Source: Anaerorhabdus furcosa
GTDB taxonomy: Bacteria; Bacillota_I; Bacilli_A; Erysipelotrichales; Erysipelotrichaceae
Direction of reading: 5' to 3'
Length of the DNA: 64,000 bases
Assembly: GCF_900167375.1 (NCBI RefSeq)
Contig: NZ_FUWY01000007.1
Coordinates: 1 to 64,000, forward strand
Shown: positions 1 through 64,000 of the stretch, piece by piece
Numbering within the stretch: position 1 is the stretch's first letter
Layout of the letters: each line of letters starts with the position of its first letter
Program-made: the position numbers and the translations under genes
The notes under the pieces: generated by a model
The model's input: the letters and a program-made list of their open reading frames with translations, nothing else
What the model was told of the DNA's origin: nothing
The model's database searches: none

Positions 1-110
1 AGCGAACGATCTTTGAAAACTGAATAGGAAATTAAACAACGAACGTCAATTAAAAAGGAAACAAAAAGGATAAAACTGACAAAGAAGTCAGTGTCATAAA
101 TGAGCAATTC
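1..110 (+). promoter_or_regulatory. rRNA operon leader with boxA-like element
   Basis: Leader of the rRNA operon; the promoter lies outside the window. It holds TCTTTGAAAACTGAATA (10-26), repeated exactly in the 16S-23S spacer (1715-1731). That placement is typical of boxA antitermination signals in Firmicute rRNA operons. A small hairpin, ACTGAC/GTCAGT (75-92), sits just before the 16S gene and may take part in 5' processing (inference). Confidence 0.65.
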
Positions 111-1636
<1,526 letters not shown>

Positions 1637-1886
1637 AAGGAGAAAGAAGTACAGTAATTGAGTTAAGCGTTTATTTCCTATTTAGTTTTGAGAGATCGGT
1701 GATTTCTCAGAAGTTCTTTGAAAACTGAATAACAGAGAAAGACAGATATTAAGGTCTTTCCGAAAAGTTGAAAAACTAGATTTCAAAAATCAGAACAGCA
1801 ATGAAATGATTTTAGGAAAAACATAGTAAAAACAGTTCAATCTAAAAAAAGAAGTCCACGAGAAGAAATCTCAGTCTTGTGGCGAA
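1637..1886 (+). other. 16S-23S spacer without tRNA
   Basis: About 250 bases with no tRNA cloverleaf. It contains a TATTTAGTTTTGAGAGA block (1679-1695) followed by a GAGAAATC-type hairpin, and the boxA-like TCTTTGAAAACTGAATA (1715-1731). The stretch just before the 23S gene is complementary in part to the bases after it, as expected for a processing stem. Confidence 0.8.
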
Positions 1887-4791
<2,905 letters not shown>

Positions 4792-4850
4792 GTCAAGAGT
4801 AAAACAAACACAACAACAATTCGGAAAGATACAAAAAATGTCTTAAACTG

Positions 4851-4877
4851 TTATTTAGTTTTGAGAGAATTTCTCTC
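4851..4877 (+). repeat. Spacer repeat before 5S rRNA
   Basis: The block TATTTAGTTTTGAGAGA is repeated from the 16S-23S spacer (1679-1695). Here it continues into the hairpin GAGAGAATTTCTCTC. It probably serves rRNA processing or reflects homogenised operon spacers. Confidence 0.6.
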
Positions 4878-4881
4878 ACAA

Positions 4882-4997
4882 ATCTGGTAATGATGGCGAA
4901 ATGGTCACACCTGTTCCCATACCGAACACAGAAGTTAAGCATTTCAGCGGCGATTATAGCTATGCACGCCATAGTGAAACTAGCTCGTTGCCAGGTA
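4882..4997 (+). rRNA. rrf: 5S ribosomal RNA
   Basis: About 115-base 5S rRNA starting TCTGGTAATGATGGCG. It contains the conserved CCCATACCGAACACAGAAGT core, and its 3' end (GTTGCCAGGT) pairs with the 5' end. It follows the 23S gene by about 90 bases and is closed by a strong terminator. Confidence 0.93.
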
Positions 4998-5002
4998 ACC
5001 TT

Positions 5003-5029
5003 GGATATCCCTTGCGGATATCCTTTTTT
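5003..5029 (+). terminator. rRNA operon terminator
   Basis: GGATATCC stem, loop CTTGC, GGATATCC stem, then six T. It ends the rRNA operon directly after 5S. Confidence 0.9.
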
Positions 5030-5052
5030 CTTGCGTTTTTGGAGCGTTTTAG

Positions 5053-5081
5053 TTGGAAAATAAGTGAAATAGGAATATAGT
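5053..5081 (+). promoter_or_regulatory. Promoter of the small GNAT gene
   Basis: TTGGAA (5053-5058), 17-base spacer, TATAGT (5076-5081), about 25 bases upstream of the start codon at 5106, which has a GGAGGTG ribosome site. Confidence 0.6.
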
Positions 5082-5105
5082 TTAGGTACACTCGGAGGTG
5101 ACGGT

Positions 5106-5378
5106 ATGCATTATGAAATGTTCAATAACCTTATTCAACTTCGAAAAGATGATCATGTACTCGCAGAAATTTCTTTTCCTGAAGTAGAACAAGGTGTTGT
5201 GGACATCAATCACACTTTTGTGGATGGATCATTAAGAGGACAGGGTGTCGCAGGTACAATGATGATGATGGTTGCGCATGAATTAAAGAATTCAAATCGC
5301 AAAGCATTGTGCTCCTGTAGCTTTGCCGTAAAATGGTTTAATGAACATCCCGAATTTAAAGCACTACTTCTAGATTAG
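5106..5378 (+). CDS. GNAT-type N-acetyltransferase, short YjdJ/NATD1-like
   Basis: A 90-residue protein of the short GNAT class. The core is a beta hairpin ending in DINHTFVDGSLRGQGVAG, where RGQGVAG is the acetyl-CoA phosphate-binding loop, followed by CSCSFAVKWFNEHPEF near the C-terminus. This matches the COG2388 family, whose substrates are mostly unknown. The start has a GGAGGTG ribosome site five bases upstream. The gene has its own promoter and terminator, so it is probably a single-gene unit between the rRNA operon and the t6A cluster. Family assignment is firm; the substrate is unknown. Confidence 0.85.
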   Translation: MHYEMFNNLIQLRKDDHVLAEISFPEVEQGVVDINHTFVDGSLRGQGVAGTMMMMVAHELKNSNRKALCSCSFAVKWFNEHPEFKALLLD

Positions 5379-5386
5379 TGCTTTTC
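5358..5386 (+). terminator. Terminator overlapping the GNAT gene end
   Basis: AAAGCACTA / TAGTGCTTT stem with a 9-base loop and a short T run. The stem includes the stop codon. Confidence 0.55.
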
Positions 5387-5390
5387 ATTT

Positions 5391-5401
5391 TGTGATATAA
5401 T
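5391..5401 (+). promoter_or_regulatory. Extended -10 promoter of the tsa cluster
   Basis: TGATATAAT (5393-5401), an extended -10, lies 20 bases before the tsaE start. No good -35 is visible. Confidence 0.5.
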
Positions 5402-5420
5402 ATTTTAGCGAGGATAATTT

Positions 5421-5873
5421 ATGGAAATAAAAGTGATAACAAAATCTAAAGAGCAAACAAAAGAATTAGGATTAAAATTAGGTAAACTTGCGAAGCCACA
5501 AATGGTATTTACATTGACTGGTGATTTAGGTGCTGGAAAAACAACACTAACGCAAGGAATTGCGAAGGGTTTAAATATTGAGAAAACAGTGAGTAGCCCG
5601 ACATTTACAATCTGTAAAATATATCATGGTAGAATGGATTTATTTCATTTTGATGCCTACCGTTTGGAAGGATTACATCAAGATTTAGGATTTGAAGAAA
5701 TGATTCAAGGTGATGGATTAACTGTCATTGAATGGCCAATGTATATTGAAGAATTAATTGGTGATGAATACTTAGAAATTGAAATTCGTTTACTTGATGA
5801 AGATGAACGTGAATTTGTATTAAAATCAAATGGTAAACAATATGAAGAATTATTAGGAGAGTTAACAATATGA
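5421..5873 (+). CDS. tsaE: tRNA t6A biosynthesis ATPase TsaE
   Basis: TsaE (YjeE) is the ATPase that works with TsaB and TsaD to make N6-threonylcarbamoyladenosine at position 37 of ANN-decoding tRNAs. The 150-residue length is normal. The P-loop GDLGAGKTTLTQG is at about residues 35-47, followed by the SSPTFT switch and the FHFDAYR strand. It is first in a tight cluster: its last four bases overlap tsaB. TsaC/Sua5, the remaining t6A enzyme, is not in this window. Assignment rests on motifs plus gene order. Confidence 0.95.
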   Translation: MEIKVITKSKEQTKELGLKLGKLAKPQMVFTLTGDLGAGKTTLTQGIAKGLNIEKTVSSPTFTICKIYHGRMDLFHFDAYRLEGLHQDLGFEEMIQGDGLTVIEWPMYIEELIGDEYLEIEIRLLDEDEREFVLKSNGKQYEELLGELTI

Positions 5874-6469
5874 TTACATTATGCATGGATACAAGTCATA
5901 AACATTTGACTTTAGCATTAATTCAAGATGATCAATTAATCAAGAAGTCAATGACCGAATGCTTCAAACAACAATCTGAAACTATTTTCCCAGAGCTAGT
6001 AAAACTTTGCGAAGAGGCAAAGATAAAACCAGATGATATTCAAGAAGTTGTTGTAACGACAGGACCTGGTAGCTATACCGGTGTTCGTATTGCGATGACA
6101 ATAGCTAAAGTATTGTGTGCTACAAAAAACATACCATGTTATGCATTAAACACATTGCAACTTTATAGTGGTAATCATGCGAAGTGTTGTGTTTTACTTG
6201 ATGCCCGTAGTAAACGAGCGTACTTCGCAAAATACAATCATGGAGAAGTAGTGCAAGAACCAGGCGTATTTACAATAGATGAAATACAAAATTTTATAAA
6301 GCCCGATGAAGAGATATTAGGAGATGGTTCACTTCTTGGAAAAGAAGATAACTATGTGGATTTAGCAGAGTCCTTTTTATCATTAAAACCCTATTGGGAA
6401 AAGGTGGAGAATATTCATTGCTTAGTACCTGAATACTTGAAATCATCAGAAGAATACTTGGTAAAATAA
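5870..6469 (+). CDS. tsaB: tRNA t6A biosynthesis protein TsaB
   Basis: TsaB (YeaZ), 199 residues, is the non-catalytic ASKHA-fold partner that forms a heterodimer with TsaD. The N-terminal MDTSHKHLTLAL strand pair and the diagnostic GPGSYTGVRIAMTIAK motif (about residues 65-80) are clear. It overlaps tsaE by four bases, and the rimI start codon follows its stop codon directly. The C-terminal half is weakly conserved, as usual for this family. Confidence 0.94.
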   Translation: MITLCMDTSHKHLTLALIQDDQLIKKSMTECFKQQSETIFPELVKLCEEAKIKPDDIQEVVVTTGPGSYTGVRIAMTIAKVLCATKNIPCYALNTLQLYSGNHAKCCVLLDARSKRAYFAKYNHGEVVQEPGVFTIDEIQNFIKPDEEILGDGSLLGKEDNYVDLAESFLSLKPYWEKVENIHCLVPEYLKSSEEYLVK

Positions 6470-6919
6470 ATGATTCGAGAAATGACTCATACTGATTTAA
6501 ATCGTGTTTCAGAGTTGGAAAAAGAATTGTTTACACTTCCATGGGGAATTGAGGATTTTAAACACGAATTAGAGAATAATGAATTTGCACATTATTATGT
6601 ATTATTAGAGGAAGATGAGATTGTTGGCTATTGTGGCTTTTGGACATTATATGAACAAGCCCAAATTACAACGATTGGCGTTACAAAAAGTGCACAAGGC
6701 AAAGGTTATGCATCCCAGCTTATGCAAGTCATTGAAGATTGTTCATGCAAAGAAGGATGCGAAACACTTTCGTTGGAAGTTAGAGTAAGCAATACTCCCG
6801 CACAAAAACTATATGAAAAATTTGGATATATCACGATTAATACAAGAAAATCATATTATAGTGATAACCATGAAGATGCTTTCTTAATGATGAAAGCGAT
6901 AGGAGGTAGCAATGAGTGA
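6470..6919 (+). CDS. rimI: Ribosomal protein S18 alanine N-acetyltransferase RimI
   Basis: A GNAT enzyme of 149 residues. RimI acetylates the N-terminal alanine of ribosomal protein S18. The acetyl-CoA loop reads KSAQGKGYASQLM (about residues 73-85), followed by LEVRVSNTPAQKLYEKFGY, the strand-helix typical of RimI. It lies between tsaB and tsaD, the common Firmicute arrangement, and overlaps tsaD by eight bases. GNAT family is certain; the RimI label leans on position and the SNTPAQKLYEKFG motif. Confidence 0.9.
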   Translation: MIREMTHTDLNRVSELEKELFTLPWGIEDFKHELENNEFAHYYVLLEEDEIVGYCGFWTLYEQAQITTIGVTKSAQGKGYASQLMQVIEDCSCKEGCETLSLEVRVSNTPAQKLYEKFGYITINTRKSYYSDNHEDAFLMMKAIGGSNE

Positions 6920-7919
6920 GATCATATTAGCGATTGAGAGTAGTTGTGATGAGACTGCTTGTTCAATTATTAAAGATGGAAAAGAGATATGTTCCAATGT
7001 AGTTTCATCACAAATAAATGTTCACAAGAAATATGGTGGTGTTGTACCTGAAGTAGCATCAAGAATCCATGTTGAAAATATATCTGTAGTAATTGATGAA
7101 GCTCTTAAAACAGCTGGTATAACAATGAATGATGTTGATGCAATTGCCTTTACTCAAGGTCCAGGATTAATTGGATCACTACATGTGGGTGTTCAAGCAG
7201 CTAAAACATTAGCTTGGGCTTTCAACAAGCCACTTGTTCCACTACATCACATTATTGGTCATATTTACGCAAATGGGTTTGTGGATGAATTAGTGTTTCC
7301 ACTACTTGCATTAGTTGTTTCAGGTGGACACACTGAACTTGTTTATATGAAAGATGAGTGGAGTTTTGATATTTTAGGAACAACTCAAGATGATGCAATA
7401 GGTGAAGCCTATGATAAAGTCGCAAGAGTTTTAGGTTTACCATATCCGGGAGGTCCAGCAATTGATAAACTTGCCAAAGAAGGGAAAGCACATTACATAT
7501 TGCCTACTCCAAAAACAGAGAAAGAACTCGATTTTTCATTCTCTGGGTTAAAATCAGCTGTACTTCAATTAATTCAAAGAGAAGAAAAGAAAGGCGAAAC
7601 GATAGTTCCTGCTGATCTTGCATATTGTTTCCAAGAAACAGCACTAGATACGCTAGTAAATAAAACAGAAAAGGCTGTACATGAATTTAAACCAAAGCAA
7701 GTAGTTCTTGCAGGAGGTGTTGCAGCTAACTCACGATTACGTGAAAAAATGACAGAAACGATTGGTGCAATTGAGGGAGTACACCTTACAATCCCACCAC
7801 TTTGGTGTTGTACTGACAATGCTGCAATGATGGGTGCTGCAGGTTCTGTTGCTTATCGTCATAAGCTTTTTGGAGCGTTAGATTGTAGTGCGAATCCTTG
7901 TAAAGAAATTGATTGTTAA
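6912..7919 (+). CDS. tsaD: tRNA N6-adenosine threonylcarbamoyltransferase TsaD
   Basis: TsaD (YgjD/Kae1), 335 residues, transfers the threonylcarbamoyl group to A37. Visible signatures are IESSCDETACSI at the N-terminus, the metal-binding HHIIGHIYANG (about 111-121), LVVSGGHTELV, and AGGVAANSRLREKM with a C-terminal CTDNAAMMGAAG. Length and order are typical. It ends the t6A cluster. No terminator lies between it and rex. Confidence 0.97.
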   Translation: MSEIILAIESSCDETACSIIKDGKEICSNVVSSQINVHKKYGGVVPEVASRIHVENISVVIDEALKTAGITMNDVDAIAFTQGPGLIGSLHVGVQAAKTLAWAFNKPLVPLHHIIGHIYANGFVDELVFPLLALVVSGGHTELVYMKDEWSFDILGTTQDDAIGEAYDKVARVLGLPYPGGPAIDKLAKEGKAHYILPTPKTEKELDFSFSGLKSAVLQLIQREEKKGETIVPADLAYCFQETALDTLVNKTEKAVHEFKPKQVVLAGGVAANSRLREKMTETIGAIEGVHLTIPPLWCCTDNAAMMGAAGSVAYRHKLFGALDCSANPCKEIDC

Positions 7920-7931
7920 AAAAATAAATCT

Positions 7932-7959
7932 TTCACAAAGTATTTTCTTATGATATATT
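7932..7959 (+). promoter_or_regulatory. Candidate rex promoter with a Rex-like half-site
   Basis: TTCACA (7932-7937), 16-base spacer, TATATT (7954-7959) with TG one base upstream of the -10. The -35 overlaps TTTCACAAAG, one arm of the usual Rex operator. This would fit autoregulation, but only one half-site is seen. Confidence 0.4.
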
Positions 7960-7976
7960 AAGGTTGGTGATGAACA

Positions 7977-8600
7977 ATGGAAAAAAATAGAAATGTACCA
8001 AAAGCAACACTTCAACGATATCCTATTTATTTGAAGGCTTTACGCAAGTTACAAGATGATGGCATACAAAGAATCATGTCAAAAGACTTGGCTGCAAAAG
8101 TTTCAATTAAATCGACTACAATACGTCGTGACTTTTCATTTTTAGGAAATCTTGGTAAACAAGGATTTGGTTATGATGTAAGCAGTTTAATTCAAATCTT
8201 TAGTGATGAACTAGGATTAGGATTTGATGAAAAAATCATTCTTGTTGGGGCAGGTAACTTAGGAAAAGCACTTCTAAACTATAATCGTTGGAATAATGTT
8301 GTAGGTGAGATTGTTTGTGCATTTGACTTGATGCCTGAGCATGTCACTGGGGCATCTGTTCCAGTGTATCATATGAATGAATTAAAAGAAAAATTACCAG
8401 AAGGGTGTCGTATTGCGATTCTTTGTATCTCAAAGAACATTCAAGAAACAGTTGACCTCTTGATTTCTTATGGGATTACTGGTATAGTAGATTTTACTCA
8501 TGAACACTTTCAAGTTCCTGAGAATATTGTAGTAAAAACAGTTGATGTTGTTTCAAGTATTCAAGAGTTAGTATTTGAAACAAATTCATTTAAAGATTAG
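7977..8600 (+). CDS. rex: Redox-sensing transcriptional repressor Rex
   Basis: Rex, 207 residues, is a dimeric repressor that reads the NADH/NAD+ ratio and controls fermentation genes. An N-terminal winged helix (about 1-80, KATLQRYPIYLKAL ... STTIRRDFSFLG) precedes a Rossmann domain whose nucleotide loop reads VGAGNLGKAL (about 92-101). FSFLGNLGKQGFGYDV is the family hinge. It sits 57 bases after tsaD. Its targets cannot be assigned from this window. Confidence 0.96.
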   Translation: MEKNRNVPKATLQRYPIYLKALRKLQDDGIQRIMSKDLAAKVSIKSTTIRRDFSFLGNLGKQGFGYDVSSLIQIFSDELGLGFDEKIILVGAGNLGKALLNYNRWNNVVGEIVCAFDLMPEHVTGASVPVYHMNELKEKLPEGCRIAILCISKNIQETVDLLISYGITGIVDFTHEHFQVPENIVVKTVDVVSSIQELVFETNSFKD

Positions 8601-8604
8601 GCGA

Positions 8605-8819
8605 TGATAAAAAGGCGCTCTAGTGGACTTTCAAAGAGATTCTAGGATGGTGAAATCTAGAAAAAGAAAAGTAGAGATTGTAACAGTTTTTGAGCCAGGT
8701 TGGAGAATTAAGTAGACAACCTCGTTGACGGCGTTAACGTTTTAAAGGTATAACTTTCGTTATACGAAATAGGATGGCACCACGTGTTAATTACGTTCCT
8801 TGTTAGGGACGTTTTTTTT
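8605..8819 (+). promoter_or_regulatory. T-box leader, tRNA-Asn specific
   Basis: Tandem structure of a T-box riboswitch. The stem I distal loop reads CTAGGATGGTGAAATCTAG (about 8643-8661). The proposed specifier codon is AAC (8682-8684), in the same context as ATC in the ileS leader. The T-box sequence AGGATGGCACCACG is at 8771-8784. The terminator stem ACGTTCCT/AGGGACGT with eight T is at 8793-8819. Uncharged tRNA-Asn should favour the antiterminator and turn asnS on. Confidence 0.92.
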
Positions 8820-8838
8820 ATTTAAAAGGAGAGAAACT

Positions 8839-10221
8839 ATGTTAACATTCATGACAGTAAGAGAGCTTTATGAATTAGTTGTATCAGGGGATACAATGGA
8901 AATTGACCAAATTGAGTATGTCCAATGTGAAGGATGGATTCGCACAAATCGAAACAATGGATCTGTAGGTTTTATTGAATTGAATGATGGTACTTATTTT
9001 AAAAGTATTCAACTTGTATATTCAAGTTCATTAAAAGATTTTGATGCGATTTCTAAGTATTTAACAGGAACTGCAATTCAAGTAACTGGAAAATTTGTAC
9101 TAACACCTGAGGCGAAACAACCTTTCGAATTACAAGTAACTGAAATCTTATTGGAAGGTGCTTGTGATAACGAATATCCACTACAAAAGAAACGTCATTC
9201 ATTTGAATACTTGCGTGAAATTGGGCATTTACGTCCACGTACAAACACTTTTAATGCTGTATTTAGAATAAGATCAGTTCTTGCAATGGCAATTCATGAA
9301 TTCTTCCAAAACCAAGGATTCGTCTATGTCAATGCACCATTAATCACTGGAAATGATGCTGAAGGAGCGGGTGAAGTATTTACTGTTACAACACGTAAAG
9401 ATGATAACTATGAGGAAGATTTCTTTGGTAAACATGCAAGTTTAACAGTATCAGGACAACTTCAAGCTGAAGCATTTGCATTAGCATTTCGTGATGTTTA
9501 TACATTTGGACCTACATTTAGAGCTGAAAATTCAAATACAACAACACACGCTAGTGAGTTCTGGATGATTGAACCAGAAATGGCTTTTGCAGATTTACTA
9601 GATGATATGGATTTAATTGAAGATATGGTGAAATCATGTATTGACTATGTACTTGATAACTGTCCAGAAGAAATGAAATTTTTCAATGAATTCGTCGATA
9701 AGACTTTACTAGAAAGATTAGAAAAAGTTCGTACATCTGATTTTGTACGCATGCCTTATACAGAAGCAATTGATCATCTTCTAAAAGCAGATGTAAAATT
9801 TGAAAATAAAGTTGAATGGGGTATGGATTTAAATTCTGAACATGAACGCTACATTTGCGAAAAAATAGTAAATGGTCCGGTTTTCTTAACTGATTACCCG
9901 AAAGATATTAAGGCTTTCTATATGCGTTTAAATGATGATGGTAAGACCGTAGCTGCATGTGACTTACTTGTGCCATCTGTTGGAGAATTAGTAGGTGGTT
10001 CTCAACGTGAAGAAAGACTTGATGTATTAAGACAAAGAATGAAAGAAATGGGTGTTGATGAAAAAGGACTTGATTGGTATTTGGATTTACGTCGCTATGG
10101 TGGATGTAAACATGCTGGATTTGGTCTAGGATTTGAACGTTTTATTATGTATGTTACAGGTATGCAAAATATTCGTGATGTCATCCCATTTGCAAGAACA
10201 CCAAGAAACTTAAACTTTTAA
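8839..10221 (+). CDS. asnS: Asparaginyl-tRNA synthetase
   Basis: Class IIb synthetase of 460 residues that charges tRNA-Asn. An N-terminal OB-fold anticodon domain (to about residue 110) precedes the catalytic core. Motif 2 is [21 protein letters not shown], and motif 3 is [21 protein letters not shown] near the C-terminus. The start is ATG 8839 with ribosome site AAGGAGAG. An upstream ATG at 8800 falls inside the leader terminator and is not a start. Expression should be governed by the T-box leader. Confidence 0.97.
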
Positions 10222-10226
10222 TTTGT

Positions 10227-10252
10227 AGCGATGTCTAATGACATCGCTTTTA
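10227..10252 (+). terminator. asnS terminator
   Basis: AGCGATGTC, loop TAAT, GACATCGCT, then TTTTA. The stem is perfect; the T tract is short. Confidence 0.7.
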
Positions 10253-10312
10253 CTTTAAACAGAGCCTTTCATTTAAAGGAAATATGCATTACAATAGTAA
10301 TCGAGGTGCTTT

Positions 10313-11125
10313 ATGGAAAAATATGTATTAAAAACAAATGCAGATGGAAGCGAAATAACGGTTAGAGATGTACAAGATGTTTTGCTTGTAATGTTAAAAG
10401 ACATTGATGAACTATGTAGACGCAATGATATTCCTTACTGGTTAAATGGTGGATCAGCATTAGGTGCTGTACGCCATAAGGGTTTCATTCCTTGGGATGA
10501 TGATGCAGATATTGCAATGATGAAAGATGATTATATGCGTTTTATTGAAGTTCTTAAGAAAGAATTACCAGTAGAGTATACCTTTCAATGTTTTGATACA
10601 GACAAACGTTACAATGTACTAATTCCGGGAATGAAAATTAGGAAAAAAGGTACTTACTTAAAAGAAGTAAATACACTTTTGCCAAATCGTTGTACGGATA
10701 GTGATGGTTTATTCGTGGATGTTTTTGTTTATGATTACTGCACTCCTAATAAGTTTGTGGATTTACCTTTTCGCTTACTTAATCAAGCTTTAATGCCATT
10801 TTTGATTGGTATTGACATGCTTCATATCAACCCCGTGTTTTTGAAGCGCTGGTTTATGTCAAATGCAAGAATGTATGGTAATTTAAATAAGGGATCAGAG
10901 TATATTGGGTTTGATTTAACATGGACGTTTAAAACGCCATTTCATCCATTTATCTTTAAAAAAGAAGACATATTTCCTGTGCAATATGTAGATTTTGAAG
11001 ATACAAAGTTACCCATTGCGAATCATCCACATGAATATTTGTGTACAGCAATAGCACCAAGTTATAATACATTACCTCCTGTTGAAAAAAGAGCACCGAA
11101 ACATATTGTAGATATTGAATTATAG
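10313..11125 (+). CDS. LicD family nucleotidyltransferase-fold protein
   Basis: A 270-residue LicD-type protein. LicD enzymes attach phosphocholine or similar phospho-groups to surface glycans or teichoic acids. The hallmark is NGGSALGAVRHKGFIPWDDD (about 44-63), with the DDD metal-binding acidic cluster in WDDDADIAM. There are no clear membrane segments. It stands without glycan genes nearby: it follows asnS and precedes the ABC-F gene by ten bases, so it may share that transcript. The acceptor and transferred group cannot be inferred. Confidence 0.85.
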   Translation: MEKYVLKTNADGSEITVRDVQDVLLVMLKDIDELCRRNDIPYWLNGGSALGAVRHKGFIPWDDDADIAMMKDDYMRFIEVLKKELPVEYTFQCFDTDKRYNVLIPGMKIRKKGTYLKEVNTLLPNRCTDSDGLFVDVFVYDYCTPNKFVDLPFRLLNQALMPFLIGIDMLHINPVFLKRWFMSNARMYGNLNKGSEYIGFDLTWTFKTPFHPFIFKKEDIFPVQYVDFEDTKLPIANHPHEYLCTAIAPSYNTLPPVEKRAPKHIVDIEL

Positions 11126-11134
11126 GAGAGAGAT

Positions 11135-12991
11135 ATGCTTTATCAAATAAATAAAGGATGTAAATATTTCGGAGCACAAACAGTCTTCGAGGACATCCAG
11201 TTTGAAATAAAGAATACTGAAAAGATAGCAATCGTTGGAAGAAATGGTTGTGGTAAATCAACTCTATTGAAATGCATGACGCATGAACTTGAATTGGATC
11301 AAGGTACAATTCATCAGCTAAGTGGTACAACAATAGGATATTTAGCACAAACAACTTTTAGTGATGAAGAAAGAACAGTTCAAGAAGAAATGAATTTAGT
11401 TTTTCAACCTATCTTTGACTGTAAGAAAGAATTAGAAGAAATAACAGAGAGAATGACAACCGATCATTCTGAGAAAATATTAGAAAAATTTGCACAAGTT
11501 CAAGAAAAGTTTGAGCAAATGAATGGTTATAACTATCAAGCAGAATTACTTCAAGTATTTACGAAGTTTGGCTTTACTAAAGAAGAATTAGATCGTAGAA
11601 TCGAAACATTTTCTGGAGGACAAAGAACTCGGTTAGCTTTTGTAAAACTCTTACTTAGTAAACCAGATATCTTGTTGCTGGATGAACCAACGAACCATTT
11701 GGATTTAGAAACAATTGAATGGCTAGAAGGTTACTTGAAAAGATATGAAAAAGCAGTCGTATTAGTCAGTCATGACCGTACTTTCTTAGATCAACTTGCA
11801 GAAGTTGTGTATGAAATTGAGTATGGAGAAATGAGTAAATACATTGGTAACTATTCCTCTTATGTTGAACAGAAGAAGCTTGAATATGAGAAACAAGGTA
11901 GGGCTTATGAGCGTCAACAAAAAGAAATTGAGAGATTAGAAGCATTAATAGAAAAGTTTAGATATAAAAGAAGTAAAGCGGCTTTTGCGCAATCTAAAAT
12001 TAAATACTTAGACCGTATGGAAAGAATTGATAAACCACAAGAAGGTAATACAAAGACATTCCATGCTCATTTTACTCCACATGCAAAGGGAGGTAAACGT
12101 GTACTTGAAGTAGAAGATTTAGTGATTGGTTATGACAAACCACTTAGCAAGATTAATTTAGAAGTACTATCTGGGCAACGTATTGCGATTCTAGGTGCAA
12201 ATGGGACAGGCAAGTCAACTTTCTTAAAAACAATTATGTCAATTATCCCAGCTTTATCTGGTAATTATTTACTGGGGCATCAAATCGATGTGGGTTATTT
12301 TGATCAGCAATTAGCGCAATTTAACACAAGTAAAACTGTACTTGAAGAGTTATGGGATGATTATCCTGATTTAGATAGAACAACAATTCGTTCAGTATTA
12401 GGCCAGTTCTTATTTAGTTCAGACGAAGTTTTTAAAACAGTTGATGTATTAAGTGGTGGCGAAAAAGTTCGTTTATCGTTTGCTAAACTTCTCTTAAAAC
12501 ATTCCAATTTTTTAGTACTAGATGAGCCTACAAATCATCTAGATATTCAAGGAAAAGAAGCGCTCGAAGAATCATTAAAAGGATTTGAAGGAACCATTTT
12601 ATTCGTGTCACATGACCGTTATTTTATTAAGAAGATAGCAACTTCTGTTTTGTTACTGGATGACTCAGGTGCTCATTTTTATCCTTATGGATATCAAGAA
12701 TATTTAGATCATGGAAATAAACAAGAAGAAGTAAAACAAGCTCCGAAAATCAAGATTGAAGCAGAAAAACCAAAAATAAAACCAATTAATGCAAAACGAG
12801 AAATAGCGAAAATCGAAGGTTTAATTAGTGAAAAAGAAGAATTATTGGAAGCAAAAAGAGAACTACGATTTGACCCTGAATACTATCATGATTATGAAAA
12901 AATGAATGATTTAGATGAAGAAATCGACCAAATTCACAATGAGCTAAATCAATTGATGGAAAAATGGGAAGAGTTGAGTGAGTTTTCGTGA
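11135..12991 (+). CDS. ABC-F family ATP-binding protein
   Basis: A 618-residue soluble protein with two ABC cassettes and no membrane domain. Cassette 1 has Walker A GRNGCGKST, signature FSGGQRTRLAF and Walker B ILLLDEPTNHLD. Cassette 2 has GANGTGKST, LSGGEKVRLSF and FLVLDEPTNHLD. A charged linker (about 235-300, KKLEYEKQGRAYERQQKEIE) separates them, and a lysine/glutamate-rich coiled-coil tail (about 530-618) ends the protein. ABC-F proteins act on the ribosome as translation or antibiotic-protection factors. The layout resembles the YdiF/Uup group; nothing here points to a specific drug. Confidence 0.9.
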   Translation: MLYQINKGCKYFGAQTVFEDIQFEIKNTEKIAIVGRNGCGKSTLLKCMTHELELDQGTIHQLSGTTIGYLAQTTFSDEERTVQEEMNLVFQPIFDCKKELEEITERMTTDHSEKILEKFAQVQEKFEQMNGYNYQAELLQVFTKFGFTKEELDRRIETFSGGQRTRLAFVKLLLSKPDILLLDEPTNHLDLETIEWLEGYLKRYEKAVVLVSHDRTFLDQLAEVVYEIEYGEMSKYIGNYSSYVEQKKLEYEKQGRAYERQQKEIERLEALIEKFRYKRSKAAFAQSKIKYLDRMERIDKPQEGNTKTFHAHFTPHAKGGKRVLEVEDLVIGYDKPLSKINLEVLSGQRIAILGANGTGKSTFLKTIMSIIPALSGNYLLGHQIDVGYFDQQLAQFNTSKTVLEELWDDYPDLDRTTIRSVLGQFLFSSDEVFKTVDVLSGGEKVRLSFAKLLLKHSNFLVLDEPTNHLDIQGKEALEESLKGFEGTILFVSHDRYFIKKIATSVLLLDDSGAHFYPYGYQEYLDHGNKQEEVKQAPKIKIEAEKPKIKPINAKREIAKIEGLISEKEELLEAKRELRFDPEYYHDYEKMNDLDEEIDQIHNELNQLMEKWEELSEFS

Positions 12992-13009
12992 AAGGTTTAA
13001 CAATTGTTG

Positions 13010-13038
13010 TTTCAAAGCACTATTGTTTAGTGTATAAT
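13010..13038 (+). promoter_or_regulatory. Promoter of the phosphofructokinase gene
   Basis: TATAAT (13033-13038) with TTTCAA 17 bases upstream, preceded by the palindrome AACAATTGTT (12999-13008). The palindrome could be a regulator site. The start codon at 13066 has an AGGAGG ribosome site. Confidence 0.55.
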
Positions 13039-13065
13039 AGTTTTGGAATTTAGGAGGAAAATTAA

Positions 13066-14271
13066 ATGTCAAATTGTTTAGTAGCACAATCAGGTGGACC
13101 TTCATCAGTTATTAATGCAACTGTTGCGGGTGTTGTTAAAGCAAACCAATTAAACCCAGTTTATGATACTGTGTATGGTGGACTTAATGGTATTGAAGGA
13201 ATTCTTAATGAAAGATTAGTTGATTTAACTCATATGAGTGAAAATGAAAATCGTATTCTTCGTCAAACACCATCAAGTGCATTAGGTTCTTGCCGTTATA
13301 AATTAAAAAGAGAAAATGTACAAGATTTCGAAAAATTAATCCAAGTTATGGAAAAATATGATATTGAAACATTGTTCTACACAGGTGGAAATGATTCAAT
13401 GGATACAGTTGCAGCATTAAGTGAATATGCAGCAGCTAAAGGAATTACTAACCGTCGTTTTGTTGGTTGTCCAAAAACTGTAGATAACGATTTAATGGTT
13501 ACTGACCATTGTCCAGGATTTGCATCAGCAGCAAAATTCATTGCAACTACTGCAATGCAAACTTGGTTAGATGTAAATGTTTATACTCGTCAAGAAGTAT
13601 TTGTTCTTGAAACAATGGGTAGAGATGCTGGATGGCTTGCAGCTTCAAGTTGTCTAAGTGGAATTGTTGATTTAGTAGTTCTTCCAGAACAACCATTCAA
13701 CAAAGAAGTATTCTTAGCAGAAGTTAAGAAATGCATCGAAGAAAAAAATAAATGTTATGTAGTAGTTTCTGAAGGTGTTCGTTACGCTGATGGAACTTAC
13801 CTTGCAGCTGGTGAAGCTAAGAATGATGGTTTTGGTCATGCAATTCTTGGTGGTGCTGGTAATGCAATTAAAAACTTAATTCTTGAAACAGGTACAGCTT
13901 CTCGTTGTAAAGTTCAAGACTTATCAACTGCTCAACGTTGTCATGCTTCTGAACAATCATTAGTAGACGTTGAAGAAAGCTTCAAATTAGGTATGAGTGC
14001 TCATATGAGATCTATGGATAAAGCATTCACTGGAAAAATGGTTGGTGTTAAACGTAAAGATACAGCTGAATATGATGTTGAATTCTTTGCAACAGATGCT
14101 TCAAATGTAGCTAACCATGTTAAAAACTTCCCAGCAGAATGGATTCTTCCAAACTACCGTGGAATCAGTGATGCAGCTTATAGTTACTTACGTCCACTAA
14201 TTCAAGGTGAACCAGTAATTATCATGGAAAATGGAATTCCTGCATACGTAAAACCTTATTACATGCGTTAA
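13066..14271 (+). CDS. pfp: Diphosphate-dependent 6-phosphofructokinase
   Basis: 401 residues of the phosphofructokinase family. The phosphoryl-donor loop reads TGGNDSMDT (about 106-114): Asp sits where ATP enzymes have Gly (GGDG), as in PPi enzymes (GGDD). The next motif, GCPKTVDNDL, has Lys where ATP enzymes have Gly (PGTIDND). Both mark a PPi user, giving reversible, ATP-saving glycolysis. The first Asp of GGDD is Asn here, which is a mild oddity. It is transcribed alone from its own promoter to its own terminator. Confidence 0.92.
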   Translation: MSNCLVAQSGGPSSVINATVAGVVKANQLNPVYDTVYGGLNGIEGILNERLVDLTHMSENENRILRQTPSSALGSCRYKLKRENVQDFEKLIQVMEKYDIETLFYTGGNDSMDTVAALSEYAAAKGITNRRFVGCPKTVDNDLMVTDHCPGFASAAKFIATTAMQTWLDVNVYTRQEVFVLETMGRDAGWLAASSCLSGIVDLVVLPEQPFNKEVFLAEVKKCIEEKNKCYVVVSEGVRYADGTYLAAGEAKNDGFGHAILGGAGNAIKNLILETGTASRCKVQDLSTAQRCHASEQSLVDVEESFKLGMSAHMRSMDKAFTGKMVGVKRKDTAEYDVEFFATDASNVANHVKNFPAEWILPNYRGISDAAYSYLRPLIQGEPVIIMENGIPAYVKPYYMR

Positions 14272-14273
14272 TT

Positions 14274-14296
14274 AAAGAGCCTGCGGGCTCTTTTTT
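14274..14296 (+). terminator. pfp terminator
   Basis: AAAGAGCC, loop TGCG, GGCTCTTT, continuing into a T run. Confidence 0.9.
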
Positions 14297-14426
14297 AGGT
14301 GAAAATATCGTTTTTAACTAGCAATTTAGAATTTGATGCAGTAATGACAGATGTTAATTTGTGTTGCTTGTGGCAACGGTTATATTGATATTTAATAGTT
14401 GTATCAACACAAAGGAGGAATAGGTT

Positions 14427-14942
14427 ATGTTGAATGAAAATATTAGAAACCTACGAAAAGCAAAAGGACTATCGCAAGAAGAGATGGCTATCAAGTTAAA
14501 TGTAGTAAGGCAAACAGTATCTAAATGGGAAAAAGGACTATCCGTTCCTGATTCAAGTATGCTTGTATCACTAGCTGATGAACTGGATACTTCTGTAAGT
14601 ATCTTACTTGGAGAAACTGTACTGGAACAATGTTTGAATGAAGGAGATTTAAAGAGTATTTCAGAAAAACTTGAGGTTATCAATCTTCAACTTGCTAAAA
14701 GAAATGAAATGAGAATTCGGATAATTCGTTACTTGCTTACATCAGTATGTACAATTATTTTAGTATTATTTGTTGCTTTTGCAGCTATGCGTAGTGAATA
14801 TTTGACTTGGGATTTTAATAATCCAGAGTTTGCAATTGCAGGTACTCTATTACATGGTTTTGAATTTTTATTTGTAAGAGTAGCACCATTCATTTTTATT
14901 GGATCTATCATTGGAATTGTATTCACTTATAAAAAGAGATAA
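14427..14942 (+). CDS. XRE-family regulator with two membrane segments
   Basis: 171 residues. An N-terminal Cro/CI-type helix-turn-helix (about 5-60, LRKAKGLSQEEMAIKLNVVRQTVSKWEKG) is followed by a short linker. Two hydrophobic segments come next (about 99-118 IRYLLTSVCTIILVLFVAFA, and about 146-165), so the DNA-binding domain is tethered to the cytoplasmic face of the membrane. Membrane-linked XRE proteins are common in Firmicutes, mostly with unknown signals. There is no partner gene on the same strand and the targets are unknown. Confidence 0.85.
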   Translation: MLNENIRNLRKAKGLSQEEMAIKLNVVRQTVSKWEKGLSVPDSSMLVSLADELDTSVSILLGETVLEQCLNEGDLKSISEKLEVINLQLAKRNEMRIRIIRYLLTSVCTIILVLFVAFAAMRSEYLTWDFNNPEFAIAGTLLHGFEFLFVRVAPFIFIGSIIGIVFTYKKR

Positions 14943-14956
14943 ATTTCAGTTTGTTG

Positions 14957-14989
14957 AGCAGTTAATCATATATAGATTGATTGCTTTTT
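14957..14989 (+). terminator. Terminator after the XRE gene
   Basis: AGCAGTTAATC / GATTGATTGCT stem with two G-U pairs and a 7-base loop, then TTTTT. Confidence 0.7.
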
Positions 14990-14995
14990 ATTTGT

Positions 14996-15022
14996 GATGA
15001 AAAAGCACTTCCCATGAAGTGC
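14996..15022 (-). terminator. Second hairpin on the minus strand
   Basis: On the minus strand: GCACTTC, loop ATGG, GAAGTGC, then a T run. It lies about 140 bases beyond the minus-strand GNAT gene, which already has a terminator at its stop codon, so it may be a back-up. Nothing coding is seen between 15023 and 15136. Confidence 0.5.
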
Positions 15023-15136
15023 AAGTTCTTACATAATAAGTTAGTCATATCAAAGTTTATTCATATGTGGTAAATGCATTAATAGGTTACTCGCAATAGT
15101 TGCTAAATATAGATGTCATGCGGATAATTTATCTAT

Positions 15137-15161
15137 AATAAAAAGCAGTCCGAAGATTGCT
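15137..15161 (-). terminator. Terminator of the minus-strand GNAT gene
   Basis: On the minus strand: AGCAATC, TTCG tetraloop, GACTGCT, then TTTTTATT, directly after the stop codon. Confidence 0.8.
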
Positions 15162-15595
15162 TAGTATTTCAAACACATAATATTCTCATGGCCACAAACT
15201 TGACCAGTGAATTCAAATCCAAAGGATTGATAGAGTTTCACTGCAATGTTATTTTCAGGTTCTACACCTAAATAAATACAATGTTTTGTTTTGTCAGATT
15301 GAATGCTTTGAATTATTAATTGTAAAGCTGCTTTTCCATAACCTTTACCTTGTAGTTGTGAATCAATCATAAGTCGATAAATCCAATACTCGTGGTCATC
15401 TCGATCGATACATGTCATTACAAAGCCTACTAGTTGATTAGCGTAGTAGACTGCTTGTGGTTTTAACTCTTTTTGAACATATGCTTGAGCGATTGATACA
15501 GCGTTTGATGCAACAAACTCTTTCTGTTCTTCTAAAACATCAAGAGAAATAACTTCCCAAAAATTTTCAATATTCACTTCTTTTAATTCAATCAT
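15161..15595 (-). CDS. GNAT N-acetyltransferase, diamine/polyamine acetyltransferase-like
   Basis: 144 residues. The acetyl-CoA loop is in LMIDSQLQGKGYGKAAL (about 77-93), followed by LGVEPENNIAVKLYQSFGFEFTG, which resembles BltD/PaiA-type spermidine acetyltransferases. The start has a GGAGG ribosome site seven bases upstream. It is divergent from the XRE gene at 15794, and the 200-base gap must hold both promoters. GNAT membership is firm; the polyamine substrate is only suggested by similarity. Confidence 0.82.
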   Translation of the reverse strand: MIELKEVNIENFWEVISLDVLEEQKEFVASNAVSIAQAYVQKELKPQAVYYANQLVGFVMTCIDRDDHEYWIYRLMIDSQLQGKGYGKAALQLIIQSIQSDKTKHCIYLGVEPENNIAVKLYQSFGFEFTGQVCGHENIMCLKY

Positions 15596-15793
15596 TATTT
15601 TCCTCCATTTGATTGTGAGGATTATTTAACACAAATCCTCCCTGTGTTTAGTACGTACAATTTCATAAAACATCACTCCTTCCATTAGAATTAGTATAGT
15701 GTATAAAGATGAATTCAACAAGAATTCAATATTCTACTAACAGTCGGTTGAAAAATAAGATAAACTGAATATGCTTGTTGTAGGAGGGATAGT

Positions 15794-16558
15794 ATGAATA
15801 CAATTAACAATCAAAAGTTTGGTGAATTTCTTCAAGAATTAAGAAAAGAAAAAAACTTAACTCAAAAAGATGTTGCTGAACATTTAGGTGTATCAGATAA
15901 AGCTGTAAGTAAATGGGAAAGGGGATTATCTTTTCCAGATATTACATTGTTAGAACCAATAGCCAATTTCTATAATATTTCATTAACTGAACTTTACCAT
16001 AGTGAGAAAATAGATATGAATGATACGTTGCATGTGGATGAAATAAATACCATTCTACACAATTCACTTGAAATTTCAAATAAAGAAAATGAATTCATGG
16101 ATAAACGTCGTACATATAGAAATATCCTATTTTTAGTATCCTTGGTTATCATGGTTATGGAAATAACTTATCTTATTAATAACAATTATTTCCCAGAGAC
16201 TTTATTGAAAAGTAGATTTCCAATGATGATAGTAGCATTACTTTTACTGAGTTATTTTACTTTCTTTGTAAAAACAAAACTACCGATTTATTATGATAAT
16301 AATAAAATTAGTTTTTATAGCCAGTATGGGGTAAGATTTCATATTGCTGGCTTAGCATTAAATAACAATAATTGGCAAAAAATAATCGATACAGTATGTA
16401 TTTCTACTGCAAGCTATATAATTATTGCACCTATCATTATTTATCTGCAAAGTGCCTATGTCTTATTTAATTATTCAACACTAGAGGCTATTTTAGGAGC
16501 TTATTTGATTTTCACTATAGTCATTCCAACTTATGTAGTAGGAAAAATGTACAAGTAG
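15794..16558 (+). CDS. XRE-family regulator with membrane domain
   Basis: 254 residues. The N-terminal helix-turn-helix (about 10-65, FLQELRKEKNLTQKDVAEHL ... SDKAVSKWERG) is followed from about residue 110 by four to five hydrophobic segments (NILFLVSLVIMVMEITYLI, FPMMIVALLLLSYFTFF and a C-terminal pair). This is a membrane-anchored regulator; the membrane part may sense envelope stress or a ligand (inference). GGAGG ribosome site upstream. It is followed by a metalloregulator gene on the same strand with its own ribosome site. Confidence 0.85.
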   Translation: MNTINNQKFGEFLQELRKEKNLTQKDVAEHLGVSDKAVSKWERGLSFPDITLLEPIANFYNISLTELYHSEKIDMNDTLHVDEINTILHNSLEISNKENEFMDKRRTYRNILFLVSLVIMVMEITYLINNNYFPETLLKSRFPMMIVALLLLSYFTFFVKTKLPIYYDNNKISFYSQYGVRFHIAGLALNNNNWQKIIDTVCISTASYIIIAPIIIYLQSAYVLFNYSTLEAILGAYLIFTIVIPTYVVGKMYK

Positions 16559-16625
16559 TCCATGGTTTGAATATGAAATTTGAATATGCTATACTCAAAG
16601 CAGTTATAAGTGTCGGAGGTATCAA

Positions 16626-16997
16626 GTGAAAATACAAGAATCTGCAGAAAACTACTTAGAGACTATTTTGGTATTGCATAAGAAAATGACAAATGTTCGA
16701 TCCATTGATATAGCAAACGAAATGGGATTTTCAAAACCGTCTGTAAGTGAACAAATGAAAAAATTTAGAGAAAATGAGTTAATTCAAGTTGATGGGAATG
16801 GTTATATTACCTTAACTGAAAAGGGTGTAGAATTGGCTGAAAAAGTGTATGAACGTCATGAAATGGTAGCACAATTACTCATGGACTTAGGTGTTGATCA
16901 AGAAACAGCATATCAAGACTCATGTCGAATTGAACATGTACTGAGTGATGTTACCTTTGATTGTATTAAAAAGTATTATTTATCAATAAAGAAATAG
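16626..16997 (+). CDS. DtxR/MntR-family metal-dependent regulator
   Basis: 123 residues starting at GTG with ribosome site CGGAGGT. A winged helix (about 20-65, SIDIANEMGFSKPSVSEQMKKF) precedes the dimerisation and metal-binding region (YERHEMVAQLL ... DSCRIEHVLS). Against MntR, the ligand positions read Asn9 (usually Asp), Glu12, His of ERHE, Cys of SCRIEH (usually Glu in MntR, Cys in DtxR) and Glu-His of IEH. The mixed set leaves Mn versus Fe open. No transporter gene is adjacent and the protein lacks any SH3-like tail. Confidence 0.88.
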   Translation: MKIQESAENYLETILVLHKKMTNVRSIDIANEMGFSKPSVSEQMKKFRENELIQVDGNGYITLTEKGVELAEKVYERHEMVAQLLMDLGVDQETAYQDSCRIEHVLSDVTFDCIKKYYLSIKK

Positions 16998-17091
16998 AAG
17001 AGAAATCTTCTTTTTTTTCTTGTAATCACTTTCGTTGTGAAACTAAAATTTGCATGTTATAAATGAATTGTATCAAAAAGTAGGTGATATG

Positions 17092-17775
17092 ATGAGTATT
17101 GATGAGATACTTGATGTTTTACAAACCCAATCCAATCCAACAAGAATCAAAGTGAATGAGAAAAATGGAAATTTGCTACCACAGTTTGGTGTTCCTATGG
17201 GAGTATTACGAAAACTGGCGAATGAAATTGGTATTAATCAGAGTCTAGCTATTTCATTATGGGCTATCGAAAATCTAGATACACGTATGTTAGCTGTAAT
17301 GATAATGGATCCAGAGGAAATGAGTAAAAAAGAGATAGACATGTTAGCGAAGCAAATCGATTTCTGTTATTTAATGGATGAATTTGTTGACGATGTCGTA
17401 TTTGAACATAAAGATAGAGAATACTTCTTAGATAAATGGAGTAAGAGTAAACAAGATATTTTAGGTAGAGGTGGCTGGTATCTAATTGTCAAAGAATTAT
17501 TAGGCAATGAATGTTTGCCTCAAAAAATTGATGAATATCTTGATGTTATTCAAAAAGAGTTAAAAGACACTTCAATTAAAAAGCAAGAAGTAATGAATCG
17601 TGCTTTATGTGAAATTGGAATACATTATCCAAATTATACAAAGAAGTGTTTAAAAATTGGAGAAGAACTTGGTGTTTATAAAGAAATGAAAGTATCAAAA
17701 GGTTGTACATCACCTTATGCGTTAGAATGGATACGTGTGGGCTTAGCCAAAAAGAAAGAAAAGGTGAAAAAATGA
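17092..17775 (+). CDS. DNA alkylation repair (AlkD-like) HEAT-repeat protein
   Basis: About 227 residues, all helical, with the HEAT-like pattern of the DNA alkylation repair family (for example ISLWAIENLDTRMLAVMIMD and DFCYLMDEFVDDVVFEHKDREYFLDKW). AlkD-type enzymes remove bulky or charged alkylated bases without base flipping. The start is set at ATG 17092, five bases after AGGTG; a TTG-started longer form from 17050 would put the ribosome site inside the gene. It overlaps the next gene as ATGA, so the two are co-translated. Confidence 0.8.
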   Translation: MSIDEILDVLQTQSNPTRIKVNEKNGNLLPQFGVPMGVLRKLANEIGINQSLAISLWAIENLDTRMLAVMIMDPEEMSKKEIDMLAKQIDFCYLMDEFVDDVVFEHKDREYFLDKWSKSKQDILGRGGWYLIVKELLGNECLPQKIDEYLDVIQKELKDTSIKKQEVMNRALCEIGIHYPNYTKKCLKIGEELGVYKEMKVSKGCTSPYALEWIRVGLAKKKEKVKK

Positions 17776-18188
17776 GCGTAAATGTGTATTTTAATTTTGA
17801 TGGAAATTGCGAAGAAGCAGTAAAATATTATGCAAATGTATTTGAAGTTGAACCTAAGATTATGAAATTTGGTGATATGCCTGGTAATCCAGGATATCCA
17901 ATGTCAGATGATTTAAAAAATAGAGTATTACATGCAAATATGATGATAGAAGGAAGTCAATTGATGTTTTCTGATACGATGCCAGGAATGGAATTTATTG
18001 TAGGAAATAACTTGAGTTTGACGGTAGTAACAAAAGATGCAGAAAAGCTAACTCAATGGTTTAATAAGTTAGCTAAAGAAGGATTTGTCGTTATGCCACT
18101 TGAAGAAGCATTCTTCAGTGAATTGTATGGGTATGTAAAAGATAAATACGGCGTAGGATGGCAATTTAATCTTGAGAAAGAGCAATAG
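17772..18188 (+). CDS. VOC-family PhnB-like protein
   Basis: 138 residues of the glyoxalase/vicinal-oxygen-chelate fold, PhnB-like subgroup. It starts VNVYFNFDGNCEEAVKYYANVF and includes LHANMMIEGSQLMFSDTMPG and a C-terminal DKYGVGWQFNL, all typical of this group. Start ATG 17772 has ribosome site AAGGTG and overlaps the AlkD-like stop by four bases. The substrate is unknown. A terminator closes the pair. Confidence 0.87.
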   Translation: MSVNVYFNFDGNCEEAVKYYANVFEVEPKIMKFGDMPGNPGYPMSDDLKNRVLHANMMIEGSQLMFSDTMPGMEFIVGNNLSLTVVTKDAEKLTQWFNKLAKEGFVVMPLEEAFFSELYGYVKDKYGVGWQFNLEKEQ

Positions 18189-18200
18189 CTCTTTTTTTTT
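18177..18200 (+). terminator. Terminator after the AlkD-VOC pair
   Basis: AAAGAGC, loop AATA, GCTCTTT, then a T run. The stem covers the stop codon. Confidence 0.88.
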
Positions 18201-18206
18201 GAACAT

Positions 18207-18860
18207 TCAATTCTTCAAGACTATTGGTTGATTAAAACAAATCGAATCAACTAAGGTAATCTCAAAGAGATTTGTAATTGTAAGGGTTGCGATTGATATA
18301 GGTGGTTTATTCTCATTGTTGTAAAAACAAGTATTGATACCAGCATTGAAACCAGACAAAATATCAAGCTCCCTATCCCCAACCATGATGGTTTCGCTTT
18401 TATCTAATTTGTATTTGGTAACTAAATATTCTATTCCATCAGGACTTGGTTTTCTATCAAATCCGTTTTCTTTTGTAATACATTTGGTGAAGAGCGTATC
18501 TAAATTATATTTTACTAATAATTCAAAAGTAGATGAGCCTCGGTGTGTGAATATAAAATTCTTTCCACCTTGATTCACTATGGCTTCGCATGTTTTATAT
18601 GTATCTGGATAAGGGGCACATTTATCGTTTTCTATATTTTTACGTATTTCGTTAAATCGTGATATAAAAGAGGAACAATTATATTTTTTTGTGATATAGT
18701 CAGTAGCTGTTGAAACAGATATTTTCATTAGTGATTCGATTAGCTCTAAACTTTCATCAATATTAAATTCTTTCAATGCAAGATGAAAAGATTCCACCAT
18801 TGCAGGATAGCTATCAAACAAAGTGCCATCAAAATCCCAAATTACATTTTTATATTTCAT
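18207..18860 (-). CDS. HAD-superfamily hydrolase, phosphoglycolate phosphatase-like
   Basis: 217 residues. Motif I is WDFDGTLFDS (about 7-16), motif II is in NFIFTHRG, and motifs III-IV are in ENGFDRKPSPDG and MVGDRELDILSGFNAG. The inserted helical cap after motif I marks the Gph/PGMB-type subfamily. Start ATG 18860 follows GAGG by nine bases; upstream ATGs lack a ribosome site. Likely a small-molecule phosphatase; substrate unknown. Confidence 0.87.
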   Translation of the reverse strand: MKYKNVIWDFDGTLFDSYPAMVESFHLALKEFNIDESLELIESLMKISVSTATDYITKKYNCSSFISRFNEIRKNIENDKCAPYPDTYKTCEAIVNQGGKNFIFTHRGSSTFELLVKYNLDTLFTKCITKENGFDRKPSPDGIEYLVTKYKLDKSETIMVGDRELDILSGFNAGINTCFYNNENKPPISIATLTITNLFEITLVDSICFNQPIVLKN

Positions 18861-18957
18861 CTTATTCATCCTCAACATCATTATAAGGGAAACTATTGTG
18901 GTGTTCTAGCTTAAAAGTTATGCTTTTTAAGTATATCAACATATGAGTTATAAGTAT

Positions 18958-18986
18958 TTGAATGAGTAATAGAATAACAATATACT
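18958..18986 (+). promoter_or_regulatory. Promoter of the flavodoxin-lipoprotein pair
   Basis: TTGAAT (18958-18963), 17-base spacer, TATACT (18981-18986), 25 bases before the start codon. Confidence 0.65.
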
Positions 18987-19010
18987 TATCTTAATTAAAG
19001 GAGAAAACAG

Positions 19011-19553
19011 ATGAGTAAAAAAATATTAGTTATATCGACAAGTTTAAGAAAAAATGGGAATTCAGAATTACTAGCAAATGAATTTTATAAAGGTGCTACA
19101 GATGCAGGACATGATGTTGAACAAATAAGTCTAATTGATAAGACAATTAATTTTTGTAAAGGTTGTCTTGCTTGTCAAAAGACAAAAGAATGCGTTATTA
19201 AGGATGATGCCATTGCAATTGAAAAGAAGGTACTTGAGAGTGATGTTTTAGTTTTTGCAACACCTATCTATTTCTATGAAATGAGTGGTCAAATGAAAAC
19301 ATTATTAGATCGTTTGAATCCACTATTTACAAAAGAGTATAAATTTAAGGATATTTATTTTTTAGCATCAGCTGCTGAAGAAGAGGATACCGCAATGGAT
19401 TATGCAATTCAAGGATTGAAAGGCTGGATTGAATGCTTTGAAAGTTCAGCCCTTAAAGGTGTAGTAAAAGCGATTGGTGTCACAGATGTTGGTGATATGA
19501 AGGAACATTCAAATTATTTACTTGAAGCATACCAACTAGGAAAACAGGCATGA
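19011..19553 (+). CDS. Flavodoxin-fold NAD(P)H-dependent oxidoreductase
   Basis: 180 residues of the NADPH-dependent FMN reductase type. The FMN phosphate loop is STSLRKNGNSELLANEF (about 9-25). CKGCLACQKTKECVIKDD (about 48-65) is the cysteine-rich motif of this subgroup, and FATPIYFYEMSGQMKTLLDR follows. It probably moves electrons from NAD(P)H through FMN. It overlaps the following lipoprotein gene as ATGA, which suggests the two work together. Confidence 0.9.
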   Translation: MSKKILVISTSLRKNGNSELLANEFYKGATDAGHDVEQISLIDKTINFCKGCLACQKTKECVIKDDAIAIEKKVLESDVLVFATPIYFYEMSGQMKTLLDRLNPLFTKEYKFKDIYFLASAAEEEDTAMDYAIQGLKGWIECFESSALKGVVKAIGVTDVGDMKEHSNYLLEAYQLGKQA

Positions 19554-20032
19554 TACAAGATATCTTTAAATCTTTTATTGTTCTAGGTTCTTGCTTCCTG
19601 CTTAGTGGATGTATGCAAAATCAAGTCAATCAAGATTTAAATGTAGAAGAAAATCAACCAGAAGAGTTTAATGAAGGAGTTGAACAAATGATGATAACTG
19701 CAACAATCAACGAAATTGAATATGAAATCATATTAGAAGATAACAATACAACAAGAGCATTCATAGATTTATTACCCTTAACTATTCAGATGGATGATTT
19801 AAACAATAACGAGAAATATTTTTATCTTGATGCTGCTTTGCCAAGTGATTCCTATAATCCAGAAACTATTCAACCAGGTGATTTTATGTTGTATGGTAAT
19901 AACTGTATTGTATTATTTTATAAATCATTTCAAAGTAATTTTTCATATACAAAGCTAGGTACAATTAAAAATACCGATGGTCTTCAAGTAATTGCGGCAT
20001 CAACATCAATTGAGGTTACATTTGCAAAATAG
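19550..20032 (+). CDS. Lipoprotein with cyclophilin-like domain
   Basis: 160 residues. A lipoprotein signal ends in LLSGC (Cys about 21), then an acidic linker leads to a beta-rich domain. ITATINEIEYEIILEDNNTTRAF and YNPETIQPGDFMLYGNNCIVLFYKSF fit the cyclophilin-like fold family often found with flavodoxin-type proteins. It would be exported and lipid-anchored on the outer face of the membrane, whereas its partner is cytoplasmic, so a direct complex is unlikely. Function unknown. Confidence 0.75.
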   Translation: MIQDIFKSFIVLGSCFLLSGCMQNQVNQDLNVEENQPEEFNEGVEQMMITATINEIEYEIILEDNNTTRAFIDLLPLTIQMDDLNNNEKYFYLDAALPSDSYNPETIQPGDFMLYGNNCIVLFYKSFQSNFSYTKLGTIKNTDGLQVIAASTSIEVTFAK

Positions 20033-20059
20033 TCTTACACATTGTGTAAGACTATTTTT
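20031..20059 (+). terminator. Terminator after the lipoprotein gene
   Basis: AGTCTTACAC, loop ATT, GTGTAAGACT, then ATTTTT. Confidence 0.88.
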
Positions 20060-20092
20060 ACTTATATAGATTTTATAGCAAATAAAATTGGA

Positions 20093-21673
20093 TTAGCGAG
20101 CACTATATTTCTTAAAACAATTTCTTCCACAATCCTTTGCAGAGTACAATGCTTTATCTGCTTGTTTAATCGCAATCTCAAAATCATCATAAAGGCTTTG
20201 GCTTAGATTACTATATCCTATAGATAGTGTTAGTATGGATTCACATTCTGAATTTTCATGCGGTATTGATAGATTCTTGATACGGGATGCAACATTAGTG
20301 ATGTAGTCTTCGATTTGTTCATCTGTTTTATTTAAACAGATACAAATAAATTCATCTCCACCATAGCGACAAGGTATAATGTTAGGAATTTCATATTTTT
20401 TAAGTGCAAATGAAACTTCACGAAGAGCAAAATCACCACTAACATGACCATAGGTATCATTGTATTGTTTAAAGTAATCGATATCGACCATAATAATTCC
20501 AAAGCGTTCTACTACTAAGTGATTTTGTTGTGTAACAAGATTAAAATATCTTCGATTATAAAGTCCAGTAAGTTCATCTAAATTTATTTCATCAGCTAGT
20601 CGCTCATTTTCTTTAAGCGTACTCTCGTGTTCTTTTATCATTTCAAGAAGATTAATCTTTGCATTCATTCCTAGAACACGAACTTCACCTTCCGCCTTTA
20701 GTACATTATGCATTGTTGCATAATAGTCTTCATAACTTTTTAAAAGTTCATCCTTTGGCGCAAAGGTTTGTGCAAACATAGTTTTTAAATCAATGAATCG
20801 TTGCATTAGTAATACTTCATTGATTGTGCAGTTTTCCGAAAGTAAATCAATACATCTTTTAGCACATTCAATATTTTTAAGTTTTACAGCCGCACGACCA
20901 ATTGGTATTAAACATACGATTAATAAATAGCGATCATCAAGACCATATAAGTTACTATCTAGAATTTCGTTTGCGATATTGATTGCTTCTTCCGCATTGT
21001 TTTTAAATGATTCAAGAAGACAACGACCTGATTGGTAACAAAGTTTATGAAACGATTTATCTTCTTCACTTTCATAAGTTGATTGCTCACAAATGGTTAA
21101 ATATCTTTGCATTTCATCTAACTTACCAAGATAACCATTCACAATGGAAAGATTGTATTCTAGCATGGTTATCAAACGATTATCTTTACAATCTTGTTCA
21201 ATCATTGTTTTATATGCAAGTAAGTAGTAATGATTTGCTTGTTCATAATCATCATGTTGTTCATACATGTCTGCAATATTGTTCCAAGCATTACAGATTT
21301 GATATGTATTTCCTAATTCCTGTGCAATGGATTGAGATTCCATATAATATTGGATAGCGTTTTGTTCATCATTGATTAAATGATAATAGAAACCAAGTAG
21401 ATGACATGTTTTCATGTAAAGCTCAGGATATGTTTTCGTACTACAAAAATTACGAGCAATTGTTAAATACTTTCCTGACTGAATTGAATCATTCATAGCT
21501 AAGTAGTAATCACCTAAATAAGTATAGGCAAAAGCCTTTGCATAAGTTGATCCTTCATGATTTGCGAATTCCAACAATTCTTCACAGCATTTTTTTTCTA
21601 GCTCTAAGTCAGTGAATCTAACTTTTAGTATAGTATCAATCAGTGTTCCTGCTTGAGTTAAGGTTGTATCCAT
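20093..21673 (-). CDS. Diguanylate cyclase with TPR-like sensor region
   Basis: 526 residues. About 330 N-terminal residues form helical repeats of TPR type (for example AKAFAYTYLGDYYLAMNDSI and ICNAWNNIADMYEQHDDYEQ). A short coiled linker and a GGDEF domain follow, opening with DELTGLYNRRYF. The active-site loop is intact as RYGGDEF, so it should make cyclic di-GMP. There are no membrane segments, so it is a soluble enzyme driven by a protein or peptide ligand (inference). Start ATG 21673 has ribosome site GGGAGG. Confidence 0.92.
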   Translation of the reverse strand: MDTTLTQAGTLIDTILKVRFTDLELEKKCCEELLEFANHEGSTYAKAFAYTYLGDYYLAMNDSIQSGKYLTIARNFCSTKTYPELYMKTCHLLGFYYHLINDEQNAIQYYMESQSIAQELGNTYQICNAWNNIADMYEQHDDYEQANHYYLLAYKTMIEQDCKDNRLITMLEYNLSIVNGYLGKLDEMQRYLTICEQSTYESEEDKSFHKLCYQSGRCLLESFKNNAEEAINIANEILDSNLYGLDDRYLLIVCLIPIGRAAVKLKNIECAKRCIDLLSENCTINEVLLMQRFIDLKTMFAQTFAPKDELLKSYEDYYATMHNVLKAEGEVRVLGMNAKINLLEMIKEHESTLKENERLADEINLDELTGLYNRRYFNLVTQQNHLVVERFGIIMVDIDYFKQYNDTYGHVSGDFALREVSFALKKYEIPNIIPCRYGGDEFICICLNKTDEQIEDYITNVASRIKNLSIPHENSECESILTLSIGYSNLSQSLYDDFEIAIKQADKALYSAKDCGRNCFKKYSAR

Positions 21674-21781
21674 AGTAATGCCTCCCATTGAATTGGTTTC
21701 TATAAGTAAGTGTAAACTAAATTTATTAAAAAGGGTAATTATGAATAAATATACTCGTATATCCTATGCAAAGCAAGTTTT

Positions 21782-22156
21782 CTATTCATCACTCTTACAA
21801 ATACAGAATGGATGCCCAGAAGGATCAATCATAGTAATAAAATCTGTATCGCCATATTGATTTGAAGCAATGTGTGCACCAAGTTGAATTGCTTTTATTT
21901 TTGCTTCTTCAATATTATTAAATTGAAAGTCAAAATGAATTTGTTTTTGTTGCTTATTTTCTTCTTCTGGCCAAACGGGTTCTATAAAATCTTCTTCCTT
22001 TGAAAATAAAAACAAGATTCCAGTAGAACTTTTTATTCCAAGACATCCATATAAATTCACTTTTTCCCAATGCAATAACTGATGATAAAATTCTTGAAGA
22101 ATTAAATCATCCTTACAGTCAATCATGATATTTCCTAGTTTTACTTCTTTATTCAT
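21782..22156 (-). CDS. Glyoxalase/VOC-like domain protein
   Basis: 124 residues of a single glyoxalase-like domain: LGNIMIDCKDDLILQEFYHQLL at the start, IHFDFQFNNIEEAKIKAIQLGA in the middle, FITMIDPSGHPFCIC at the end. It follows the DUF89 gene with an eight-base overlap, so they form one transcript. Substrate unknown. Confidence 0.83.
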   Translation of the reverse strand: MNKEVKLGNIMIDCKDDLILQEFYHQLLHWEKVNLYGCLGIKSSTGILFLFSKEEDFIEPVWPEEENKQQKQIHFDFQFNNIEEAKIKAIQLGAHIASNQYGDTDFITMIDPSGHPFCICKSDE

Positions 22157-23027
22157 GAGGATTCTCCTTATTGTTCATGCAAATTATGGATTGAGTAGGA
22201 ACACCAATATCATTCGCAATAACATCACATTTTGTAACCAATAGAAAGTAAATATTTTTGTTTGTGACTTCACTTAAACTTTCATAATTGGCTTGTCCTT
22301 TGGATAGTATCATATCTACTTGATTAAACAGAGTTAGAAAATCTTCGCTTACTCTACTTAATACTGTTCCAAGCGAATCATCACCATTGCTGATTATGGT
22401 AGCAACTTCATCCATTCCTACATAGTAAGCGTCTTCCTCAATTGAATCATTTACTACTGGTGCACCACGCACACCAAAATAAATGGTTAGTTGGGGATTA
22501 ACTTCCTTTATTTTCTTTATAAATAGTTTATCTAAGAAAATCTCACCACAATTGTCACCAAGGTAAAGAAGTGATTTACTATTTTTAATATCATGAATTA
22601 ATTTATCTGAATGATTAATTGTAAATACTTTTTCATTTATCCTATCAAACCATTTTAATTTCTCTTCTTCTGTTGACTGATGAATTGGATTGAAATCAAT
22701 AATATTACCGATAGTCGCAATCAGTAAAGCTTGATTAAAAGAGTTTGAGTTAGAATTGATTAGTGATTGAAAATAATCAGATTTGTTAAGAAATAAAGTA
22801 TTATAATAATTTCTTATCTCTAAGTATGGATCCAAATTGGTAGTGTACTTCTTTAAGAGTCTAAAAGTATAACCAATCACTTCTGGATTTGATTTTGAAA
22901 AATCGAGTGTACTTAAATAAAGAAATAGGTCTTTATATAATTGCTCACGATTCTCAATCTTAGTGATTTCACATATTTTAATTGCTTGATTAACTAAGCA
23001 GGGTAAGCATTTTTCATTTATTTTCAT
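22149..23027 (-). CDS. DUF89/ARMT1-like protein
   Basis: 292 residues. The N-terminal CLPCLVNQAIKI (Cys-X-X-Cys) and the catalytic-region motifs LYLGDNCGEIFLDKLFI and VRGAPVVNDSIEEDAYYVGM mark the DUF89 family. Its studied members are metal-dependent phosphatases thought to clear damaged sugar phosphates or similar metabolites. It is translationally coupled to the VOC gene. Enzymatic target unknown. Confidence 0.85.
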   Translation of the reverse strand: MKINEKCLPCLVNQAIKICEITKIENREQLYKDLFLYLSTLDFSKSNPEVIGYTFRLLKKYTTNLDPYLEIRNYYNTLFLNKSDYFQSLINSNSNSFNQALLIATIGNIIDFNPIHQSTEEEKLKWFDRINEKVFTINHSDKLIHDIKNSKSLLYLGDNCGEIFLDKLFIKKIKEVNPQLTIYFGVRGAPVVNDSIEEDAYYVGMDEVATIISNGDDSLGTVLSRVSEDFLTLFNQVDMILSKGQANYESLSEVTNKNIYFLLVTKCDVIANDIGVPTQSIICMNNKENPHE

Positions 23028-23074
23028 ATAGACCTCTTTTAAATTGTACCATGTTGATGATTACAGTGCGCTCA

Positions 23075-23599
23075 TTATTTTGTATTGTCTATCCAATAAC
23101 GATTGACTGTAATTCCATCCTCATCAAGTGCTTGATTTTCCAAAACACCACCGTTATTTAATATCACCTTTTGTGAAGCATAGTTATCAAAATCACACGT
23201 TACAAGAACTTTCTCTATACCCATCTCCAATAGCTTTTTTAATGCAAGCTTAAGAATGATATCACCATATCCAAATCCTCTAAATTCAGGGCATATACCA
23301 TAACCCAAGTGTCCACCATCTATGATATTTGTATGATTAAGATAATGTCTTATAGATACTGCACCTAAGATTGCTCCATCATCGCGCTTAAGAAGAAACA
23401 ATGTTTGTGGAACTTCTTCTCCAATATCTATGCCATTTTCCCAATTCGTTAAATACCTCAACCATTCAAAATAATTCCCATCAAAGTGCCAAAGCAATCC
23501 TGGATTCATTCGACCACCAAAAATTTTCCATCTTTCCATTAAATTGTGTATCGCATTTTCATCTGTTGAGTTCGGTTTTACTAAGCAGCATTTGTTCAT
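23075..23599 (-). CDS. GNAT-family N-acetyltransferase
   Basis: 174 residues. GYGICPEFRGFGYGDIILKLALKKL (about 115-139) carries the acetyl-CoA loop, followed by VLVTCDFDNYASQKVILNNGG, typical of the RimJ/RimL-like group. An 'NPGLLWHFDGNYFEWL' segment near residue 33 resembles uncharacterised Firmicute acetyltransferases. The start has a GGAGGT ribosome site. Substrate unknown. Confidence 0.87.
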   Translation of the reverse strand: MNKCCLVKPNSTDENAIHNLMERWKIFGGRMNPGLLWHFDGNYFEWLRYLTNWENGIDIGEEVPQTLFLLKRDDGAILGAVSIRHYLNHTNIIDGGHLGYGICPEFRGFGYGDIILKLALKKLLEMGIEKVLVTCDFDNYASQKVILNNGGVLENQALDEDGITVNRYWIDNTK

Positions 23600-23672
23600 A
23601 AAATACCTCCGTAAAATTTATTATATATAAATAACTTCAAGTAAATCATTTTAGTTAAATAATTCAATAAAT

Positions 23673-23761
23673 TGGCGGAGAAAGAGGGATTCGAACCCCC
23701 GCATGCTTGCACATCTGCTGGTTTTCGAAACCAGTCCCTTCAGCCTCTTGGGTATTTCTCC
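23673..23761 (-). tRNA. tRNA-Ser (anticodon CGA)
   Basis: 89 bases on the minus strand with encoded CCA. Acceptor stem GGAGAAA/TTTCTCC with discriminator G; anticodon arm CTGGT-TTCGAAA-ACCAG giving anticodon CGA (codon UCG); a long class II variable arm; T arm with GGTTCGAATCC. The long variable arm confirms serine. Confidence 0.95.
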
Positions 23762-23827
23762 GTATCTATAGTATAATGCAAGTCATTGGAAAATAAAATG
23801 ATTGGAAATAAATCCAATCATCTTTCA

Positions 23828-25594
23828 TTAAAGTAATTTGTAACGGTCTAATAATTCTTCAATCATTGTGCCTTTGACTTTACTAAATGCTTTCTTTTCA
23901 AACATCTTTACAATGAAGGGTACTTTAAGGCTAGTTATCTTTTCACCATCCATTAATTTTGATGTAGCATCAAGAAGACAACGTACATCATAACAAGATC
24001 CAAAGACTTCAGGCACACCACGGTCAATATCAAGAAGAGTGTATACAGCTTCCATAGCTGTTCTTACTGAGTATTCTGTTGTAAAGACACAATCTCTTTT
24101 TGTTTCTGCAAACTGTCCAATGAATGCAAAGTTAATAGCTCCATTTGGTACAACAAGAGGACGATCACCTTGAGTACGTGGCATAAAGAATGAAGTAATA
24201 TAAGGCATCATGCAAGGGATACAAGTTGTTGATTCTGTAAATTCCTCAATACGATTTGTAGGGACACCAATATGATATAACCATTCCATCACGATTTCTT
24301 TACCAGTACACTCTTTCATTGGCTTCTTAATATAATCTCCGGGTACATTTGTATAAAGTCCATAGAACCAAATCACTATCTTATTGTCAGGTTGACTCTT
24401 GAAATGAGGTTGACGATTGATGGTCCAACTGCATAGCCAACTAGAATCTTTAACTGTAACAATTCCACCAGTTACAACTTTGCCACTATGGGGGTCACGT
24501 TTGCATATCTTTTCAATATAAGGTGTTATCTTATTGTCATTTAGTGTTATTGTTGCGGATTCCCAATTGGTTTTATCAATATCGGTGCAATATTTCTCAG
24601 GATGACCAAACGCATCATCTTGCGCAGCAATCTTCTTCCATAACTCCCAACAACCGCCAGGTTGTGTATTTAATATAGGTGCATGTTGATCATCACCCAA
24701 AGTTGAATTCTCAGTACAACTACCATTCGTAATAAAGACAAGATCAGTATCGAGTAAATCAATTTGACTTAGCTGGTTGTTTTGTTCAATAAGAATTTGT
24801 TTTGCGCGTTTTACTTCATCGGTAGTTTCGAATTTAATATCGATTACTTTTGTGTTGTATATAAAATGTACATGATGTGCTTCTAGGTATTTTTGCATAG
24901 GGAGAATAAGAGATTCATATTGGTTATACTTGGTAAATTTTAATGCTGAGAAATCTGGTAATCCTCCAATATGATGAATAAAACGTTGAATGTATAATTT
25001 CATTTCTAATGCACTGTGCCATTTTTCAAATGCAAACATGGTTTGCCAATACAACCAGAAATTTGATTTGTAGAATTCTTCATCGAAAACATCATCAATT
25101 GTTTTGTCATATAAATCTTCATCTTTTGTTAAGAATAATTTAGTGATTTGGATGGATGCTTCTTGCGATAAATTGAACTTGTTATTTGTTTTTGCATCTT
25201 CTCCTTGATGAAGAGTAGCTCGACATAAGGAATAGTTTGGATCTTCTTTATTCAACCAGTAGAACTCATCTAATACAGAGGCATCCGGTGTTTCTAATGA
25301 AGGAATAGAGCGAAATAAATCCCATAGACATTCAAAGTGGTTTTCCATTTCTCTTCCACCACGAATAATAAATCCTTTGTTGGGATCATTTATTCCATCG
25401 CAAGCACCACCTGCAATATTAAGTTCTTCAAAGATATGAATATTTTCACCTTTCATTTGACCATCACGTATAAGGAAACATGCTCCTGCCATTGATGCTA
25501 AACCACTTCCTACAAAGTATGCAGATTTTAAATCAACATCCTTTGGTTTTAAAGGTTTTGCGAAAGCTTCATAATTACCATTACTATAATACAT
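23828..25594 (-). CDS. ohyA: Oleate hydratase (myosin cross-reactive antigen family)
   Basis: 588 residues, full length for the family. FAD-dependent oleate hydratases add water to the cis-9 double bond of unsaturated fatty acids, which detoxifies them. The dinucleotide loop is AYFVGSGLASMAGACFLIRDG (about 26-46), followed by FEELNIAGGACDG and GGREMENHFECLWDLF, all typical. The C-terminal part has PNGAINFAFIGQFAE. A GGAGG ribosome site precedes the start. Upstream lies a TetR regulator on the same strand, separated by a terminator. Confidence 0.96.
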   Translation of the reverse strand: MYYSNGNYEAFAKPLKPKDVDLKSAYFVGSGLASMAGACFLIRDGQMKGENIHIFEELNIAGGACDGINDPNKGFIIRGGREMENHFECLWDLFRSIPSLETPDASVLDEFYWLNKEDPNYSLCRATLHQGEDAKTNNKFNLSQEASIQITKLFLTKDEDLYDKTIDDVFDEEFYKSNFWLYWQTMFAFEKWHSALEMKLYIQRFIHHIGGLPDFSALKFTKYNQYESLILPMQKYLEAHHVHFIYNTKVIDIKFETTDEVKRAKQILIEQNNQLSQIDLLDTDLVFITNGSCTENSTLGDDQHAPILNTQPGGCWELWKKIAAQDDAFGHPEKYCTDIDKTNWESATITLNDNKITPYIEKICKRDPHSGKVVTGGIVTVKDSSWLCSWTINRQPHFKSQPDNKIVIWFYGLYTNVPGDYIKKPMKECTGKEIVMEWLYHIGVPTNRIEEFTESTTCIPCMMPYITSFFMPRTQGDRPLVVPNGAINFAFIGQFAETKRDCVFTTEYSVRTAMEAVYTLLDIDRGVPEVFGSCYDVRCLLDATSKLMDGEKITSLKVPFIVKMFEKKAFSKVKGTMIEELLDRYKLL

Positions 25595-25629
25595 ATTATT
25601 TTCCTCCTTGGTTATGAATCAATAATAAA

Positions 25630-25638
25630 ACGTATACT
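25630..25638. promoter_or_regulatory. Candidate TetR operator before ohyA
   Basis: ACGTATACT occurs here, about 36 bases before the ohyA start, and again at 26266-26274 just upstream of the tetR-like gene. A shared 9-mer in the two control regions suggests one operator bound by the TetR protein. Extended symmetry is weak. Confidence 0.4.
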
Positions 25639-25654
25639 CAACCTAAAACATAGA

Positions 25655-25693
25655 CAAAAAAAGAAGAGTGTCTAGTTTTTAGACAAACTCTTC
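25655..25693 (-). terminator. Terminator between the TetR gene and ohyA
   Basis: On the minus strand: GAAGAGT ... ACTCTTC outer stem around GTCTA/TAGAC, then a T run. It means ohyA has its own promoter rather than relying on read-through. Confidence 0.8.
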
Positions 25694-25704
25694 AGTTTGT
25701 AGTA

Positions 25705-26247
25705 TTAAAGCATATATTTTACGATGTCACCTGAGGTTATTTTGCTTATTCGAGTAATAATGAGATGATAGTCAGCTTTCATACCATTTCTTATCCACTC
25801 AAGGACATTACCAACAATTGCGTAAGCAATAAAACTCTCAATGAACTTTTTATCATCAACACTTAATATTTTATCTTGATCTAAATCACGAATTACAAGT
25901 TCAAGATAATGTATCTGTATTTGATAAAGATAACGTTCAATCATTTCTCTACTTACAGAATGATAGACATTCGTAAAGAAGTTTTTATTTTGAAGCATAT
26001 AAGCAAATACATCTTCTAAACAAATTGTCCAGTTTTCATAATTTACCTCGGTTTGCATCGCCGCTTGTGTTTCTCTTATAAAAATCCAATCAAGCAATGC
26101 ATAGATATCTTGAAAATGATAATAGAAGGTTTGGCGATTTACCCCACAATCATCAGCAACTTCAGTTACTGTGATACTATCTAATGTTTTTTCACTTAGC
26201 ATTTTTTTCAATGATTCACCAAGAGCAATTTTAGTTAGTTCTTTCAT
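25705..26247 (-). CDS. TetR/AcrR-family regulator
   Basis: 180 residues. The N-terminal helix-turn-helix reads ITVTEVADDCGVNRQTFYYHFQDIYALLDW (about 24-53), the classic TetR pattern with NRQTFYYHF. The C-terminal helical part resembles the DhaS-like group and would hold the ligand pocket. It is adjacent to ohyA with a shared 9-mer in both control regions, so a fatty-acid-responsive repressor of ohyA is a reasonable inference. Confidence 0.9.
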   Translation of the reverse strand: MKELTKIALGESLKKMLSEKTLDSITVTEVADDCGVNRQTFYYHFQDIYALLDWIFIRETQAAMQTEVNYENWTICLEDVFAYMLQNKNFFTNVYHSVSREMIERYLYQIQIHYLELVIRDLDQDKILSVDDKKFIESFIAYAIVGNVLEWIRNGMKADYHLIITRISKITSGDIVKYML

Positions 26248-26265
26248 GATTAACCTCTCAATCTT

Positions 26266-26274
26266 ACGTATACT
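26266..26274. promoter_or_regulatory. Candidate TetR operator before its own gene
   Basis: Second copy of ACGTATACT, 19 bases upstream of the TetR start codon, next to the small palindrome ACTAGT. Autoregulation is inferred. Confidence 0.4.
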
Positions 26275-26341
26275 ACTAGTTTAACACATAGAAATGTGGA
26301 TTACAGTTGAGGTAAATGTGAAGAAAATGAATGTAAGAATG

Positions 26342-26380
26342 AAACATTTATGAAAAATGTAAAAATTTTCATAAATGTTT
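26342..26380. promoter_or_regulatory. Perfect inverted repeat upstream of oppA
   Basis: Arms AAACATTTATGAAAA (26342-26356) and TTTTCATAAATGTTT (26366-26380) match perfectly over 15 bases around a 9-base spacer. A second, shorter symmetric site, TGAAA-AATA-TTTCA, follows at 26383-26396. Both lie upstream of the oppA -35, as expected for a dimeric regulator's sites. Confidence 0.6.
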
Positions 26381-26410
26381 TGTGAAAAATATTTCATAAT
26401 TGGTTGACTT

Positions 26411-26438
26411 TTGACTTGGAAATACTTTAAAATATAAT
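26411..26438 (+). promoter_or_regulatory. oppA promoter
   Basis: TTGACT (26411-26416), 16-base spacer, TATAAT (26433-26438). A second TTGACT sits at 26404-26409. Confidence 0.75.
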
Positions 26439-26475
26439 AACAAATCTATGGATTGATTTGACGGAGGGAAAGAAA

Positions 26476-28131
26476 ATGAAAAAGTTAGTTTTAGCATTAC
26501 TTACTTTAGGTCTTGTGCTAAGTACTGCTGCTTGTTCTTCTAAACCAGCTGGTAATACAGGTGGTACAAGTGGTGGAACTCACACAATCCGTGTTCTTAA
26601 TTACGAAAGCAAATCTGCTACAGTACTTATGGAATACGTTGTTCAACAATGGGAAGAATTATTTGGAGATTATCCAGTAGAATTCGTAATCGATACACTT
26701 CCTTTTGCTGAAAAATTACAAAAATGTACAGAGGGGGATTTTGAAATTTCATTCTCAGGATGGTCTCCTGACTATGCATGGCCAACTACATTCTTAAACA
26801 TGTGGACAATTGGCAGTGAATACAACGAAGTTGGATACGCTAGTGAAGAGTATACTAAATTAGTTGATGGAACAGACAAAGATCCTGCTCAAGCATTTGC
26901 TGATTTACAAGCAGCTGAAAAAGTATTACTTGAAGATGGTATTTTAATTCCAGTTTACCAACGTGGTGGAACTATGGTTCAAAGCCCAGATGTAAAAGGA
27001 ATTATTAAACATTCAATCGGTTTTGATTATAGTTACAAATGGGCTACAAAAGCTGATGGCTCAATGATTAATTTACTTGAAACAGAAAAAATGCCTTCAT
27101 TAGATGCAATGCTTGCAACTGATGCAGTATCATTCTTAAACTTAGGAAACCTTTCTGAAGGTTTATTAATTCCAGGTGAAGCTGAAGGTTCAGTATTACC
27201 AGGGGTTGCTTCTGATTGGAACTTTGATGAAGCTACAATGACTTGGACTTTCAACTTACGTCCAGAAGCATCTTGGATTAACTCTAAAGGTGAAGTTGTA
27301 CGTCCAGTAAGCGCTGAAGACTTTGAATATGCATGGAACCGTGTATTTGCTGATGATTCAATCGCACAATACAAATTCATGAAAGACACTGCTAAGATCG
27401 TTGAATATGGTGCTAAAGATGACCATACATTCACAGTTACAGTATCTGAAAACGTTCCTTATTTTGAATCATTAATGTCATTTGGTACATTCTTACCAGT
27501 ACCAGTTGAATTTGTTGAAGAAAAGGGTGCTACTTATGGTACTACTCTTGATACATTCTTAAGTAATGGTCCATTCTATTTAAGCAAATGGGATCATTCA
27601 AGTGAAGTTATTTGGTCTAAAAATGAAAATTACTGGGATGCTGATGTAGTTCAAATTCCAGGTGTTACTTACCGTGTAATCGAACAATACGATCCAGCTA
27701 CAGGTGTTGCATTATTCAATGATGGTGCAATTGACCGTGTAGGATTAACTGGTGAATTCGTTGATCAATTCAAAGATGATCCACGTGTTTGGAAATTTAC
27801 TGAAGCTTCAACATTCTACTTCATGATTAACGTTGGAAACGCTAATGGTGTATTAGAAGCATACGATGCAGAAAATGGTGGAAACCCACTTCTTGATAAT
27901 GTAAATGTTCGTAAAGCATTAGCATTAGCATTCGATAAAGCATTCATTGCTTACGAATTAGATAAGAATGGAAACATTCCTGCTGATTACTTCGTACCTT
28001 CTGCATTCTCAACTTATGAAGGTGAACCATTTGAAGCAGCTCGTGGTGAAGGATATATGCACTACAATACTGAAGAAGCTCTTAAATACTGGGAAGCTGG
28101 TATGGCTGAATTAGGTATTGAAAAGAAATAA
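26476..28131 (+). CDS. oppA: Oligopeptide-binding lipoprotein, circularly permuted OppA-like
   Basis: 551 residues. A lipoprotein signal ends at Cys20 (STAAC) and a Gly/Thr linker follows. Residues about 37-191 then match the normally C-terminal lobe of OppA-type proteins (FEISFSGWSPDYAWPTTFLN, AEKVLLEDGILIPVYQRG, and the usual terminal DYSYKWA). Residues about 197-551 match the normally N-terminal part (MPSLDAMLATDAVSF, the VSAEDFEYAWNRVF motif, SNGPFYLSKW, NVNVRKALALAFDKAF) and end at EAGMAELGIEKK, where ordinary OppA proteins continue. The order is therefore swapped relative to the family. Start ATG 26476 follows GGAGGG. First gene of the opp operon, separated from oppB by a hairpin. Confidence 0.9.
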   Translation: MKKLVLALLTLGLVLSTAACSSKPAGNTGGTSGGTHTIRVLNYESKSATVLMEYVVQQWEELFGDYPVEFVIDTLPFAEKLQKCTEGDFEISFSGWSPDYAWPTTFLNMWTIGSEYNEVGYASEEYTKLVDGTDKDPAQAFADLQAAEKVLLEDGILIPVYQRGGTMVQSPDVKGIIKHSIGFDYSYKWATKADGSMINLLETEKMPSLDAMLATDAVSFLNLGNLSEGLLIPGEAEGSVLPGVASDWNFDEATMTWTFNLRPEASWINSKGEVVRPVSAEDFEYAWNRVFADDSIAQYKFMKDTAKIVEYGAKDDHTFTVTVSENVPYFESLMSFGTFLPVPVEFVEEKGATYGTTLDTFLSNGPFYLSKWDHSSEVIWSKNENYWDADVVQIPGVTYRVIEQYDPATGVALFNDGAIDRVGLTGEFVDQFKDDPRVWKFTEASTFYFMINVGNANGVLEAYDAENGGNPLLDNVNVRKALALAFDKAFIAYELDKNGNIPADYFVPSAFSTYEGEPFEAARGEGYMHYNTEEALKYWEAGMAELGIEKK

Positions 28132-28149
28132 GTATACTTATGATTATAG

Positions 28150-28180
28150 AAGAGCGCTGCATGCGTGTAGCGCTCTTTTC
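28150..28180 (+). terminator. Intra-operon terminator between oppA and oppB
   Basis: AAGAGCGCT / AGCGCTCTT stem with a 10-base loop, then TTTTC. Probably a partial terminator, giving more binding protein than permease. Confidence 0.8.
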
Positions 28181-28275
28181 TATGATTTTTTCTTGTTTAC
28201 TAATCTCTATTATTGTAAAATATGATAATAGACATTAGTAAATTAAGAAATAGTTAAGATAGAGAGGGAAGTAAA

Positions 28276-29241
28276 ATGTTCAAATATGTATTAAAAAGAA
28301 TTGGGCAAATGTTGATTACACTCTTTTTAATAATGACGATTCTGTTCTTATTATTAAAAATTACTCCTGGATCACCATTTAGTAACCCAAAAATTACTCC
28401 TACTTTACGTGCGCAATTAGAGGAAAAATATGGATTAGACAAACCAATATTAACGCAATATGGTATGTATCTTTCTAATGTGCTGCAAGGGGACTTAGGA
28501 GAATCAATCGTAATGATTAAAAACTATCCAGTTAAGGATATGGTTGCTGAGCCTTTAGCAATCACAATTAAATTAGGGGTTATTTCATTATTTGTTGGAT
28601 CTGCCATCGGTATCTTTTTAGGGGCTTTAGCGGCATTAAACAGAAATCGATTCTGGGATTATTTCAATACGATTATTGCCGTTGTTGGGGTCTCGGTTCC
28701 AGCCTTTGTTGTGGCGATGGTGTTACTAATCCTGCGTCAGGATTATTTCCCATTTATACCATTGATTTTCTCGAAAGCTGATCCGATTAAAGGAGTAACT
28801 GCTTTGGATGAACTTGTATCTTTGACATTACCAGTTGTTTCACTTTCATTTGGTGTTATTGCTAGTATTTCAAGATATATGCGTACAGAACTTGTTGAAG
28901 TTTATAACACAGACTATATTTTATTAGCTCGTGCTAAAGGATTAAACAAGCGTCAAGTATTTACACGCCATGCCTTTAGAAATGCATTAGTACCTATTAT
29001 TACTGTTATGGGTCCAATGGTTGTTGCATTAATGACAGGTAGTGTTGTTGTTGAGAAGTTCTTTGGAGTTCCAGGACTAAGTCAATTGACAATCAAATCA
29101 ATCAATGTAAAAGATACATTCGTAACATTAGCATCAGAACTTCTATATAGTTTAATGTTTGTTGTTACTATGCTCATAGTAGATTTACTCTATGGGGTTA
29201 TTGACCCTAGAATCCGCTTAAGTGGAGGTGACAAGAAATGA
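28276..29241 (+). CDS. oppB: Oligopeptide ABC transporter permease OppB
   Basis: 321 residues with about six membrane segments. N-terminal MFKYVLKRIGQMLITLFLIMTILFLLL is the usual OppB opening. The EAA loop reads YILLARAKGLNKRQVFTRHAFRNALVP, which contacts the ATPases. The ribosome site is GAGGGAAG, and the gene overlaps oppC by four bases. It forms the channel with OppC. Confidence 0.95.
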   Translation: MFKYVLKRIGQMLITLFLIMTILFLLLKITPGSPFSNPKITPTLRAQLEEKYGLDKPILTQYGMYLSNVLQGDLGESIVMIKNYPVKDMVAEPLAITIKLGVISLFVGSAIGIFLGALAALNRNRFWDYFNTIIAVVGVSVPAFVVAMVLLILRQDYFPFIPLIFSKADPIKGVTALDELVSLTLPVVSLSFGVIASISRYMRTELVEVYNTDYILLARAKGLNKRQVFTRHAFRNALVPIITVMGPMVVALMTGSVVVEKFFGVPGLSQLTIKSINVKDTFVTLASELLYSLMFVVTMLIVDLLYGVIDPRIRLSGGDKK

Positions 29242-30416
29242 GTTGGTTTAAGAAAAATAAAAATGATATCGTTGAAACAAACGTTATCGAAGAAGTAGAA
29301 GTTAAAAAAGAAGATTTCGTCTTTGAAAAAGCGAGTGTAGTAGAAGCAGAAGGATTAATGAAAAAACCTTTAACATTCTGGAAAGATGCTTTTTTAAGAC
29401 TATTACAAAATAAATTTGCAGTTGGATCAGTTATTGTTATCTTACTTATGGTTACGATGGCAATTGTAGCTCCAATGACTTCAAAGTATGATTTAAATAA
29501 AGCTGTAAGTAAAAATCAAACACTTGTAACTCAATTGCCTCCAAGAATTCCATTTGTTGAAAACTTAGGAATATTTGATGGAACATTGATTAAAGAAACA
29601 ACTGAAGCTCGTCTTGCTACTGATTATCAACCAGATGAGTATAAAATTATAGATCGTTATACACGTGATGGTGTAGATTATGTAAAAGTTAAAGAATATA
29701 CATATAAAATTAAAGGTCTAGAAAATGAATATTTCTATTTTGGTACTGACCAAATTGGACGTGATATTTGGACTCGTTTATGGTATGGAGCTCGAATTTC
29801 ATTATTAATTGGTTTCTATGCTGCATTAATTGATGTCCTTATTGGAGTTGTCTATGGAGGTATCGCTGGTTTCTATGGTGGTAGTCGACTGGATGATATT
29901 ATGATGCGTATCACTGAAATATTGTATGGTATACCATCAATCGTTATCTTATTTATTCTATTCATGTTCCTTGAACCAGGAATTGTTCCAATAGCCATTG
30001 CGATTGCCCTTACCGGTTGGATTGGGGTTGCTCGTATGGTTCGTGCACAATTCTTACGTTTAAGAGATCAAGAATTCGTATTGGCGGCAAGAACATTAGG
30101 TGCTAGTCCATTCAGATTAATTATGAAGCACTTGATTCCAAACGTAGTCGCTCAAATCGTAGTTATGGCATCATTCTCGATTCCAAACGCAATTTTCTAT
30201 GAAGCATTCTTAGCGTTTATTGGTATTGGTATGAATGTTAAAACACCATCGTTGGGAACAATGATTGATAATGCCTTAGGTACTACTTATGGGGCAATGA
30301 CTTATGTATATCAATTAATCATTCCTTGTGTTGTTTTATCAATACTTATGTTATCAATTAACTTACTCGCAAATGGATTACGTGATTCACTTGATCCAAG
30401 AATGCGCGGGAATTAG
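29238..30416 (+). CDS. oppC: Oligopeptide ABC transporter permease OppC
   Basis: 392 residues, longer than the roughly 300 usual for OppC. There is a charged N-terminal extension (about 1-45). An extra exported loop of about 95 residues (about 85-170) lies between the first membrane helix and FGTDQIGRDIWTRLWYGAR, the conserved start of the core. The EAA loop is FVLAARTLGASPFRLIMKHLIPNV, and the C-terminus is the typical LRDSLDPRMRG. Overlaps oppB; oppD follows after 12 bases. Confidence 0.94.
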   Translation: MSWFKKNKNDIVETNVIEEVEVKKEDFVFEKASVVEAEGLMKKPLTFWKDAFLRLLQNKFAVGSVIVILLMVTMAIVAPMTSKYDLNKAVSKNQTLVTQLPPRIPFVENLGIFDGTLIKETTEARLATDYQPDEYKIIDRYTRDGVDYVKVKEYTYKIKGLENEYFYFGTDQIGRDIWTRLWYGARISLLIGFYAALIDVLIGVVYGGIAGFYGGSRLDDIMMRITEILYGIPSIVILFILFMFLEPGIVPIAIAIALTGWIGVARMVRAQFLRLRDQEFVLAARTLGASPFRLIMKHLIPNVVAQIVVMASFSIPNAIFYEAFLAFIGIGMNVKTPSLGTMIDNALGTTYGAMTYVYQLIIPCVVLSILMLSINLLANGLRDSLDPRMRGN

Positions 30417-30428
30417 GAGGAGATTAAT

Positions 30429-31467
30429 ATGGAAAAACAAAGAGTACTCAATATTAAAAACCTTCGTGTTTCATTTAAAACTCATAACGGTTTAGTTAAA
30501 GCTGTTCGTGGAATTGATTTAGAATTATACGAAGGTGAAACGTTAGCAATTGTTGGTGAATCTGGTTGTGGTAAATCAGTTACATCAAAAACAATTATGG
30601 GTTTACTTGCAGATAATGCAGTTATCGAAAGTGGTGAAGTTGAATACAAAGGTGTAAATCTTTTAAAACTTCATGAAAATGAAATGGCTAAGTATAGAGG
30701 AAAAGACATTGCAATGGTCTTCCAAGATCCAATGACTTCACTTGATCCAGTTATGACGATTGGACGCCAAATCACAGAATCATTAATTCAAAACTTAAAT
30801 ATGAAAAAGGATGAAGCAAAAGCTAGAGCAATCGAACTTATTTCGATGGTAGGGATTGATAATCCTGAAAAACGTTTTAAACAATATCCTCACCAATTCT
30901 CGGGGGGGGATGAGACAACGTATTGTTATCGCAATTGCCTTATCATGTAATCCAAAAATCTTAATTTGTGATGAACCTACTACGGCACTTGATGTTACAA
31001 CACAAGCACAAATTCTAGAACTTATTAAAGATCTTCAAAACAAACTAGGTGTATCTGTTATCTTCATTACACATGACTTAGGTGTTGTGGCTAACATGAG
31101 TGATCGTGTTGCGGTTATGTATGCTGGTAAAGTAGTAGAAGCAGGTTTGGTTGATGAGGTTTATTATAATCCTCAACATCCATATACATGGGGACTACTT
31201 GCCTCTATTCCTGCATTCCAATCTAAAGATCATAAATTGTATGCAATTCCAGGATCTCCACCACAAATGATTAATCCTCCAAAAGGTGATGCATTTGCGC
31301 TAAGAAGTGAATATTCAATGAAGGTAGACTTCATGTTTGAACCTCCTTACTTTAATGTAAGTAAAACACATTATGCTGCTACATGGTTATTACATCCATA
31401 TGCGCCAAAAGTTGAAAAACCAATACAAATTCAACAACGCATAGATAGCATGCTAAAGAAAGGATAG
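30429..31467 (+). pseudogene. oppD: Oligopeptide ABC transporter ATPase OppD, frameshifted
   Basis: Two frames together encode a normal OppD of about 345 residues. The first (30429-30950) has Walker A GESGCGKSVTSK and the Q loop VFQDPMTSLDP, and runs into HQFSGG before reading out of frame. The second frame carries [24 protein letters not shown] and the H-loop [13 protein letters not shown], and ends at 31467. The break is in a run of eight G (30902-30909); seven would restore SGGMRQR. It may be a sequencing slip, a real mutation, or a switchable tract. The C-terminal cysteine motif of many OppD proteins is absent, as in several Gram-positive homologues. Confidence 0.85.
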
Positions 31468-31473
31468 TTTAAA

Positions 31474-32421
31474 ATGGAAAAGAATGTATTATTAAAAGTC
31501 GATCACATTAAGCAATATTTTAAACTAGACAAGAAAAACATAGTTAAAGCAGTTGATGATGTTTCATTTGAAATCTATCAAGGAGAAACATTTGGTCTAG
31601 TAGGTGAATCTGGTTCAGGTAAAACTACAATTGGTCGATCAATTATTCGTTTATATAACATTACAGATGGTGATGTAGTATTTGATGGTAAAAAGATTAC
31701 TGGGAAAATTTCAAAAGAAGATCGTTCTTTTGTAACACGTAATATGCAAATGATTTTCCAAGACCCTATGGCATGTCTTAATCCTCGTATGAGTGTTAAA
31801 GACATCATAGCTGAGGGAATTGATATTCATAAAATTGCGAAGACAAAAGAAGAACGTGATGAATTAGTTTACAAAATCCTTGAAAAAGTAGGATTAAGTA
31901 AAGAACATGCAGGACGTTATCCTCATGAATTCTCTGGTGGGCAACGTCAACGTATTGGAATTGCTCGTGCACTCATTACAAATCCAAAACTTGTAATCTG
32001 TGATGAACCTATTTCAGCACTGGATGTATCAATTCAATCTCAAGTAGTTAACTTGCTTAAGGAACTTCAAGCAGAACTTGGACTTACTTATTTATTCATA
32101 GCACATGATTTATCAATGGTACGTTATATCTCTGATAGAATTGCGGTTATGCATAAAGGTAAACTTGTAGAACTTGCTCCAGCAGAAGAATTGTATGTGA
32201 ATGCACTTCATCCATATACAAAATCACTCTTGTCAGCAATTCCTAAGCCAGACCCAAGAAGTGAAAAAGTAAGAGTACGTCATGATTATGAACCTAATGA
32301 ACATGATTATGAAAACGATAAACCTTCAATGAGAGAAATCAAACCAAACCATTTCATTTATTGTAATGATCAAGAATTTGAAGAATATAAAAAGGAAGTT
32401 GCAACTCAACATGAGGTTTAG
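31474..32421 (+). CDS. oppF: Oligopeptide ABC transporter ATPase OppF
   Basis: 315 residues. Walker A GESGSGKTTIGRS, Q-loop MIFQDPMACLNPRM, signature FSGGQRQRIGIARAL, Walker B LVICDEPISALDVS and H-loop IAHDLSMVRYISD are all intact. The C-terminal oligopeptide-family extension HPYTKSLLSAIPKPDP is present. OppF pairs with OppD to power uptake; with oppD broken as written, the transporter would lack one ATPase half. Last gene of the operon. Confidence 0.95.
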   Translation: MEKNVLLKVDHIKQYFKLDKKNIVKAVDDVSFEIYQGETFGLVGESGSGKTTIGRSIIRLYNITDGDVVFDGKKITGKISKEDRSFVTRNMQMIFQDPMACLNPRMSVKDIIAEGIDIHKIAKTKEERDELVYKILEKVGLSKEHAGRYPHEFSGGQRQRIGIARALITNPKLVICDEPISALDVSIQSQVVNLLKELQAELGLTYLFIAHDLSMVRYISDRIAVMHKGKLVELAPAEELYVNALHPYTKSLLSAIPKPDPRSEKVRVRHDYEPNEHDYENDKPSMREIKPNHFIYCNDQEFEEYKKEVATQHEV

Positions 32422-32443
32422 TCAAATGACTAAACCTTTTTTT
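32414..32443 (+). terminator. opp operon terminator
   Basis: AGGTTTAGTC, loop AAAT, GACTAAACCT, then a T run. The stem includes the oppF stop codon. Confidence 0.9.
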
Positions 32444-32522
32444 GTAAAAGAGATGAGATAGGACAACCAACTTTAATATTATTATAATAGTGTAATAGCT
32501 GCATTCATGTCATAATCATAAA

Positions 32523-32544
32523 ATAAAAAACTCCCGAAGGAGTT
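32523..32544 (-). terminator. Terminator of the small membrane protein gene
   Basis: On the minus strand: AACTCC, TTCG tetraloop, GGAGTT, then TTTTATT, touching the stop codon. Confidence 0.85.
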
Positions 32545-32914
32545 AGAACCAAATCATATTAATAATTAAACTTGTGATGATATCAAGGAGTGCAACATAG
32601 AGAATAGCATTACTTCTTGATAATCGTTTTTGGCTTTTTTCATTGATGTAAGTATGAAATTCACTATAGAGTTCTTTATCCTCTGGTGTTAAATCTTTCT
32701 TTTTGATATGAAACTTAACGACTCTACCAAAAGTATAACCTATTACATCAAAGTAACCATTTCTTTCTAAATATAAGAATAAGCCCAAAATCAGTAAGAG
32801 TAGTCCTATAATTGTAAAGGTATTTGTTAGGTTTAACATGAAAGGATTATTGAAGAACGCAATCATGAGTGAAATCATAGCAGTTAAAAAGTAAGTAATA
32901 CCAATTGTTTTCAT
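32543..32914 (-). CDS. Small membrane protein, DUF3899-like
   Basis: 123 residues with two N-terminal membrane segments (about 5-22 and 32-48), the stretch RNGYFDVIGYTFGRVVKF, a charged cytoplasmic middle, and a C-terminal segment (AILYVALLDIITSLIINMIWF). The two-helix plus YFD..GY..GR pattern resembles DUF3899 proteins, of unknown role. It lies 65 bases downstream of the XRE regulator on the same strand and may be its target or partner. Confidence 0.6.
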   Translation of the reverse strand: MKTIGITYFLTAMISLMIAFFNNPFMLNLTNTFTIIGLLLLILGLFLYLERNGYFDVIGYTFGRVVKFHIKKKDLTPEDKELYSEFHTYINEKSQKRLSRSNAILYVALLDIITSLIINMIWF

Positions 32915-32979
32915 TTGTGCACCTCGACTAAACAGTGTAAGTATAACGGATTATGACTTAAAAATCAAAAGAAAAGGAG

Positions 32980-33966
32980 TTAATCTTGCTCCTCATCTTT
33001 TGAATTTTCATTTGTTGTTACCTCTATATCAATTACATTTGGATCTTCCTTTACTTTTTTCTTCTTAAACAAGCGTTTGAAGTAATGAACTAAGTAATAG
33101 TAAACAGGAATAGTTACAAAGATAACCCATCCTGGATGCCAAGCACCATATGTAAATCCGACATATAAGAAGAATGTAAATGCTAACATAGAATAGTTGA
33201 AGCAATACAAATTTCTTCTCCTTACTGTTTTAGCGAAACTTGAATAGATTGGTATGGTGAAGAGTAAAATCCATGCAGGATGCCACATTCCTTCAAATAC
33301 ACCTAGGTATAGGAATACAAGGAAAACGATAACACCATAAGGAATATAATCTAAGAATGTTCTTGGATAAAATTTATGATTAAATTCGTAATCATCGTCA
33401 TCATCACAGAAGATACTTCCTTCAACTTCATCATGAATCATATCTTCTAGGTCTTCGTCCCATTTCCAATGTTTTCCTTTATATTTTCCATTAACATAAA
33501 CACCATCTCGTGTGGCTTTGAAAGATTCTTTATCTCCAGATTTGACATGAATTCCATCCCCATCTAATTTAACTTCATCTTTCTTTTTTGATTTAACATG
33601 AATTCCATTCCAAGAGATGTCAACTTGTTCATCCCCATCTTTTACATGAATTCCATCCCAACCGATGTGGACGTGACCTTTATCGGTTTTATCTTCATCA
33701 AAAGATTCTGTATTTTCTTCTTCCTTTTGCTCCTCTTTTGGTTCCTCTGGCATTGGTATTTCTTCATCTGTCTTTAACATATCATCAAGTGATACACCAT
33801 ATAATCTTGCCAGTAAAATAAGATTATCTGTATCAGGTGATGACTCAGCTCTTTCCCATTTACTTACTGCTTGTCTTGAAATCCCTAACTCTTGTGCTAG
33901 ATCTTCTTGTGATAATCCCCTTTGTTTTCGTAATTCAACTAGACGATTTGCGATTTCTATATTCAT
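32980..33966 (-). CDS. XRE-family regulator with DGIHVK repeats and duplicated membrane unit
   Basis: 328 residues in four parts. Residues 5-60 are a helix-turn-helix (LRKQRGLSQEDLAQELGISR). An acidic linker follows to about 92. Residues about 93-170 hold repeats built on WDGIHVKDGD, WNGIHVKSKK, GDGIHVKSGD and RDGVYVNGK, a likely small beta stack. Residues about 205-300 carry a duplicated membrane unit, LYLGVFEGMWHPAWILLFTIPIY and LYVGFTYGAWHPGWVIFVTIPVY. The tail is basic. This looks like a membrane-anchored regulator with a sensing stack. Repeat-containing XRE proteins exist in Firmicutes, but I do not know a function for this layout. Confidence 0.85.
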   Translation of the reverse strand: MNIEIANRLVELRKQRGLSQEDLAQELGISRQAVSKWERAESSPDTDNLILLARLYGVSLDDMLKTDEEIPMPEEPKEEQKEEENTESFDEDKTDKGHVHIGWDGIHVKDGDEQVDISWNGIHVKSKKKDEVKLDGDGIHVKSGDKESFKATRDGVYVNGKYKGKHWKWDEDLEDMIHDEVEGSIFCDDDDDYEFNHKFYPRTFLDYIPYGVIVFLVFLYLGVFEGMWHPAWILLFTIPIYSSFAKTVRRRNLYCFNYSMLAFTFFLYVGFTYGAWHPGWVIFVTIPVYYYLVHYFKRLFKKKKVKEDPNVIDIEVTTNENSKDEEQD

Positions 33967-34014
33967 AATCGTTTTCTCCTTTATTTACGAGTTCATCATA
34001 CTAGATAATGACTG

Positions 34015-34074
34015 GTTGCCTCTACCAATTCTGCTTTTCATTGAGGCAACTATTGGTTTCATATACCTATTATA
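34015..34074 (-). promoter_or_regulatory. XRE gene promoter and interleaved inverted repeats in its leader
   Basis: On the minus strand the -10 TATAAT is at 34074-34069. The leader then carries ACCAAT (34057-34052), GTTGCCTC (34050-34043), ATTGGT (34029-34024) and GAGGCAAC (34022-34015). The order A-B-A'-B' can fold as a pseudoknot, or could be two overlapping operators for the XRE protein. No known riboswitch class is recognised. Confidence 0.45.
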
Positions 34075-34357
34075 CTGTATTTTTTGTACAATCTAATGTC
34101 TAAAATCAAGAATTTGATGGTTTGCAAAAATAAAGTAAATACGCTATAGAAAGAAATCAAAATACTTACTTTTATACTTTGATATGAAAGAATGAGTAAA
34201 TAGCGAAGTGATTTTCAATGAGAATACGGATGACTATAAATAATAGAATGCCTACTACTTAAAGCAATATGAGATAATGAGGGTGAACTTGTGAAAAAAC
34301 TAGCTTTCAAAAGGTTTAAACGGAAATAATTCATATGTAATTAAGACTCTGTATCCA

Positions 34358-34386
34358 TTGAAATATGCTAAAAAAAGGAATATACT
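34358..34386 (+). promoter_or_regulatory. V-ATPase operon promoter
   Basis: TTGAAA (34358-34363), 17-base spacer, TATACT (34381-34386), followed by a 30-base leader and AAAGGAG ribosome site. Confidence 0.7.
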
Positions 34387-34422
34387 AATCAAGAACGGTT
34401 TTTGTTTGAAAGGAGACCAAAA

Positions 34423-34734
34423 ATGGAATTGAAAGATATACAAGACTTAATTCATTCTGATGAACAAGCACGTAAAAATGTGGATGATGCTCATCAACGC
34501 AAATATGATTTAAAGCAAAAGATTGCGAGTGAGAAAAAACACATTAGTGATGAAGCTTGGGAACAAGTTAAGAAAGAAGTAGATCAAATCAAAAAAGAGC
34601 TAGATGAAGGAATTCAAAAAGCAACTGAAGATAATAATAAGGAATTTGAAGATGTTTCATCTAGAATCCAACAAGTCTATCAAACAAAAAAAGATGAGTG
34701 GTGCGAAACAATTATTCAACATTGTCTAGACTAA
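34423..34734 (+). CDS. V-type ATPase peripheral-stalk subunit (G/H-type)
   Basis: 103 residues, almost entirely charged heptad-like helix (for example VDDAHQRKYDLKQKIASEKK and VDQIKKELDEGIQKATEDNN), the expected form for the G/H stalk subunit that pairs with subunit E. The start is ATG 34423 after AAAGGAG; an upstream TTG at 34402 would place the ribosome site in the gene. First gene of the nine-gene operon. Assignment is by shape and position; sequence motifs are few. Confidence 0.78.
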   Translation: MELKDIQDLIHSDEQARKNVDDAHQRKYDLKQKIASEKKHISDEAWEQVKKEVDQIKKELDEGIQKATEDNNKEFEDVSSRIQQVYQTKKDEWCETIIQHCLD

Positions 34735-34752
34735 GCTTTAAAGGAGGGGACC

Positions 34753-35790
34753 ATGTCAAATAAGGCAGCAGGTGCACTTACCGCAAAAGCAAAAGCAATG
34801 TTTGGTAAAAGGATACGTCCAGAAGATTATCAAGCAATGTTACAAAAGAAGACAGTAGCGGAAGTAGCATCCTATTTAAAAAATGATACTTATTTCAATG
34901 AGGTTCTAGCGGGTATTAACGAGAAATCAATTCATCGTGGTCAACTTGAAGCTTTGATACGACAAGATTTGTTTCAAAGATTTTCTAGTTTAATGCGTTA
35001 TGCAAATTCATCAAAAGGTGGATTTTACCGTTATGGAATTATTGAAAATGAAATTCATCAAATCTTAAACTGCATACGATCTTTTGAATCAAGAGATTAT
35101 ATGCAATTTATTGAGAAGATGCCAACCTATCTTGAACTTCAAACATCGTTTAAGATAAGCGATTTAGCAAAAGTAAGAACATATGATGAATTACTTGATG
35201 TAATTAGTCATACAGATTATGCACAAATTGTAAGGCAATTTAAGCCATTACATATGGAAGACTTTGATTTCACAGGTTGTGAGAGTGCATTGAGAAATTA
35301 CTATTTTGATACAGTACTTAAAATCATAGAATCAGATTTCTCTGGTAAAGAAAAAGAAGATTTAAGAGATATCTTCTTGACTCAAATCGAGTTAGAGAAC
35401 ATTACAAAGATATATCGTCTTAAGAAATACTTTGATACACCAAGTGATCGCATTAAAGAATTAATTTCTCCTGTGCATTTAAGATTTTCAAAAAAAGATT
35501 TAGATTATATTATTGATCATTGTAATGCGGATGAGTTATTTGATTACTTAGCAAAATCAGCTTATAAAAATTACACGGACAATCAAAGATTTATTTATAT
35601 TGAATATCATACGAAGAAAATTAACTACAACATTAATCGGAAACACTTAGCATTTAGTAATAATCCAAATATTGTTTTATTATCTTACATGCTGTTGTCT
35701 GAAACCGAAGTTCAAAATATTGTAGATATTATTGAGGGTATAAGATATCGAATTGCGCCAGAAAAAATTGAGCGCTTATTAATTTATTAG
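34753..35790 (+). CDS. ntpC: V-type ATPase subunit C
   Basis: 345 residues. Subunit C (d in eukaryotes) is the socket joining the central stalk to the membrane ring. The opening GALTAKAKAMFGKRIRPEDYQAMLQKKTVAEVASYLKN and the repeated three-helix units (IFLTQIELENITKIYRLKKYF) fit the family. Preceded by AAAGGAGGGG. Here C lies before I and K, unlike the I-K-E-C order of enterococci. Confidence 0.9.
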   Translation: MSNKAAGALTAKAKAMFGKRIRPEDYQAMLQKKTVAEVASYLKNDTYFNEVLAGINEKSIHRGQLEALIRQDLFQRFSSLMRYANSSKGGFYRYGIIENEIHQILNCIRSFESRDYMQFIEKMPTYLELQTSFKISDLAKVRTYDELLDVISHTDYAQIVRQFKPLHMEDFDFTGCESALRNYYFDTVLKIIESDFSGKEKEDLRDIFLTQIELENITKIYRLKKYFDTPSDRIKELISPVHLRFSKKDLDYIIDHCNADELFDYLAKSAYKNYTDNQRFIYIEYHTKKINYNINRKHLAFSNNPNIVLLSYMLLSETEVQNIVDIIEGIRYRIAPEKIERLLIY

Positions 35791-35802
35791 AGGGGAGAAT
35801 AT

Positions 35803-37626
35803 ATGTCGATTACAAAAATGAAACTAGTTAGTATTTCGGCGAGTGAGGGAAACTATGAAGAAATGCTTAAGCGTTGTGAAACTTCAAAATACCTTCATGC
35901 AGAAAATGCTACTTCAATTGTAAATGAAGAAAATGGTGGAAGACTTCTTTCTATAGAAAATATATATTCAGATTATGTGAATACACTAAAGAATATTGGT
36001 CATAGTATTGGCTTTGAAATGAAAGCAAAACCAACACTAGAAAAAACGTATACAAATGAAGAAATTGAGACATTCTTAAAGAATGTTGAAGAACAATTTA
36101 AAGTAGTGAGTGATTCAGTAGAATCGAATTCACTAACAGGTGATGATGAAATTGCACTTGAGACACTTCGTTTGCTTGATTTTACAGCAATGCACGATTG
36201 TCATTATATTTCATTTGGTATGGGAAGATTACCAATTGAAAGTGTTAAGAAATTAAACTTAATTCAAGATGCAAAATTCATTACTGCAAAGTTACATCAA
36301 ACATCACAATATCAATGGATTGTTTATGCTACATCAAATACATATGCTCGTGAAACAAAGAAAATGTTTGATGGCTTGTATTTGGAAGAGATTAAAATTC
36401 CAACGATTGATAGTAAAAAAATTATTGCACAATATGAAGAAGAACTTACAAATGTTTATACATATTGTGAAGAAAGGAATCGCTTATATTCTTTACACCA
36501 ATATGTATCAATCTTTGAAGATCATTATGTTGTTGTAGGATTTGTGCCTGAAAAAGATTTAGATAAGTTCAAGACTGAATTTAACGGGGTTGATGTAAGT
36601 GTGGATGCACACAATACAAGTGATGCACCAAATCTTACACCACCAACTCTACTTAAAAACAATTGGTTCTTTAGACCCTTTGAAATGTTTGTAACGATGT
36701 ATAGCTTACCTGCTTATCGTGATATGGATCCAACTGTATTTGTTGGAATTACGTATTGTTTCCTATTTGGGATCATGTTTGGTGATTTAGGACAAGGGTT
36801 CTTGTTATTACTAGGTGGATTGTTCCTTGAATGGAAATCAAAGAATAAGCTTGCAGGAATTGTAGGTCGTGTTGGTATTACATCCATGATCTTTGGATTC
36901 TTGTTTGGTTCAGTATTTGGAAATGAAGAAATTCTAATTCCAGTACATCGTGGTTTATTCAATGTTCATGAAAAATTAATTAATGTAATGGATGGAAACT
37001 TCACAATGACACTTCTTATTAGTGCAGTTGTGATTGGGGCTGTATTAATTCTAATTACAATGGTTATGAATATGGCAATGCATCTTAAACATAAAGACTG
37101 GGGAGAACTCTTCTTCTCACAAAATGGACTTGCAGGATTTGCATTCTATGGTTATTTGTTTGTTGCAATTGCTGGTCAATTTGTTTTTGGATTTAATATA
37201 TTGACACCGATGTGGATGATTCCGTTTATTGGGCTTCCTATTGTGTTGTTCTTCTTCAAAGAACCTTTATCTCACCTAATACAAGGTAAGAGTATTAAAC
37301 CACATGGTGGTTGGGGTAATTTCGTCTTAGAAACATTCTTTGAAGTATTTGAAATCTTATTGAGTTTTGTTACTAACTCAATGTCTTACCTTCGTGTAGG
37401 CGGATTCGTTCTCAGTCATGCTGGGATGATGCTTGTTGTTATGACACTTGTTGAAATGACAGGAAATGCAGGACCAGTTGTCTTTGTAATTGGTAACTTA
37501 TTCGTTATGGCACTTGAAGGATTAATCGTAGGAATTCAAACACTACGTCTAGAATATTATGAAATGTTTAGCCGTTACTTTGAGGGCGGCGGTAAGAAAT
37601 TTAATCTTATTTCATCAGACAACTAA
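35803..37626 (+). CDS. ntpI: V-type ATPase subunit I (a subunit)
   Basis: 607 residues. The N-terminal half (about 1-300) is the cytoplasmic arm that binds the peripheral stalks. The C-terminal half has seven to eight membrane segments, beginning DPTVFVGITYCFLFGIMFGDLGQGFLLL. The ion-path segment ends NSMSYLRVGGFVLSHAGMM, with the key Arg in SYLRV. GLIVGIQTLRLEYYEMFSRYFEGGGKKF is the conserved tail. It forms the stator half-channels against the K ring. Confidence 0.95.
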   Translation: MSITKMKLVSISASEGNYEEMLKRCETSKYLHAENATSIVNEENGGRLLSIENIYSDYVNTLKNIGHSIGFEMKAKPTLEKTYTNEEIETFLKNVEEQFKVVSDSVESNSLTGDDEIALETLRLLDFTAMHDCHYISFGMGRLPIESVKKLNLIQDAKFITAKLHQTSQYQWIVYATSNTYARETKKMFDGLYLEEIKIPTIDSKKIIAQYEEELTNVYTYCEERNRLYSLHQYVSIFEDHYVVVGFVPEKDLDKFKTEFNGVDVSVDAHNTSDAPNLTPPTLLKNNWFFRPFEMFVTMYSLPAYRDMDPTVFVGITYCFLFGIMFGDLGQGFLLLLGGLFLEWKSKNKLAGIVGRVGITSMIFGFLFGSVFGNEEILIPVHRGLFNVHEKLINVMDGNFTMTLLISAVVIGAVLILITMVMNMAMHLKHKDWGELFFSQNGLAGFAFYGYLFVAIAGQFVFGFNILTPMWMIPFIGLPIVLFFFKEPLSHLIQGKSIKPHGGWGNFVLETFFEVFEILLSFVTNSMSYLRVGGFVLSHAGMMLVVMTLVEMTGNAGPVVFVIGNLFVMALEGLIVGIQTLRLEYYEMFSRYFEGGGKKFNLISSDN

Positions 37627-37646
37627 TTGAGGAGGAAGAATTTATT

Positions 37647-38093
37647 ATGTTATCTTTTGTTGAAATGTTTTTACCACTCATCGCAGTGGTACTTGTTATC
37701 TGTCCATTATTTTATATGGGTAAAAAAGGTGTTAATGCTAAAAATGCGAAGCATAAATTAATCGCTCAAATTTCAATCTTTGCAGGTGTATTTGCCCTTG
37801 CAATGGTATTCCAATTAAATGGTATGGTAGCTTTAGCTGCTGAGGGTGCAAACCCAGTTGTATCTATCGTTGGTACAAATGCACAAGGTATGGGATTCTT
37901 AGCTGCTGCATTATCTACTTCTTGTTCTGCAATTGGTGCTGGTATTGCCGTTGCTGCTGCTGCTCCTGCTGCTATTGGAGCTATTTCTGAAAATTCAGAC
38001 AACTTTGGTAAAGCAATTATCTTCGTTGCATTAGGTGAAGGGGTTGCCATCTATGGTCTATTAATCTCTATCTTAATCATGAACAAACTATAG
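37647..38093 (+). CDS. ntpK: V-type ATPase subunit K (c ring)
   Basis: 148 residues, four hydrophobic segments. Only the C-terminal hairpin is a proteolipid unit: GMGFLAAALSTSCSAIGAGIAVAAAAPAAIGAIS, then VALGEGVAIYGLLISILIM, with one ion-binding Glu in LGEGVAIYG. The N-terminal hairpin has no acidic residue. Gly follows the Glu, and no Gln-rich sodium motif is seen, so proton coupling is somewhat more likely; this is inference. The layout is shared by clostridial and archaeal relatives. Confidence 0.93.
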   Translation: MLSFVEMFLPLIAVVLVICPLFYMGKKGVNAKNAKHKLIAQISIFAGVFALAMVFQLNGMVALAAEGANPVVSIVGTNAQGMGFLAAALSTSCSAIGAGIAVAAAAPAAIGAISENSDNFGKAIIFVALGEGVAIYGLLISILIMNKL

Positions 38094-38104
38094 GAGAAAA
38101 AAAC

Positions 38105-38413
38105 GTGAAAGTATTTTGTATTAGTGACAATGTCGATACACAAATGGGGTTACGACTTGCAGGTATTGAGGGTGTTGTTGTCCATGAGCGTCAAGAAGTT
38201 CTTGATGAGTTGGATCGCTGCATTATCGATCCTGAAATAGTAATTGTTTTAATGACGACTAAGATTGTGAATACTTGTCCTGACATTATATCTAATATGA
38301 AACTTAATTATTCAAAACCACTCTTGGTTGAAATCCCAGATCGTCATGGTTCAGCTAAAGTAGGGGAAACAATCGACAAGTATATTAGTGAAGCAATCGG
38401 TATTAAATTGTGA
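38105..38413 (+). CDS. ntpG: V-type ATPase subunit F
   Basis: 102 residues starting at GTG with AGGAG upstream. KVFCISDNVDTQMGLRLAGIEGVVV and a central VIVLMTTKIV are the usual Rossmann-like opening of subunit F, a central-stalk regulator bound to subunit D. It ends just before subunit E. Confidence 0.9.
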   Translation: MKVFCISDNVDTQMGLRLAGIEGVVVHERQEVLDELDRCIIDPEIVIVLMTTKIVNTCPDIISNMKLNYSKPLLVEIPDRHGSAKVGETIDKYISEAIGIKL

Positions 38414-38423
38414 GGTGATAGGT

Positions 38424-39008
38424 ATGATGAAAGAAAAAGAAACACTTGAAATCATTGAAAGTGATGTTCGTGAGCAAGTTAATTTAGTTATTGATCAAAT
38501 TAATTATGAAGTTAAGAACATGGAAGAAGATCAAATTAACTTTTTTAAAGAAGGTTTAAAAAAGGAAATAGAAACATATAAGGAAAAAGAACTCAATGAA
38601 TTGAGACTTTTTGCTGCAACACAAGCCTCACAAAATAAGTTGAAAACAAAACGTGATTTACTTCATTTACGTACTCAACTTGTTGATCAATTATTTGATG
38701 ATGTAAAGAATAAATTAACAGCGTTTGTTGAAAGTGCTGATTATACAAAATTCATTGAAAAGAAAATTGAGCAATTAGGTGAAATTGATCATGATGGTTA
38801 TTTTGAAGTTCGTAAAGAAGATGTAAGTCTTTTAACGGAAATATTAAAGAAGAAGAATTGTCAATGTAAGGTAGAGGAAACTCTAATACAATTAGGTGGA
38901 TTTCGCTATGTTAATCCAAATAAAGGATTTGAAATTGATAATACATTAGATTTTAGTTTGCAAAATGAAATGACATGGTTCCAGAATAATTCTGGATTTA
39001 CCATTTAG
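38424..39008 (+). CDS. ntpE: V-type ATPase subunit E
   Basis: 194 residues. A long N-terminal charged helix (EIIESDVREQVNLVIDQINY ... LKKEIETYKEKELNELRL) pairs with the G/H subunit in the peripheral stalk. The globular C-terminal part has IQLGGFRYVNPNKGFEIDNTLDF, typical of subunit E. Start ATG 38424 lies six bases after GAGGTG; the longer frame from 38388 lies inside subunit F. Confidence 0.88.
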   Translation: MMKEKETLEIIESDVREQVNLVIDQINYEVKNMEEDQINFFKEGLKKEIETYKEKELNELRLFAATQASQNKLKTKRDLLHLRTQLVDQLFDDVKNKLTAFVESADYTKFIEKKIEQLGEIDHDGYFEVRKEDVSLLTEILKKKNCQCKVEETLIQLGGFRYVNPNKGFEIDNTLDFSLQNEMTWFQNNSGFTI

Positions 39009-39028
39009 AAAGCAGGGGAGGAATTAAT

Positions 39029-40777
39029 ATGGATAATCGTATTTATTCTATCAATGGACCTGTTGTAACTGTAAGAAACTCAAGTGACTTTAGTATGCTA
39101 GAGATGGTAAATGTTGGAGATGCAAGATTACTAGGAGAAGTTATCGGTATTACTGGAGATAAAACTACAATCCAAGTTTATGAATCAACAACAGGACTTA
39201 GACCAGGAGAACCTGTATATTCATCTGGTTCACTCTTATGTGCACATTTAGGACCTGGTATCTTGAAAAATATTTTTGATGGGATTGAAAGACCTTTAAA
39301 AGATATTGCAGCTACACAAGGTGCATTCATTAGTGAGGGGAAAACAATTCCTTCGCTTGATGAAAATAAAAAGTGGAATGTGACAATGAAGGTAAAGGTA
39401 GGCGACACAGTAAAAGGTGGAGATATCTTTGCAACATGTCCTGAAACAGACTTAATTGAACACCGTAGTATGATTCCAGTGCATATTTCTGGGGTTGTTG
39501 AAACTGCAGTGGGTGATGGTGAGTATACTGTGACTGAAACTTTAGTCAAAATTAAAAATGATTTAGGTGAAGTATTTGAAGTTAAATTAGCACAAGACTG
39601 GCCAATTCGTAATCCTCGTCCTGTAAGCTATCGTAAACCAATCACACTACCACTAGTAACTGGACAACGTGTTATTGATACCTTATTCCCAATCGCAAAA
39701 GGTGGAGCAGCGGCTGTACCTGGAGGATTTGGAGCTGGTAAGACAATGACACAACACCAATTAGCTAAATGGTGTGATGCTGATATTATTGTTTATGTAG
39801 GTTGTGGAGAACGTGGGAATGAAATGACGCAAGTTCTTGAAGAATTTAGTGAATTGATTGACCCTAAATCTGGAAAACCTTTATTGGATCGTACAGTTTT
39901 AATCGCTAATACATCAAACATGCCCGTAGCGGCTCGTGAAGCAAGTATCTATACTGGAATTACCCTAGCTGAGTATTACCGTGATATGGGCTACCATGTA
40001 GCTATCATGGCAGACTCAACATCTCGTTGGGCAGAAGCTCTTCGTGAAATCTCAGGACGTCTTGAAGAAATGCCAGCTGAAGAAGGATTCCCAGCTTATT
40101 TACCTTCTCGTATCTCTCAATTCTATGAACGTGCAGGATACATTGAAACACTAAGTGGAAAAGAAGGATCAGTAACAATTATCGGAGCAGTATCACCTCA
40201 AGGTGCAGACTTCTCAGAACCAGTTACACAAAATACAAAACGTTTCGTTCGTGCTTTCTGGGCACTTGATAAATCACTTGCTTACGCACGTCACTTTCCA
40301 GCAATTAACTGGAACTTAAGTTATAGCGAATATTTAGATGATTTAGATCGTTGGTATTCACAAAATGTAGCACGTGACTTTACAGCACTACGCTCAGAAA
40401 TGGTTCAAATCTTGCATGAAGAAAATCAATTGATGGAAATTGTTAAGTTAATTGGATCTGATGTTTTACCAGATGATCAAAAGCTTACAATTGAAATTGC
40501 AAAAGTAGTACGTGTTGGATATTTGCAACAAAATGCATTCCATCCAGATGATACATTTGTACCTTTTGCAAAACAATATAAGATGTTGAAAGTAATTTCA
40601 TATTTATATGATGCATGTAAACCACTTATTCAAAAGAAATTCCCAATTAGTTCAATACTAAACACTGGAATTTTTGATGAAGTAATTAAAATTAAATATG
40701 ATGTACCAAACAATAATATTGCATTATTGGATGAGTACTTCGATAAAATCGATAAAGCATTAAGTACAATCGAATAG
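39029..40777 (+). CDS. ntpA: V-type ATPase catalytic subunit A
   Basis: 582 residues. Walker A is [18 protein letters not shown] (about 228-245). The A-type insert of about 90 residues precedes it. [40 protein letters not shown] and [10 protein letters not shown] are classical catalytic-subunit motifs; the catalytic Glu is in GCGERGNE. It hydrolyses or makes ATP with subunit B. Full length. Confidence 0.97.
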
Positions 40778-40792
40778 AAAGGAGGAATTTTG

Positions 40793-42211
40793 ATGGGTCT
40801 TCAATTATTAGGATTAGAAGAAATTAGTGGATCACTTGTAGCCTTAGATCATGTAAAGAATGTTTCAAATGAAGAAATGGTTGAAATTGAATTAGCAAAT
40901 GGATCAGTACGTCAAGGACGTGTGGTTCAAATCGAAGGTGAAAAAGCGATGGTTCAGGTGTTTGAAGGAACAGCTGGATTATCAAAGAAAAATACAAAAA
41001 CACGTTTATTGGGTCACCCAATGGAAATTGCCTTATCAAAAGAAATCCTTGGGCGTGTATTTAATGGAGCAGGGAAACCAATTGATGGTTTAGGTGATGT
41101 TTATGCTGAGAAATTTGCGGATATTAATGGTAAGCCATTAAATCCTGTATCTCGTCAATATCCTCGTAACTACATCAATACAGGTATATCTGCAATTGAT
41201 GGATTAAATACATTAATTCGTGGTCAAAAGCTTCCTATTTTCTCAGGAAGTGGGATGCCACATGATAAGCTTGCGGTACAAATTGTACGTCAAGCACAAA
41301 TCGCAGATGATGATGGTAAAGGTTTTGGAATTGTGTTTGGAGCAATGGGTGTTAAAAACGACGTTGCAGATTATTTCAAACGCTCATTTGAAGAAACTGG
41401 TGTTATGGAAAAAGTTTGCATGTTTGTTAACTTATCCAATGACCCAATCATCGAAAGAACACTAACACCACGTTGTGCTCTTACTGCAGCTGAATATTTA
41501 GCATATGAACTTGATATGCATATTCTAGTTATCCTTACAGATATTACATCTTATTGTGAAGCTCTACGTGAGTTCTCAAGTAGTAAAGGTGAAATTCCTG
41601 GACGTAAAGGATATCCTGGATATTTATATTCTGACTTAGCATCACTTTACGAAAGAGCTGGAATTATCAAAACATCAAAAGGTTCTGTAACACAAATTCC
41701 AATTCTAACAATGCCAAATGATGACATCACGCATCCTGTACCAGATTTAACTGGATACATCACAGAAGGACAAATCGTTTTAGATCGTAACTTACATCAA
41801 AATGGTGTGTACCCTCCAATTGGATGTCTTGCATCATTATCTCGTTTGATGAAAGATGGTATTGGGGAAGGATATACTCGTAAAGATCATCAAGATGTCG
41901 CAAACCAATTGTTCGCATCTTATGCTCAAGTATTAGAAGCTCGTTCACTTGCATCAGTTATTGGTGAAGATGAATTATCTGAAAGTGATAAACGATTCAT
42001 GGAATTTGGACGTTTGTTTGAAAAAGTATTTGTTGGTCAAGGATTTGGCGTGAAACGTTCAATCATTGAAACATTGAATTTAGGATGGGCGCTACTATCA
42101 ACTCTACCAATGAGTGCATTAGACCGTCTTGATCCAGAACTTATAAAAGCAAACTATGATCCAGAACGTGCAATGCGTACCATTAGTCTAGCTCTGCAAG
42201 GAGAAGAGTAA
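40793..42211 (+). CDS. ntpB: V-type ATPase regulatory subunit B
   Basis: 472 residues. Non-catalytic: the P-loop position reads [19 protein letters not shown] and lacks the [41 protein letters not shown] is the signature of subunit B. Start ATG 40793 has ribosome site GGAGG seven bases upstream. Its stop codon overlaps the start of subunit D by one base. Confidence 0.97.
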
Positions 42212-42846
42212 TGGCTGCGCAAGTATTTGCGACCAAAGGAAATCTCATGGCAGCTAAAAAATCTTTAGTTTTAGCTAAAATGGGATATGATCTAATGGAT
42301 CGTAAACGTAATGTACTTATACGTGAAATGATGATGTTGGTTGATAAAGTAAAATTACTTCGTGATGAAATTACTGATAGTTATCAAGAAGCTTATTATT
42401 TACTACAACAAGCAAACGTTTCAACAGGTATTATCACAAGCATTGCAAGCCAAGTAAAAGTAGACACAGGTGTACGCGTTACCTATCGTAGTGTTATGGG
42501 AGTTGAAGTACCAAACATTATCTACAAACCGGAAGATTTAGAAATCCAATATGGATTTGAACAATCTTCATCAAAAGTGGATGAAGCTTACATTCAATTC
42601 AATAAAGTAAAAGAATTAACAATGATTCTTGCAGAAGTTGACAACAGTGTTTATCGTCTAGCCAATGCAATCCGTAAAACACAAAAAAGAGCGAATGCAT
42701 TAAAGAACATTGTTATTCCTGACTTTGAATCTCAAATAAAATTTATTACAGAGGCTTTAGAAGAAAAAGAACGTGAAGAATTCTCACGTCTTAAAGTCAT
42801 CAAAGCAAATAAAGAAAGAGATGCAAATCAACATAAAGCAAACTAA
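42211..42846 (+). CDS. ntpD: V-type ATPase central-stalk subunit D
   Basis: 211 residues. N- and C-terminal helices form the rotor coiled coil: KGNLMAAKKSLVLAKMGYDLMDRKRNVLIREM at the start and RLANAIRKTQKRANALKNIVIPDFE near the end, both diagnostic. Last gene of the operon; a GAGA-loop terminator follows at once. Confidence 0.95.
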   Translation: MAAQVFATKGNLMAAKKSLVLAKMGYDLMDRKRNVLIREMMMLVDKVKLLRDEITDSYQEAYYLLQQANVSTGIITSIASQVKVDTGVRVTYRSVMGVEVPNIIYKPEDLEIQYGFEQSSSKVDEAYIQFNKVKELTMILAEVDNSVYRLANAIRKTQKRANALKNIVIPDFESQIKFITEALEEKEREEFSRLKVIKANKERDANQHKAN

Positions 42847-42869
42847 GAAGTTGGAGACAACTTCTTTTT
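42845..42869 (+). terminator. V-ATPase operon terminator
   Basis: AAGAAGTTG, loop GAGA, CAACTTCTT, then TTT. Confidence 0.9.
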
Positions 42870-42871
42870 CA

Positions 42872-42907
42872 CAAAAAAAATGTGCATTTGAAGTGCACAT
42901 TTTTATA
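42872..42907 (-). terminator. Terminator of the secreted-peptide gene (bidirectional)
   Basis: ATGTGCA / TGCACAT stem, 7-base loop, flanked by an A run on one side and a T run on the other, so it can work on both strands. It abuts the peptide stop codon. Confidence 0.82.
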
Positions 42908-43109
42908 TTGGACCACCTTGATGTGCTCTAGTTTTAGGAACACATGGTGTAGGGCTAGAAGGATCGAGATTACCATTAGAATCATAAATGCAAAACTTCA
43001 ATTCATTTTGTTCTGAAGCTAAAACATTTAATCTAGGGAATGTAAAACATAAAAATAATGTTGAGAATGTCATGGCTGAAATTATAGTTTTTCTTAAAAT
43101 ATTTTTCAT
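42903..43109 (-). CDS. Small secreted peptide, candidate signalling pro-peptide
   Basis: 68 residues from ATG 43109, with GGAGG upstream. A basic start (MKNILRKTII) and hydrophobic core lead to a likely signal-peptidase site VLA-SEQ after residue 31. The 37-residue mature part has two Cys (40 and 56) and ends PKTRAHQGGPI. It is too short for an enzyme. It is divergent from an HTH-repeat regulator, as in PlcR/PapR-type and related pairs where the C-terminus gives the signal. I recognise no homologue. It could instead be an antimicrobial peptide. The longer frame to 43217 has no ribosome site and crosses the promoter. Confidence 0.7.
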   Translation of the reverse strand: MKNILRKTIISAMTFSTLFLCFTFPRLNVLASEQNELKFCIYDSNGNLDPSSPTPCVPKTRAHQGGPI

Positions 43110-43128
43110 CTGAATTCCTCCTACTCTT

Positions 43129-43164
43129 ATTATACTAGAATATTCAGTAAAAATATGTTCGAGA
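43129..43164 (-). promoter_or_regulatory. Peptide-gene promoter with TCTCGAACA box
   Basis: On the minus strand TCTCGAACA (43164-43156) is followed after 21 bases by TATAAT (43134-43129). There is no -35 consensus, which suggests an activator-dependent promoter. The same box and spacing occur at 44495-44530. Confidence 0.65.
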
Positions 43165-43260
43165 ATAAATAAAAATAACCTTGATAAATAGCTAAAAACT
43201 AAAAAAGTTTCCAGCATTCTATTAAATTATCTATGTTAAAATGAATTTAGGGAGATTGAT

Positions 43261-44448
43261 ATGAAAAATAATAATTTAGGTATAATAATACGCAAAAGAA
43301 GAAAAGACCTAGGTCTAAATACCGATCAATTAGCTAAGAAAGTAAATTATTCCAGATCTTATATTTCCAGAGTTGAAAATGGAATCATTGATGTAAGTGA
43401 TGAAACCTTTACTGTTATATTTGAAGCGCTAGGCATAACTTATAAAATAGATCAAGATTGCCGAGAATTCGAAAGAAATGTAGATAAAGTATTAACAATG
43501 TTTCTTTACTTGAATATAGATAGGGATTTTATAGATAGGGTTATAATGCAATCAAATGATTTTAATTGCACAAATGCATATTCAAAATTTCTAATAGCTA
43601 ATTTAGTGTATAAGGTCAATTTTTTGTCAAAAGAAATTGAAACAGAAAGATATATTAAACAGATGGATAAAACATCTGAATTATACAATAATAAAGAAAA
43701 ACAAATTATTTATGATTATATTGGATGTTATTATTTAGATTATAATTATGAATTAGCAAAAAAATATTTTGATAGAGCTTTAGAATTTGGAGAATATCCA
43801 TATTCAACTAGCATTCTTTACTATCATTTAGGAATGTTGAATTATAAGTTTGGTAATTATTTTGATGCAAATGAATTTTGTAAAAAAGCGTTTGATAAAT
43901 TTTCTTTGGAATTGAATTATAAACGAATGTTTTATACAAATCTTCATATTGCAATTATTAATTCAAAAAGTGGAAACTATGAAGCAGCATATGTGTTGTT
44001 TAATGAAATGATATTGAATCCAAATCTCTCAGAGGAGCAATTGGAGCTTATTTATGGTAATTTATGCTGGTTATTAATAAAGAAAAACGAATACGATGAA
44101 GCTTTAATATACGCACAAAAATCAAATATAAATTATTTAGATTATTATTTTCATCTTGCATTGATTTATTATAAATTAACTAGATTAGATGATGCAACGA
44201 AAATTATAGAAATAGGATTATCCAAATTTAAAGACTGTTTTCAAGAAAAACAGTTGATAATTATTTCGAAAATAATTACAAAGGAATGCAACACCAATGA
44301 ATATGAGGACTTACTCGTAAAGACATTCAAACAAGCTAAAAAATCAGAGGATAGTGAGTCTGTGAAATTTATCAAAGATTTACTCATAGAGTTTTATGAG
44401 GCAAAGCATCAATATAAAGAAGTTTGTAAACTCATGAAAAGTTGCTAG
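43261..44448 (+). CDS. HTH plus TPR-like regulator, RRNPP type
   Basis: 395 residues. An N-terminal Cro/CI helix-turn-helix (about 8-62, IIRKRRKDLGLNTDQLAKKV and YSRSYISRVENGIIDV) is followed by about 300 residues of paired helices with TPR character (YDYIGCYYLDYNYELAKKYF, ILYYHLGMLNYKFGNYFDAN, LHIAIINSKSGNYEAAYVLF). This is the layout of peptide-binding regulators such as PlcR, NprR and AimR; the length is nearest to NprR and AimR. It is divergent from the small secreted-peptide gene. Strongly AT-rich with rare-codon flavour compared with the V-ATPase operon, which suggests acquisition. Confidence 0.88.
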   Translation: MKNNNLGIIIRKRRKDLGLNTDQLAKKVNYSRSYISRVENGIIDVSDETFTVIFEALGITYKIDQDCREFERNVDKVLTMFLYLNIDRDFIDRVIMQSNDFNCTNAYSKFLIANLVYKVNFLSKEIETERYIKQMDKTSELYNNKEKQIIYDYIGCYYLDYNYELAKKYFDRALEFGEYPYSTSILYYHLGMLNYKFGNYFDANEFCKKAFDKFSLELNYKRMFYTNLHIAIINSKSGNYEAAYVLFNEMILNPNLSEEQLELIYGNLCWLLIKKNEYDEALIYAQKSNINYLDYYFHLALIYYKLTRLDDATKIIEIGLSKFKDCFQEKQLIIISKIITKECNTNEYEDLLVKTFKQAKKSEDSESVKFIKDLLIEFYEAKHQYKEVCKLMKSC

Positions 44449-44494
44449 CAACTTAATTTGAAATAGATGTATAAACCGGTAAATAAATAATTTG

Positions 44495-44530
44495 TCTCGA
44501 ACAAAATCACTTTGAATTACATGTTAAAAT
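44495..44530 (+). promoter_or_regulatory. Secreted-protein promoter with TCTCGAACA box
   Basis: TCTCGAACA (44495-44503), embedded in TTTGT-n5-ACAAA symmetry, followed after 21 bases by TAAAAT (44525-44530). Box and spacing equal those of the peptide-gene promoter. The leader to the start codon is about 90 bases. Confidence 0.65.
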
Positions 44531-44625
44531 GTAATTAACAAAGAAGATTAAGTATGGGAAGATACAAGAATGGAGATTAAAGAATTTGAATAGCAAAAAA
44601 ATTAAATGAAAAGAAAGGAAATAAT

Positions 44626-45294
44626 ATGAAGAAAATAATTAGTATAATTACTGCTATTACATTGCTTTTCTGTTTTATACAAAAAATAGATGTTTATGCA
44701 CAAGATGATAATACTCCGGGTCAAGTGATAAGTAGTAAATTTACAGAGTATCCTACTTATATAAAAGAAGAGACAAAGATATTAGAAGAAGGAAATATAT
44801 TTGATGTTACAATACGATATAGTGTTGATAACAAAGCATATGTTGAAATTTATAAAAATGGAATGGCTGATAAAATTACTACAATTGATATAAATTATCT
44901 CAAAATCAGAAGTAACGTATTTCCTAAAATATCAATAAAAGCCAATGGAAATAGAGATGTTTATGTCGGAACTGTAACTAGTGTTGATTCTTTAGGAAGT
45001 GGTGACCAAACTACATTAGCTCTTTCGGTTTTAGCATTTATTGATCTTCCTTATGCTACAGCCTATGCGTTGATAGGAGTAGCAATAAGCATTTTTTCGA
45101 GTTCAACATTATTCTATTTATGGACTAAAACGGATACTTATGAGCAATGGACATGGGGAACTACATATGCACCTTCAAGTTTTTTGGGATATTATTGGAT
45201 GAAAACAGAGGCACGTGCATATTCTAATCCTCAATGTACAGGAACATATGCTGTACGATATGGTGATTGGACAAGTACTACTCCAGGGTGGTAA
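44626..45294 (+). CDS. Secreted protein of unknown family, candidate effector
   Basis: 222 residues. A signal peptide is likely cut after VYA (residue 25). A beta-rich middle follows (about 40-120, FDVTIRYSVDNKAYVEIYKN). A long hydrophobic stretch then runs from about 129 to 166 (LALSVLAFIDLPYATAYALI, then GVAISIFSSSTLFYLW), and the tail is rich in Trp and Tyr (YEQWTWGTTY, LGYYW, DWTSTTPGW). The hydrophobic helix plus aromatic tail would suit a membrane-active secreted protein. No family recognised. It is controlled by the TCTCGAACA box and followed closely by a small membrane protein. Confidence 0.75.
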   Translation: MKKIISIITAITLLFCFIQKIDVYAQDDNTPGQVISSKFTEYPTYIKEETKILEEGNIFDVTIRYSVDNKAYVEIYKNGMADKITTIDINYLKIRSNVFPKISIKANGNRDVYVGTVTSVDSLGSGDQTTLALSVLAFIDLPYATAYALIGVAISIFSSSTLFYLWTKTDTYEQWTWGTTYAPSSFLGYYWMKTEARAYSNPQCTGTYAVRYGDWTSTTPGW

Positions 45295-45302
45295 ATTCTC
45301 CA

Positions 45303-45563
45303 TTGCGAATCAATATGATACCATATTTGATAACAAGCTTTATACAGCTTTTGGGATTTTTCATCTTACTATTTTTTTTAAGAAATAATAGTTTCTCTAG
45401 TCCTCCTTTTTACGCGGTTATGTTTTTTGCATTTTTTGAATTAATATTAAATTATATACGTGAAAATTATACATTTTCTAGAAAAAGCCTTAGATTATAT
45501 GAAATTCCTAAAGTATTATTAATTTTTCTTATGCTAGTAATTTACTTTGGAATTATAATTTAA
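45303..45563 (+). CDS. Small three-helix membrane protein, candidate immunity protein
   Basis: About 86 residues, starting at TTG 45303 or ATG 45315, after AGGGTGG (45284-45290) which overlaps the end of the previous gene. Three hydrophobic segments: IPYLITSFIQLLGFFILLFF, YAVMFFAFFELILNYI and VLLIFLMLVIYFGIII, with basic residues between. Size, topology and position right behind a secreted protein resemble bacteriocin immunity proteins. Function is inference; the exact start is uncertain. Confidence 0.6.
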   Translation: MRINMIPYLITSFIQLLGFFILLFFLRNNSFSSPPFYAVMFFAFFELILNYIRENYTFSRKSLRLYEIPKVLLIFLMLVIYFGIII

Positions 45564-45571
45564 CTTTATGA

Positions 45572-45895
45572 ATAGCATTTGGTAGTGTTGATAATTCTAT
45601 TGTTGGATTAGGAACTTGCGACTATTATTCATATGTTACAATGGCGTATAATGCGTGGAAGGATTTAGGAAGTCCTACTTCTGTGGCAGAGGTAAATTGT
45701 TACTATGGTTCATATAACAAAGATTGTAATACACTGGCATGGTATGGGGTTCGAACAGGGGTAGTTAATGGAAATTCTGTACAATTTAGGAATGCTCCAC
45801 TTATTCAAAATCCAAGTCATACATGGAATGGAAGTCCATGGGATTATACACAGCCTTCAGGATGCAGAGTAGTTGTTAATAATTATCCATATTAA
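45572..45895 (+). pseudogene. Probable 3' remnant of a secreted-protein gene
   Basis: The frame is open from 45572 to the stop at 45895, but the only ATG (45641) has no ribosome site. The coded sequence (GLGTCDYYSYVTMAYNAWKD, NCYYGSYNKDCNTLAWYG, GCRVVVNNYPY) looks protein-like, with several Cys and aromatic residues as in an exported protein, yet there is no signal peptide. It may be the C-terminal part of a lost paralogue or effector. If it is expressed from 45641 it would make 84 residues. Confidence 0.4.
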
Positions 45896-46279
45896 TTTAT
45901 TATGATTGGAAATAAAATATAATTATAATTTGTTAGAAATTTAGATTAATATGATGTAGTATAAAATAATATGTGTAAATACAAGAGGTAAGGAAAACAA
46001 GTATAGAAAATTGATATTTGGCTACCTATATTACTATTTTAAATTGCTAAAAAATAAATGCTTTCACTTCTTGATTCATGATTTAAATATGAATAAATAT
46101 TACAAGAAAGATGAATTCAATTGTATTAAAGGACAATACAATAGACACTCATCTTTTTTAGATTGATAACATAAATTAAAAATGTAAAAATAATAATGAG
46201 ATATTATAGATAAAATGGAAAGGTATATAGATAATCTTGAAGATATTTACTTGAATTTATTAAGGGAAGAGAGAGTCAG
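45896..46279. other. AT-rich intergenic stretch with hairpin
   Basis: About 385 bases without a supported gene, very AT-rich. The notable element is a long interrupted hairpin with T run at 46107-46160. Confidence 0.6.
46107..46160 (+). terminator. Long hairpin, probable terminator
   Basis: AAAGATGA (46107-46114) pairs with TCATCTTT (46149-46156), and inside it ATTGTATT pairs with AATACAAT. Six T end the element. It could terminate the island transcript. Confidence 0.55.
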
Positions 46280-46894
46280 ATGAATAATAATGCAAAAAAA
46301 GATAAAGAAAAAGATTTTCAATCGTTAATTAATATTCAAAAAGTGAATGAGAAAAAGTATGTGAAGTCATTTAATGGTGTGTTTTGGGTATCGTTTTCGT
46401 TACTACTCTTTTTTGGAACTTTTTCATTTTTAAATTCAAAAACAGTATCTGATATACCTTATATCTTTTCGATGGAAGAAATTGGATATGATAATAATAA
46501 AGTTGAAAAAGCGACTAAAAGAACGAAATATTCAGGTGATGTTATCTATGAATTATCAGTTTCTTCCAATTCAATTGATGGTGATGAATATAGTCGAGTA
46601 GATATTACGATTTATGATTTTATTTCAAATGATACTGCAGTTAAACTATATAATGACTTATATGAAGAAAATAATAAGAAGATTGAGAAATTAATTGGTC
46701 GTAGCTTGAGTGATTTTGGAGTTGAACATTCATATTCTTTGTATCCAATTGAAGAAATACCAGGAAATGGTCAAGAAAATAGCCTCTATTTATATAAAGA
46801 TAATCGTGTTATTATTGTGAGAATAAACAGTGAGATTACACTTAATAATGAAGATTTAATAACAATAGTAAAATTATTTGATGAAGAATTGTAG
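46280..46894 (+). CDS. Single-pass membrane protein of unknown function
   Basis: 204 residues. A charged cytoplasmic N-terminus (about 1-32, rich in Lys), one membrane segment (FWVSFSLLLFFGTFSFL, about 35-51), and an exported domain of about 150 residues with an alternating beta pattern (VIYELSVSSNSIDGDEYSRV, LYLYKDNRVIIVRINSEI). There is no lipobox. I do not recognise the family. It lies at the end of the AT-rich island without partners on its strand. Confidence 0.7.
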   Translation: MNNNAKKDKEKDFQSLINIQKVNEKKYVKSFNGVFWVSFSLLLFFGTFSFLNSKTVSDIPYIFSMEEIGYDNNKVEKATKRTKYSGDVIYELSVSSNSIDGDEYSRVDITIYDFISNDTAVKLYNDLYEENNKKIEKLIGRSLSDFGVEHSYSLYPIEEIPGNGQENSLYLYKDNRVIIVRINSEITLNNEDLITIVKLFDEEL

Positions 46895-46981
46895 TTTTGA
46901 TATTAGTAATGTTTTTTATCAATATATGATAAACTAATGACATAAAAAATAGTGCTATAAATTTGTGGAGGTTAAATAGAT

Positions 46982-47542
46982 ATGGATAAAAATATAAGCT
47001 TCAAAGATAGAAAAGAATTCCATAAATGGTTGATGAAGAATCAAAATCAAGATGAAGGTATATGGATTGAGTTTGATAAGACGTTAAGTCAGAGTTCATT
47101 GAAAGCTAGTGATGCTTTAGAAGAAGCACTTTGTTTTGGATGGATTGATGGACAAATGAAAAGTGTTGATGAAAATACGTACATCAAATACTTTGCAAAA
47201 CGAAGAAAGAATAGTAAATGGTCCCAAAAGAATAAACAGCTTGTACTTGAACTTGATAAAAAAGGATACTTGCAAGATTTGGGTAAACAAAAAATAGAAG
47301 AAGCAAAACAAAATGGACAATGGGATACAGACAATACAATTGAAGTAGTAAATAGTGATTTAGATTTATTGATTGAAGTTATTAAAGGAAATGAACCTGC
47401 TTATACAAATTTTATGGCAATGTCTCCATCAGTTAAAAAAACTTATACAAAAGCATTTATGGATCCTAAAACAGAAGCAGGGAAACAAAAAAGAATTGCT
47501 TGGATAATTGATCGATTGAATAAAAACTTAAAACCAATGTAA
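46982..47542 (+). CDS. YdeI/OmpD-associated family protein
   Basis: 186 residues. The family signature FHKWLMKNQNQDEGIWIEFDK, then DALEEALCFGWIDGQMKSVDE and YIKYFAKRRKNSKWSQKNKQLV, is complete. Distant relatives have been linked to bacteriocin protection, but the biochemical role is unsettled. The position next to the candidate effector island is suggestive at most. GGAGG ribosome site; shared terminator with the convergent GNAT gene. Confidence 0.9.
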   Translation: MDKNISFKDRKEFHKWLMKNQNQDEGIWIEFDKTLSQSSLKASDALEEALCFGWIDGQMKSVDENTYIKYFAKRRKNSKWSQKNKQLVLELDKKGYLQDLGKQKIEEAKQNGQWDTDNTIEVVNSDLDLLIEVIKGNEPAYTNFMAMSPSVKKTYTKAFMDPKTEAGKQKRIAWIIDRLNKNLKPM

Positions 47543-47544
47543 TA

Positions 47545-47570
47545 AAAAAGTTATCGTGAGATAACTTTTT
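47545..47570. terminator. Bidirectional terminator
   Basis: AAAAAGTTATC, loop GTGA, GATAACTTTTT. It serves both convergent genes. Confidence 0.9.
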
Positions 47571-48048
47571 ACATCGCTGCAACTTCTTTGATTTTATCTT
47601 CTGTTAAACGATAGACAGTCCACTCATCCATTGGAGTAGCACCTAATCGTTTTGTGTAGAAATCAATTGATGGTTGATTCCAATCTAAGCATATCCATTC
47701 CATGCGCCCACAGTTTTTATCTACAGCTACTTGGGCTAAATACTTGAAGAATTGCTTACCATATCCTTTTTTACGATATTCTTCTAATACAAATACATCT
47801 TCAACATATAATCCTTTTTTACCTACAAAGGTTGAGTAGTTAAAGAAATACAAGGCAAAGCCAACGATGTTTCCATCTTCTTCTCCGAATACTACATAAG
47901 CATTTTTTTCTACAAATAGCTCATTGTATAATTGCTCATCAGTCCATATAACTTGATCGCTCATTTTTTCATAAGCAGCGATATTACGGATATATTGTCC
48001 AATAATTGAACACTCTTCTTCTTTTGCAATACGAATATTAAATGACAT
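47569..48048 (-). CDS. GNAT acetyltransferase, SSAT/thialysine acetyltransferase-like
   Basis: 159 residues from ATG 48048, after GGAGGG. GLYVEDVFVLEEYRKKGYGKQFFKYLAQVA holds the acetyl-CoA loop. MEWICLDWNQPSIDFYTKRLGA with a C-terminal WTVYRLT is typical of the diamine acetyltransferase group (SSAT, thialysine acetyltransferase). Polyamine or lysine-analogue substrate is likely but unproved. Confidence 0.88.
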   Translation of the reverse strand: MSFNIRIAKEEECSIIGQYIRNIAAYEKMSDQVIWTDEQLYNELFVEKNAYVVFGEEDGNIVGFALYFFNYSTFVGKKGLYVEDVFVLEEYRKKGYGKQFFKYLAQVAVDKNCGRMEWICLDWNQPSIDFYTKRLGATPMDEWTVYRLTEDKIKEVAAM

Positions 48049-48181
48049 ATATTTCCCTCCGTTCATTGATGTTAGTATACAAAAAGTTGAAAAGAATATC
48101 TAGTTTTTTCAAAGAAGTAGAAGTAATTTACATAAAATCAGTTAAAATGGCTATAAATAAGGGCTAGAATGAAAAAAAACT

Positions 48182-48208
48182 TTGAAACAAAAGCAAGTGT
48201 GATATAAT
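48182..48208 (+). promoter_or_regulatory. Promoter of the sepF cluster
   Basis: Extended -10 TGATATAAT (48200-48208) with TTGAAA 15 bases upstream, 26 bases before sepF. Confidence 0.55.
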
Positions 48209-48234
48209 GATTATGTAAATTTGGAGGTCAAACA

Positions 48235-48642
48235 ATGGGATTAAAAGATAAATTAATGGGCTTCATCGCACCAGTTGATGATGAAGATATGGAAGAAGAA
48301 TTAGAATTCACTGAAGAAGAGGCTAGAACAATTAGCCAATATGAACAACCTAAATCAAAAGGGGTTACTAAAGTAAGCAGTGATACAAAAATGGTTTTAT
48401 TTGAACCAAGAAGTTTTGAAGAAGCAGAAGAAGTAGGACGTCATTTAAAAGAAAGACGCGCTGCAGTAGTTAATCTACACCGTCTTCAAAGAGAATATGC
48501 TCAAAGAACAATTGATTTCTTAACAGGTGTTGTATTTGCACTTGATGGAACTATTCAAAAAATTGGTCATAATGTAATTTTATGTACACCTCGTACAATT
48601 GGTGTTCATGGTGAAATTAGTTTAGACCAAGATGAAAACTAA
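48235..48642 (+). CDS. sepF: Cell division protein SepF
   Basis: 135 residues. SepF anchors FtsZ to the membrane in Gram-positive bacteria. The N-terminus (MGLKDKLMGFIAP) is the amphipathic membrane-binding helix, followed by an acidic linker and the SepF core from about residue 55 (MVLFEPRSFEEAEEVGRHLK, VNLHRLQREYAQRTIDFLTG). Overlaps ylmH by 11 bases. The cluster lacks ylmE and ylmG, which often lie between these genes. Confidence 0.96.
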   Translation: MGLKDKLMGFIAPVDDEDMEEELEFTEEEARTISQYEQPKSKGVTKVSSDTKMVLFEPRSFEEAEEVGRHLKERRAAVVNLHRLQREYAQRTIDFLTGVVFALDGTIQKIGHNVILCTPRTIGVHGEISLDQDEN

Positions 48643-49387
48643 CAATTCTTTGTTAGAACATTATAGAGGAAATGAATCATTTGTTGCGCGAGTGAATGAT
48701 TGGATTGAACAATCGCAAAGATATCATAAACCAGTCATGACACCCTTTCTAAATGAAGCAGAATGTGCTTTAGTAGAAAAAATATGTGGTAAGAAAATTC
48801 CTTATCGCATGGATGGTGGTTATTTAGATGCAACTTTAAAAAGAGTCGTCTTCTTTGATGAAGATGACTTTTCTCTTGTGGTTTGTTTATCTGCATCATT
48901 TAATACAAAGTTTGAATCCATAGGACATCGTGATGTTTTGGGTGCTTTAATGAACATTGGAATAGAACGTAACCAATTAGGTGATTTATGGGTAAATGAT
49001 GATTTAATTGTTTGTTATACAACTGAAAAACAAGCAGAATATATTATTCAAAATTGTACTAAAATTAAGCGTTCAACAATACAATTTAGGATTTCACCAA
49101 AACATTATGAACAAATTATTAAGAAAGAGAAGTTTACAACTACCATTAGTAGTGAGCGATTGGATAACGTAGTTGGTGCAATGATCCAAAAATCACGTAA
49201 AATAGCACAAGAATATATCCTAAGTCAAAAAGTTAGGGTAAACCATGAAGTACTTGAGGAAACAAGTAAATTGTGTAATAATGGTGATACGATTTCGATA
49301 CGAGGAGTGGGGAAATTTATCTATTTGGGTAAACTTAAAACAACTCGAAAAGACCGTATTTTAATTGAATTTGAAAAGTATAGTTAA
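48632..49387 (+). CDS. ylmH: S4-domain RNA-binding protein YlmH
   Basis: 251 residues. N-terminal YlmH-type region (FLNEAECALVEKICG ... VVFFDEDDF and DVLGALMNIGIERNQLGDLW), then a C-terminal S4 domain (about 178-251, LDNVVGAMIQKSRKIAQEYI and GDTISIRGVGKFIYLG). YlmH binds ribosome-associated RNA and takes part in ribosome rescue in Bacillus. Position between sepF and divIVA is conserved. Confidence 0.93.
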   Translation: MKTNNSLLEHYRGNESFVARVNDWIEQSQRYHKPVMTPFLNEAECALVEKICGKKIPYRMDGGYLDATLKRVVFFDEDDFSLVVCLSASFNTKFESIGHRDVLGALMNIGIERNQLGDLWVNDDLIVCYTTEKQAEYIIQNCTKIKRSTIQFRISPKHYEQIIKKEKFTTTISSERLDNVVGAMIQKSRKIAQEYILSQKVRVNHEVLEETSKLCNNGDTISIRGVGKFIYLGKLKTTRKDRILIEFEKYS

Positions 49388-49399
49388 GGAGTGATTTTT

Positions 49400-49879
49400 G
49401 TGGCGAAGATTAAACCGGAATTTCGCATGATGAAAAATGGTTATGATCGATTTGCAGTAGATGATGCTATTGAAGAATATGCTACAGAAATTGAAACTTT
49501 AGAAAGTAAGCTTGCGCTATACGAAAAAGAGATTCAAGATTTATCTGAACAGTTGAATTCAGTACGAAATCGATATCAAGTCATTGTCAGTGAGTTATCA
49601 ATAAAAGAGAAGGCTGCTGATGATATTGCTAGACTTGCATTAAAGGAAGCTAATATTATTATTGATTCAGCGCAATCCAATGCGGATTCAATTGTAAGAG
49701 AAGCACTTTCAACTGCTCGCATCATCTTATCTGATTTATCACGTATCTCTATTGATGCAAGTGTAATGAAAGATGAAATGCATGAGCAACTAACACAACT
49801 TATTCAAGCGATTGATGACTTTGAAATTCCAAAGTTACCAGAAGTTGAATGGATAAAAGATTTTGAATTTAAAAAGTAA
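49400..49879 (+). CDS. divIVA: DivIVA-family cell-pole protein
   Basis: 159 residues from GTG 49400, eight bases after AAGGAG. The N-terminal lipid-binding domain FRMMKNGYDRFAVDDAIEEYATEI precedes a long coiled coil (about 30-125). DivIVA marks curved membrane and organises septum and poles. Directly downstream of ylmH; the ileS T-box leader follows at once. Confidence 0.92.
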   Translation: MAKIKPEFRMMKNGYDRFAVDDAIEEYATEIETLESKLALYEKEIQDLSEQLNSVRNRYQVIVSELSIKEKAADDIARLALKEANIIIDSAQSNADSIVREALSTARIILSDLSRISIDASVMKDEMHEQLTQLIQAIDDFEIPKLPEVEWIKDFEFKK

Positions 49880-49889
49880 AGATTAAGAC

Positions 49890-50092
49890 ATGCTACTTAT
49901 AGTTGATGATAGAGAGTCTATGGTTGGTGGAAATAGATAGAGAGTATAAGATAGATATCACTTATGAACTGATTTCTTGAAACAAGTAGAGAAATTCGTA
50001 TTCCGCGTTAAGGAATTGAGGGCATAGAGAAATCTATGAACTAAGGTGGTACCGCGTACAACACGTCCTTAGATGATAGGGACGTTTTTTTT
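49890..50092 (+). promoter_or_regulatory. T-box leader, tRNA-Ile specific
   Basis: The stem I distal loop is TCTATGGTTGGTGGAAATAGA-like (49918-49937). The specifier is ATC (49957-49959). The T-box AAGGTGGTACCGCG is at 50043-50056. The terminator ACGTCCTT / AGGGACGT with T run is at 50063-50092. Matches ileS downstream. Confidence 0.94.
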
Positions 50093-50116
50093 ATTTAATT
50101 AAAGGAGGAAGTAAAT

Positions 50117-52834
50117 ATGGATTACAAAGACACACTATTAATGCCAAAAACAGATTTTGAAATGAGAGGGAATTTACCTACAAAGGAACCTGGAATTTTA
50201 GAGAGATGGGAAAAAGATGATCATTACAACCAAATTCTAAAAGCACATGAGGGTGAACCATTGTATGTGCTTCATGATGGTCCTCCATATGCAAATGGAA
50301 ACTTACATGCAGGAACTGGAATGAATCGTGTTATTAAGGATATTATTAATCGTTCGCATGCAATGCATGGGTTTTATACTCCATTCTTTCCAGGATGGGA
50401 TACTCATGGGTTACCAATTGAAAATGCAATTCAAAAACTAGGGGTAAATAGAAAAGAAATGCCAGTAGCAGACTTCAGAAAGAAATGTGAAGAATATGCA
50501 TATGAGCAAATCGAAATTCAAAAATCAACAATGAAACGATTGGGAACAATCGCTGATTTTGATCATCCTTATATCACATTAAAGAAAGAATTTGAAAGTA
50601 GACAAATCGATGCATTTGCAAAGATGGCTCTTGATGGATTAATTTATCAAGGACTTAAACCAATTTATTGGTCACCAGCTGCTGAAACTGCAATTGCTGA
50701 TTCTGAAATTGTTTATATCGATAAGAAGGATCCTACAATTTATGTAGCTTTTGATGTATTGGATGGTAAAGGTGTACTTGAAGGTGATGAAAGATTTGTT
50801 ATTTGGACAACGACTCCTTGGACAATTCCTGCAAACTTAGCAATCTGTTTAAATGAAGCATTTGATTATGCAGTTGTACAAACAGAAAAAGGAAAACTTA
50901 TTTTCTTAGAAAATAAAGTAGATGAGCTATTAGCGAAATTTGGTTTAACCAATCAAGGCATTTTAAAAACATTTAAAGGTAAAGAGTTAGAATACATTAC
51001 AGTTAAACATCCTTTCTATCCAGAGAGACCTTCACTTATTATCTTGGGTAACCATGTTACTGATGAAGATGGTACAGGTGCTGTTCATACAGCTCCAGGG
51101 CATGGTGCAGATGACTTCTATGTTGGAATGAAATATGGGTTAAAAGCATATTGTCCAGTAGATGAAAAAGGCTGCATGATGAAAGAAGCGGGTGATTTCT
51201 TAGAAGGTTTATTTGTTGATGATGCAAATAAAGTCGTAGGGCAAAAACTAGATGAACTTGGAAACTTAATTCACCTTGAATTTGTTACTCATAGTTATCC
51301 TCATGATGAAAGATTAAAAAGACCAATTATTTTCCGTGCAACAGTTCAATGGTTTGCATCAATTGATAAAATCAGAGAAAAACTACTTGAACAAATCAAA
51401 TCAGTTCGTTGGGAAAACGAATGGGGAGAAGTTCGTTTATTTAATATGATTAAAGATCGTGGTGACTGGTGTATTTCTCGTCAACGTTTATGGGGATTAC
51501 CAATTCCTATTATCTACAATGAAGATGATTCACCAATCATGGAGAAAGAAGTATTTGAACATATTTCAAAACTCATCTATGAAAAGGGAAGTAATGTATG
51601 GTTCGAAAGTGATGTAAAGGATTTATTACCTGAAGGATATACAAATCCTAAATCACCAAATGGTAACTTTAGAAAAGAAAAAGATATCATGGATGTTTGG
51701 TTTGACTCTGGAAGTTCACATAATGAACTTGAAGCTAGAGGATTACCATATCCAGCAGATTTATATTTTGAAGGATCAGATCAATACCGTGGCTGGTTTA
51801 ACTCTTCATTAATCATCGGTACTGCAATTCATGGACAAGCACCTTATAAGAATGTACTATCTCATGGTTATGTATGTGATTCAAAGGGTGAAAAAATGAG
51901 TAAATCGATTGGGAATGTAGTTAATCCAATGGATGTAATTAATAAATTGGGTGCTGATATTTTCCGTTTATGGGCGACTACAGTAGATTTTAAACAAGAT
52001 ATGCGTATTGGAGATGAAAACTTGAAACAAGTTTCTGAACAATATCGTAAAGTACGTAATACGTTTAAATTTATGTTAGGAAATGTGAATGCTGAAGATT
52101 TTGATCCAAAGAAAGATCGAGTATCTTATGAAGATTTAACACCTGTTGATCAATACATTGAAGTCTTATTGAATGATGTTCTTAAAGCAGTAAGAGATAA
52201 CTATATGAAGTTTGATTTCCTTGCAGCAGCAGGGGCATTGATGAACCTAATGACAAATGAGTTAAGTAGTTACTATTTAGACTTTACAAAAGATATTCTT
52301 TATATCGAGAAGAAAGATAGCTTACGTCGTAGACAAGTTCAAACAGTGATTTGGGATGCGATTGATACACTTGCCAAATGTTGGGCACCATCTCTTGTCT
52401 ATACAATGGATGAGGTTTGGAGTATGTTTAGCAATGATGAAGCAGACTCTGTTCACTACACTCATTTCCCTGAAGTTAAACATTTTGATAATGCAGAGGT
52501 ATTAAAAGATACATTTGCTAAAATGCATGAAATTCGTGATGAAGCACTGAAAGCATTAGAGTTAGCACGTGCGGATAAAGTAATTGGCAAACCATTAGAA
52601 GCTGAATTAACAATCGAATGTAGTAAAGAAGATCAAGACTTACTTGAAACTACATTGAATGGTAAAGTTGCACAATGGTTAATTGTAAGCAAAGTCACAT
52701 TTGTAAATAAAGCAGAAAGAAAGATTACTGTAACTCCTGCAAAAGGAACAGTATGTCCTCGTTGTTGGAATATAACAGAAGATCACGAGGAAGATGGACT
52801 TTGTGTACGCTGCCAACATGTATTAAATGATTAA
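50117..52834 (+). CDS. ileS: Isoleucyl-tRNA synthetase
   Basis: 905 residues, class Ia. The ATP site usually written HIGH reads HAGT here (in PPYANGNLHAGTGMNR, about 57-72), so the second His is Thr. GWDTHGLPIE, the editing domain (VIWTTTPWTIPANLA), DVWFDSGSSH and the second signature KMSKSIGNVV are normal. The C-terminal zinc finger has CPRC and CVRC. AAAGGAGG ribosome site. It is controlled by the Ile T-box and overlaps the next gene by eight bases. Confidence 0.97.
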   Translation: MDYKDTLLMPKTDFEMRGNLPTKEPGILERWEKDDHYNQILKAHEGEPLYVLHDGPPYANGNLHAGTGMNRVIKDIINRSHAMHGFYTPFFPGWDTHGLPIENAIQKLGVNRKEMPVADFRKKCEEYAYEQIEIQKSTMKRLGTIADFDHPYITLKKEFESRQIDAFAKMALDGLIYQGLKPIYWSPAAETAIADSEIVYIDKKDPTIYVAFDVLDGKGVLEGDERFVIWTTTPWTIPANLAICLNEAFDYAVVQTEKGKLIFLENKVDELLAKFGLTNQGILKTFKGKELEYITVKHPFYPERPSLIILGNHVTDEDGTGAVHTAPGHGADDFYVGMKYGLKAYCPVDEKGCMMKEAGDFLEGLFVDDANKVVGQKLDELGNLIHLEFVTHSYPHDERLKRPIIFRATVQWFASIDKIREKLLEQIKSVRWENEWGEVRLFNMIKDRGDWCISRQRLWGLPIPIIYNEDDSPIMEKEVFEHISKLIYEKGSNVWFESDVKDLLPEGYTNPKSPNGNFRKEKDIMDVWFDSGSSHNELEARGLPYPADLYFEGSDQYRGWFNSSLIIGTAIHGQAPYKNVLSHGYVCDSKGEKMSKSIGNVVNPMDVINKLGADIFRLWATTVDFKQDMRIGDENLKQVSEQYRKVRNTFKFMLGNVNAEDFDPKKDRVSYEDLTPVDQYIEVLLNDVLKAVRDNYMKFDFLAAAGALMNLMTNELSSYYLDFTKDILYIEKKDSLRRRQVQTVIWDAIDTLAKCWAPSLVYTMDEVWSMFSNDEADSVHYTHFPEVKHFDNAEVLKDTFAKMHEIRDEALKALELARADKVIGKPLEAELTIECSKEDQDLLETTLNGKVAQWLIVSKVTFVNKAERKITVTPAKGTVCPRCWNITEDHEEDGLCVRCQHVLND

Positions 52835-53036
52835 ACCTGGGAAATATGTTCACTTCAAAGGAAAAGAGTATGAAGTGATTGGTATTGCAAAACATTCTGA
52901 GACGCTTGAAGAAATGGTTGTCTATCGACAACTGTATGGTGCACAAGAATACTGGGTTAGACCAGTCTCTATGTGGGATGAAGAAGTGAATCGCGATGGA
53001 TATTGTGGTCCAAGATTTAGAAAAATTGAAGAATGA
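52827..53036 (+). CDS. DUF1653 domain protein
   Basis: 69 residues. GKYVHFKGKEYEVIGIAKHS and VVYRQLYGAQEYWVRPVSMW are the full DUF1653 signature, a small beta-barrel family of unknown role. It starts inside the end of ileS and so is translationally coupled to it. Confidence 0.9.
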   Translation: MIKPGKYVHFKGKEYEVIGIAKHSETLEEMVVYRQLYGAQEYWVRPVSMWDEEVNRDGYCGPRFRKIEE

Positions 53037-53072
53037 AAAAGATGGGGCTAGTATAAGTAGCCTCATCTTTTA
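53037..53072. terminator. Bidirectional terminator after the ileS unit
   Basis: AAAGATGGGGCTA / TAGCCTCATCTTT stem with one G-T pair and a 7-base loop, flanked by A and T runs. Confidence 0.85.
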
Positions 53073-53744
53073 TGTGTGTTGTGTGTTGGGTGAGTGTATA
53101 GCGTTTTGCTTAAGTTGTTTTAAATCGTTGATAAGATAGCCATTTTCTTTTTTTATTAAGATTTTTTCATGGCATAATTCACTGAGTATTCTAAACATAT
53201 GGCGATAGCTCAATCCTATTGAAGAAGCGACATCAGTTAATACATCACTGAAGATTCCTTTATGGGATGATTCGAGGATATAGGAACAAAGTCTTTGTTT
53301 TCCAGTATACAGTGAGGATGATACAAAGTTACTGGAACTTCTTACTAGATTAACTGAGAGTTGAGAACAAAGTTGTTCGATAAATATTAAACTTTGCTTT
53401 AGTACATGGATATTGGAATCAAATGGAATCGCAATGCATTCAAATTCAGTAAGAGCAATAAGAGAAGCTGTTGCATTGGGTGTGTTGGACATCATTTCTA
53501 TACCACCAATGATTCCCGATGAAACAAAATAACATAGAACTAAATGATTACCATTGGGTGATGAACAACATACTTTTGCTTTACCACGCAGTACAATACC
53601 CAACCAAGTAATGGGATATCCTTCCTGATAGATAGTCTCACCTGGTAGATAATTTAGAACGAAAAGAGAACTCAATTCATTTGAATTAATTCCCATTTTT
53701 TTTAATAGGTCTTCATGACTTGTGGATAGATTTGACTTTCTCAT
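53070..53744 (-). CDS. Crp/Fnr-family regulator, YeiL-like
   Basis: 224 residues from ATG 53744, after GAGGA. The cyclic-nucleotide-like barrel (about 30-130, LPGETIYQEGYPITWLGIVL and GNHLVLCYFVSSGIIGGIEM) precedes a winged helix (about 165-215, DVLTDVASSIGLSYRHMFRI). There is no FeS cysteine cluster at the N-terminus. Divergent from the DMT transporter gene with a 107-base gap, so it likely controls it. Confidence 0.87.
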   Translation of the reverse strand: MRKSNLSTSHEDLLKKMGINSNELSSLFVLNYLPGETIYQEGYPITWLGIVLRGKAKVCCSSPNGNHLVLCYFVSSGIIGGIEMMSNTPNATASLIALTEFECIAIPFDSNIHVLKQSLIFIEQLCSQLSVNLVRSSSNFVSSSLYTGKQRLCSYILESSHKGIFSDVLTDVASSIGLSYRHMFRILSELCHEKILIKKENGYLINDLKQLKQNAIHSPNTQHT

Positions 53745-53851
53745 AAGCTTTCCTCGTGCAATTATCATAACAAACTAATATAAGAAGTCATAGGACAAAT
53801 GTCATATAAGCTGACCTCAAAGTTATCTTACAATGAGATAGAGGTGAAAAT

Positions 53852-54811
53852 ATGATTACATTATTAGCGTTATGTACAGGGTTTATTTTGGCTATTATGA
53901 TTACACTAAACGGACAATTAACACAAACATACAATATGTTTCTTGCGATTGTCATTATCCATGTTGTAGGGGTGCTATTTGCACTTTGTCTATGTCTAAT
54001 AAAGAAAATCAAATTAGATTTATTTTATGTTAAACCAAGATGGTTGTATCTGGGGGGAGCAATTGGTGTTTTTACTACGATTGCAAATAACGTATCATTT
54101 GGACAAATTAGTATGACCAGTATTATTGCGTTAGGATTATTTGGACAGTTGATGATTTCAGTTGTGGTGGACACTTTCGGTTTATTTAAAATGGAGAAAA
54201 GAAGTTTTAAAAAATCGAATCTTGTTATTTTAATTTTTGCATTACTCGGTATTTTAATGATGCTAGATAATTCAGTTTGGCAGGGTAAGGTTGCAGTATT
54301 CATGTCCATTGCAGCAGGTGTGTCAGTTGTTATGAATCGAACTGTTAATGCACAACTGGCTCAACACATTGGTGATTTACCTAGCTCATTGGTAAATCAT
54401 CTTGTAGGATTACCCATTACAATCATTATTCTAGTTTTTGTTTATCAAATGAGATGGGTACCACTTAATTATTCACTGAGTCTAAATCCACTTATCTACT
54501 TGGGTGGAGCATTGGGTGTTATCACGGTTGTATTATCAAACATAACAGTATATAAAATACCAGCATTTAAACTTACTGTGCTCGTCTTTGTTTCACAACT
54601 GTTTACTGGTATTTGTGTTGATTTATTATTTGGATTAAACATAGACAATGCTTCTTTTAAGGGAGGAATTGTTGTTGCATTAGGAATTGTAATAGGTCTA
54701 ATCATTGAAAGAGTTATGAAGGAAAGAGAAAGAAAAGAAGAAGAGAGCGAAGTAAGATTAAAAAGACTGGAAGAAATTCATTTTGAAAGGGTATATAAAA
54801 AGTTTAAGTAA
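53852..54811 (+). CDS. DMT-superfamily transporter, YdcZ/DUF606 type
   Basis: 319 residues, ten membrane segments in two homologous halves. Each half starts with the family pattern (LCTGFILAIMITLNGQL, and MSIAAGVSVVMNRTVNAQLA at about 150). A charged 35-residue cytoplasmic tail (MKERERKEEESE) ends the protein. Substrate unknown. The two-domain form is one chain here. Divergent regulator gene upstream. Confidence 0.88.
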   Translation: MITLLALCTGFILAIMITLNGQLTQTYNMFLAIVIIHVVGVLFALCLCLIKKIKLDLFYVKPRWLYLGGAIGVFTTIANNVSFGQISMTSIIALGLFGQLMISVVVDTFGLFKMEKRSFKKSNLVILIFALLGILMMLDNSVWQGKVAVFMSIAAGVSVVMNRTVNAQLAQHIGDLPSSLVNHLVGLPITIIILVFVYQMRWVPLNYSLSLNPLIYLGGALGVITVVLSNITVYKIPAFKLTVLVFVSQLFTGICVDLLFGLNIDNASFKGGIVVALGIVIGLIIERVMKERERKEEESEVRLKRLEEIHFERVYKKFK

Positions 54812-54822
54812 TCACTTAAACT
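54795..54822 (-). terminator. Terminator between convergent genes
   Basis: AGTTTAAGT / ACTTAAACT stem with a 4-base loop. On the minus strand a T run follows. It covers both stop codons. Confidence 0.75.
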
Positions 54823-55612
54823 CAATTTCTGTTACAACAGGATAATGATCAGATGGATATAAACCTTCAAATTCATCTCTAATAATATGTGTGGATAATA
54901 CTCTAAACTCTTTTCCTACGAAAATATAATCAATTGGAAGCTTGCTTTCTTTTAATCGACCACTACCATAATGCATCGTATTGGATATATCTATATTTTT
55001 ATAAACACTAAATAATGGATAAATTGGATTATTCAATAAGGCTTTTACAGCATTGGATTCAATGTTTGTATTCAAATCACCCATTAGAACAATATTCTTA
55101 ATATTCGTATCTTTTGCAATACTTTCAATTAATATCTTTGTTTCTTTATTTCTATTAAAAGGCAAAAGATGATCAAGGTGCGTATTAAATATCCACAATA
55201 CATCTTTTGTTTTCTTGTCTTCTAATTTAGCCATAGTACAAATCCTAGGGAAAGGTGAAAAGAACAGGCGACTTCCTTTCTTATCTGGGGAATTAGAAAG
55301 CCAAAAGGTTCGATATTCTAAACAATTGAATTTATCTTTTTTAAAGAAAATATCAGTTCTTTCGCTAGATTCTTTGGGTTTCTTATTCCTTGGAGAGCCA
55401 ACAGTTGTATAGATACTCTTTAATGGTGCTAAGGATTTAGCCATTTCAATTGTATATTCTTGTACACCCAAAATATCAGCATCGATTTCCTTTATACACT
55501 CCATGACCGCGTCTTTCCGTGTTTGCCAACGAAGGAACTTACGAGTAAGGGGCATATCATTTTTAAGATTAAATGTTGCAATTCGATAAGTACTCATTTT
55601 TATCACCAACAT
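54812..55612 (-). CDS. Endonuclease/exonuclease/phosphatase-family hydrolase
   Basis: About 266 residues. RIATFNLKND near the start, DILGVQEYT (metal-binding Glu), WIFNTHLDH, LMGDLNTN and a C-terminal SDHYPVVTEIEF are the EEP-fold catalytic motifs. The start is set at ATG 55612, after AAGGAG; an internal ATG at 55597 is an alternative. There is no signal peptide. Substrate (nucleic acid, phospholipid or sugar phosphate) unknown. Confidence 0.88.
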   Translation of the reverse strand: MLVIKMSTYRIATFNLKNDMPLTRKFLRWQTRKDAVMECIKEIDADILGVQEYTIEMAKSLAPLKSIYTTVGSPRNKKPKESSERTDIFFKKDKFNCLEYRTFWLSNSPDKKGSRLFFSPFPRICTMAKLEDKKTKDVLWIFNTHLDHLLPFNRNKETKILIESIAKDTNIKNIVLMGDLNTNIESNAVKALLNNPIYPLFSVYKNIDISNTMHYGSGRLKESKLPIDYIFVGKEFRVLSTHIIRDEFEGLYPSDHYPVVTEIEFK

Positions 55613-55686
55613 TATTATACTCCTTCTAACAATGATTGACACATGACTTTTGAATGGCTATGATTACTATACAGGAGTTGATAAGA

Positions 55687-56172
55687 ATGGAAATAGTAAA
55701 TGTAAGAATTGATGAACGTTTAGTTCATGCACAAGTAGCTGCAGTATGGGCATCAGCATTAAATGCAACAAGGATCATTGTCATTGATGATGGTGCAGCT
55801 CAAGATGAAGTTCAACAAGTAGCATTAAAGATGGCTTGTCCTAAATCGGTTAAGCTAACTATTTTAGCTGCAGATCGAGCTGTAGAAAAGCTGAAAGAAC
55901 CAGCTTATCCAGATGATCGTATTTTCATTGTTATGAAAGGAATTAAAACGTTAAATAAAATTACTAAAATGGGGTATATCTTCCCGGAAGTTAATATTGG
56001 TAATTTGAATGATAAAGAAGGTGGCATACAAATTCGACGTTCAGTACGTTTAAGTGATGAACAAATTGCACTAATTCTTGATCTACATGAAAAGGGTATT
56101 AAATTTGTATCGCAACTTGTGCCGTCCGAGGATAAAGTAAATCTAATTGATTTAATAAAAGAAAAGGTCTAG
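55687..56172 (+). CDS. PTS mannose/sorbose-family EIIB component, standing alone
   Basis: 161 residues from ATG 55687, after AGGAG. The phospho-His motif RIDERLVHAQVAAVWASAL (His about 15) matches the RIDxRLxHGQV pattern of mannose-family IIB domains, with Ala for Gly. Such domains pass phosphate from IIA to the sugar, but no IIA, IIC or IID gene lies near. It could serve a distant permease or a regulatory phospho-relay. Confidence 0.88.
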   Translation: MEIVNVRIDERLVHAQVAAVWASALNATRIIVIDDGAAQDEVQQVALKMACPKSVKLTILAADRAVEKLKEPAYPDDRIFIVMKGIKTLNKITKMGYIFPEVNIGNLNDKEGGIQIRRSVRLSDEQIALILDLHEKGIKFVSQLVPSEDKVNLIDLIKEKV

Positions 56173-56195
56173 TTCATTTATGAATTAGACCTTTT
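56162..56195. terminator. Bidirectional terminator
   Basis: AAAAGGTCTA-TTCA / TGAA-TAGACCTTTT with small bulges, shared by the IIB and Cof-type genes. Confidence 0.88.
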
Positions 56196-56979
56196 GAATG
56201 ATTTCTTTTATTTTGTTGATGATTGACCACTCATCATGATGGCCAATAACTTCTTTCGCAATTTTTTTAATATCGTCATGGGCGTTGCTTGGTGCATAGC
56301 TATGATCAGCATGTTCAAATAATTCTAAATCATTTAGATAATCCCCAAAGATAACAGTTTCATCGCGAGCAATATCCAATGCATTTTGAATTGTGATTAA
56401 TCCATGCCCTTTATTTACTTCCTTGTTGACAACATCAACCCATACATCAGCCGATAAGACAACACGAGGGTTGTCACTAAAGGGTTGAAGCGCGGGATAA
56501 ATATTATTTTCAGCACCACTTAAATCAAGGTAGCATATTTTTAACACATCTTCGTTTACTGCACATAAATCACTTACTTCTTCAAAATAAGAATAATAAT
56601 GATTGATTTCTTCCATTGCTTTTTCAGGGATTTCATTTACATTTTCTACAAAAGCTCTTGTTGGTGCACAAACCGTCATATAAATACCTGGATATTTTCT
56701 TCCTTCTTGAACAAAGAATTTATATTTATCAGGATTTATATTAGAAGAGTAAAGAACTTTTCCTTTTGAGATAACATAAGCACCATTATCACAAATAAAA
56801 CTAATCTTATCTTTAACAGGTTCAAACATTTGGGCAAGGCAACCGTATGAACGACCACTTGCAACAGCAAATTCCAATCCTTTAGCGTGAATTTCTTCGA
56901 TAACTTGGAAAATATCTTGAGGTAATTCTTTTTTACTATTGAGTAAACTACCATCCATATCTGTTACTATTAATCGCAT
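56185..56979 (-). CDS. Cof-type HAD phosphatase
   Basis: 264 residues. Motif I VTDMDGSLLNSKKELP, motif II in AVASGRSYGCLAQMF, motif III Lys in NKGHGLITIQNAL and motif IV IFGDYLNDLELFEHADHSYAPSNA. The type IIB cap lies between II and III. Cof-type enzymes hydrolyse sugar phosphates and similar compounds. GAGGT ribosome site. Confidence 0.92.
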   Translation of the reverse strand: MRLIVTDMDGSLLNSKKELPQDIFQVIEEIHAKGLEFAVASGRSYGCLAQMFEPVKDKISFICDNGAYVISKGKVLYSSNINPDKYKFFVQEGRKYPGIYMTVCAPTRAFVENVNEIPEKAMEEINHYYSYFEEVSDLCAVNEDVLKICYLDLSGAENNIYPALQPFSDNPRVVLSADVWVDVVNKEVNKGHGLITIQNALDIARDETVIFGDYLNDLELFEHADHSYAPSNAHDDIKKIAKEVIGHHDEWSIINKIKEIIQKV

Positions 56980-57015
56980 TATGTTACCTCACTTTACAAA
57001 ATATTATAGCATAAA

Positions 57016-58101
57016 TTACTTGATCGTGATAATTTGTTCCCAAGGTAAATAAGGCTTACCAAAATGACCATAATTGGTTGTTTGTGTATAGATAGGTTTA
57101 CGCAAATCTAGTTCATGAATAATATTAGAAACTGAGAAATTGAAATTACGTTTTACGATTTCTAAAAGCTCTTCGTTTGTGTGTTTGCTTGTGTTGAATG
57201 CATCAATATTGATGGATACAGGTTCAGGACAACCAATTGCATAAGCTAGTTCAATTTGACACTTCTTACAAAATCCATTTGCTACTAAATTCTTACATAC
57301 ATAGCGAGCATAATAAGCAGCACTTCGATCTACTTTTGTAGGATCCTTTGAACTGAAGCAACCGCCTCCAATAGGAGCACTTCCACCATAAGTATCGACA
57401 ACAATTTTTCTTCCTGTTGTACCACTATCTCCAAAACTTCCTCCTAATACAAAAGAACCACTTGGATTAATAAGGAACTTAGTTTGATCATCAATCAAAT
57501 TAGGATTAACTATCGGTTGAATGACATCTTCAATAATTAGTTTTTTCAATTCTTCTTGTGAAATGTCAGCTGAGTGTTGTGTTGATACAAGGATGGTATC
57601 AATTCTTATTGGTTGATCATCTTCATATTCAACGCTAACTTGAGTTTTCCCATCAGGTTTTAGTAGGGGGTTATTGCGACGAACTTCTTCAAGTCTTTTC
57701 GCAAGCATGTGTGCAGTATCAATCGCAATTGGCATATAACCTTTTGATTCATCGCACGCAAATCCAAACATAATACCTTGGTCTCCTGCACTAAGAATAT
57801 TGCTGTCTACTGCATTAGAAATCTCCATTGATTGTTTATTTACTTTGACTAATACTTCATATTCTTCTTCATATCCAATTTTTCTTAATACATCTTTTGC
57901 AATCTTAGCATAAGGGATATCTGCTTTTGTATTTGCTTCACCATAAACTAAAATAAAATCATCTTTGATCGTTGCCTCGACAGCCATCTTACTTGTTGGA
58001 TCTTGGCGTAATGCTTCATCTAAAATGTGATCGGCAATCCAGTCACAGATTTTATCTGGATGTCCACTTGTTACTGATTCACTTGTAAATATTGTTCTCA
58101 T
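57016..58101 (-). CDS. metK: S-adenosylmethionine synthetase
   Basis: 361 residues, somewhat shorter than the usual 380-400. TSESVTSGHPDKICDWIADHILD, SAGDQGIMFGFACDES, GSFGDSGTTGRKIVVDTYGG, GGGCFSSKDPTKVDRSAAYYAR are the ATP, methionine and metal motifs. Variants from consensus (Ser for Gly in GAGDQG, Cys-Ser in GGGAFSGKD) point to a divergent branch. Controlled by an upstream SAM-I riboswitch. GGAGG ribosome site. Confidence 0.96.
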   Translation of the reverse strand: MRTIFTSESVTSGHPDKICDWIADHILDEALRQDPTSKMAVEATIKDDFILVYGEANTKADIPYAKIAKDVLRKIGYEEEYEVLVKVNKQSMEISNAVDSNILSAGDQGIMFGFACDESKGYMPIAIDTAHMLAKRLEEVRRNNPLLKPDGKTQVSVEYEDDQPIRIDTILVSTQHSADISQEELKKLIIEDVIQPIVNPNLIDDQTKFLINPSGSFVLGGSFGDSGTTGRKIVVDTYGGSAPIGGGCFSSKDPTKVDRSAAYYARYVCKNLVANGFCKKCQIELAYAIGCPEPVSINIDAFNTSKHTNEELLEIVKRNFNFSVSNIIHELDLRKPIYTQTTNYGHFGKPYLPWEQIITIK

Positions 58102-58127
58102 ATTTTCCTCCTTGTCAATTTTACCAA

Positions 58128-58156
58128 ATAAAAAATGCCCCTAAGAAAGAGGCATT
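58128..58156 (-). terminator. Riboswitch-controlled terminator of metK
   Basis: On the minus strand: AATGCCTCT / AGGGGCATT with one mismatch and a 5-base loop, then a T run. It is the off-state of the SAM-I leader. Confidence 0.85.
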
Positions 58157-58167
58157 GCAGTTTAAGA

Positions 58168-58266
58168 TTCTCTCTTCCTTATCGTTGTTAGCGTTACCAC
58201 CTTACTTTGTGCAGGTTGGTATGGTCTCATCGAGCTAACCCTCTAAACCATTCTTGATAAATGACT
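58168..58266 (-). promoter_or_regulatory. SAM-I riboswitch (S-box) of metK
   Basis: On the minus strand the P1 strand TTATCAAGA (about 58260) is followed by AGAGGG, GATGAGACCATACCAACC (kink-turn and binding core), AAGGTGGTAACGCTAACAAC and the closing GATAAGG (about 58175). This matches the S-box consensus order. SAM binding should allow the terminator to form and lower metK expression. Confidence 0.93.
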
Positions 58267-58271
58267 TATTT

Positions 58272-58300
58272 ATTAAACCATAAGGTAGATTGTAAGTCAA
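58272..58300 (-). promoter_or_regulatory. metK promoter
   Basis: On the minus strand: TTGACT (58300-58295), 17-base spacer, TTTAAT (58277-58272), just before the riboswitch. Confidence 0.72.
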
Positions 58301-58357
58301 TAAGTTCTTTGTTTATCTCAATTTTGTTTTATAATAAGTAGAGAAAGAAGTGAGTGT

Positions 58358-58843
58358 ATGGCAAAGGGAATTGAGAAAACAAATGCAATTCGTATCTTGG
58401 ATAAATCGAAAATGAAATATGAAATCCATACTTTTCAAGATGATATAGCATTAAGTGGTGTTGAAGTTGCGAATTTACTCCATCAAGATCCAAGTCATGT
58501 CTTTAAGACTTTGGTTACGATTGGAAAATCAAATCAACATTATGTCTTTGTTATTCCGTCAAGTTGTGAACTGGATTTAAAGAAAGCAGCAAAAATTGTA
58601 GATGAGAAATACATAGAGATGATAAAATCCAAAGAATTATTACCTCTAACAGGGTATATTCATGGTGGATGTTCACCCATAGGGATGAAGAAATATTTTA
58701 AAACAACAATTCATGAAAGTGCGAAAGACTTTGATACAATTTATTTCAGTGGTGGAAAGATTGGATATCAGATTGAAATGAATGTTATGGACTTAGGAAA
58801 AGTAATTCAAATAAACTTTGGGGATGTTGTAGAGAAAGAATGA
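58358..58843 (+). CDS. ybaK: YbaK/EbsC-type aminoacyl-tRNA deacylase
   Basis: 161 residues. VANLLHQDPSHVFKTLVTIG with the conserved Lys in VFKTL, VIPSSCELDLKKAAKIV, and GYIHGGCSPIGMKKYFKTTI are family signatures. YbaK proteins clear Cys-tRNA-Pro. Divergent from metK across 256 bases that hold the metK leader. Confidence 0.93.
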   Translation: MAKGIEKTNAIRILDKSKMKYEIHTFQDDIALSGVEVANLLHQDPSHVFKTLVTIGKSNQHYVFVIPSSCELDLKKAAKIVDEKYIEMIKSKELLPLTGYIHGGCSPIGMKKYFKTTIHESAKDFDTIYFSGGKIGYQIEMNVMDLGKVIQINFGDVVEKE

Positions 58844-58879
58844 TTAAAATGGTAAAATAGGAATTGAGGTTAAGACAAA

Positions 58880-60025
58880 ATGAAATATAGATTGAAAGAA
58901 GAAACAACTGAATTAACAAAAGCTCTTACAATTGCTGGAATTATTATTGTTATTGTTTGTTTTTTGTTATCTAGATTTAATGAAATAATGGTATGGATAG
59001 GAAAATTTATTAATGTTTCTATGCCATTTATCTTTGGTATGGCAATCGCTTTCTTATTAACACCGATTGTTGTTTATGTAGAATCAAAGTTATTAACAAA
59101 ATCAAAAATAAAAGATTCAATGAAACGGATAATCGGCGTAGTATGTGCGGTTTTGTTCTTGATTTTATTAATTGGAGGAATCTTGGCGTTATTAATTCCT
59201 CAACTTTATGTAAGTGTGATGACGTTATCAGGGGCAATGGGACAATATATTGATGAAGCACAAAAGTTTATATCAAATCTTTCTATTAATTCAACATTCT
59301 ATGAAAAGATACTAGAGTACTTGTTTGCTTATGGTGAGCAAATTGTCAATGTAACAATAGAAGGAATGCAACAATACTTACCTCAAATCTTAAATTACTC
59401 TTGGGGGTTTGTGATTAGAATTTTAAATTTCTTTGTAGGTGTATTTATTGCTGTGTACATTTTATTATCAAAGGAACGGTTTGGATTGCAATTTAAAAAA
59501 TTATTATTCGCAGTATTCCCATTAAATTTTGCGAATCGTACAATCAAACTATCACGTCTTACTACACATATGTTGAACTCATTTGTAGTAGGGAAATTTA
59601 TTGATAGTGTGATTATTGGGATTATTTGTTTTGTGGGTATGTTGATTTTTAAAATGCCGTATGCAGTATTAATTAGTTTCATTGTTGGAGTAACAAATAT
59701 GATTCCAGTATTTGGACCATTCATTGGTGCAATACCAGGTATCTTTATTCTGTTAATGGCTAATCCAATTAGTGCTGTTTGGTTTGCATTGTGGATTTTA
59801 GCGCTTCAACAATTCGACGGAAATATTCTTGGCCCTTATATCTTAGGTGATAGTTTGGGACTACCTAGTTTGTGGATTATGTTTTCAATTATTGTCGGTG
59901 GTGGATTCTTCGGAGTTGTAGGTATGTTTTTAGGAGTTCCTCTATTCTCGGTAATTTATATTGTGATTAAAGAGTTTGTAGAAAACCGATTAAAGAAAAA
60001 AGAATTAGAAGTAGAGAAGTTATAA
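58880..60025 (+). CDS. AI-2E (PerM) family membrane transporter
   Basis: 381 residues, about eight membrane segments: an N-terminal pair (TIAGIIIVIVCFLLSRF), further helices, a soluble central region (about 110-170), and the conserved MIPVFGPFIGAIPGIFILLM and FDGNILGPYILGDSLGLPSLWIMFSII blocks. The family includes AI-2 exporter TqsA and Na+/H+ antiporters; the substrate cannot be told. GAGGT ribosome site. Confidence 0.92.
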   Translation: MKYRLKEETTELTKALTIAGIIIVIVCFLLSRFNEIMVWIGKFINVSMPFIFGMAIAFLLTPIVVYVESKLLTKSKIKDSMKRIIGVVCAVLFLILLIGGILALLIPQLYVSVMTLSGAMGQYIDEAQKFISNLSINSTFYEKILEYLFAYGEQIVNVTIEGMQQYLPQILNYSWGFVIRILNFFVGVFIAVYILLSKERFGLQFKKLLFAVFPLNFANRTIKLSRLTTHMLNSFVVGKFIDSVIIGIICFVGMLIFKMPYAVLISFIVGVTNMIPVFGPFIGAIPGIFILLMANPISAVWFALWILALQQFDGNILGPYILGDSLGLPSLWIMFSIIVGGGFFGVVGMFLGVPLFSVIYIVIKEFVENRLKKKELEVEKL

Positions 60026-60026
60026 T

Positions 60027-60054
60027 AAAAACTTACCCTAGGGTAAGTTTTTTT
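60027..60054. terminator. Bidirectional terminator
   Basis: AAAAACTTACCC / GGGTAAGTTTTT palindrome, serving the AI-2E family and glutamine synthetase genes. Confidence 0.9.
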
Positions 60055-62140
60055 ATCGATTACCAAACAATAAATCGCCATATAATGGCAAATTATAAAT
60101 ATCTTTCGAAGATATTTTTTCATAAGCATCAATTGAATTACGGATATCTTTCATTAATGGTGCTATTTTATAATAGTTTTCAATTCCTTGCGCATGGCTT
60201 TCTTGGATAGATAAGACTGTATCGAAAGAAGCATGAAGCATTTCTTGTTTTGCTTCTAGATCATTCATAATACTTTCTAATTCATTAAAGCGAGACACAA
60301 TGTATTTAGGACAATGGTTAGAAGTGAAAAGTGGTATTAGTTCATTCATTTCTTTTGTAAGTAGTGGAAGAATTTCACGTTTTACAATTTGTTGAAGTGT
60401 ACGAACTTCTACTTCAATAGTTTTGTTATAGTCTTCATTTAGAATTTCGTAACGTGCAAATAATTCTTTCTCTGTATAAATTTTATAATCAGTAAATAAC
60501 TGAATAGATTTTGCTTCAATTAATGAGGGGATGGATTCAATATAGGAAACAATATTAGGAAGACCACGTTTTTTTGCTTCCATTACCCATTCATTGGAAT
60601 AACCATCACCTGAGAAAATAACACGTGAATGATCAATTATGATTTTCTTACATAACTCAAGACTTTTGTCACGAACATCTTGAATGTATTTGATACCTTC
60701 TAATTTCACGGATAACTCATCCAAGGTTTTAGCCATCATCGTATTCATGACAATATTTACAGTTGATGCAGAAATGGATGAACCTAGCATTCTAAATTCA
60801 AATTTATTCCCAGTAAATGCCATCGGCGATGTACGATTGCGATCAGTATTATCACGTGGAATATAAGATAATCCAAGAATTGGATTTAGATCTGTTTCTT
60901 TTTGTTTAGCTTTAACATTGTTTGAAGAGATATTCATTAATAATTCTTCAATGTATTCTCCTAAGTAGATGGAGATAATAGCAGGAGGTGCTTCATTTGC
61001 ACCAAGACGATGATCATTGCCAGCATTGGATGCAGCCATTCTTAATAGCTCAGGGTATTCATCAACAGCCTTTATGAAAGCACACATAAAGACTAAGAAA
61101 CGAATATTCTCTGCGGGTTTATCACCTGGAGAAAATAAATTTTGTCCGCTATCAGTACAAAGTGACCAGTTGTTGTGTTTACCTGAACCATTTAAACCCG
61201 CAAAAGGTTTTTCATGAAGAAGACAGGCGAAATTATATTTACGTGCTGTTTTATTCAAAATATCCATAACAAGTAAATTTTGATCAACAGCGACATTGCA
61301 ATTTGTAAACACAGGTGCAAGTTCGAATTGTGCAGGTGCAGCTTCATTGTGTTCAGCTTTAACATAGATTCCCAGTTTCCATAACTCAACATTTACTTCT
61401 TTCATGAAGTCAGAGACACGACTTGGAATACTGCCGAAATAATGATCATCTAATTCTTGTGTCTTAGCGGAATTAGAACCAAATAGTGTTCTTCCTGTAA
61501 AACGCAAATCCAATCTTTTCTTATACAATTCGATATCAATTAAAAAGTACTCTTGTTCTAAGCCAACAACTGGGGTTACATGTTTAACATCTTTTTCACC
61601 AAGTAAGTTGACAATCCGTGTTGCTGCGGTATCGATAGCTTCAATGGATTTAAGCAAAGGAGCTTTTTTATCAAGTGATTCACCATGGTAGGAAACAAAA
61701 ACTGTGGGTATGCAGAGAATGTTATCTTTTATAAATGCAGGTGAACTACAATCCCAGTAAGTATAACCGCGTGCTTCAAATGTGGCACGCAATCCACCAC
61801 TTGGAAAACTAGAAGCATCAGGTTCACCCTTAATTAATGATTTGCCAGAAAAACGAAGTAAAGGTTCACCATTTTCATCCGGTTCAATAAATGAATCATG
61901 TTTCTCAGCTGTTGAGCCAGTAAGGGGTTGAAACCAATGGGTAAAATGAGTTGCCCCATTTTCTAGAGCCCATCCCTTCATTGCATGAGCTATCGCATCA
62001 GCAGTGTTACGATCAAGACTATTTTCTTTCGTCATTGTTTGTTTCCATTGTTCATAAACAGGATAAGGTAAACGTTCCTTCATGACCTTTTCGCTGAATA
62101 CCAATGAACCAAAATCATCAAATACTGTCTCAAATTTCAT
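60053..62140 (-). CDS. glnN: Glutamine synthetase type III
   Basis: 695 residues, the size of GSIII (GSI is about 440-470). FPSGGLRATFEARGYTYWD, VVGLEQEYFLID, VKAEHNEAAPAQFELAPVF, FAGLNGSGKHNNWSL, NDHRLGANEAPPAIISIYLG and GNKFEFRMLGSS are GSIII-specific. It makes glutamine from glutamate and ammonia. No PII or GlnR gene is adjacent. GGAG ribosome site. Confidence 0.97.
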   Translation of the reverse strand: MKFETVFDDFGSLVFSEKVMKERLPYPVYEQWKQTMTKENSLDRNTADAIAHAMKGWALENGATHFTHWFQPLTGSTAEKHDSFIEPDENGEPLLRFSGKSLIKGEPDASSFPSGGLRATFEARGYTYWDCSSPAFIKDNILCIPTVFVSYHGESLDKKAPLLKSIEAIDTAATRIVNLLGEKDVKHVTPVVGLEQEYFLIDIELYKKRLDLRFTGRTLFGSNSAKTQELDDHYFGSIPSRVSDFMKEVNVELWKLGIYVKAEHNEAAPAQFELAPVFTNCNVAVDQNLLVMDILNKTARKYNFACLLHEKPFAGLNGSGKHNNWSLCTDSGQNLFSPGDKPAENIRFLVFMCAFIKAVDEYPELLRMAASNAGNDHRLGANEAPPAIISIYLGEYIEELLMNISSNNVKAKQKETDLNPILGLSYIPRDNTDRNRTSPMAFTGNKFEFRMLGSSISASTVNIVMNTMMAKTLDELSVKLEGIKYIQDVRDKSLELCKKIIIDHSRVIFSGDGYSNEWVMEAKKRGLPNIVSYIESIPSLIEAKSIQLFTDYKIYTEKELFARYEILNEDYNKTIEVEVRTLQQIVKREILPLLTKEMNELIPLFTSNHCPKYIVSRFNELESIMNDLEAKQEMLHASFDTVLSIQESHAQGIENYYKIAPLMKDIRNSIDAYEKISSKDIYNLPLYGDLLFGNR

Positions 62141-62287
62141 AATTTACTCCTTTTTTCAAAATATAAATCAATTATTCCATATAAATTCGATAAAAAGAAG
62201 AAAAAAGTGAAAAAATATTACGAAATTCCAAAATATTTTTATGAAATGTTAAAGAAAATGAAAAAAACTAGTATTTTCTACTAGTTT

Positions 62288-62527
62288 TTAGAATAAATGT
62301 TGAGATTCTTCAAGTTTTACTGCGGTTACACCTTCAACTTCTTCAAGTAAGATTGCTTCAATGCCATCAGATAATGTAGCGTCAAGTGACAAACAATCTG
62401 CACAAGCACCTAGCATCCGAACAGTAACAACTCCATGTTCATCAACTGAGACAAATTCAACATCTCCACCATCGCGTTGGATGTAGGGGCGAATCTTCTC
62501 CAATACTTCAATAATTTTTTCTTTCAT
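62288..62527 (-). CDS. nfu: NifU C-terminal-domain Fe-S scaffold protein
   Basis: 79 residues, a single Nfu domain. IRPYIQRDGGDVEFVSVDEHGVVTVRMLGACADCLS contains the Cys-X-X-Cys (CADC) that holds a bridging Fe-S cluster in the dimer. Start ATG 62527, after GGAG. It overlaps the YuiD-like gene by four bases. Confidence 0.94.
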   Translation of the reverse strand: MKEKIIEVLEKIRPYIQRDGGDVEFVSVDEHGVVTVRMLGACADCLSLDATLSDGIEAILLEEVEGVTAVKLEESQHLF

Positions 62528-63000
62528 ATAAAACTTACTCCTAAGAAATAAATAACACCAGCTACAACAATCCCATGGAATATTCCACCGATAACTTCTA
62601 TCCATTTATGACCAAGAACTTCTTTTACTTTAGTAAGATAAATTGGATCCTCTAATTTCATTTCTGTTATGACTTGTATATCTCTAATTAGTTGTTGAGT
62701 AATCTGTATATTACGTCCAGCATAATAGCGCACATTTGCGGCATCGTAAGTTACGATGAGTGCGAATGCAAGTGAAACAGCAAAAATAGTGCTAGAAAAT
62801 TGTTCTTGTAAACCTACAGCTAAACTAAGCGCAGCAACACCTGCGGTATGTGAACTAGGGTAACCACCACTAGCGAATATTTCATCCCATGACCACTCTT
62901 TTGTTTTTAAATAAACAAAGATGGGTTTAACGAGTTGAGCAGTAATTATAGCTATTAGGCAAGCCCAAAATGGGTACATGCTACTGAGTGTTTTTATCAT
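62524..63000 (-). CDS. Divergent PAP2-family membrane protein, YuiD-like
   Basis: 158 residues, four to five membrane segments. KEWSWDEIFASGGYPSSHTAGVAALSLAVG and VTYDAANVRYYAGRN are the DUF212/divergent PAP2 signatures, including the PSSHT phosphatase-like motif. Likely a lipid-phosphate phosphatase-like protein. Upstream of nfu in one transcript; GAGGTGG ribosome site. Confidence 0.92.
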   Translation of the reverse strand: MIKTLSSMYPFWACLIAIITAQLVKPIFVYLKTKEWSWDEIFASGGYPSSHTAGVAALSLAVGLQEQFSSTIFAVSLAFALIVTYDAANVRYYAGRNIQITQQLIRDIQVITEMKLEDPIYLTKVKEVLGHKWIEVIGGIFHGIVVAGVIYFLGVSFI

Positions 63001-63076
63001 TCTTCCACCTCGCTATACAGTATAGCATACTTTAAGTTTGTTGTGTTATACTATTAAAAGGTTAAGGGGTGATCAA

Positions 63077-63439
63077 ATGCAATATCATATTGGACAGATA
63101 GTAGAGGGTAAAATTACCGGTATTCAAGCCTATGGAGCATTCGTTTCAATAGATGAAAATACTAAGGGTTTAGTCCATATTTCTGAAATCAGTGATGGTT
63201 ATGTAAAAGATGTTTCTAACTTTGTATCACTCAATGATACAGTACGCTTTAAGATAATTGATTTTGATGAAAAAACTAGTCAAGCCAGATTATCACTTAA
63301 GGCAGTACAGCCAAATCGATTTAGAAAAGAACGTAAACATCAAAAGATGGGAACAGTCCCAGTAATGAGATTAGGGTTTAAATCGATTCAAGACAAGATG
63401 GATCAATGGATTGAAGAAGCCAAGGAGGAAAAAGTATGA
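63077..63439 (+). CDS. S1-domain RNA-binding protein, YugI/CvfD-like
   Basis: 120 residues. One S1 domain (about 1-75, IVEGKITGIQAYGAFVSIDENTKGLVHISEIS) and a basic C-terminal tail. Resembles the general stress/ribosome-associated protein YugI (GSP13, CvfD). Start ATG 63077 after AAGGGGTGAT. It overlaps pgi as ATGA, the arrangement seen in Bacillus-related genomes. Confidence 0.92.
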   Translation: MQYHIGQIVEGKITGIQAYGAFVSIDENTKGLVHISEISDGYVKDVSNFVSLNDTVRFKIIDFDEKTSQARLSLKAVQPNRFRKERKHQKMGTVPVMRLGFKSIQDKMDQWIEEAKEEKV

Positions 63440-64000
63440 TTCAATTCGATAGTACACATGCATTTCTAAAAGAAGATATTTTAAGTTACCAAGATAAAGT
63501 AAACCAATGTCATGAAGCACTAATGTCTAAAACAGGTGCAGGGAATGATTATTTAGGTTGGGTTGAATGGCCTTACCAATATGACAAAGAAGAATTTGAA
63601 AGAATTCTTAAAGTCGCAGAAAATGTAAAAGATAAAGCAGAAGTTTTATTAGTTTGTGGGATTGGTGGGTCGTATTTAGGAGCACGTGCTGCAATTGAAA
63701 TGATTCAAGGGTTGTATCCAAAAAATAAAACTGAAGTTATTTTTATTGGGAATACATTCTCTAGTACATACTTTAAACAAGTTGAAGATTATATTAAGGA
63801 TAAAAGTGTTGTATTAAATGTTATCTCTAAATCAGGGACAACAACAGAAACTGCGATGGCATTTAGAATGCTAAAGCAAATTATGGAGAAGAAGTATGGA
63901 AAAGAAGAATGCAAAGTACGTATTATTGCGACTACTGATAAAGCAAGGGGAACATTAAAAGATCTTGCAACAAAAGAAGGTTATGAAACATTTGTAATTC
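63436..64000 (+). CDS. pgi: Glucose-6-phosphate isomerase, cut by the window end
   Basis: The first 188 codons of pgi. NDYLGWVEWPYQYDKEEFERI, LLVCGIGGSYLGARAAIEM and LNVISKSGTTTETAMAFRML (sugar-phosphate loop) are family hallmarks. It interconverts glucose-6-phosphate and fructose-6-phosphate. AAGGAGG ribosome site. The 3' end lies beyond 64000. Confidence 0.96.
   Translation, partial: MIQFDSTHAFLKEDILSYQDKVNQCHEALMSKTGAGNDYLGWVEWPYQYDKEEFERILKVAENVKDKAEVLLVCGIGGSYLGARAAIEMIQGLYPKNKTEVIFIGNTFSSTYFKQVEDYIKDKSVVLNVISKSGTTTETAMAFRMLKQIMEKKYGKEECKVRIIATTDKARGTLKDLATKEGYETFVI

Follow-up and report, generated by a model that had tools for sequence, protein, structure and literature searches.

Evidence for a circularly permuted OppA peptide-binding lipoprotein in Anaerorhabdus furcosa and for recurrent permutation among its relatives

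A 64,000-nucleotide stretch of the Anaerorhabdus furcosa genome (assembly GCF_900167375.1, contig NZ_FUWY01000007.1, positions 1 to 64,000), referred to here as the window, contains a gene for an OppA-type peptide-binding protein in which the part that normally closes the protein stands before the part that normally opens it. Does this gene encode a genuine, circularly permuted OppA, how could it have arisen, and is it a single case? The original prediction, made from sequence alone, proposed a circular permutation with a lipoprotein signal ending at Cys20, closing motifs such as DYSYKWA in residues ca. 37–191 and opening motifs such as SNGPFYLSKW in residues ca. 197–551, each segment present once and the stop lying where OppA normally continues. 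All of these claims held, with the motifs as described, and the permutation itself is supported by swapped database matches, a high-confidence structural model and comparison with a relative whose oppA keeps the normal order beside a collinear operon.

The gene is an intact open reading frame of 551 codons with an ATG start preceded by GGAGGG. The best phmmer match in the PDB, Bacillus anthracis OppA (6npo_A), aligns in two stretches of swapped order, with residues 37–191 corresponding to 6npo_A 385–542 (i-E 2.8e-26) and residues 194–548 to 6npo_A 32–381 (i-E 2.4e-45), and both Listeria monocytogenes OppA (5kzt) and B. subtilis DppE (8ay0) are split identically. A canonical profile, built from 23 normally ordered OppAs, places model positions 394–553 on the first part of the protein and 45–392 on the second. 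By this profile ca. 508 of the 510 core positions occur exactly once, with nothing lost and nothing doubled, while the stop follows model position 392 and a 2-residue tail, the point where canonical OppA carries on. Pfam recognises SBP_bac_5 (PF00496) in two stretches (E 1.4e-57, 195.9 bits, cut-off 32.4) and no other family.

Read from its start, the protein consists of signal peptide, anchor Cys and linker, then the old C-terminal third and, after a fusion stretch of ca. 5 residues, the old N-terminal two thirds. Its edges, where the signal meets the C block, at the C-to-N junction and where the N block meets the stop, are all three clean and in frame. The sequence is rotated by ca. 355 residues relative to ordinary OppA, and the swap is absent from all of the ca. 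125 other OppA homologues that the canonical-profile procedure scored as normally ordered. The protein departs from the linear order of ordinary OppA and, because its N and C parts are swapped, is filed as a permuted variant rather than as an ordinary member of SBP family 5. We consider it very likely that the gene product is a genuine OppA in circularly permuted form, serving as the oligopeptide-binding lipoprotein of the Opp importer encoded directly downstream, in the absence of binding or transport data.

The permeases and ATPases of this importer follow in the usual order (28276–32421; Table 1), with oppD frameshifted. Its frameshift, in a run of eight G, could stem from a mistake in sequencing, from decay of the gene or from a tract of variable length, and this copy of the operon may accordingly be impaired or simply mis-sequenced in the assembly. 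Near-upstream on the minus strand, inspection by eye identified a 588-amino acid FAD protein resembling oleate hydratase (23828–25594) and, beside it, a TetR-like regulator (25705–26247). Elsewhere in the window, Rfam locates an rRNA operon at its start (110–4996), a T-box leader (49870–50073) and a SAM riboswitch (58176–58263).

Table 1. Features of the oppA gene and the Opp operon, in window coordinates.
Feature	Position	Strand	Basis
Promoter-like site TTGACT-16-TATAAT upstream of oppA	26411..26438	+	Consensus match only, 11/12
Circularly permuted oppA, 551 aa lipoprotein	26476..28131	+	Pfam, phmmer, canonical profile, AlphaFold2
Lipoprotein signal peptide (starts MKK), lipobox STAA-C, anchor Cys20	26476..26535	+	Sequence motif, no experiment
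Flexible anchor linker SSKPAGNTGGTSGGTH, Gly/Ser/Thr-rich	26536..26583	+	pLDDT <50 at residues 1–31
C block, residues 37–191, closing part of canonical OppA (6npo 385–542)	26584..27048	+	phmmer, canonical profile
Fusion junction KADGS, old C-terminus to old N-terminus	27049..27063	+	phmmer; surrounding model pLDDT >90
N block, residues 197–549, opening part of canonical OppA (6npo 32–381)	27064..28122	+	phmmer, canonical profile
Terminator-like hairpin 3' of oppA	28148..28179	+	
oppB permease	28276..29241	+	NCBIfam Opp3B is best family
oppC permease	29238..30416	+	Collinear with L036 oppC
oppD ATPase, broken by one-base frameshift in G8 tract near 30901–30910	30429..31467	+	
oppF ATPase	31474..32421	+	

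Structure prediction, proposed earlier as a check on the permutation, yielded a confident OppA-like model. AlphaFold2, run on 110 aligned homologues (permuted and split, with permuted anchor rows among them), returned a mean pLDDT of 89.7 and a pTM of 0.87. Values exceed 90 across the junction of old C-terminus and old N-terminus (residues ca. 190–200) and fall below 50 only in the signal and linker (1–31) and in the loop 456–463. The best Foldseek matches of the model are OppA, DppE and PrgZ, all OppA-type peptide-binding proteins of cluster C. Against 6npo (E 2.7e-22, 382 columns) the TM is only ca. 0.5, because an order-dependent alignment can cover just one block. The two-lobed cluster C fold is thereby met as a model prediction, resting on a superposition of this order-dependent kind. 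The two long model strands 438–451 and 157–169 we take to be the hinge strands into and out of lobe III; on this reading, the new ends of the protein, as well as the other two cut points described below, are all inferred to lie in loops of lobe III.

The nearest relative of the window protein is encoded in genome G099 (locus L036, protein L004), where oppA has the normal order, as it also does in G139. Window positions 28306–32414, spanning oppB to oppF, are collinear with L036 at 69% DNA identity, and in oppA itself the blocks are exchanged, window 26695–26919 aligning with L036 7138–7362 and 27328–27762 with L036 6217–6648. The two blocks share 53% and 50% identity with L004, and both are nearest to this same canonical protein. 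A canonical OppA is also encoded elsewhere in the window genome (G000:C2), with 31–36% identity.

The original prediction had missed that the rearrangement is no one-off; a search of related genomes revealed the permuted order to be recurrent, with three cut points. A junction profile (A3), running from the old C-terminal end to the old N-terminal start, was searched against 273 genomes of the same family, most of whose named neighbours are Erysipelotrichaceae or 'Solobacterium' MAGs, ruminant guts being a frequent source. Stop-free matches through the junction were found in 27 of them (ca. 10%), most of which were verified by sequence and canonical profile, and four other families within the order and class contribute a few more permuted OppAs (G292, G330, G507 and G515). 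Of the 160 OppA homologues collected, a set enriched by the search for permuted members, the canonical profile identifies 35 as distinct permuted proteins. Their cut points are confined to three places. Cut A (model 389–392/394) is that of the window and G206, with G059 and G237, from another OppA subfamily, close by; cut B (model 313/314) occurs in a g3 clade, a g32 clade, G178 and G515, with G507 near, and is the cut of the G002/G092/G115 clade; and cut C (model 476/478) occurs in G094, G330, G292 and a g32 clade, and is the cut of the G165/G197/G148 clade. Differences between loops in their tolerance of new ends and an anchor may account for the restriction to three. The lipobox Cys is present in 34 of the 34 permuted proteins with a complete start, the remaining one being truncated by a contig end, and one permuted gene examined elsewhere sits in an intact oppABCDF operon.

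Several other observations accompany this census. The cut B protein of G507 (L172 967–2844) bears an acidic repeat tail at its end (STDDESTDDE...). The junction matches of G205 and G208 seemed partly spanning and turned out to be canonical. A 1729-amino acid frame in G105 is not a double OppA but a different fusion onto canonical OppA; in this frame (L042 2663–7849, G105:C179) RCC1-like and fibronectin-type-III-like stretches, recognised by eye, precede a C-terminal OppA of normal order. Between two and four oppA-like genes stand in tandem in L097, L113, L114, L117 and L120, which are Enterococcus, Vagococcus and Lactobacillaceae records.

A tree of 148 OppA proteins, each rotated to canonical order, contains 12 order changes, 11 of them between normal and permuted. 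One tree change rests on L059 (5821–7515), a normally ordered OppA placed inside the cut B permuted clade, and by the AU test a single permuted clade around it remains compatible with the data (p 0.176); the safe number of switches is hence ca. 10, and L059 cannot be accepted as a proven return to normal order. L004, which is normally ordered, is the sister of the window protein (99% SH-aLRT), the cut B protein L173 comes next on a long branch, and from this position the permutation of the window protein is most simply explained as an event of its own. Inferred from the gene tree and the profile together, permutation of OppA is recurrent in related bacteria, with about ten switches and three recurring cut points.

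Two block exchanges can be followed against normally ordered relatives. In the recent case of G206 (L159), compared with the normally ordered L078–L080, the flanks of the locus retain 77–82% DNA identity on both sides, while the blocks have been exchanged in place between signal peptide and stop at ca. 80% DNA identity. The 480-base C block (L159 3063–3542) corresponds to L080 1734–2213 and the 1030-base N block (3552–4578) to 693–1719, each with 81% DNA identity. A short GGD spacer separates the blocks in both orders, and could also derive from the linker of another relative. L038 and L059 (77% protein identity) likewise differ by an in-place exchange, at cut B. In the cut B clade, furthermore, pairwise comparison of nine permuted genes gives dN/dS values of 0.06–0.17 where dS is unsaturated, indicating for this clade, and not for the window gene, that permuted OppA is kept as a working protein under purifying selection.

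The following scheme of function and origin is inferred. The window OppA would fold into the usual two-lobed clam, capture peptides and deliver them to OppBC of the OppBCDF importer, no binding data being available. Its new ends would lie in a lobe III loop, placing the lipid tether on lobe III rather than lobe I. Tandem duplication, fusion and loss of the outer halves is the usual route to permuted genes. In the case of oppA, a tandem duplication would have been followed by in-frame fusion of the end of copy 1 to the start of copy 2 and by loss of the outer N and outer C blocks, as the original prediction also proposed. Tandem oppA genes are present in relatives (e.g. L097, L113 and L117) and could be the raw material for such a route. 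The origin remains an inference, with no fused, double-length OppA intermediate among the listed open frames. Similar events may have been repeated within the same bacterial family, with only cuts in three loops being kept.

Several alternative explanations require consideration. An assembly misjoin, with fragments of a normal oppA or of a tandem copy joined in the wrong order, gains some support from the draft state of the genome, which is the sole representative of its genus, and from the one-base oppD frameshift, which hints at sequence errors. However, the three edges are clean and in frame, signal and stop are intact and the operon is collinear, while permuted OppAs are found in many assemblies from separate projects, G206, G059 and G237 being cut at a position matching that of the window gene, so that this explanation is all but excluded. 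Refutation would have required, according to the original prediction, both normal order in relatives and an assembly join; this is half met, as normally ordered relatives exist, but the edges and the independent projects, some with the window's own cut point, speak against a join. The gene could also be a pseudogene, a functionless permuted leftover of a tandem array, considering that oppD is frameshifted and that the canonical OppA elsewhere in the genome could do its job. Yet the frame is open and full-length with nothing lost, the lipobox is kept and a promoter-like site is present, while strong purifying selection acts on permuted genes elsewhere, and one permuted gene that was examined lies in an intact oppABCDF operon; we regard this as very unlikely. 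A chimera, in which the C and N blocks stem from different oppA paralogues rather than from one rotated gene, is conceivable given the tandem paralogues of relatives. This can be practically ruled out for the window protein, because both of its blocks point to the same relative, L004 of G099, at like identity (53% and 50%), as do those of G206 to L080 (81% and 81% DNA), although separate block trees are lacking.

A closer rival accepts the permuted protein as real but derives it by other recombination, either circle excision and re-insertion or a microhomology-driven block swap. G206 resembles an exact in-place exchange with its flanks kept and the GGD spacer in both orders, and no double-length intermediate appears among the listed open frames; on the other hand, a repeat search of the window gene detected only short, chance-like repeats, and the tandem oppA genes of relatives make duplication plausible. 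We judge this alternative unlikely, with direct block exchange remaining possible because no fused intermediate has been seen. Returning to recurrent permutation, a bolder reading is that it is possibly adaptive, such that either selection has repeatedly favoured a membrane anchor on lobe III over one on lobe I, or these loci have a recombination route of their own, the outcome being ca. 10 lineages with only three cut points and perhaps one or more reversions to normal order (L059). This we offer tentatively, the balance at present tilting slightly against it.

Most of the known natural circular permutations go back to one ancient event in their family, and for this reason their origin and benefit are hard to study. 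With ca. 10 switches, three cut points and unpermuted sisters at 77–84% identity in the same operon position, the OppA set provides a natural test bed in which duplication versus block exchange, the cut sites tolerated and the effect of anchoring the other lobe are directly testable. Permuted OppAs are also misjudged by order-dependent sequence and structure searches, and they offer natural models for permuted peptide sensors.

With regard to known systems, the window protein is homologous over its whole mature length to OppA of SBP family 5 (PF00496; cluster C; 6npo, 5kzt and PrgZ 4faj). Both are lipoproteins encoded with oppBCDF and share the same predicted fold, the inferred difference being that the lipid anchor of the window protein enters at lobe III. 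The junction of old C-terminal end and old N-terminal start is spanned by none of the 60 best-matching PDB sequences, and a separate NCBIfam model for permuted OppA was not found. The other permuted OppAs of the bacterial family (G002/G092/G115; G206, G059 and G237; G094 and G165/G197/G148) belong to the same class and share the rotation logic and the lipobox, with cuts B and C differing from the cut A of the window. The original prediction knew of no natural permutation in this family, and no description of a permuted OppA was found in the openly licensed literature searched, where the nearest precedent is TpMglB-2 (Tp0684), a circularly permuted, 'Type Ic' glucose-binding protein (PMC4990184). 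It resembles the window OppA as a natural permutation of a tethered ABC-importer binding protein, and its authors likewise suggested a link to membrane anchoring (PMC4990184). TpMglB-2 differs in its Type I/cluster B sugar binding, a fold not met by the window protein, which has SBP_bac_5 as its only Pfam family and cluster C OppA-type proteins as its best PDB matches; in addition, its permuted part is poorly conserved in sequence and it lacks a comparable series of switches with unpermuted sisters at 77–84% identity. Circular permutation as such is a familiar phenomenon, and for importers a sugar-binding protein has already been described in permuted form; what is new, within the openly licensed literature searched, is a permuted OppA and its unusual recurrence.

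Follow-up and report, generated by a model that had tools for sequence, protein, structure and literature searches.

A probable RRNPP-type quorum-sensing pair with a two-cysteine propeptide and a predicted secreted-protein regulon in Anaerorhabdus furcosa

Among described peptide-responsive regulators, NprR/NprX of the Bacillus cereus group and PlcR/PapR are among the systems closest to the locus analyzed here, and both have a receptor built of an HTH and TPR repeats. The nprX gene lies downstream of nprR. PlcR controls secreted proteins, and the PlcR box differs from the TCTCGAACA box reported below. RRNPP receptors have been defined by an HTH together with 5–9 TPR repeats (text of PMC9765709). 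Several paralogous pairs were described in Clostridium acetobutylicum (Qsr/Qsp), whose propeptides have low similarity and few conserved C-terminal residues; according to the same text, these propeptides are 39–50 aa long, are encoded behind the regulator and end in a C-terminus where L, P and W are conserved (PMC7376267). In Paenibacillus, the text on AloR/AloP reports many receptor-peptide paralogues per genome, with downstream peptide genes coding for 32–50 aa (PMC7425212, where AloR13 was studied with a reporter in a laboratory host), and the main text on RRNPP_detector lists 21 novel high-confidence candidate subfamilies (PMC10075063).

We analyzed a 64,000-nucleotide stretch of A. furcosa DNA (the window), which contains a small secreted peptide gene divergent from a regulator that has the HTH and TPR architecture of RRNPP receptors, as judged from HTH_3 and TPR matches and a helical-repeat model. 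This regulator resembles NprR in having a full-length TPR profile match; however, identity is low, and the propeptide has two Cys and is encoded divergently from the receptor gene. Similarity to PlcR/PapR includes the second Foldseek rank, whereas the sequence match of our profile of relatives (A3, below) covers only the HTH and first helices of the receptor (residues 1–143) and the promoter box is different. As in the published descriptions of Qsr/Qsp and AloR/AloP, several receptor-peptide paralogues occur in one genome, but here the genes are divergent, and the propeptides are 65–69 aa long, carry a Cys cassette and end in GP[ILV]. The RRNPP_detector subfamilies have the same general architecture, and in this comparison, which concerned the main text, overlap with an unnamed cluster is possible. 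The relevant features of the window are as follows.

26458..32421, + strand: opp operon (oppA, B, C, D, F), 11 kb from the pair
42866..42905, − strand: terminator-like hairpin and T-run 3' of the propeptide stop (−10.7 kcal/mol, z −3.3)
42903..43109, − strand: propeptide gene, 68 aa; homologues also adjoin both paralogous regulators
43129..43164, − strand: propeptide promoter, TCTCGAACA-N21-TATAAT, exact match, one of three in the genome
43261..44448, + strand: RRNPP-type regulator, 395 aa, HTH and TPR repeats
44495..44530, + strand: target promoter, TCTCGAACA-N21-TAAAAT, exact match, one of three in the genome
44554..44580, + strand: leader micro-ORF MGRYKNGD, conserved 5' of four other secreted-protein genes of this genome
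44626..45294, + strand: secreted protein, 222 aa, predicted target with promoter box and leader, of no known family
45267..45563, + strand: small hydrophobic ORF, 98 aa
45641..45895, + strand: ORF of 84 aa, a homologue of the C-terminal region of a 239-aa secreted protein on contig C7 (E 3e-12)

Both genes of the pair lie where the first-pass annotation had placed them, with a start-to-start gap of 151 bp. The propeptide begins with a hydrophobic export signal (approximately residues 1–31), followed in order by SEQNELKF, CIYDSNGNLDPSSPTPC and the tail VPKTRAHQGGPI; its two-Cys cassette extends from C40 to C56. Just 5' of the gene are a ribosome site, AGGAGG, and the box TATAAT; the hairpin 3' of the gene was not flagged by a simple terminator scan. 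The regulator matched HTH_3 at its N-terminus (E 1.4e-10) and TPR_2 (E 5.3e-10). In PHROGs the regulator was matched at the level of the HTH and three propeptides had no match, and no known RNA family was detected in 40000–48500 at E ≤ 1. The 98-aa ORF is possibly co-transcribed with the 222-aa gene, as judged from its position. A structure model of the 222-aa protein was discarded (pLDDT 37).

The 2.4 Mb genome (11 contigs) codes for three full-length regulators of this type: that of the window and two paralogues, L002 (38% identity) and L003 (33%). A broader regulator profile returned the same three, and its other matches (8 of 11 rows), to further XRE regulators, covered the HTH region only. 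Since both paralogous regulators are also divergent from homologous propeptides (gaps of 156 and 169 bp), the pairing in the window is more than chance; in this genome it is complete both ways, each of three regulators having a propeptide and each of three propeptides a regulator. The three propeptides, all divergent from their regulators, have in common C40, Y42, G46, L48, S52, P53, P55 and C56. Conservation of the peptide C-terminus had been proposed as a check, and all three copies end in GP[ILV] (...HQGGPI, ...NHTGGPL and ...IDDGPV), their tails being otherwise variable. The two Cys residues, initially viewed as an oddity, are instead a hallmark common to these propeptides, and the cassette is better conserved than the tail in propeptide alignments. 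A profile of the three found no fourth copy in this genome, with two marginal rows at E 0.66 and 0.79. A family-wide profile search also gave no convincing copy elsewhere (272 genomes; 3 with a row at E ≤ 0.01, this one included), and the window propeptide class has thus been seen in a single genome. No convincing inverted repeat was shared by the three intergenic regions.

The surroundings of the paralogous pairs have features of their own. The L003 pair (locus L096, G000:C2:180000-194000, where G000 is this genome) has as neighbors what we read as an IS30-like fragment, an integrase fragment and a MobA-like relaxase, as well as a LytTR-type response regulator and a histidine kinase; this region is perhaps a mobile or decayed element. 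Behind the L002 regulator (locus L095, G000:C2:314000-328000) lie genes for an 830-aa FtsX-type permease and for an ABC ATPase, which are a possible target or exporter.

Of the 315 genomes searched in the order, 27 encode full-length relatives of the regulator (E ≤ 1e-20). We considered 40 regulator rows, skipping the duplicates L094–L096; L076, which is split by a stop, contributed two rows, and one L068 row lacks the HTH. A small ORF of 22–95 aa with a ribosome-binding site and an export signal was found within 450 bp upstream in 19 of the 40 rows (two of these, L066 and L088, look doubtful), compared with 5 of 65 control genes of at least 200 aa; the control matches include L084, a duplicate of L002, and L074 and L087, small ORFs that also adjoin a regulator. 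No recognised upstream peptide was present in 21 of the 40 rows; one of them is L058, which matches best among the rows from other genomes.

In addition to the window type, two propeptide types were observed. Minimal propeptides of 33–36 aa are divergent from the regulator, contain no Cys and end, for example, in TYGFTIFGPN or TYGFSVFGPN. The HxHxxxCG...C type has a variable tail and is co-directional with the regulator, at most 90 bp upstream of it. A profile of six propeptides of the latter type (A4), run over the 315 genomes regardless of regulators, gave 19 matches at E ≤ 3.1e-4, comprising the six seeds and 13 new ones, and all 13 were directly upstream of a regulator that matches A3. Among 42 A4 rows in total, 23 were weak (E 4e-4 to 0.01) and mostly matched the signal peptide alone; 18 of these loci were covered (L109–L126), with a regulator nearby in two (L111 and L120) and absent in 16, including L109. 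Of these weak matches, the one in G242 (E 0.0019) was directly upstream of a regulator, and the one in G241 (E 4e-4) had no regulator within the 1.8 kb covered; among the other 16 loci, one (L120) had a regulator nearby. A profile of minimal propeptides (A5) matched strongly only at its own six seed loci, and a 19-row profile (A6) matched in four genomes of a 346-genome sample of the class, all of the same order. Thus, the co-occurrence check suggested by the first-pass annotation succeeded both ways in the own genome and for the 13 sister-family propeptides, but not for the 21 regulators that lack a recognised peptide.

A maximum-likelihood tree was built of 50 receptors, leaving out L076, the short L068 row and L164 (broken frame). 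Propeptide type changed 12 times on this tree, compared with 23.7 times in shuffles, none of 200 of which was as low. The three own receptors grouped in a single clade (100/99), and several other rows have long branches and are uncertain. At two further loci (L059 and L061), a divergent 24-aa ORF, conserved in two genomes (MKSIYLSVLSGTFPLFDFYQFLGI and MNLIYLSVLSGTFPLFGFYQFLGI), is located approximately 220 nt upstream of the regulator and could be a still shorter, SHP-like propeptide. In contigs of named genomes, a search with the single regulator found no close relative and the three-member profile returned 23 loci, almost all HTH-level; 15 loci in viral contigs were likewise almost all HTH-level. 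Plasmids and phages yielded none. These results do not support carriage of the window pair by a known mobile element.

Receptor homology was analyzed with a profile of the three own regulators (A2) and a profile of 32 relatives that we chose among the regulator rows (A3). A2 matched NprR over columns 72–394 (4gpk, E 2.3e-12; 5dbk, E 2e-11), the only natural TPR protein matched over its full length; designed consensus TPR proteins scored higher, as expected for repeats. A3 matched NprR (E 4.2e-25) among many other TPR proteins, and also Rap3T, RapH, RapF, RapJ, Rap of pLS20 and Rap105 (2e-17 to 2e-12). Among the curated models of Pfam and NCBIfam, none for a named RRNPP receptor matched the window protein at E ≤ 1, although these libraries may hold no NprR model, and the Rgg_C model matched weakly in 1 of the 32 relatives. 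A single-sequence model of the regulator was all-helical with helical repeats and of middling quality (pLDDT 66). With this model the top three Foldseek matches were NprR, PlcR-PapR and NprR, and in VIA-align, NprR and PlcR were tied with many other TPR proteins. Together with the pairing in the own genome, the NprR and Rap profile matches to the TPR region support the RRNPP-type reading, which had first been offered from the window sequence.

Comparison of the propeptide promoter with the region 5' of the gene at 44626 revealed, post hoc, the common word TCTCGAACA. As a shared word alone it is weak, since 35 of 2000 shuffles were equal in the same orientation and 140 of 2000 in either. Genome-wide, TCTCGAACA-N21-TAWAAT had three exact matches versus about 0.04 expected from base composition; there were also 3 one-mismatch and 26 two-mismatch matches, and a reversed control gave 22 at up to two mismatches. 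Two of the three exact boxes flank the window regulator, one of them in its divergent promoter region, and the third (C7:148674) is 5' of the gene for the 239-aa secreted or lipoprotein-like product. Of three one-mismatch boxes, one is at C4:294214; the other two lie 5' of genes whose products are secreted or lipoprotein-like, with 114 aa for the box at C2:485328 and 52 aa for that at C3:38725. A two-mismatch box (C2:187346) forms the promoter of a gene that adjoins L003 and encodes a secreted protein of 261 aa with weak resemblance to C39 peptidases. We saw no box of this kind by eye in the L002 promoter, and a consensus promoter scan revealed no excess (17 found versus 17.2 in shuffles). As we read the sequence, the poor -35 hexamer with the box just upstream would fit control by an activator.

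The stretch between box and gene in the targets has AGATACAAGAATGGAGAT or close forms in common. A genome search with AGRTAYRAGAATGGAGAT yielded four exact matches, all 5' of these secreted-protein genes; two further matches had two mismatches, and the C3 target accounts for one of these (reversed control, 1). Besides the window copy, the leader is located at C7:148627, C2:485282, C3:38677 and C2:187429. It reads MGRYKNGD, MGRYKNGDKKVK, MGRHKNGDIEEN... and, from TTG, MPNRYENGDNS...; two copies, including one on C2, have no ATG. Third-position changes suggest that the leader is coding, with the qualification that the search pattern itself allowed several of them. In 266 genomes of the family, a degenerate form (up to one mismatch) gave 22 matches in 15 genomes, versus a handful for the reversed control. 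Outside the own genome, 9 of 18 matches (L216, L217, L218, L222, L223, L227, L228, L229 and L230) were 35–190 nt 5' of a gene whose protein has an N-terminal export signal, lipoprotein signal or hydrophobic stretch. The [GA]RYKNGD leader is thus found 5' of diverse secreted-protein genes, both in this genome and in other genera. An 18-mer leader scan of viral contigs returned 95 stretches, most of which are probably chance matches. In several predicted target or leader-associated proteins (L201, L202, L222, L230 and L096), the export signal is followed by [IV][EQ]PR, in the forms IEPR, IQPR or VEPR, which is perhaps a processing site.

The window pair most likely forms a quorum-sensing system of the RRNPP type that induces itself and controls a small regulon of secreted proteins. 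This reading is based on the three divergent paralogous pairs, the NprR and Rap profile matches and the top Foldseek matches; on the excess of upstream peptides over control genes, the pairing of all 13 independently found propeptides and the tracking of the receptor tree by propeptide type; and on the box common to the propeptide promoter and secreted-protein genes and the opp operon 11 kb away. Against it we counted the one-genome propeptide class, the regulator rows that have no recognised peptide, the post hoc origin of the box, its absence at L002, a regulator model of pLDDT 66 that other TPR proteins fit as well, and the interrupted oppD.

In the proposed mechanism, the propeptide would be exported by Sec and then cut, and a short C-terminal piece within VPKTRAHQGGPI would be re-imported by an oligopeptide permease and bind the divergent regulator in its TPR groove. 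The two-Cys cassette would serve as a pro-region, possibly disulfide-closed, and the variable tail would carry specificity. The regulator with its peptide would activate the propeptide promoter, thereby producing autoinduction; by way of TCTCGAACA, located 21 bp before the -10 box, it would also switch on a small number of promoters of secreted-protein genes. Positive control and dependence on cell density are presumed from the example of known RRNPP systems. The opp operon is a possible importer of the peptide. It had been pointed out earlier and is indeed present, but the oppD reading frame (30429-31467) is interrupted, consisting of two overlapping frames split at a G8 run (~30902-30909), which may reflect a mistake in sequencing, a genuine break or a tract that undergoes phase variation.

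In one alternative, the pair is a genuine RRNPP system but a paralogue, or some unrelated activator, acts through the TCTCGAACA box and controls the secreted-protein regulon. We regard this as unlikely and yet deserving some weight: the secreted-protein gene adjoining L003 has a two-mismatch box and an exact leader word, and the box search was post hoc. Nevertheless, two of the three exact boxes flank the window regulator, one in its own divergent promoter region, and we presume that the box is read by the window regulator and not by one of its paralogues. Less probable still is that the small secreted product is itself an effector, such as a bacteriocin-like or surface-active disulfide peptide, the TPR regulator sensing another cue and the tail being no signal. 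Conservation of the cassette above the tail, unusual for a pheromone precursor, would fit this idea, as would the fact that the predicted co-regulated genes themselves encode secreted proteins; but the neighboring gene codes for an RRNPP-type receptor, minimal peptides lacking Cys are found beside other receptors of the family, and the GP[ILV] end is kept in every own copy. As for an accidental pairing of the propeptide with an ordinary XRE regulator that has no peptide ligand, the 21 regulator rows without a recognised peptide would be in line with it, but the complete pairing in the own genome and the 13 of 13 matches in an independent propeptide search leave it scarcely credible.

Our preferred reading, a quorum-sensing pair of the RRNPP type, extends a known kind of system, and its predicted regulon is unusually clear. 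A broader proposal, that these genes represent a wide new RRNPP branch in the order with Cys-cassette propeptides of variable tail, in this species a TCTCGAACA-N21-TAWAAT regulon of scattered secreted-protein genes, and additional translational control by a micro-ORF that every target mRNA carries and that also occurs in other genera, is put forward tentatively, and we lean somewhat against it in this full form. None of three surveys (PMC10075063, PMC9765709 and PMC12700828) has the word "Erysipelo" in its main text. Among 5.39 million papers of the open-licence literature, no paper contained both RRNPP and Erysipelotrich-, and searches for Cys-containing RNPP propeptides, leader peptides, and receptor and genus names found nothing describing this system. 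Within that literature, taken as main texts, we found no published description, and the system looks like an undescribed branch of peptide communication. Peptide quorum sensing would thereby be extended to an order for which we found no description of it, and the questions arise of what role a Cys cassette has in an RRNPP propeptide and a micro-ORF in the target leaders. As concrete candidates, the system offers three pheromone tails together with one receptor family, and one promoter box with five or six target genes.
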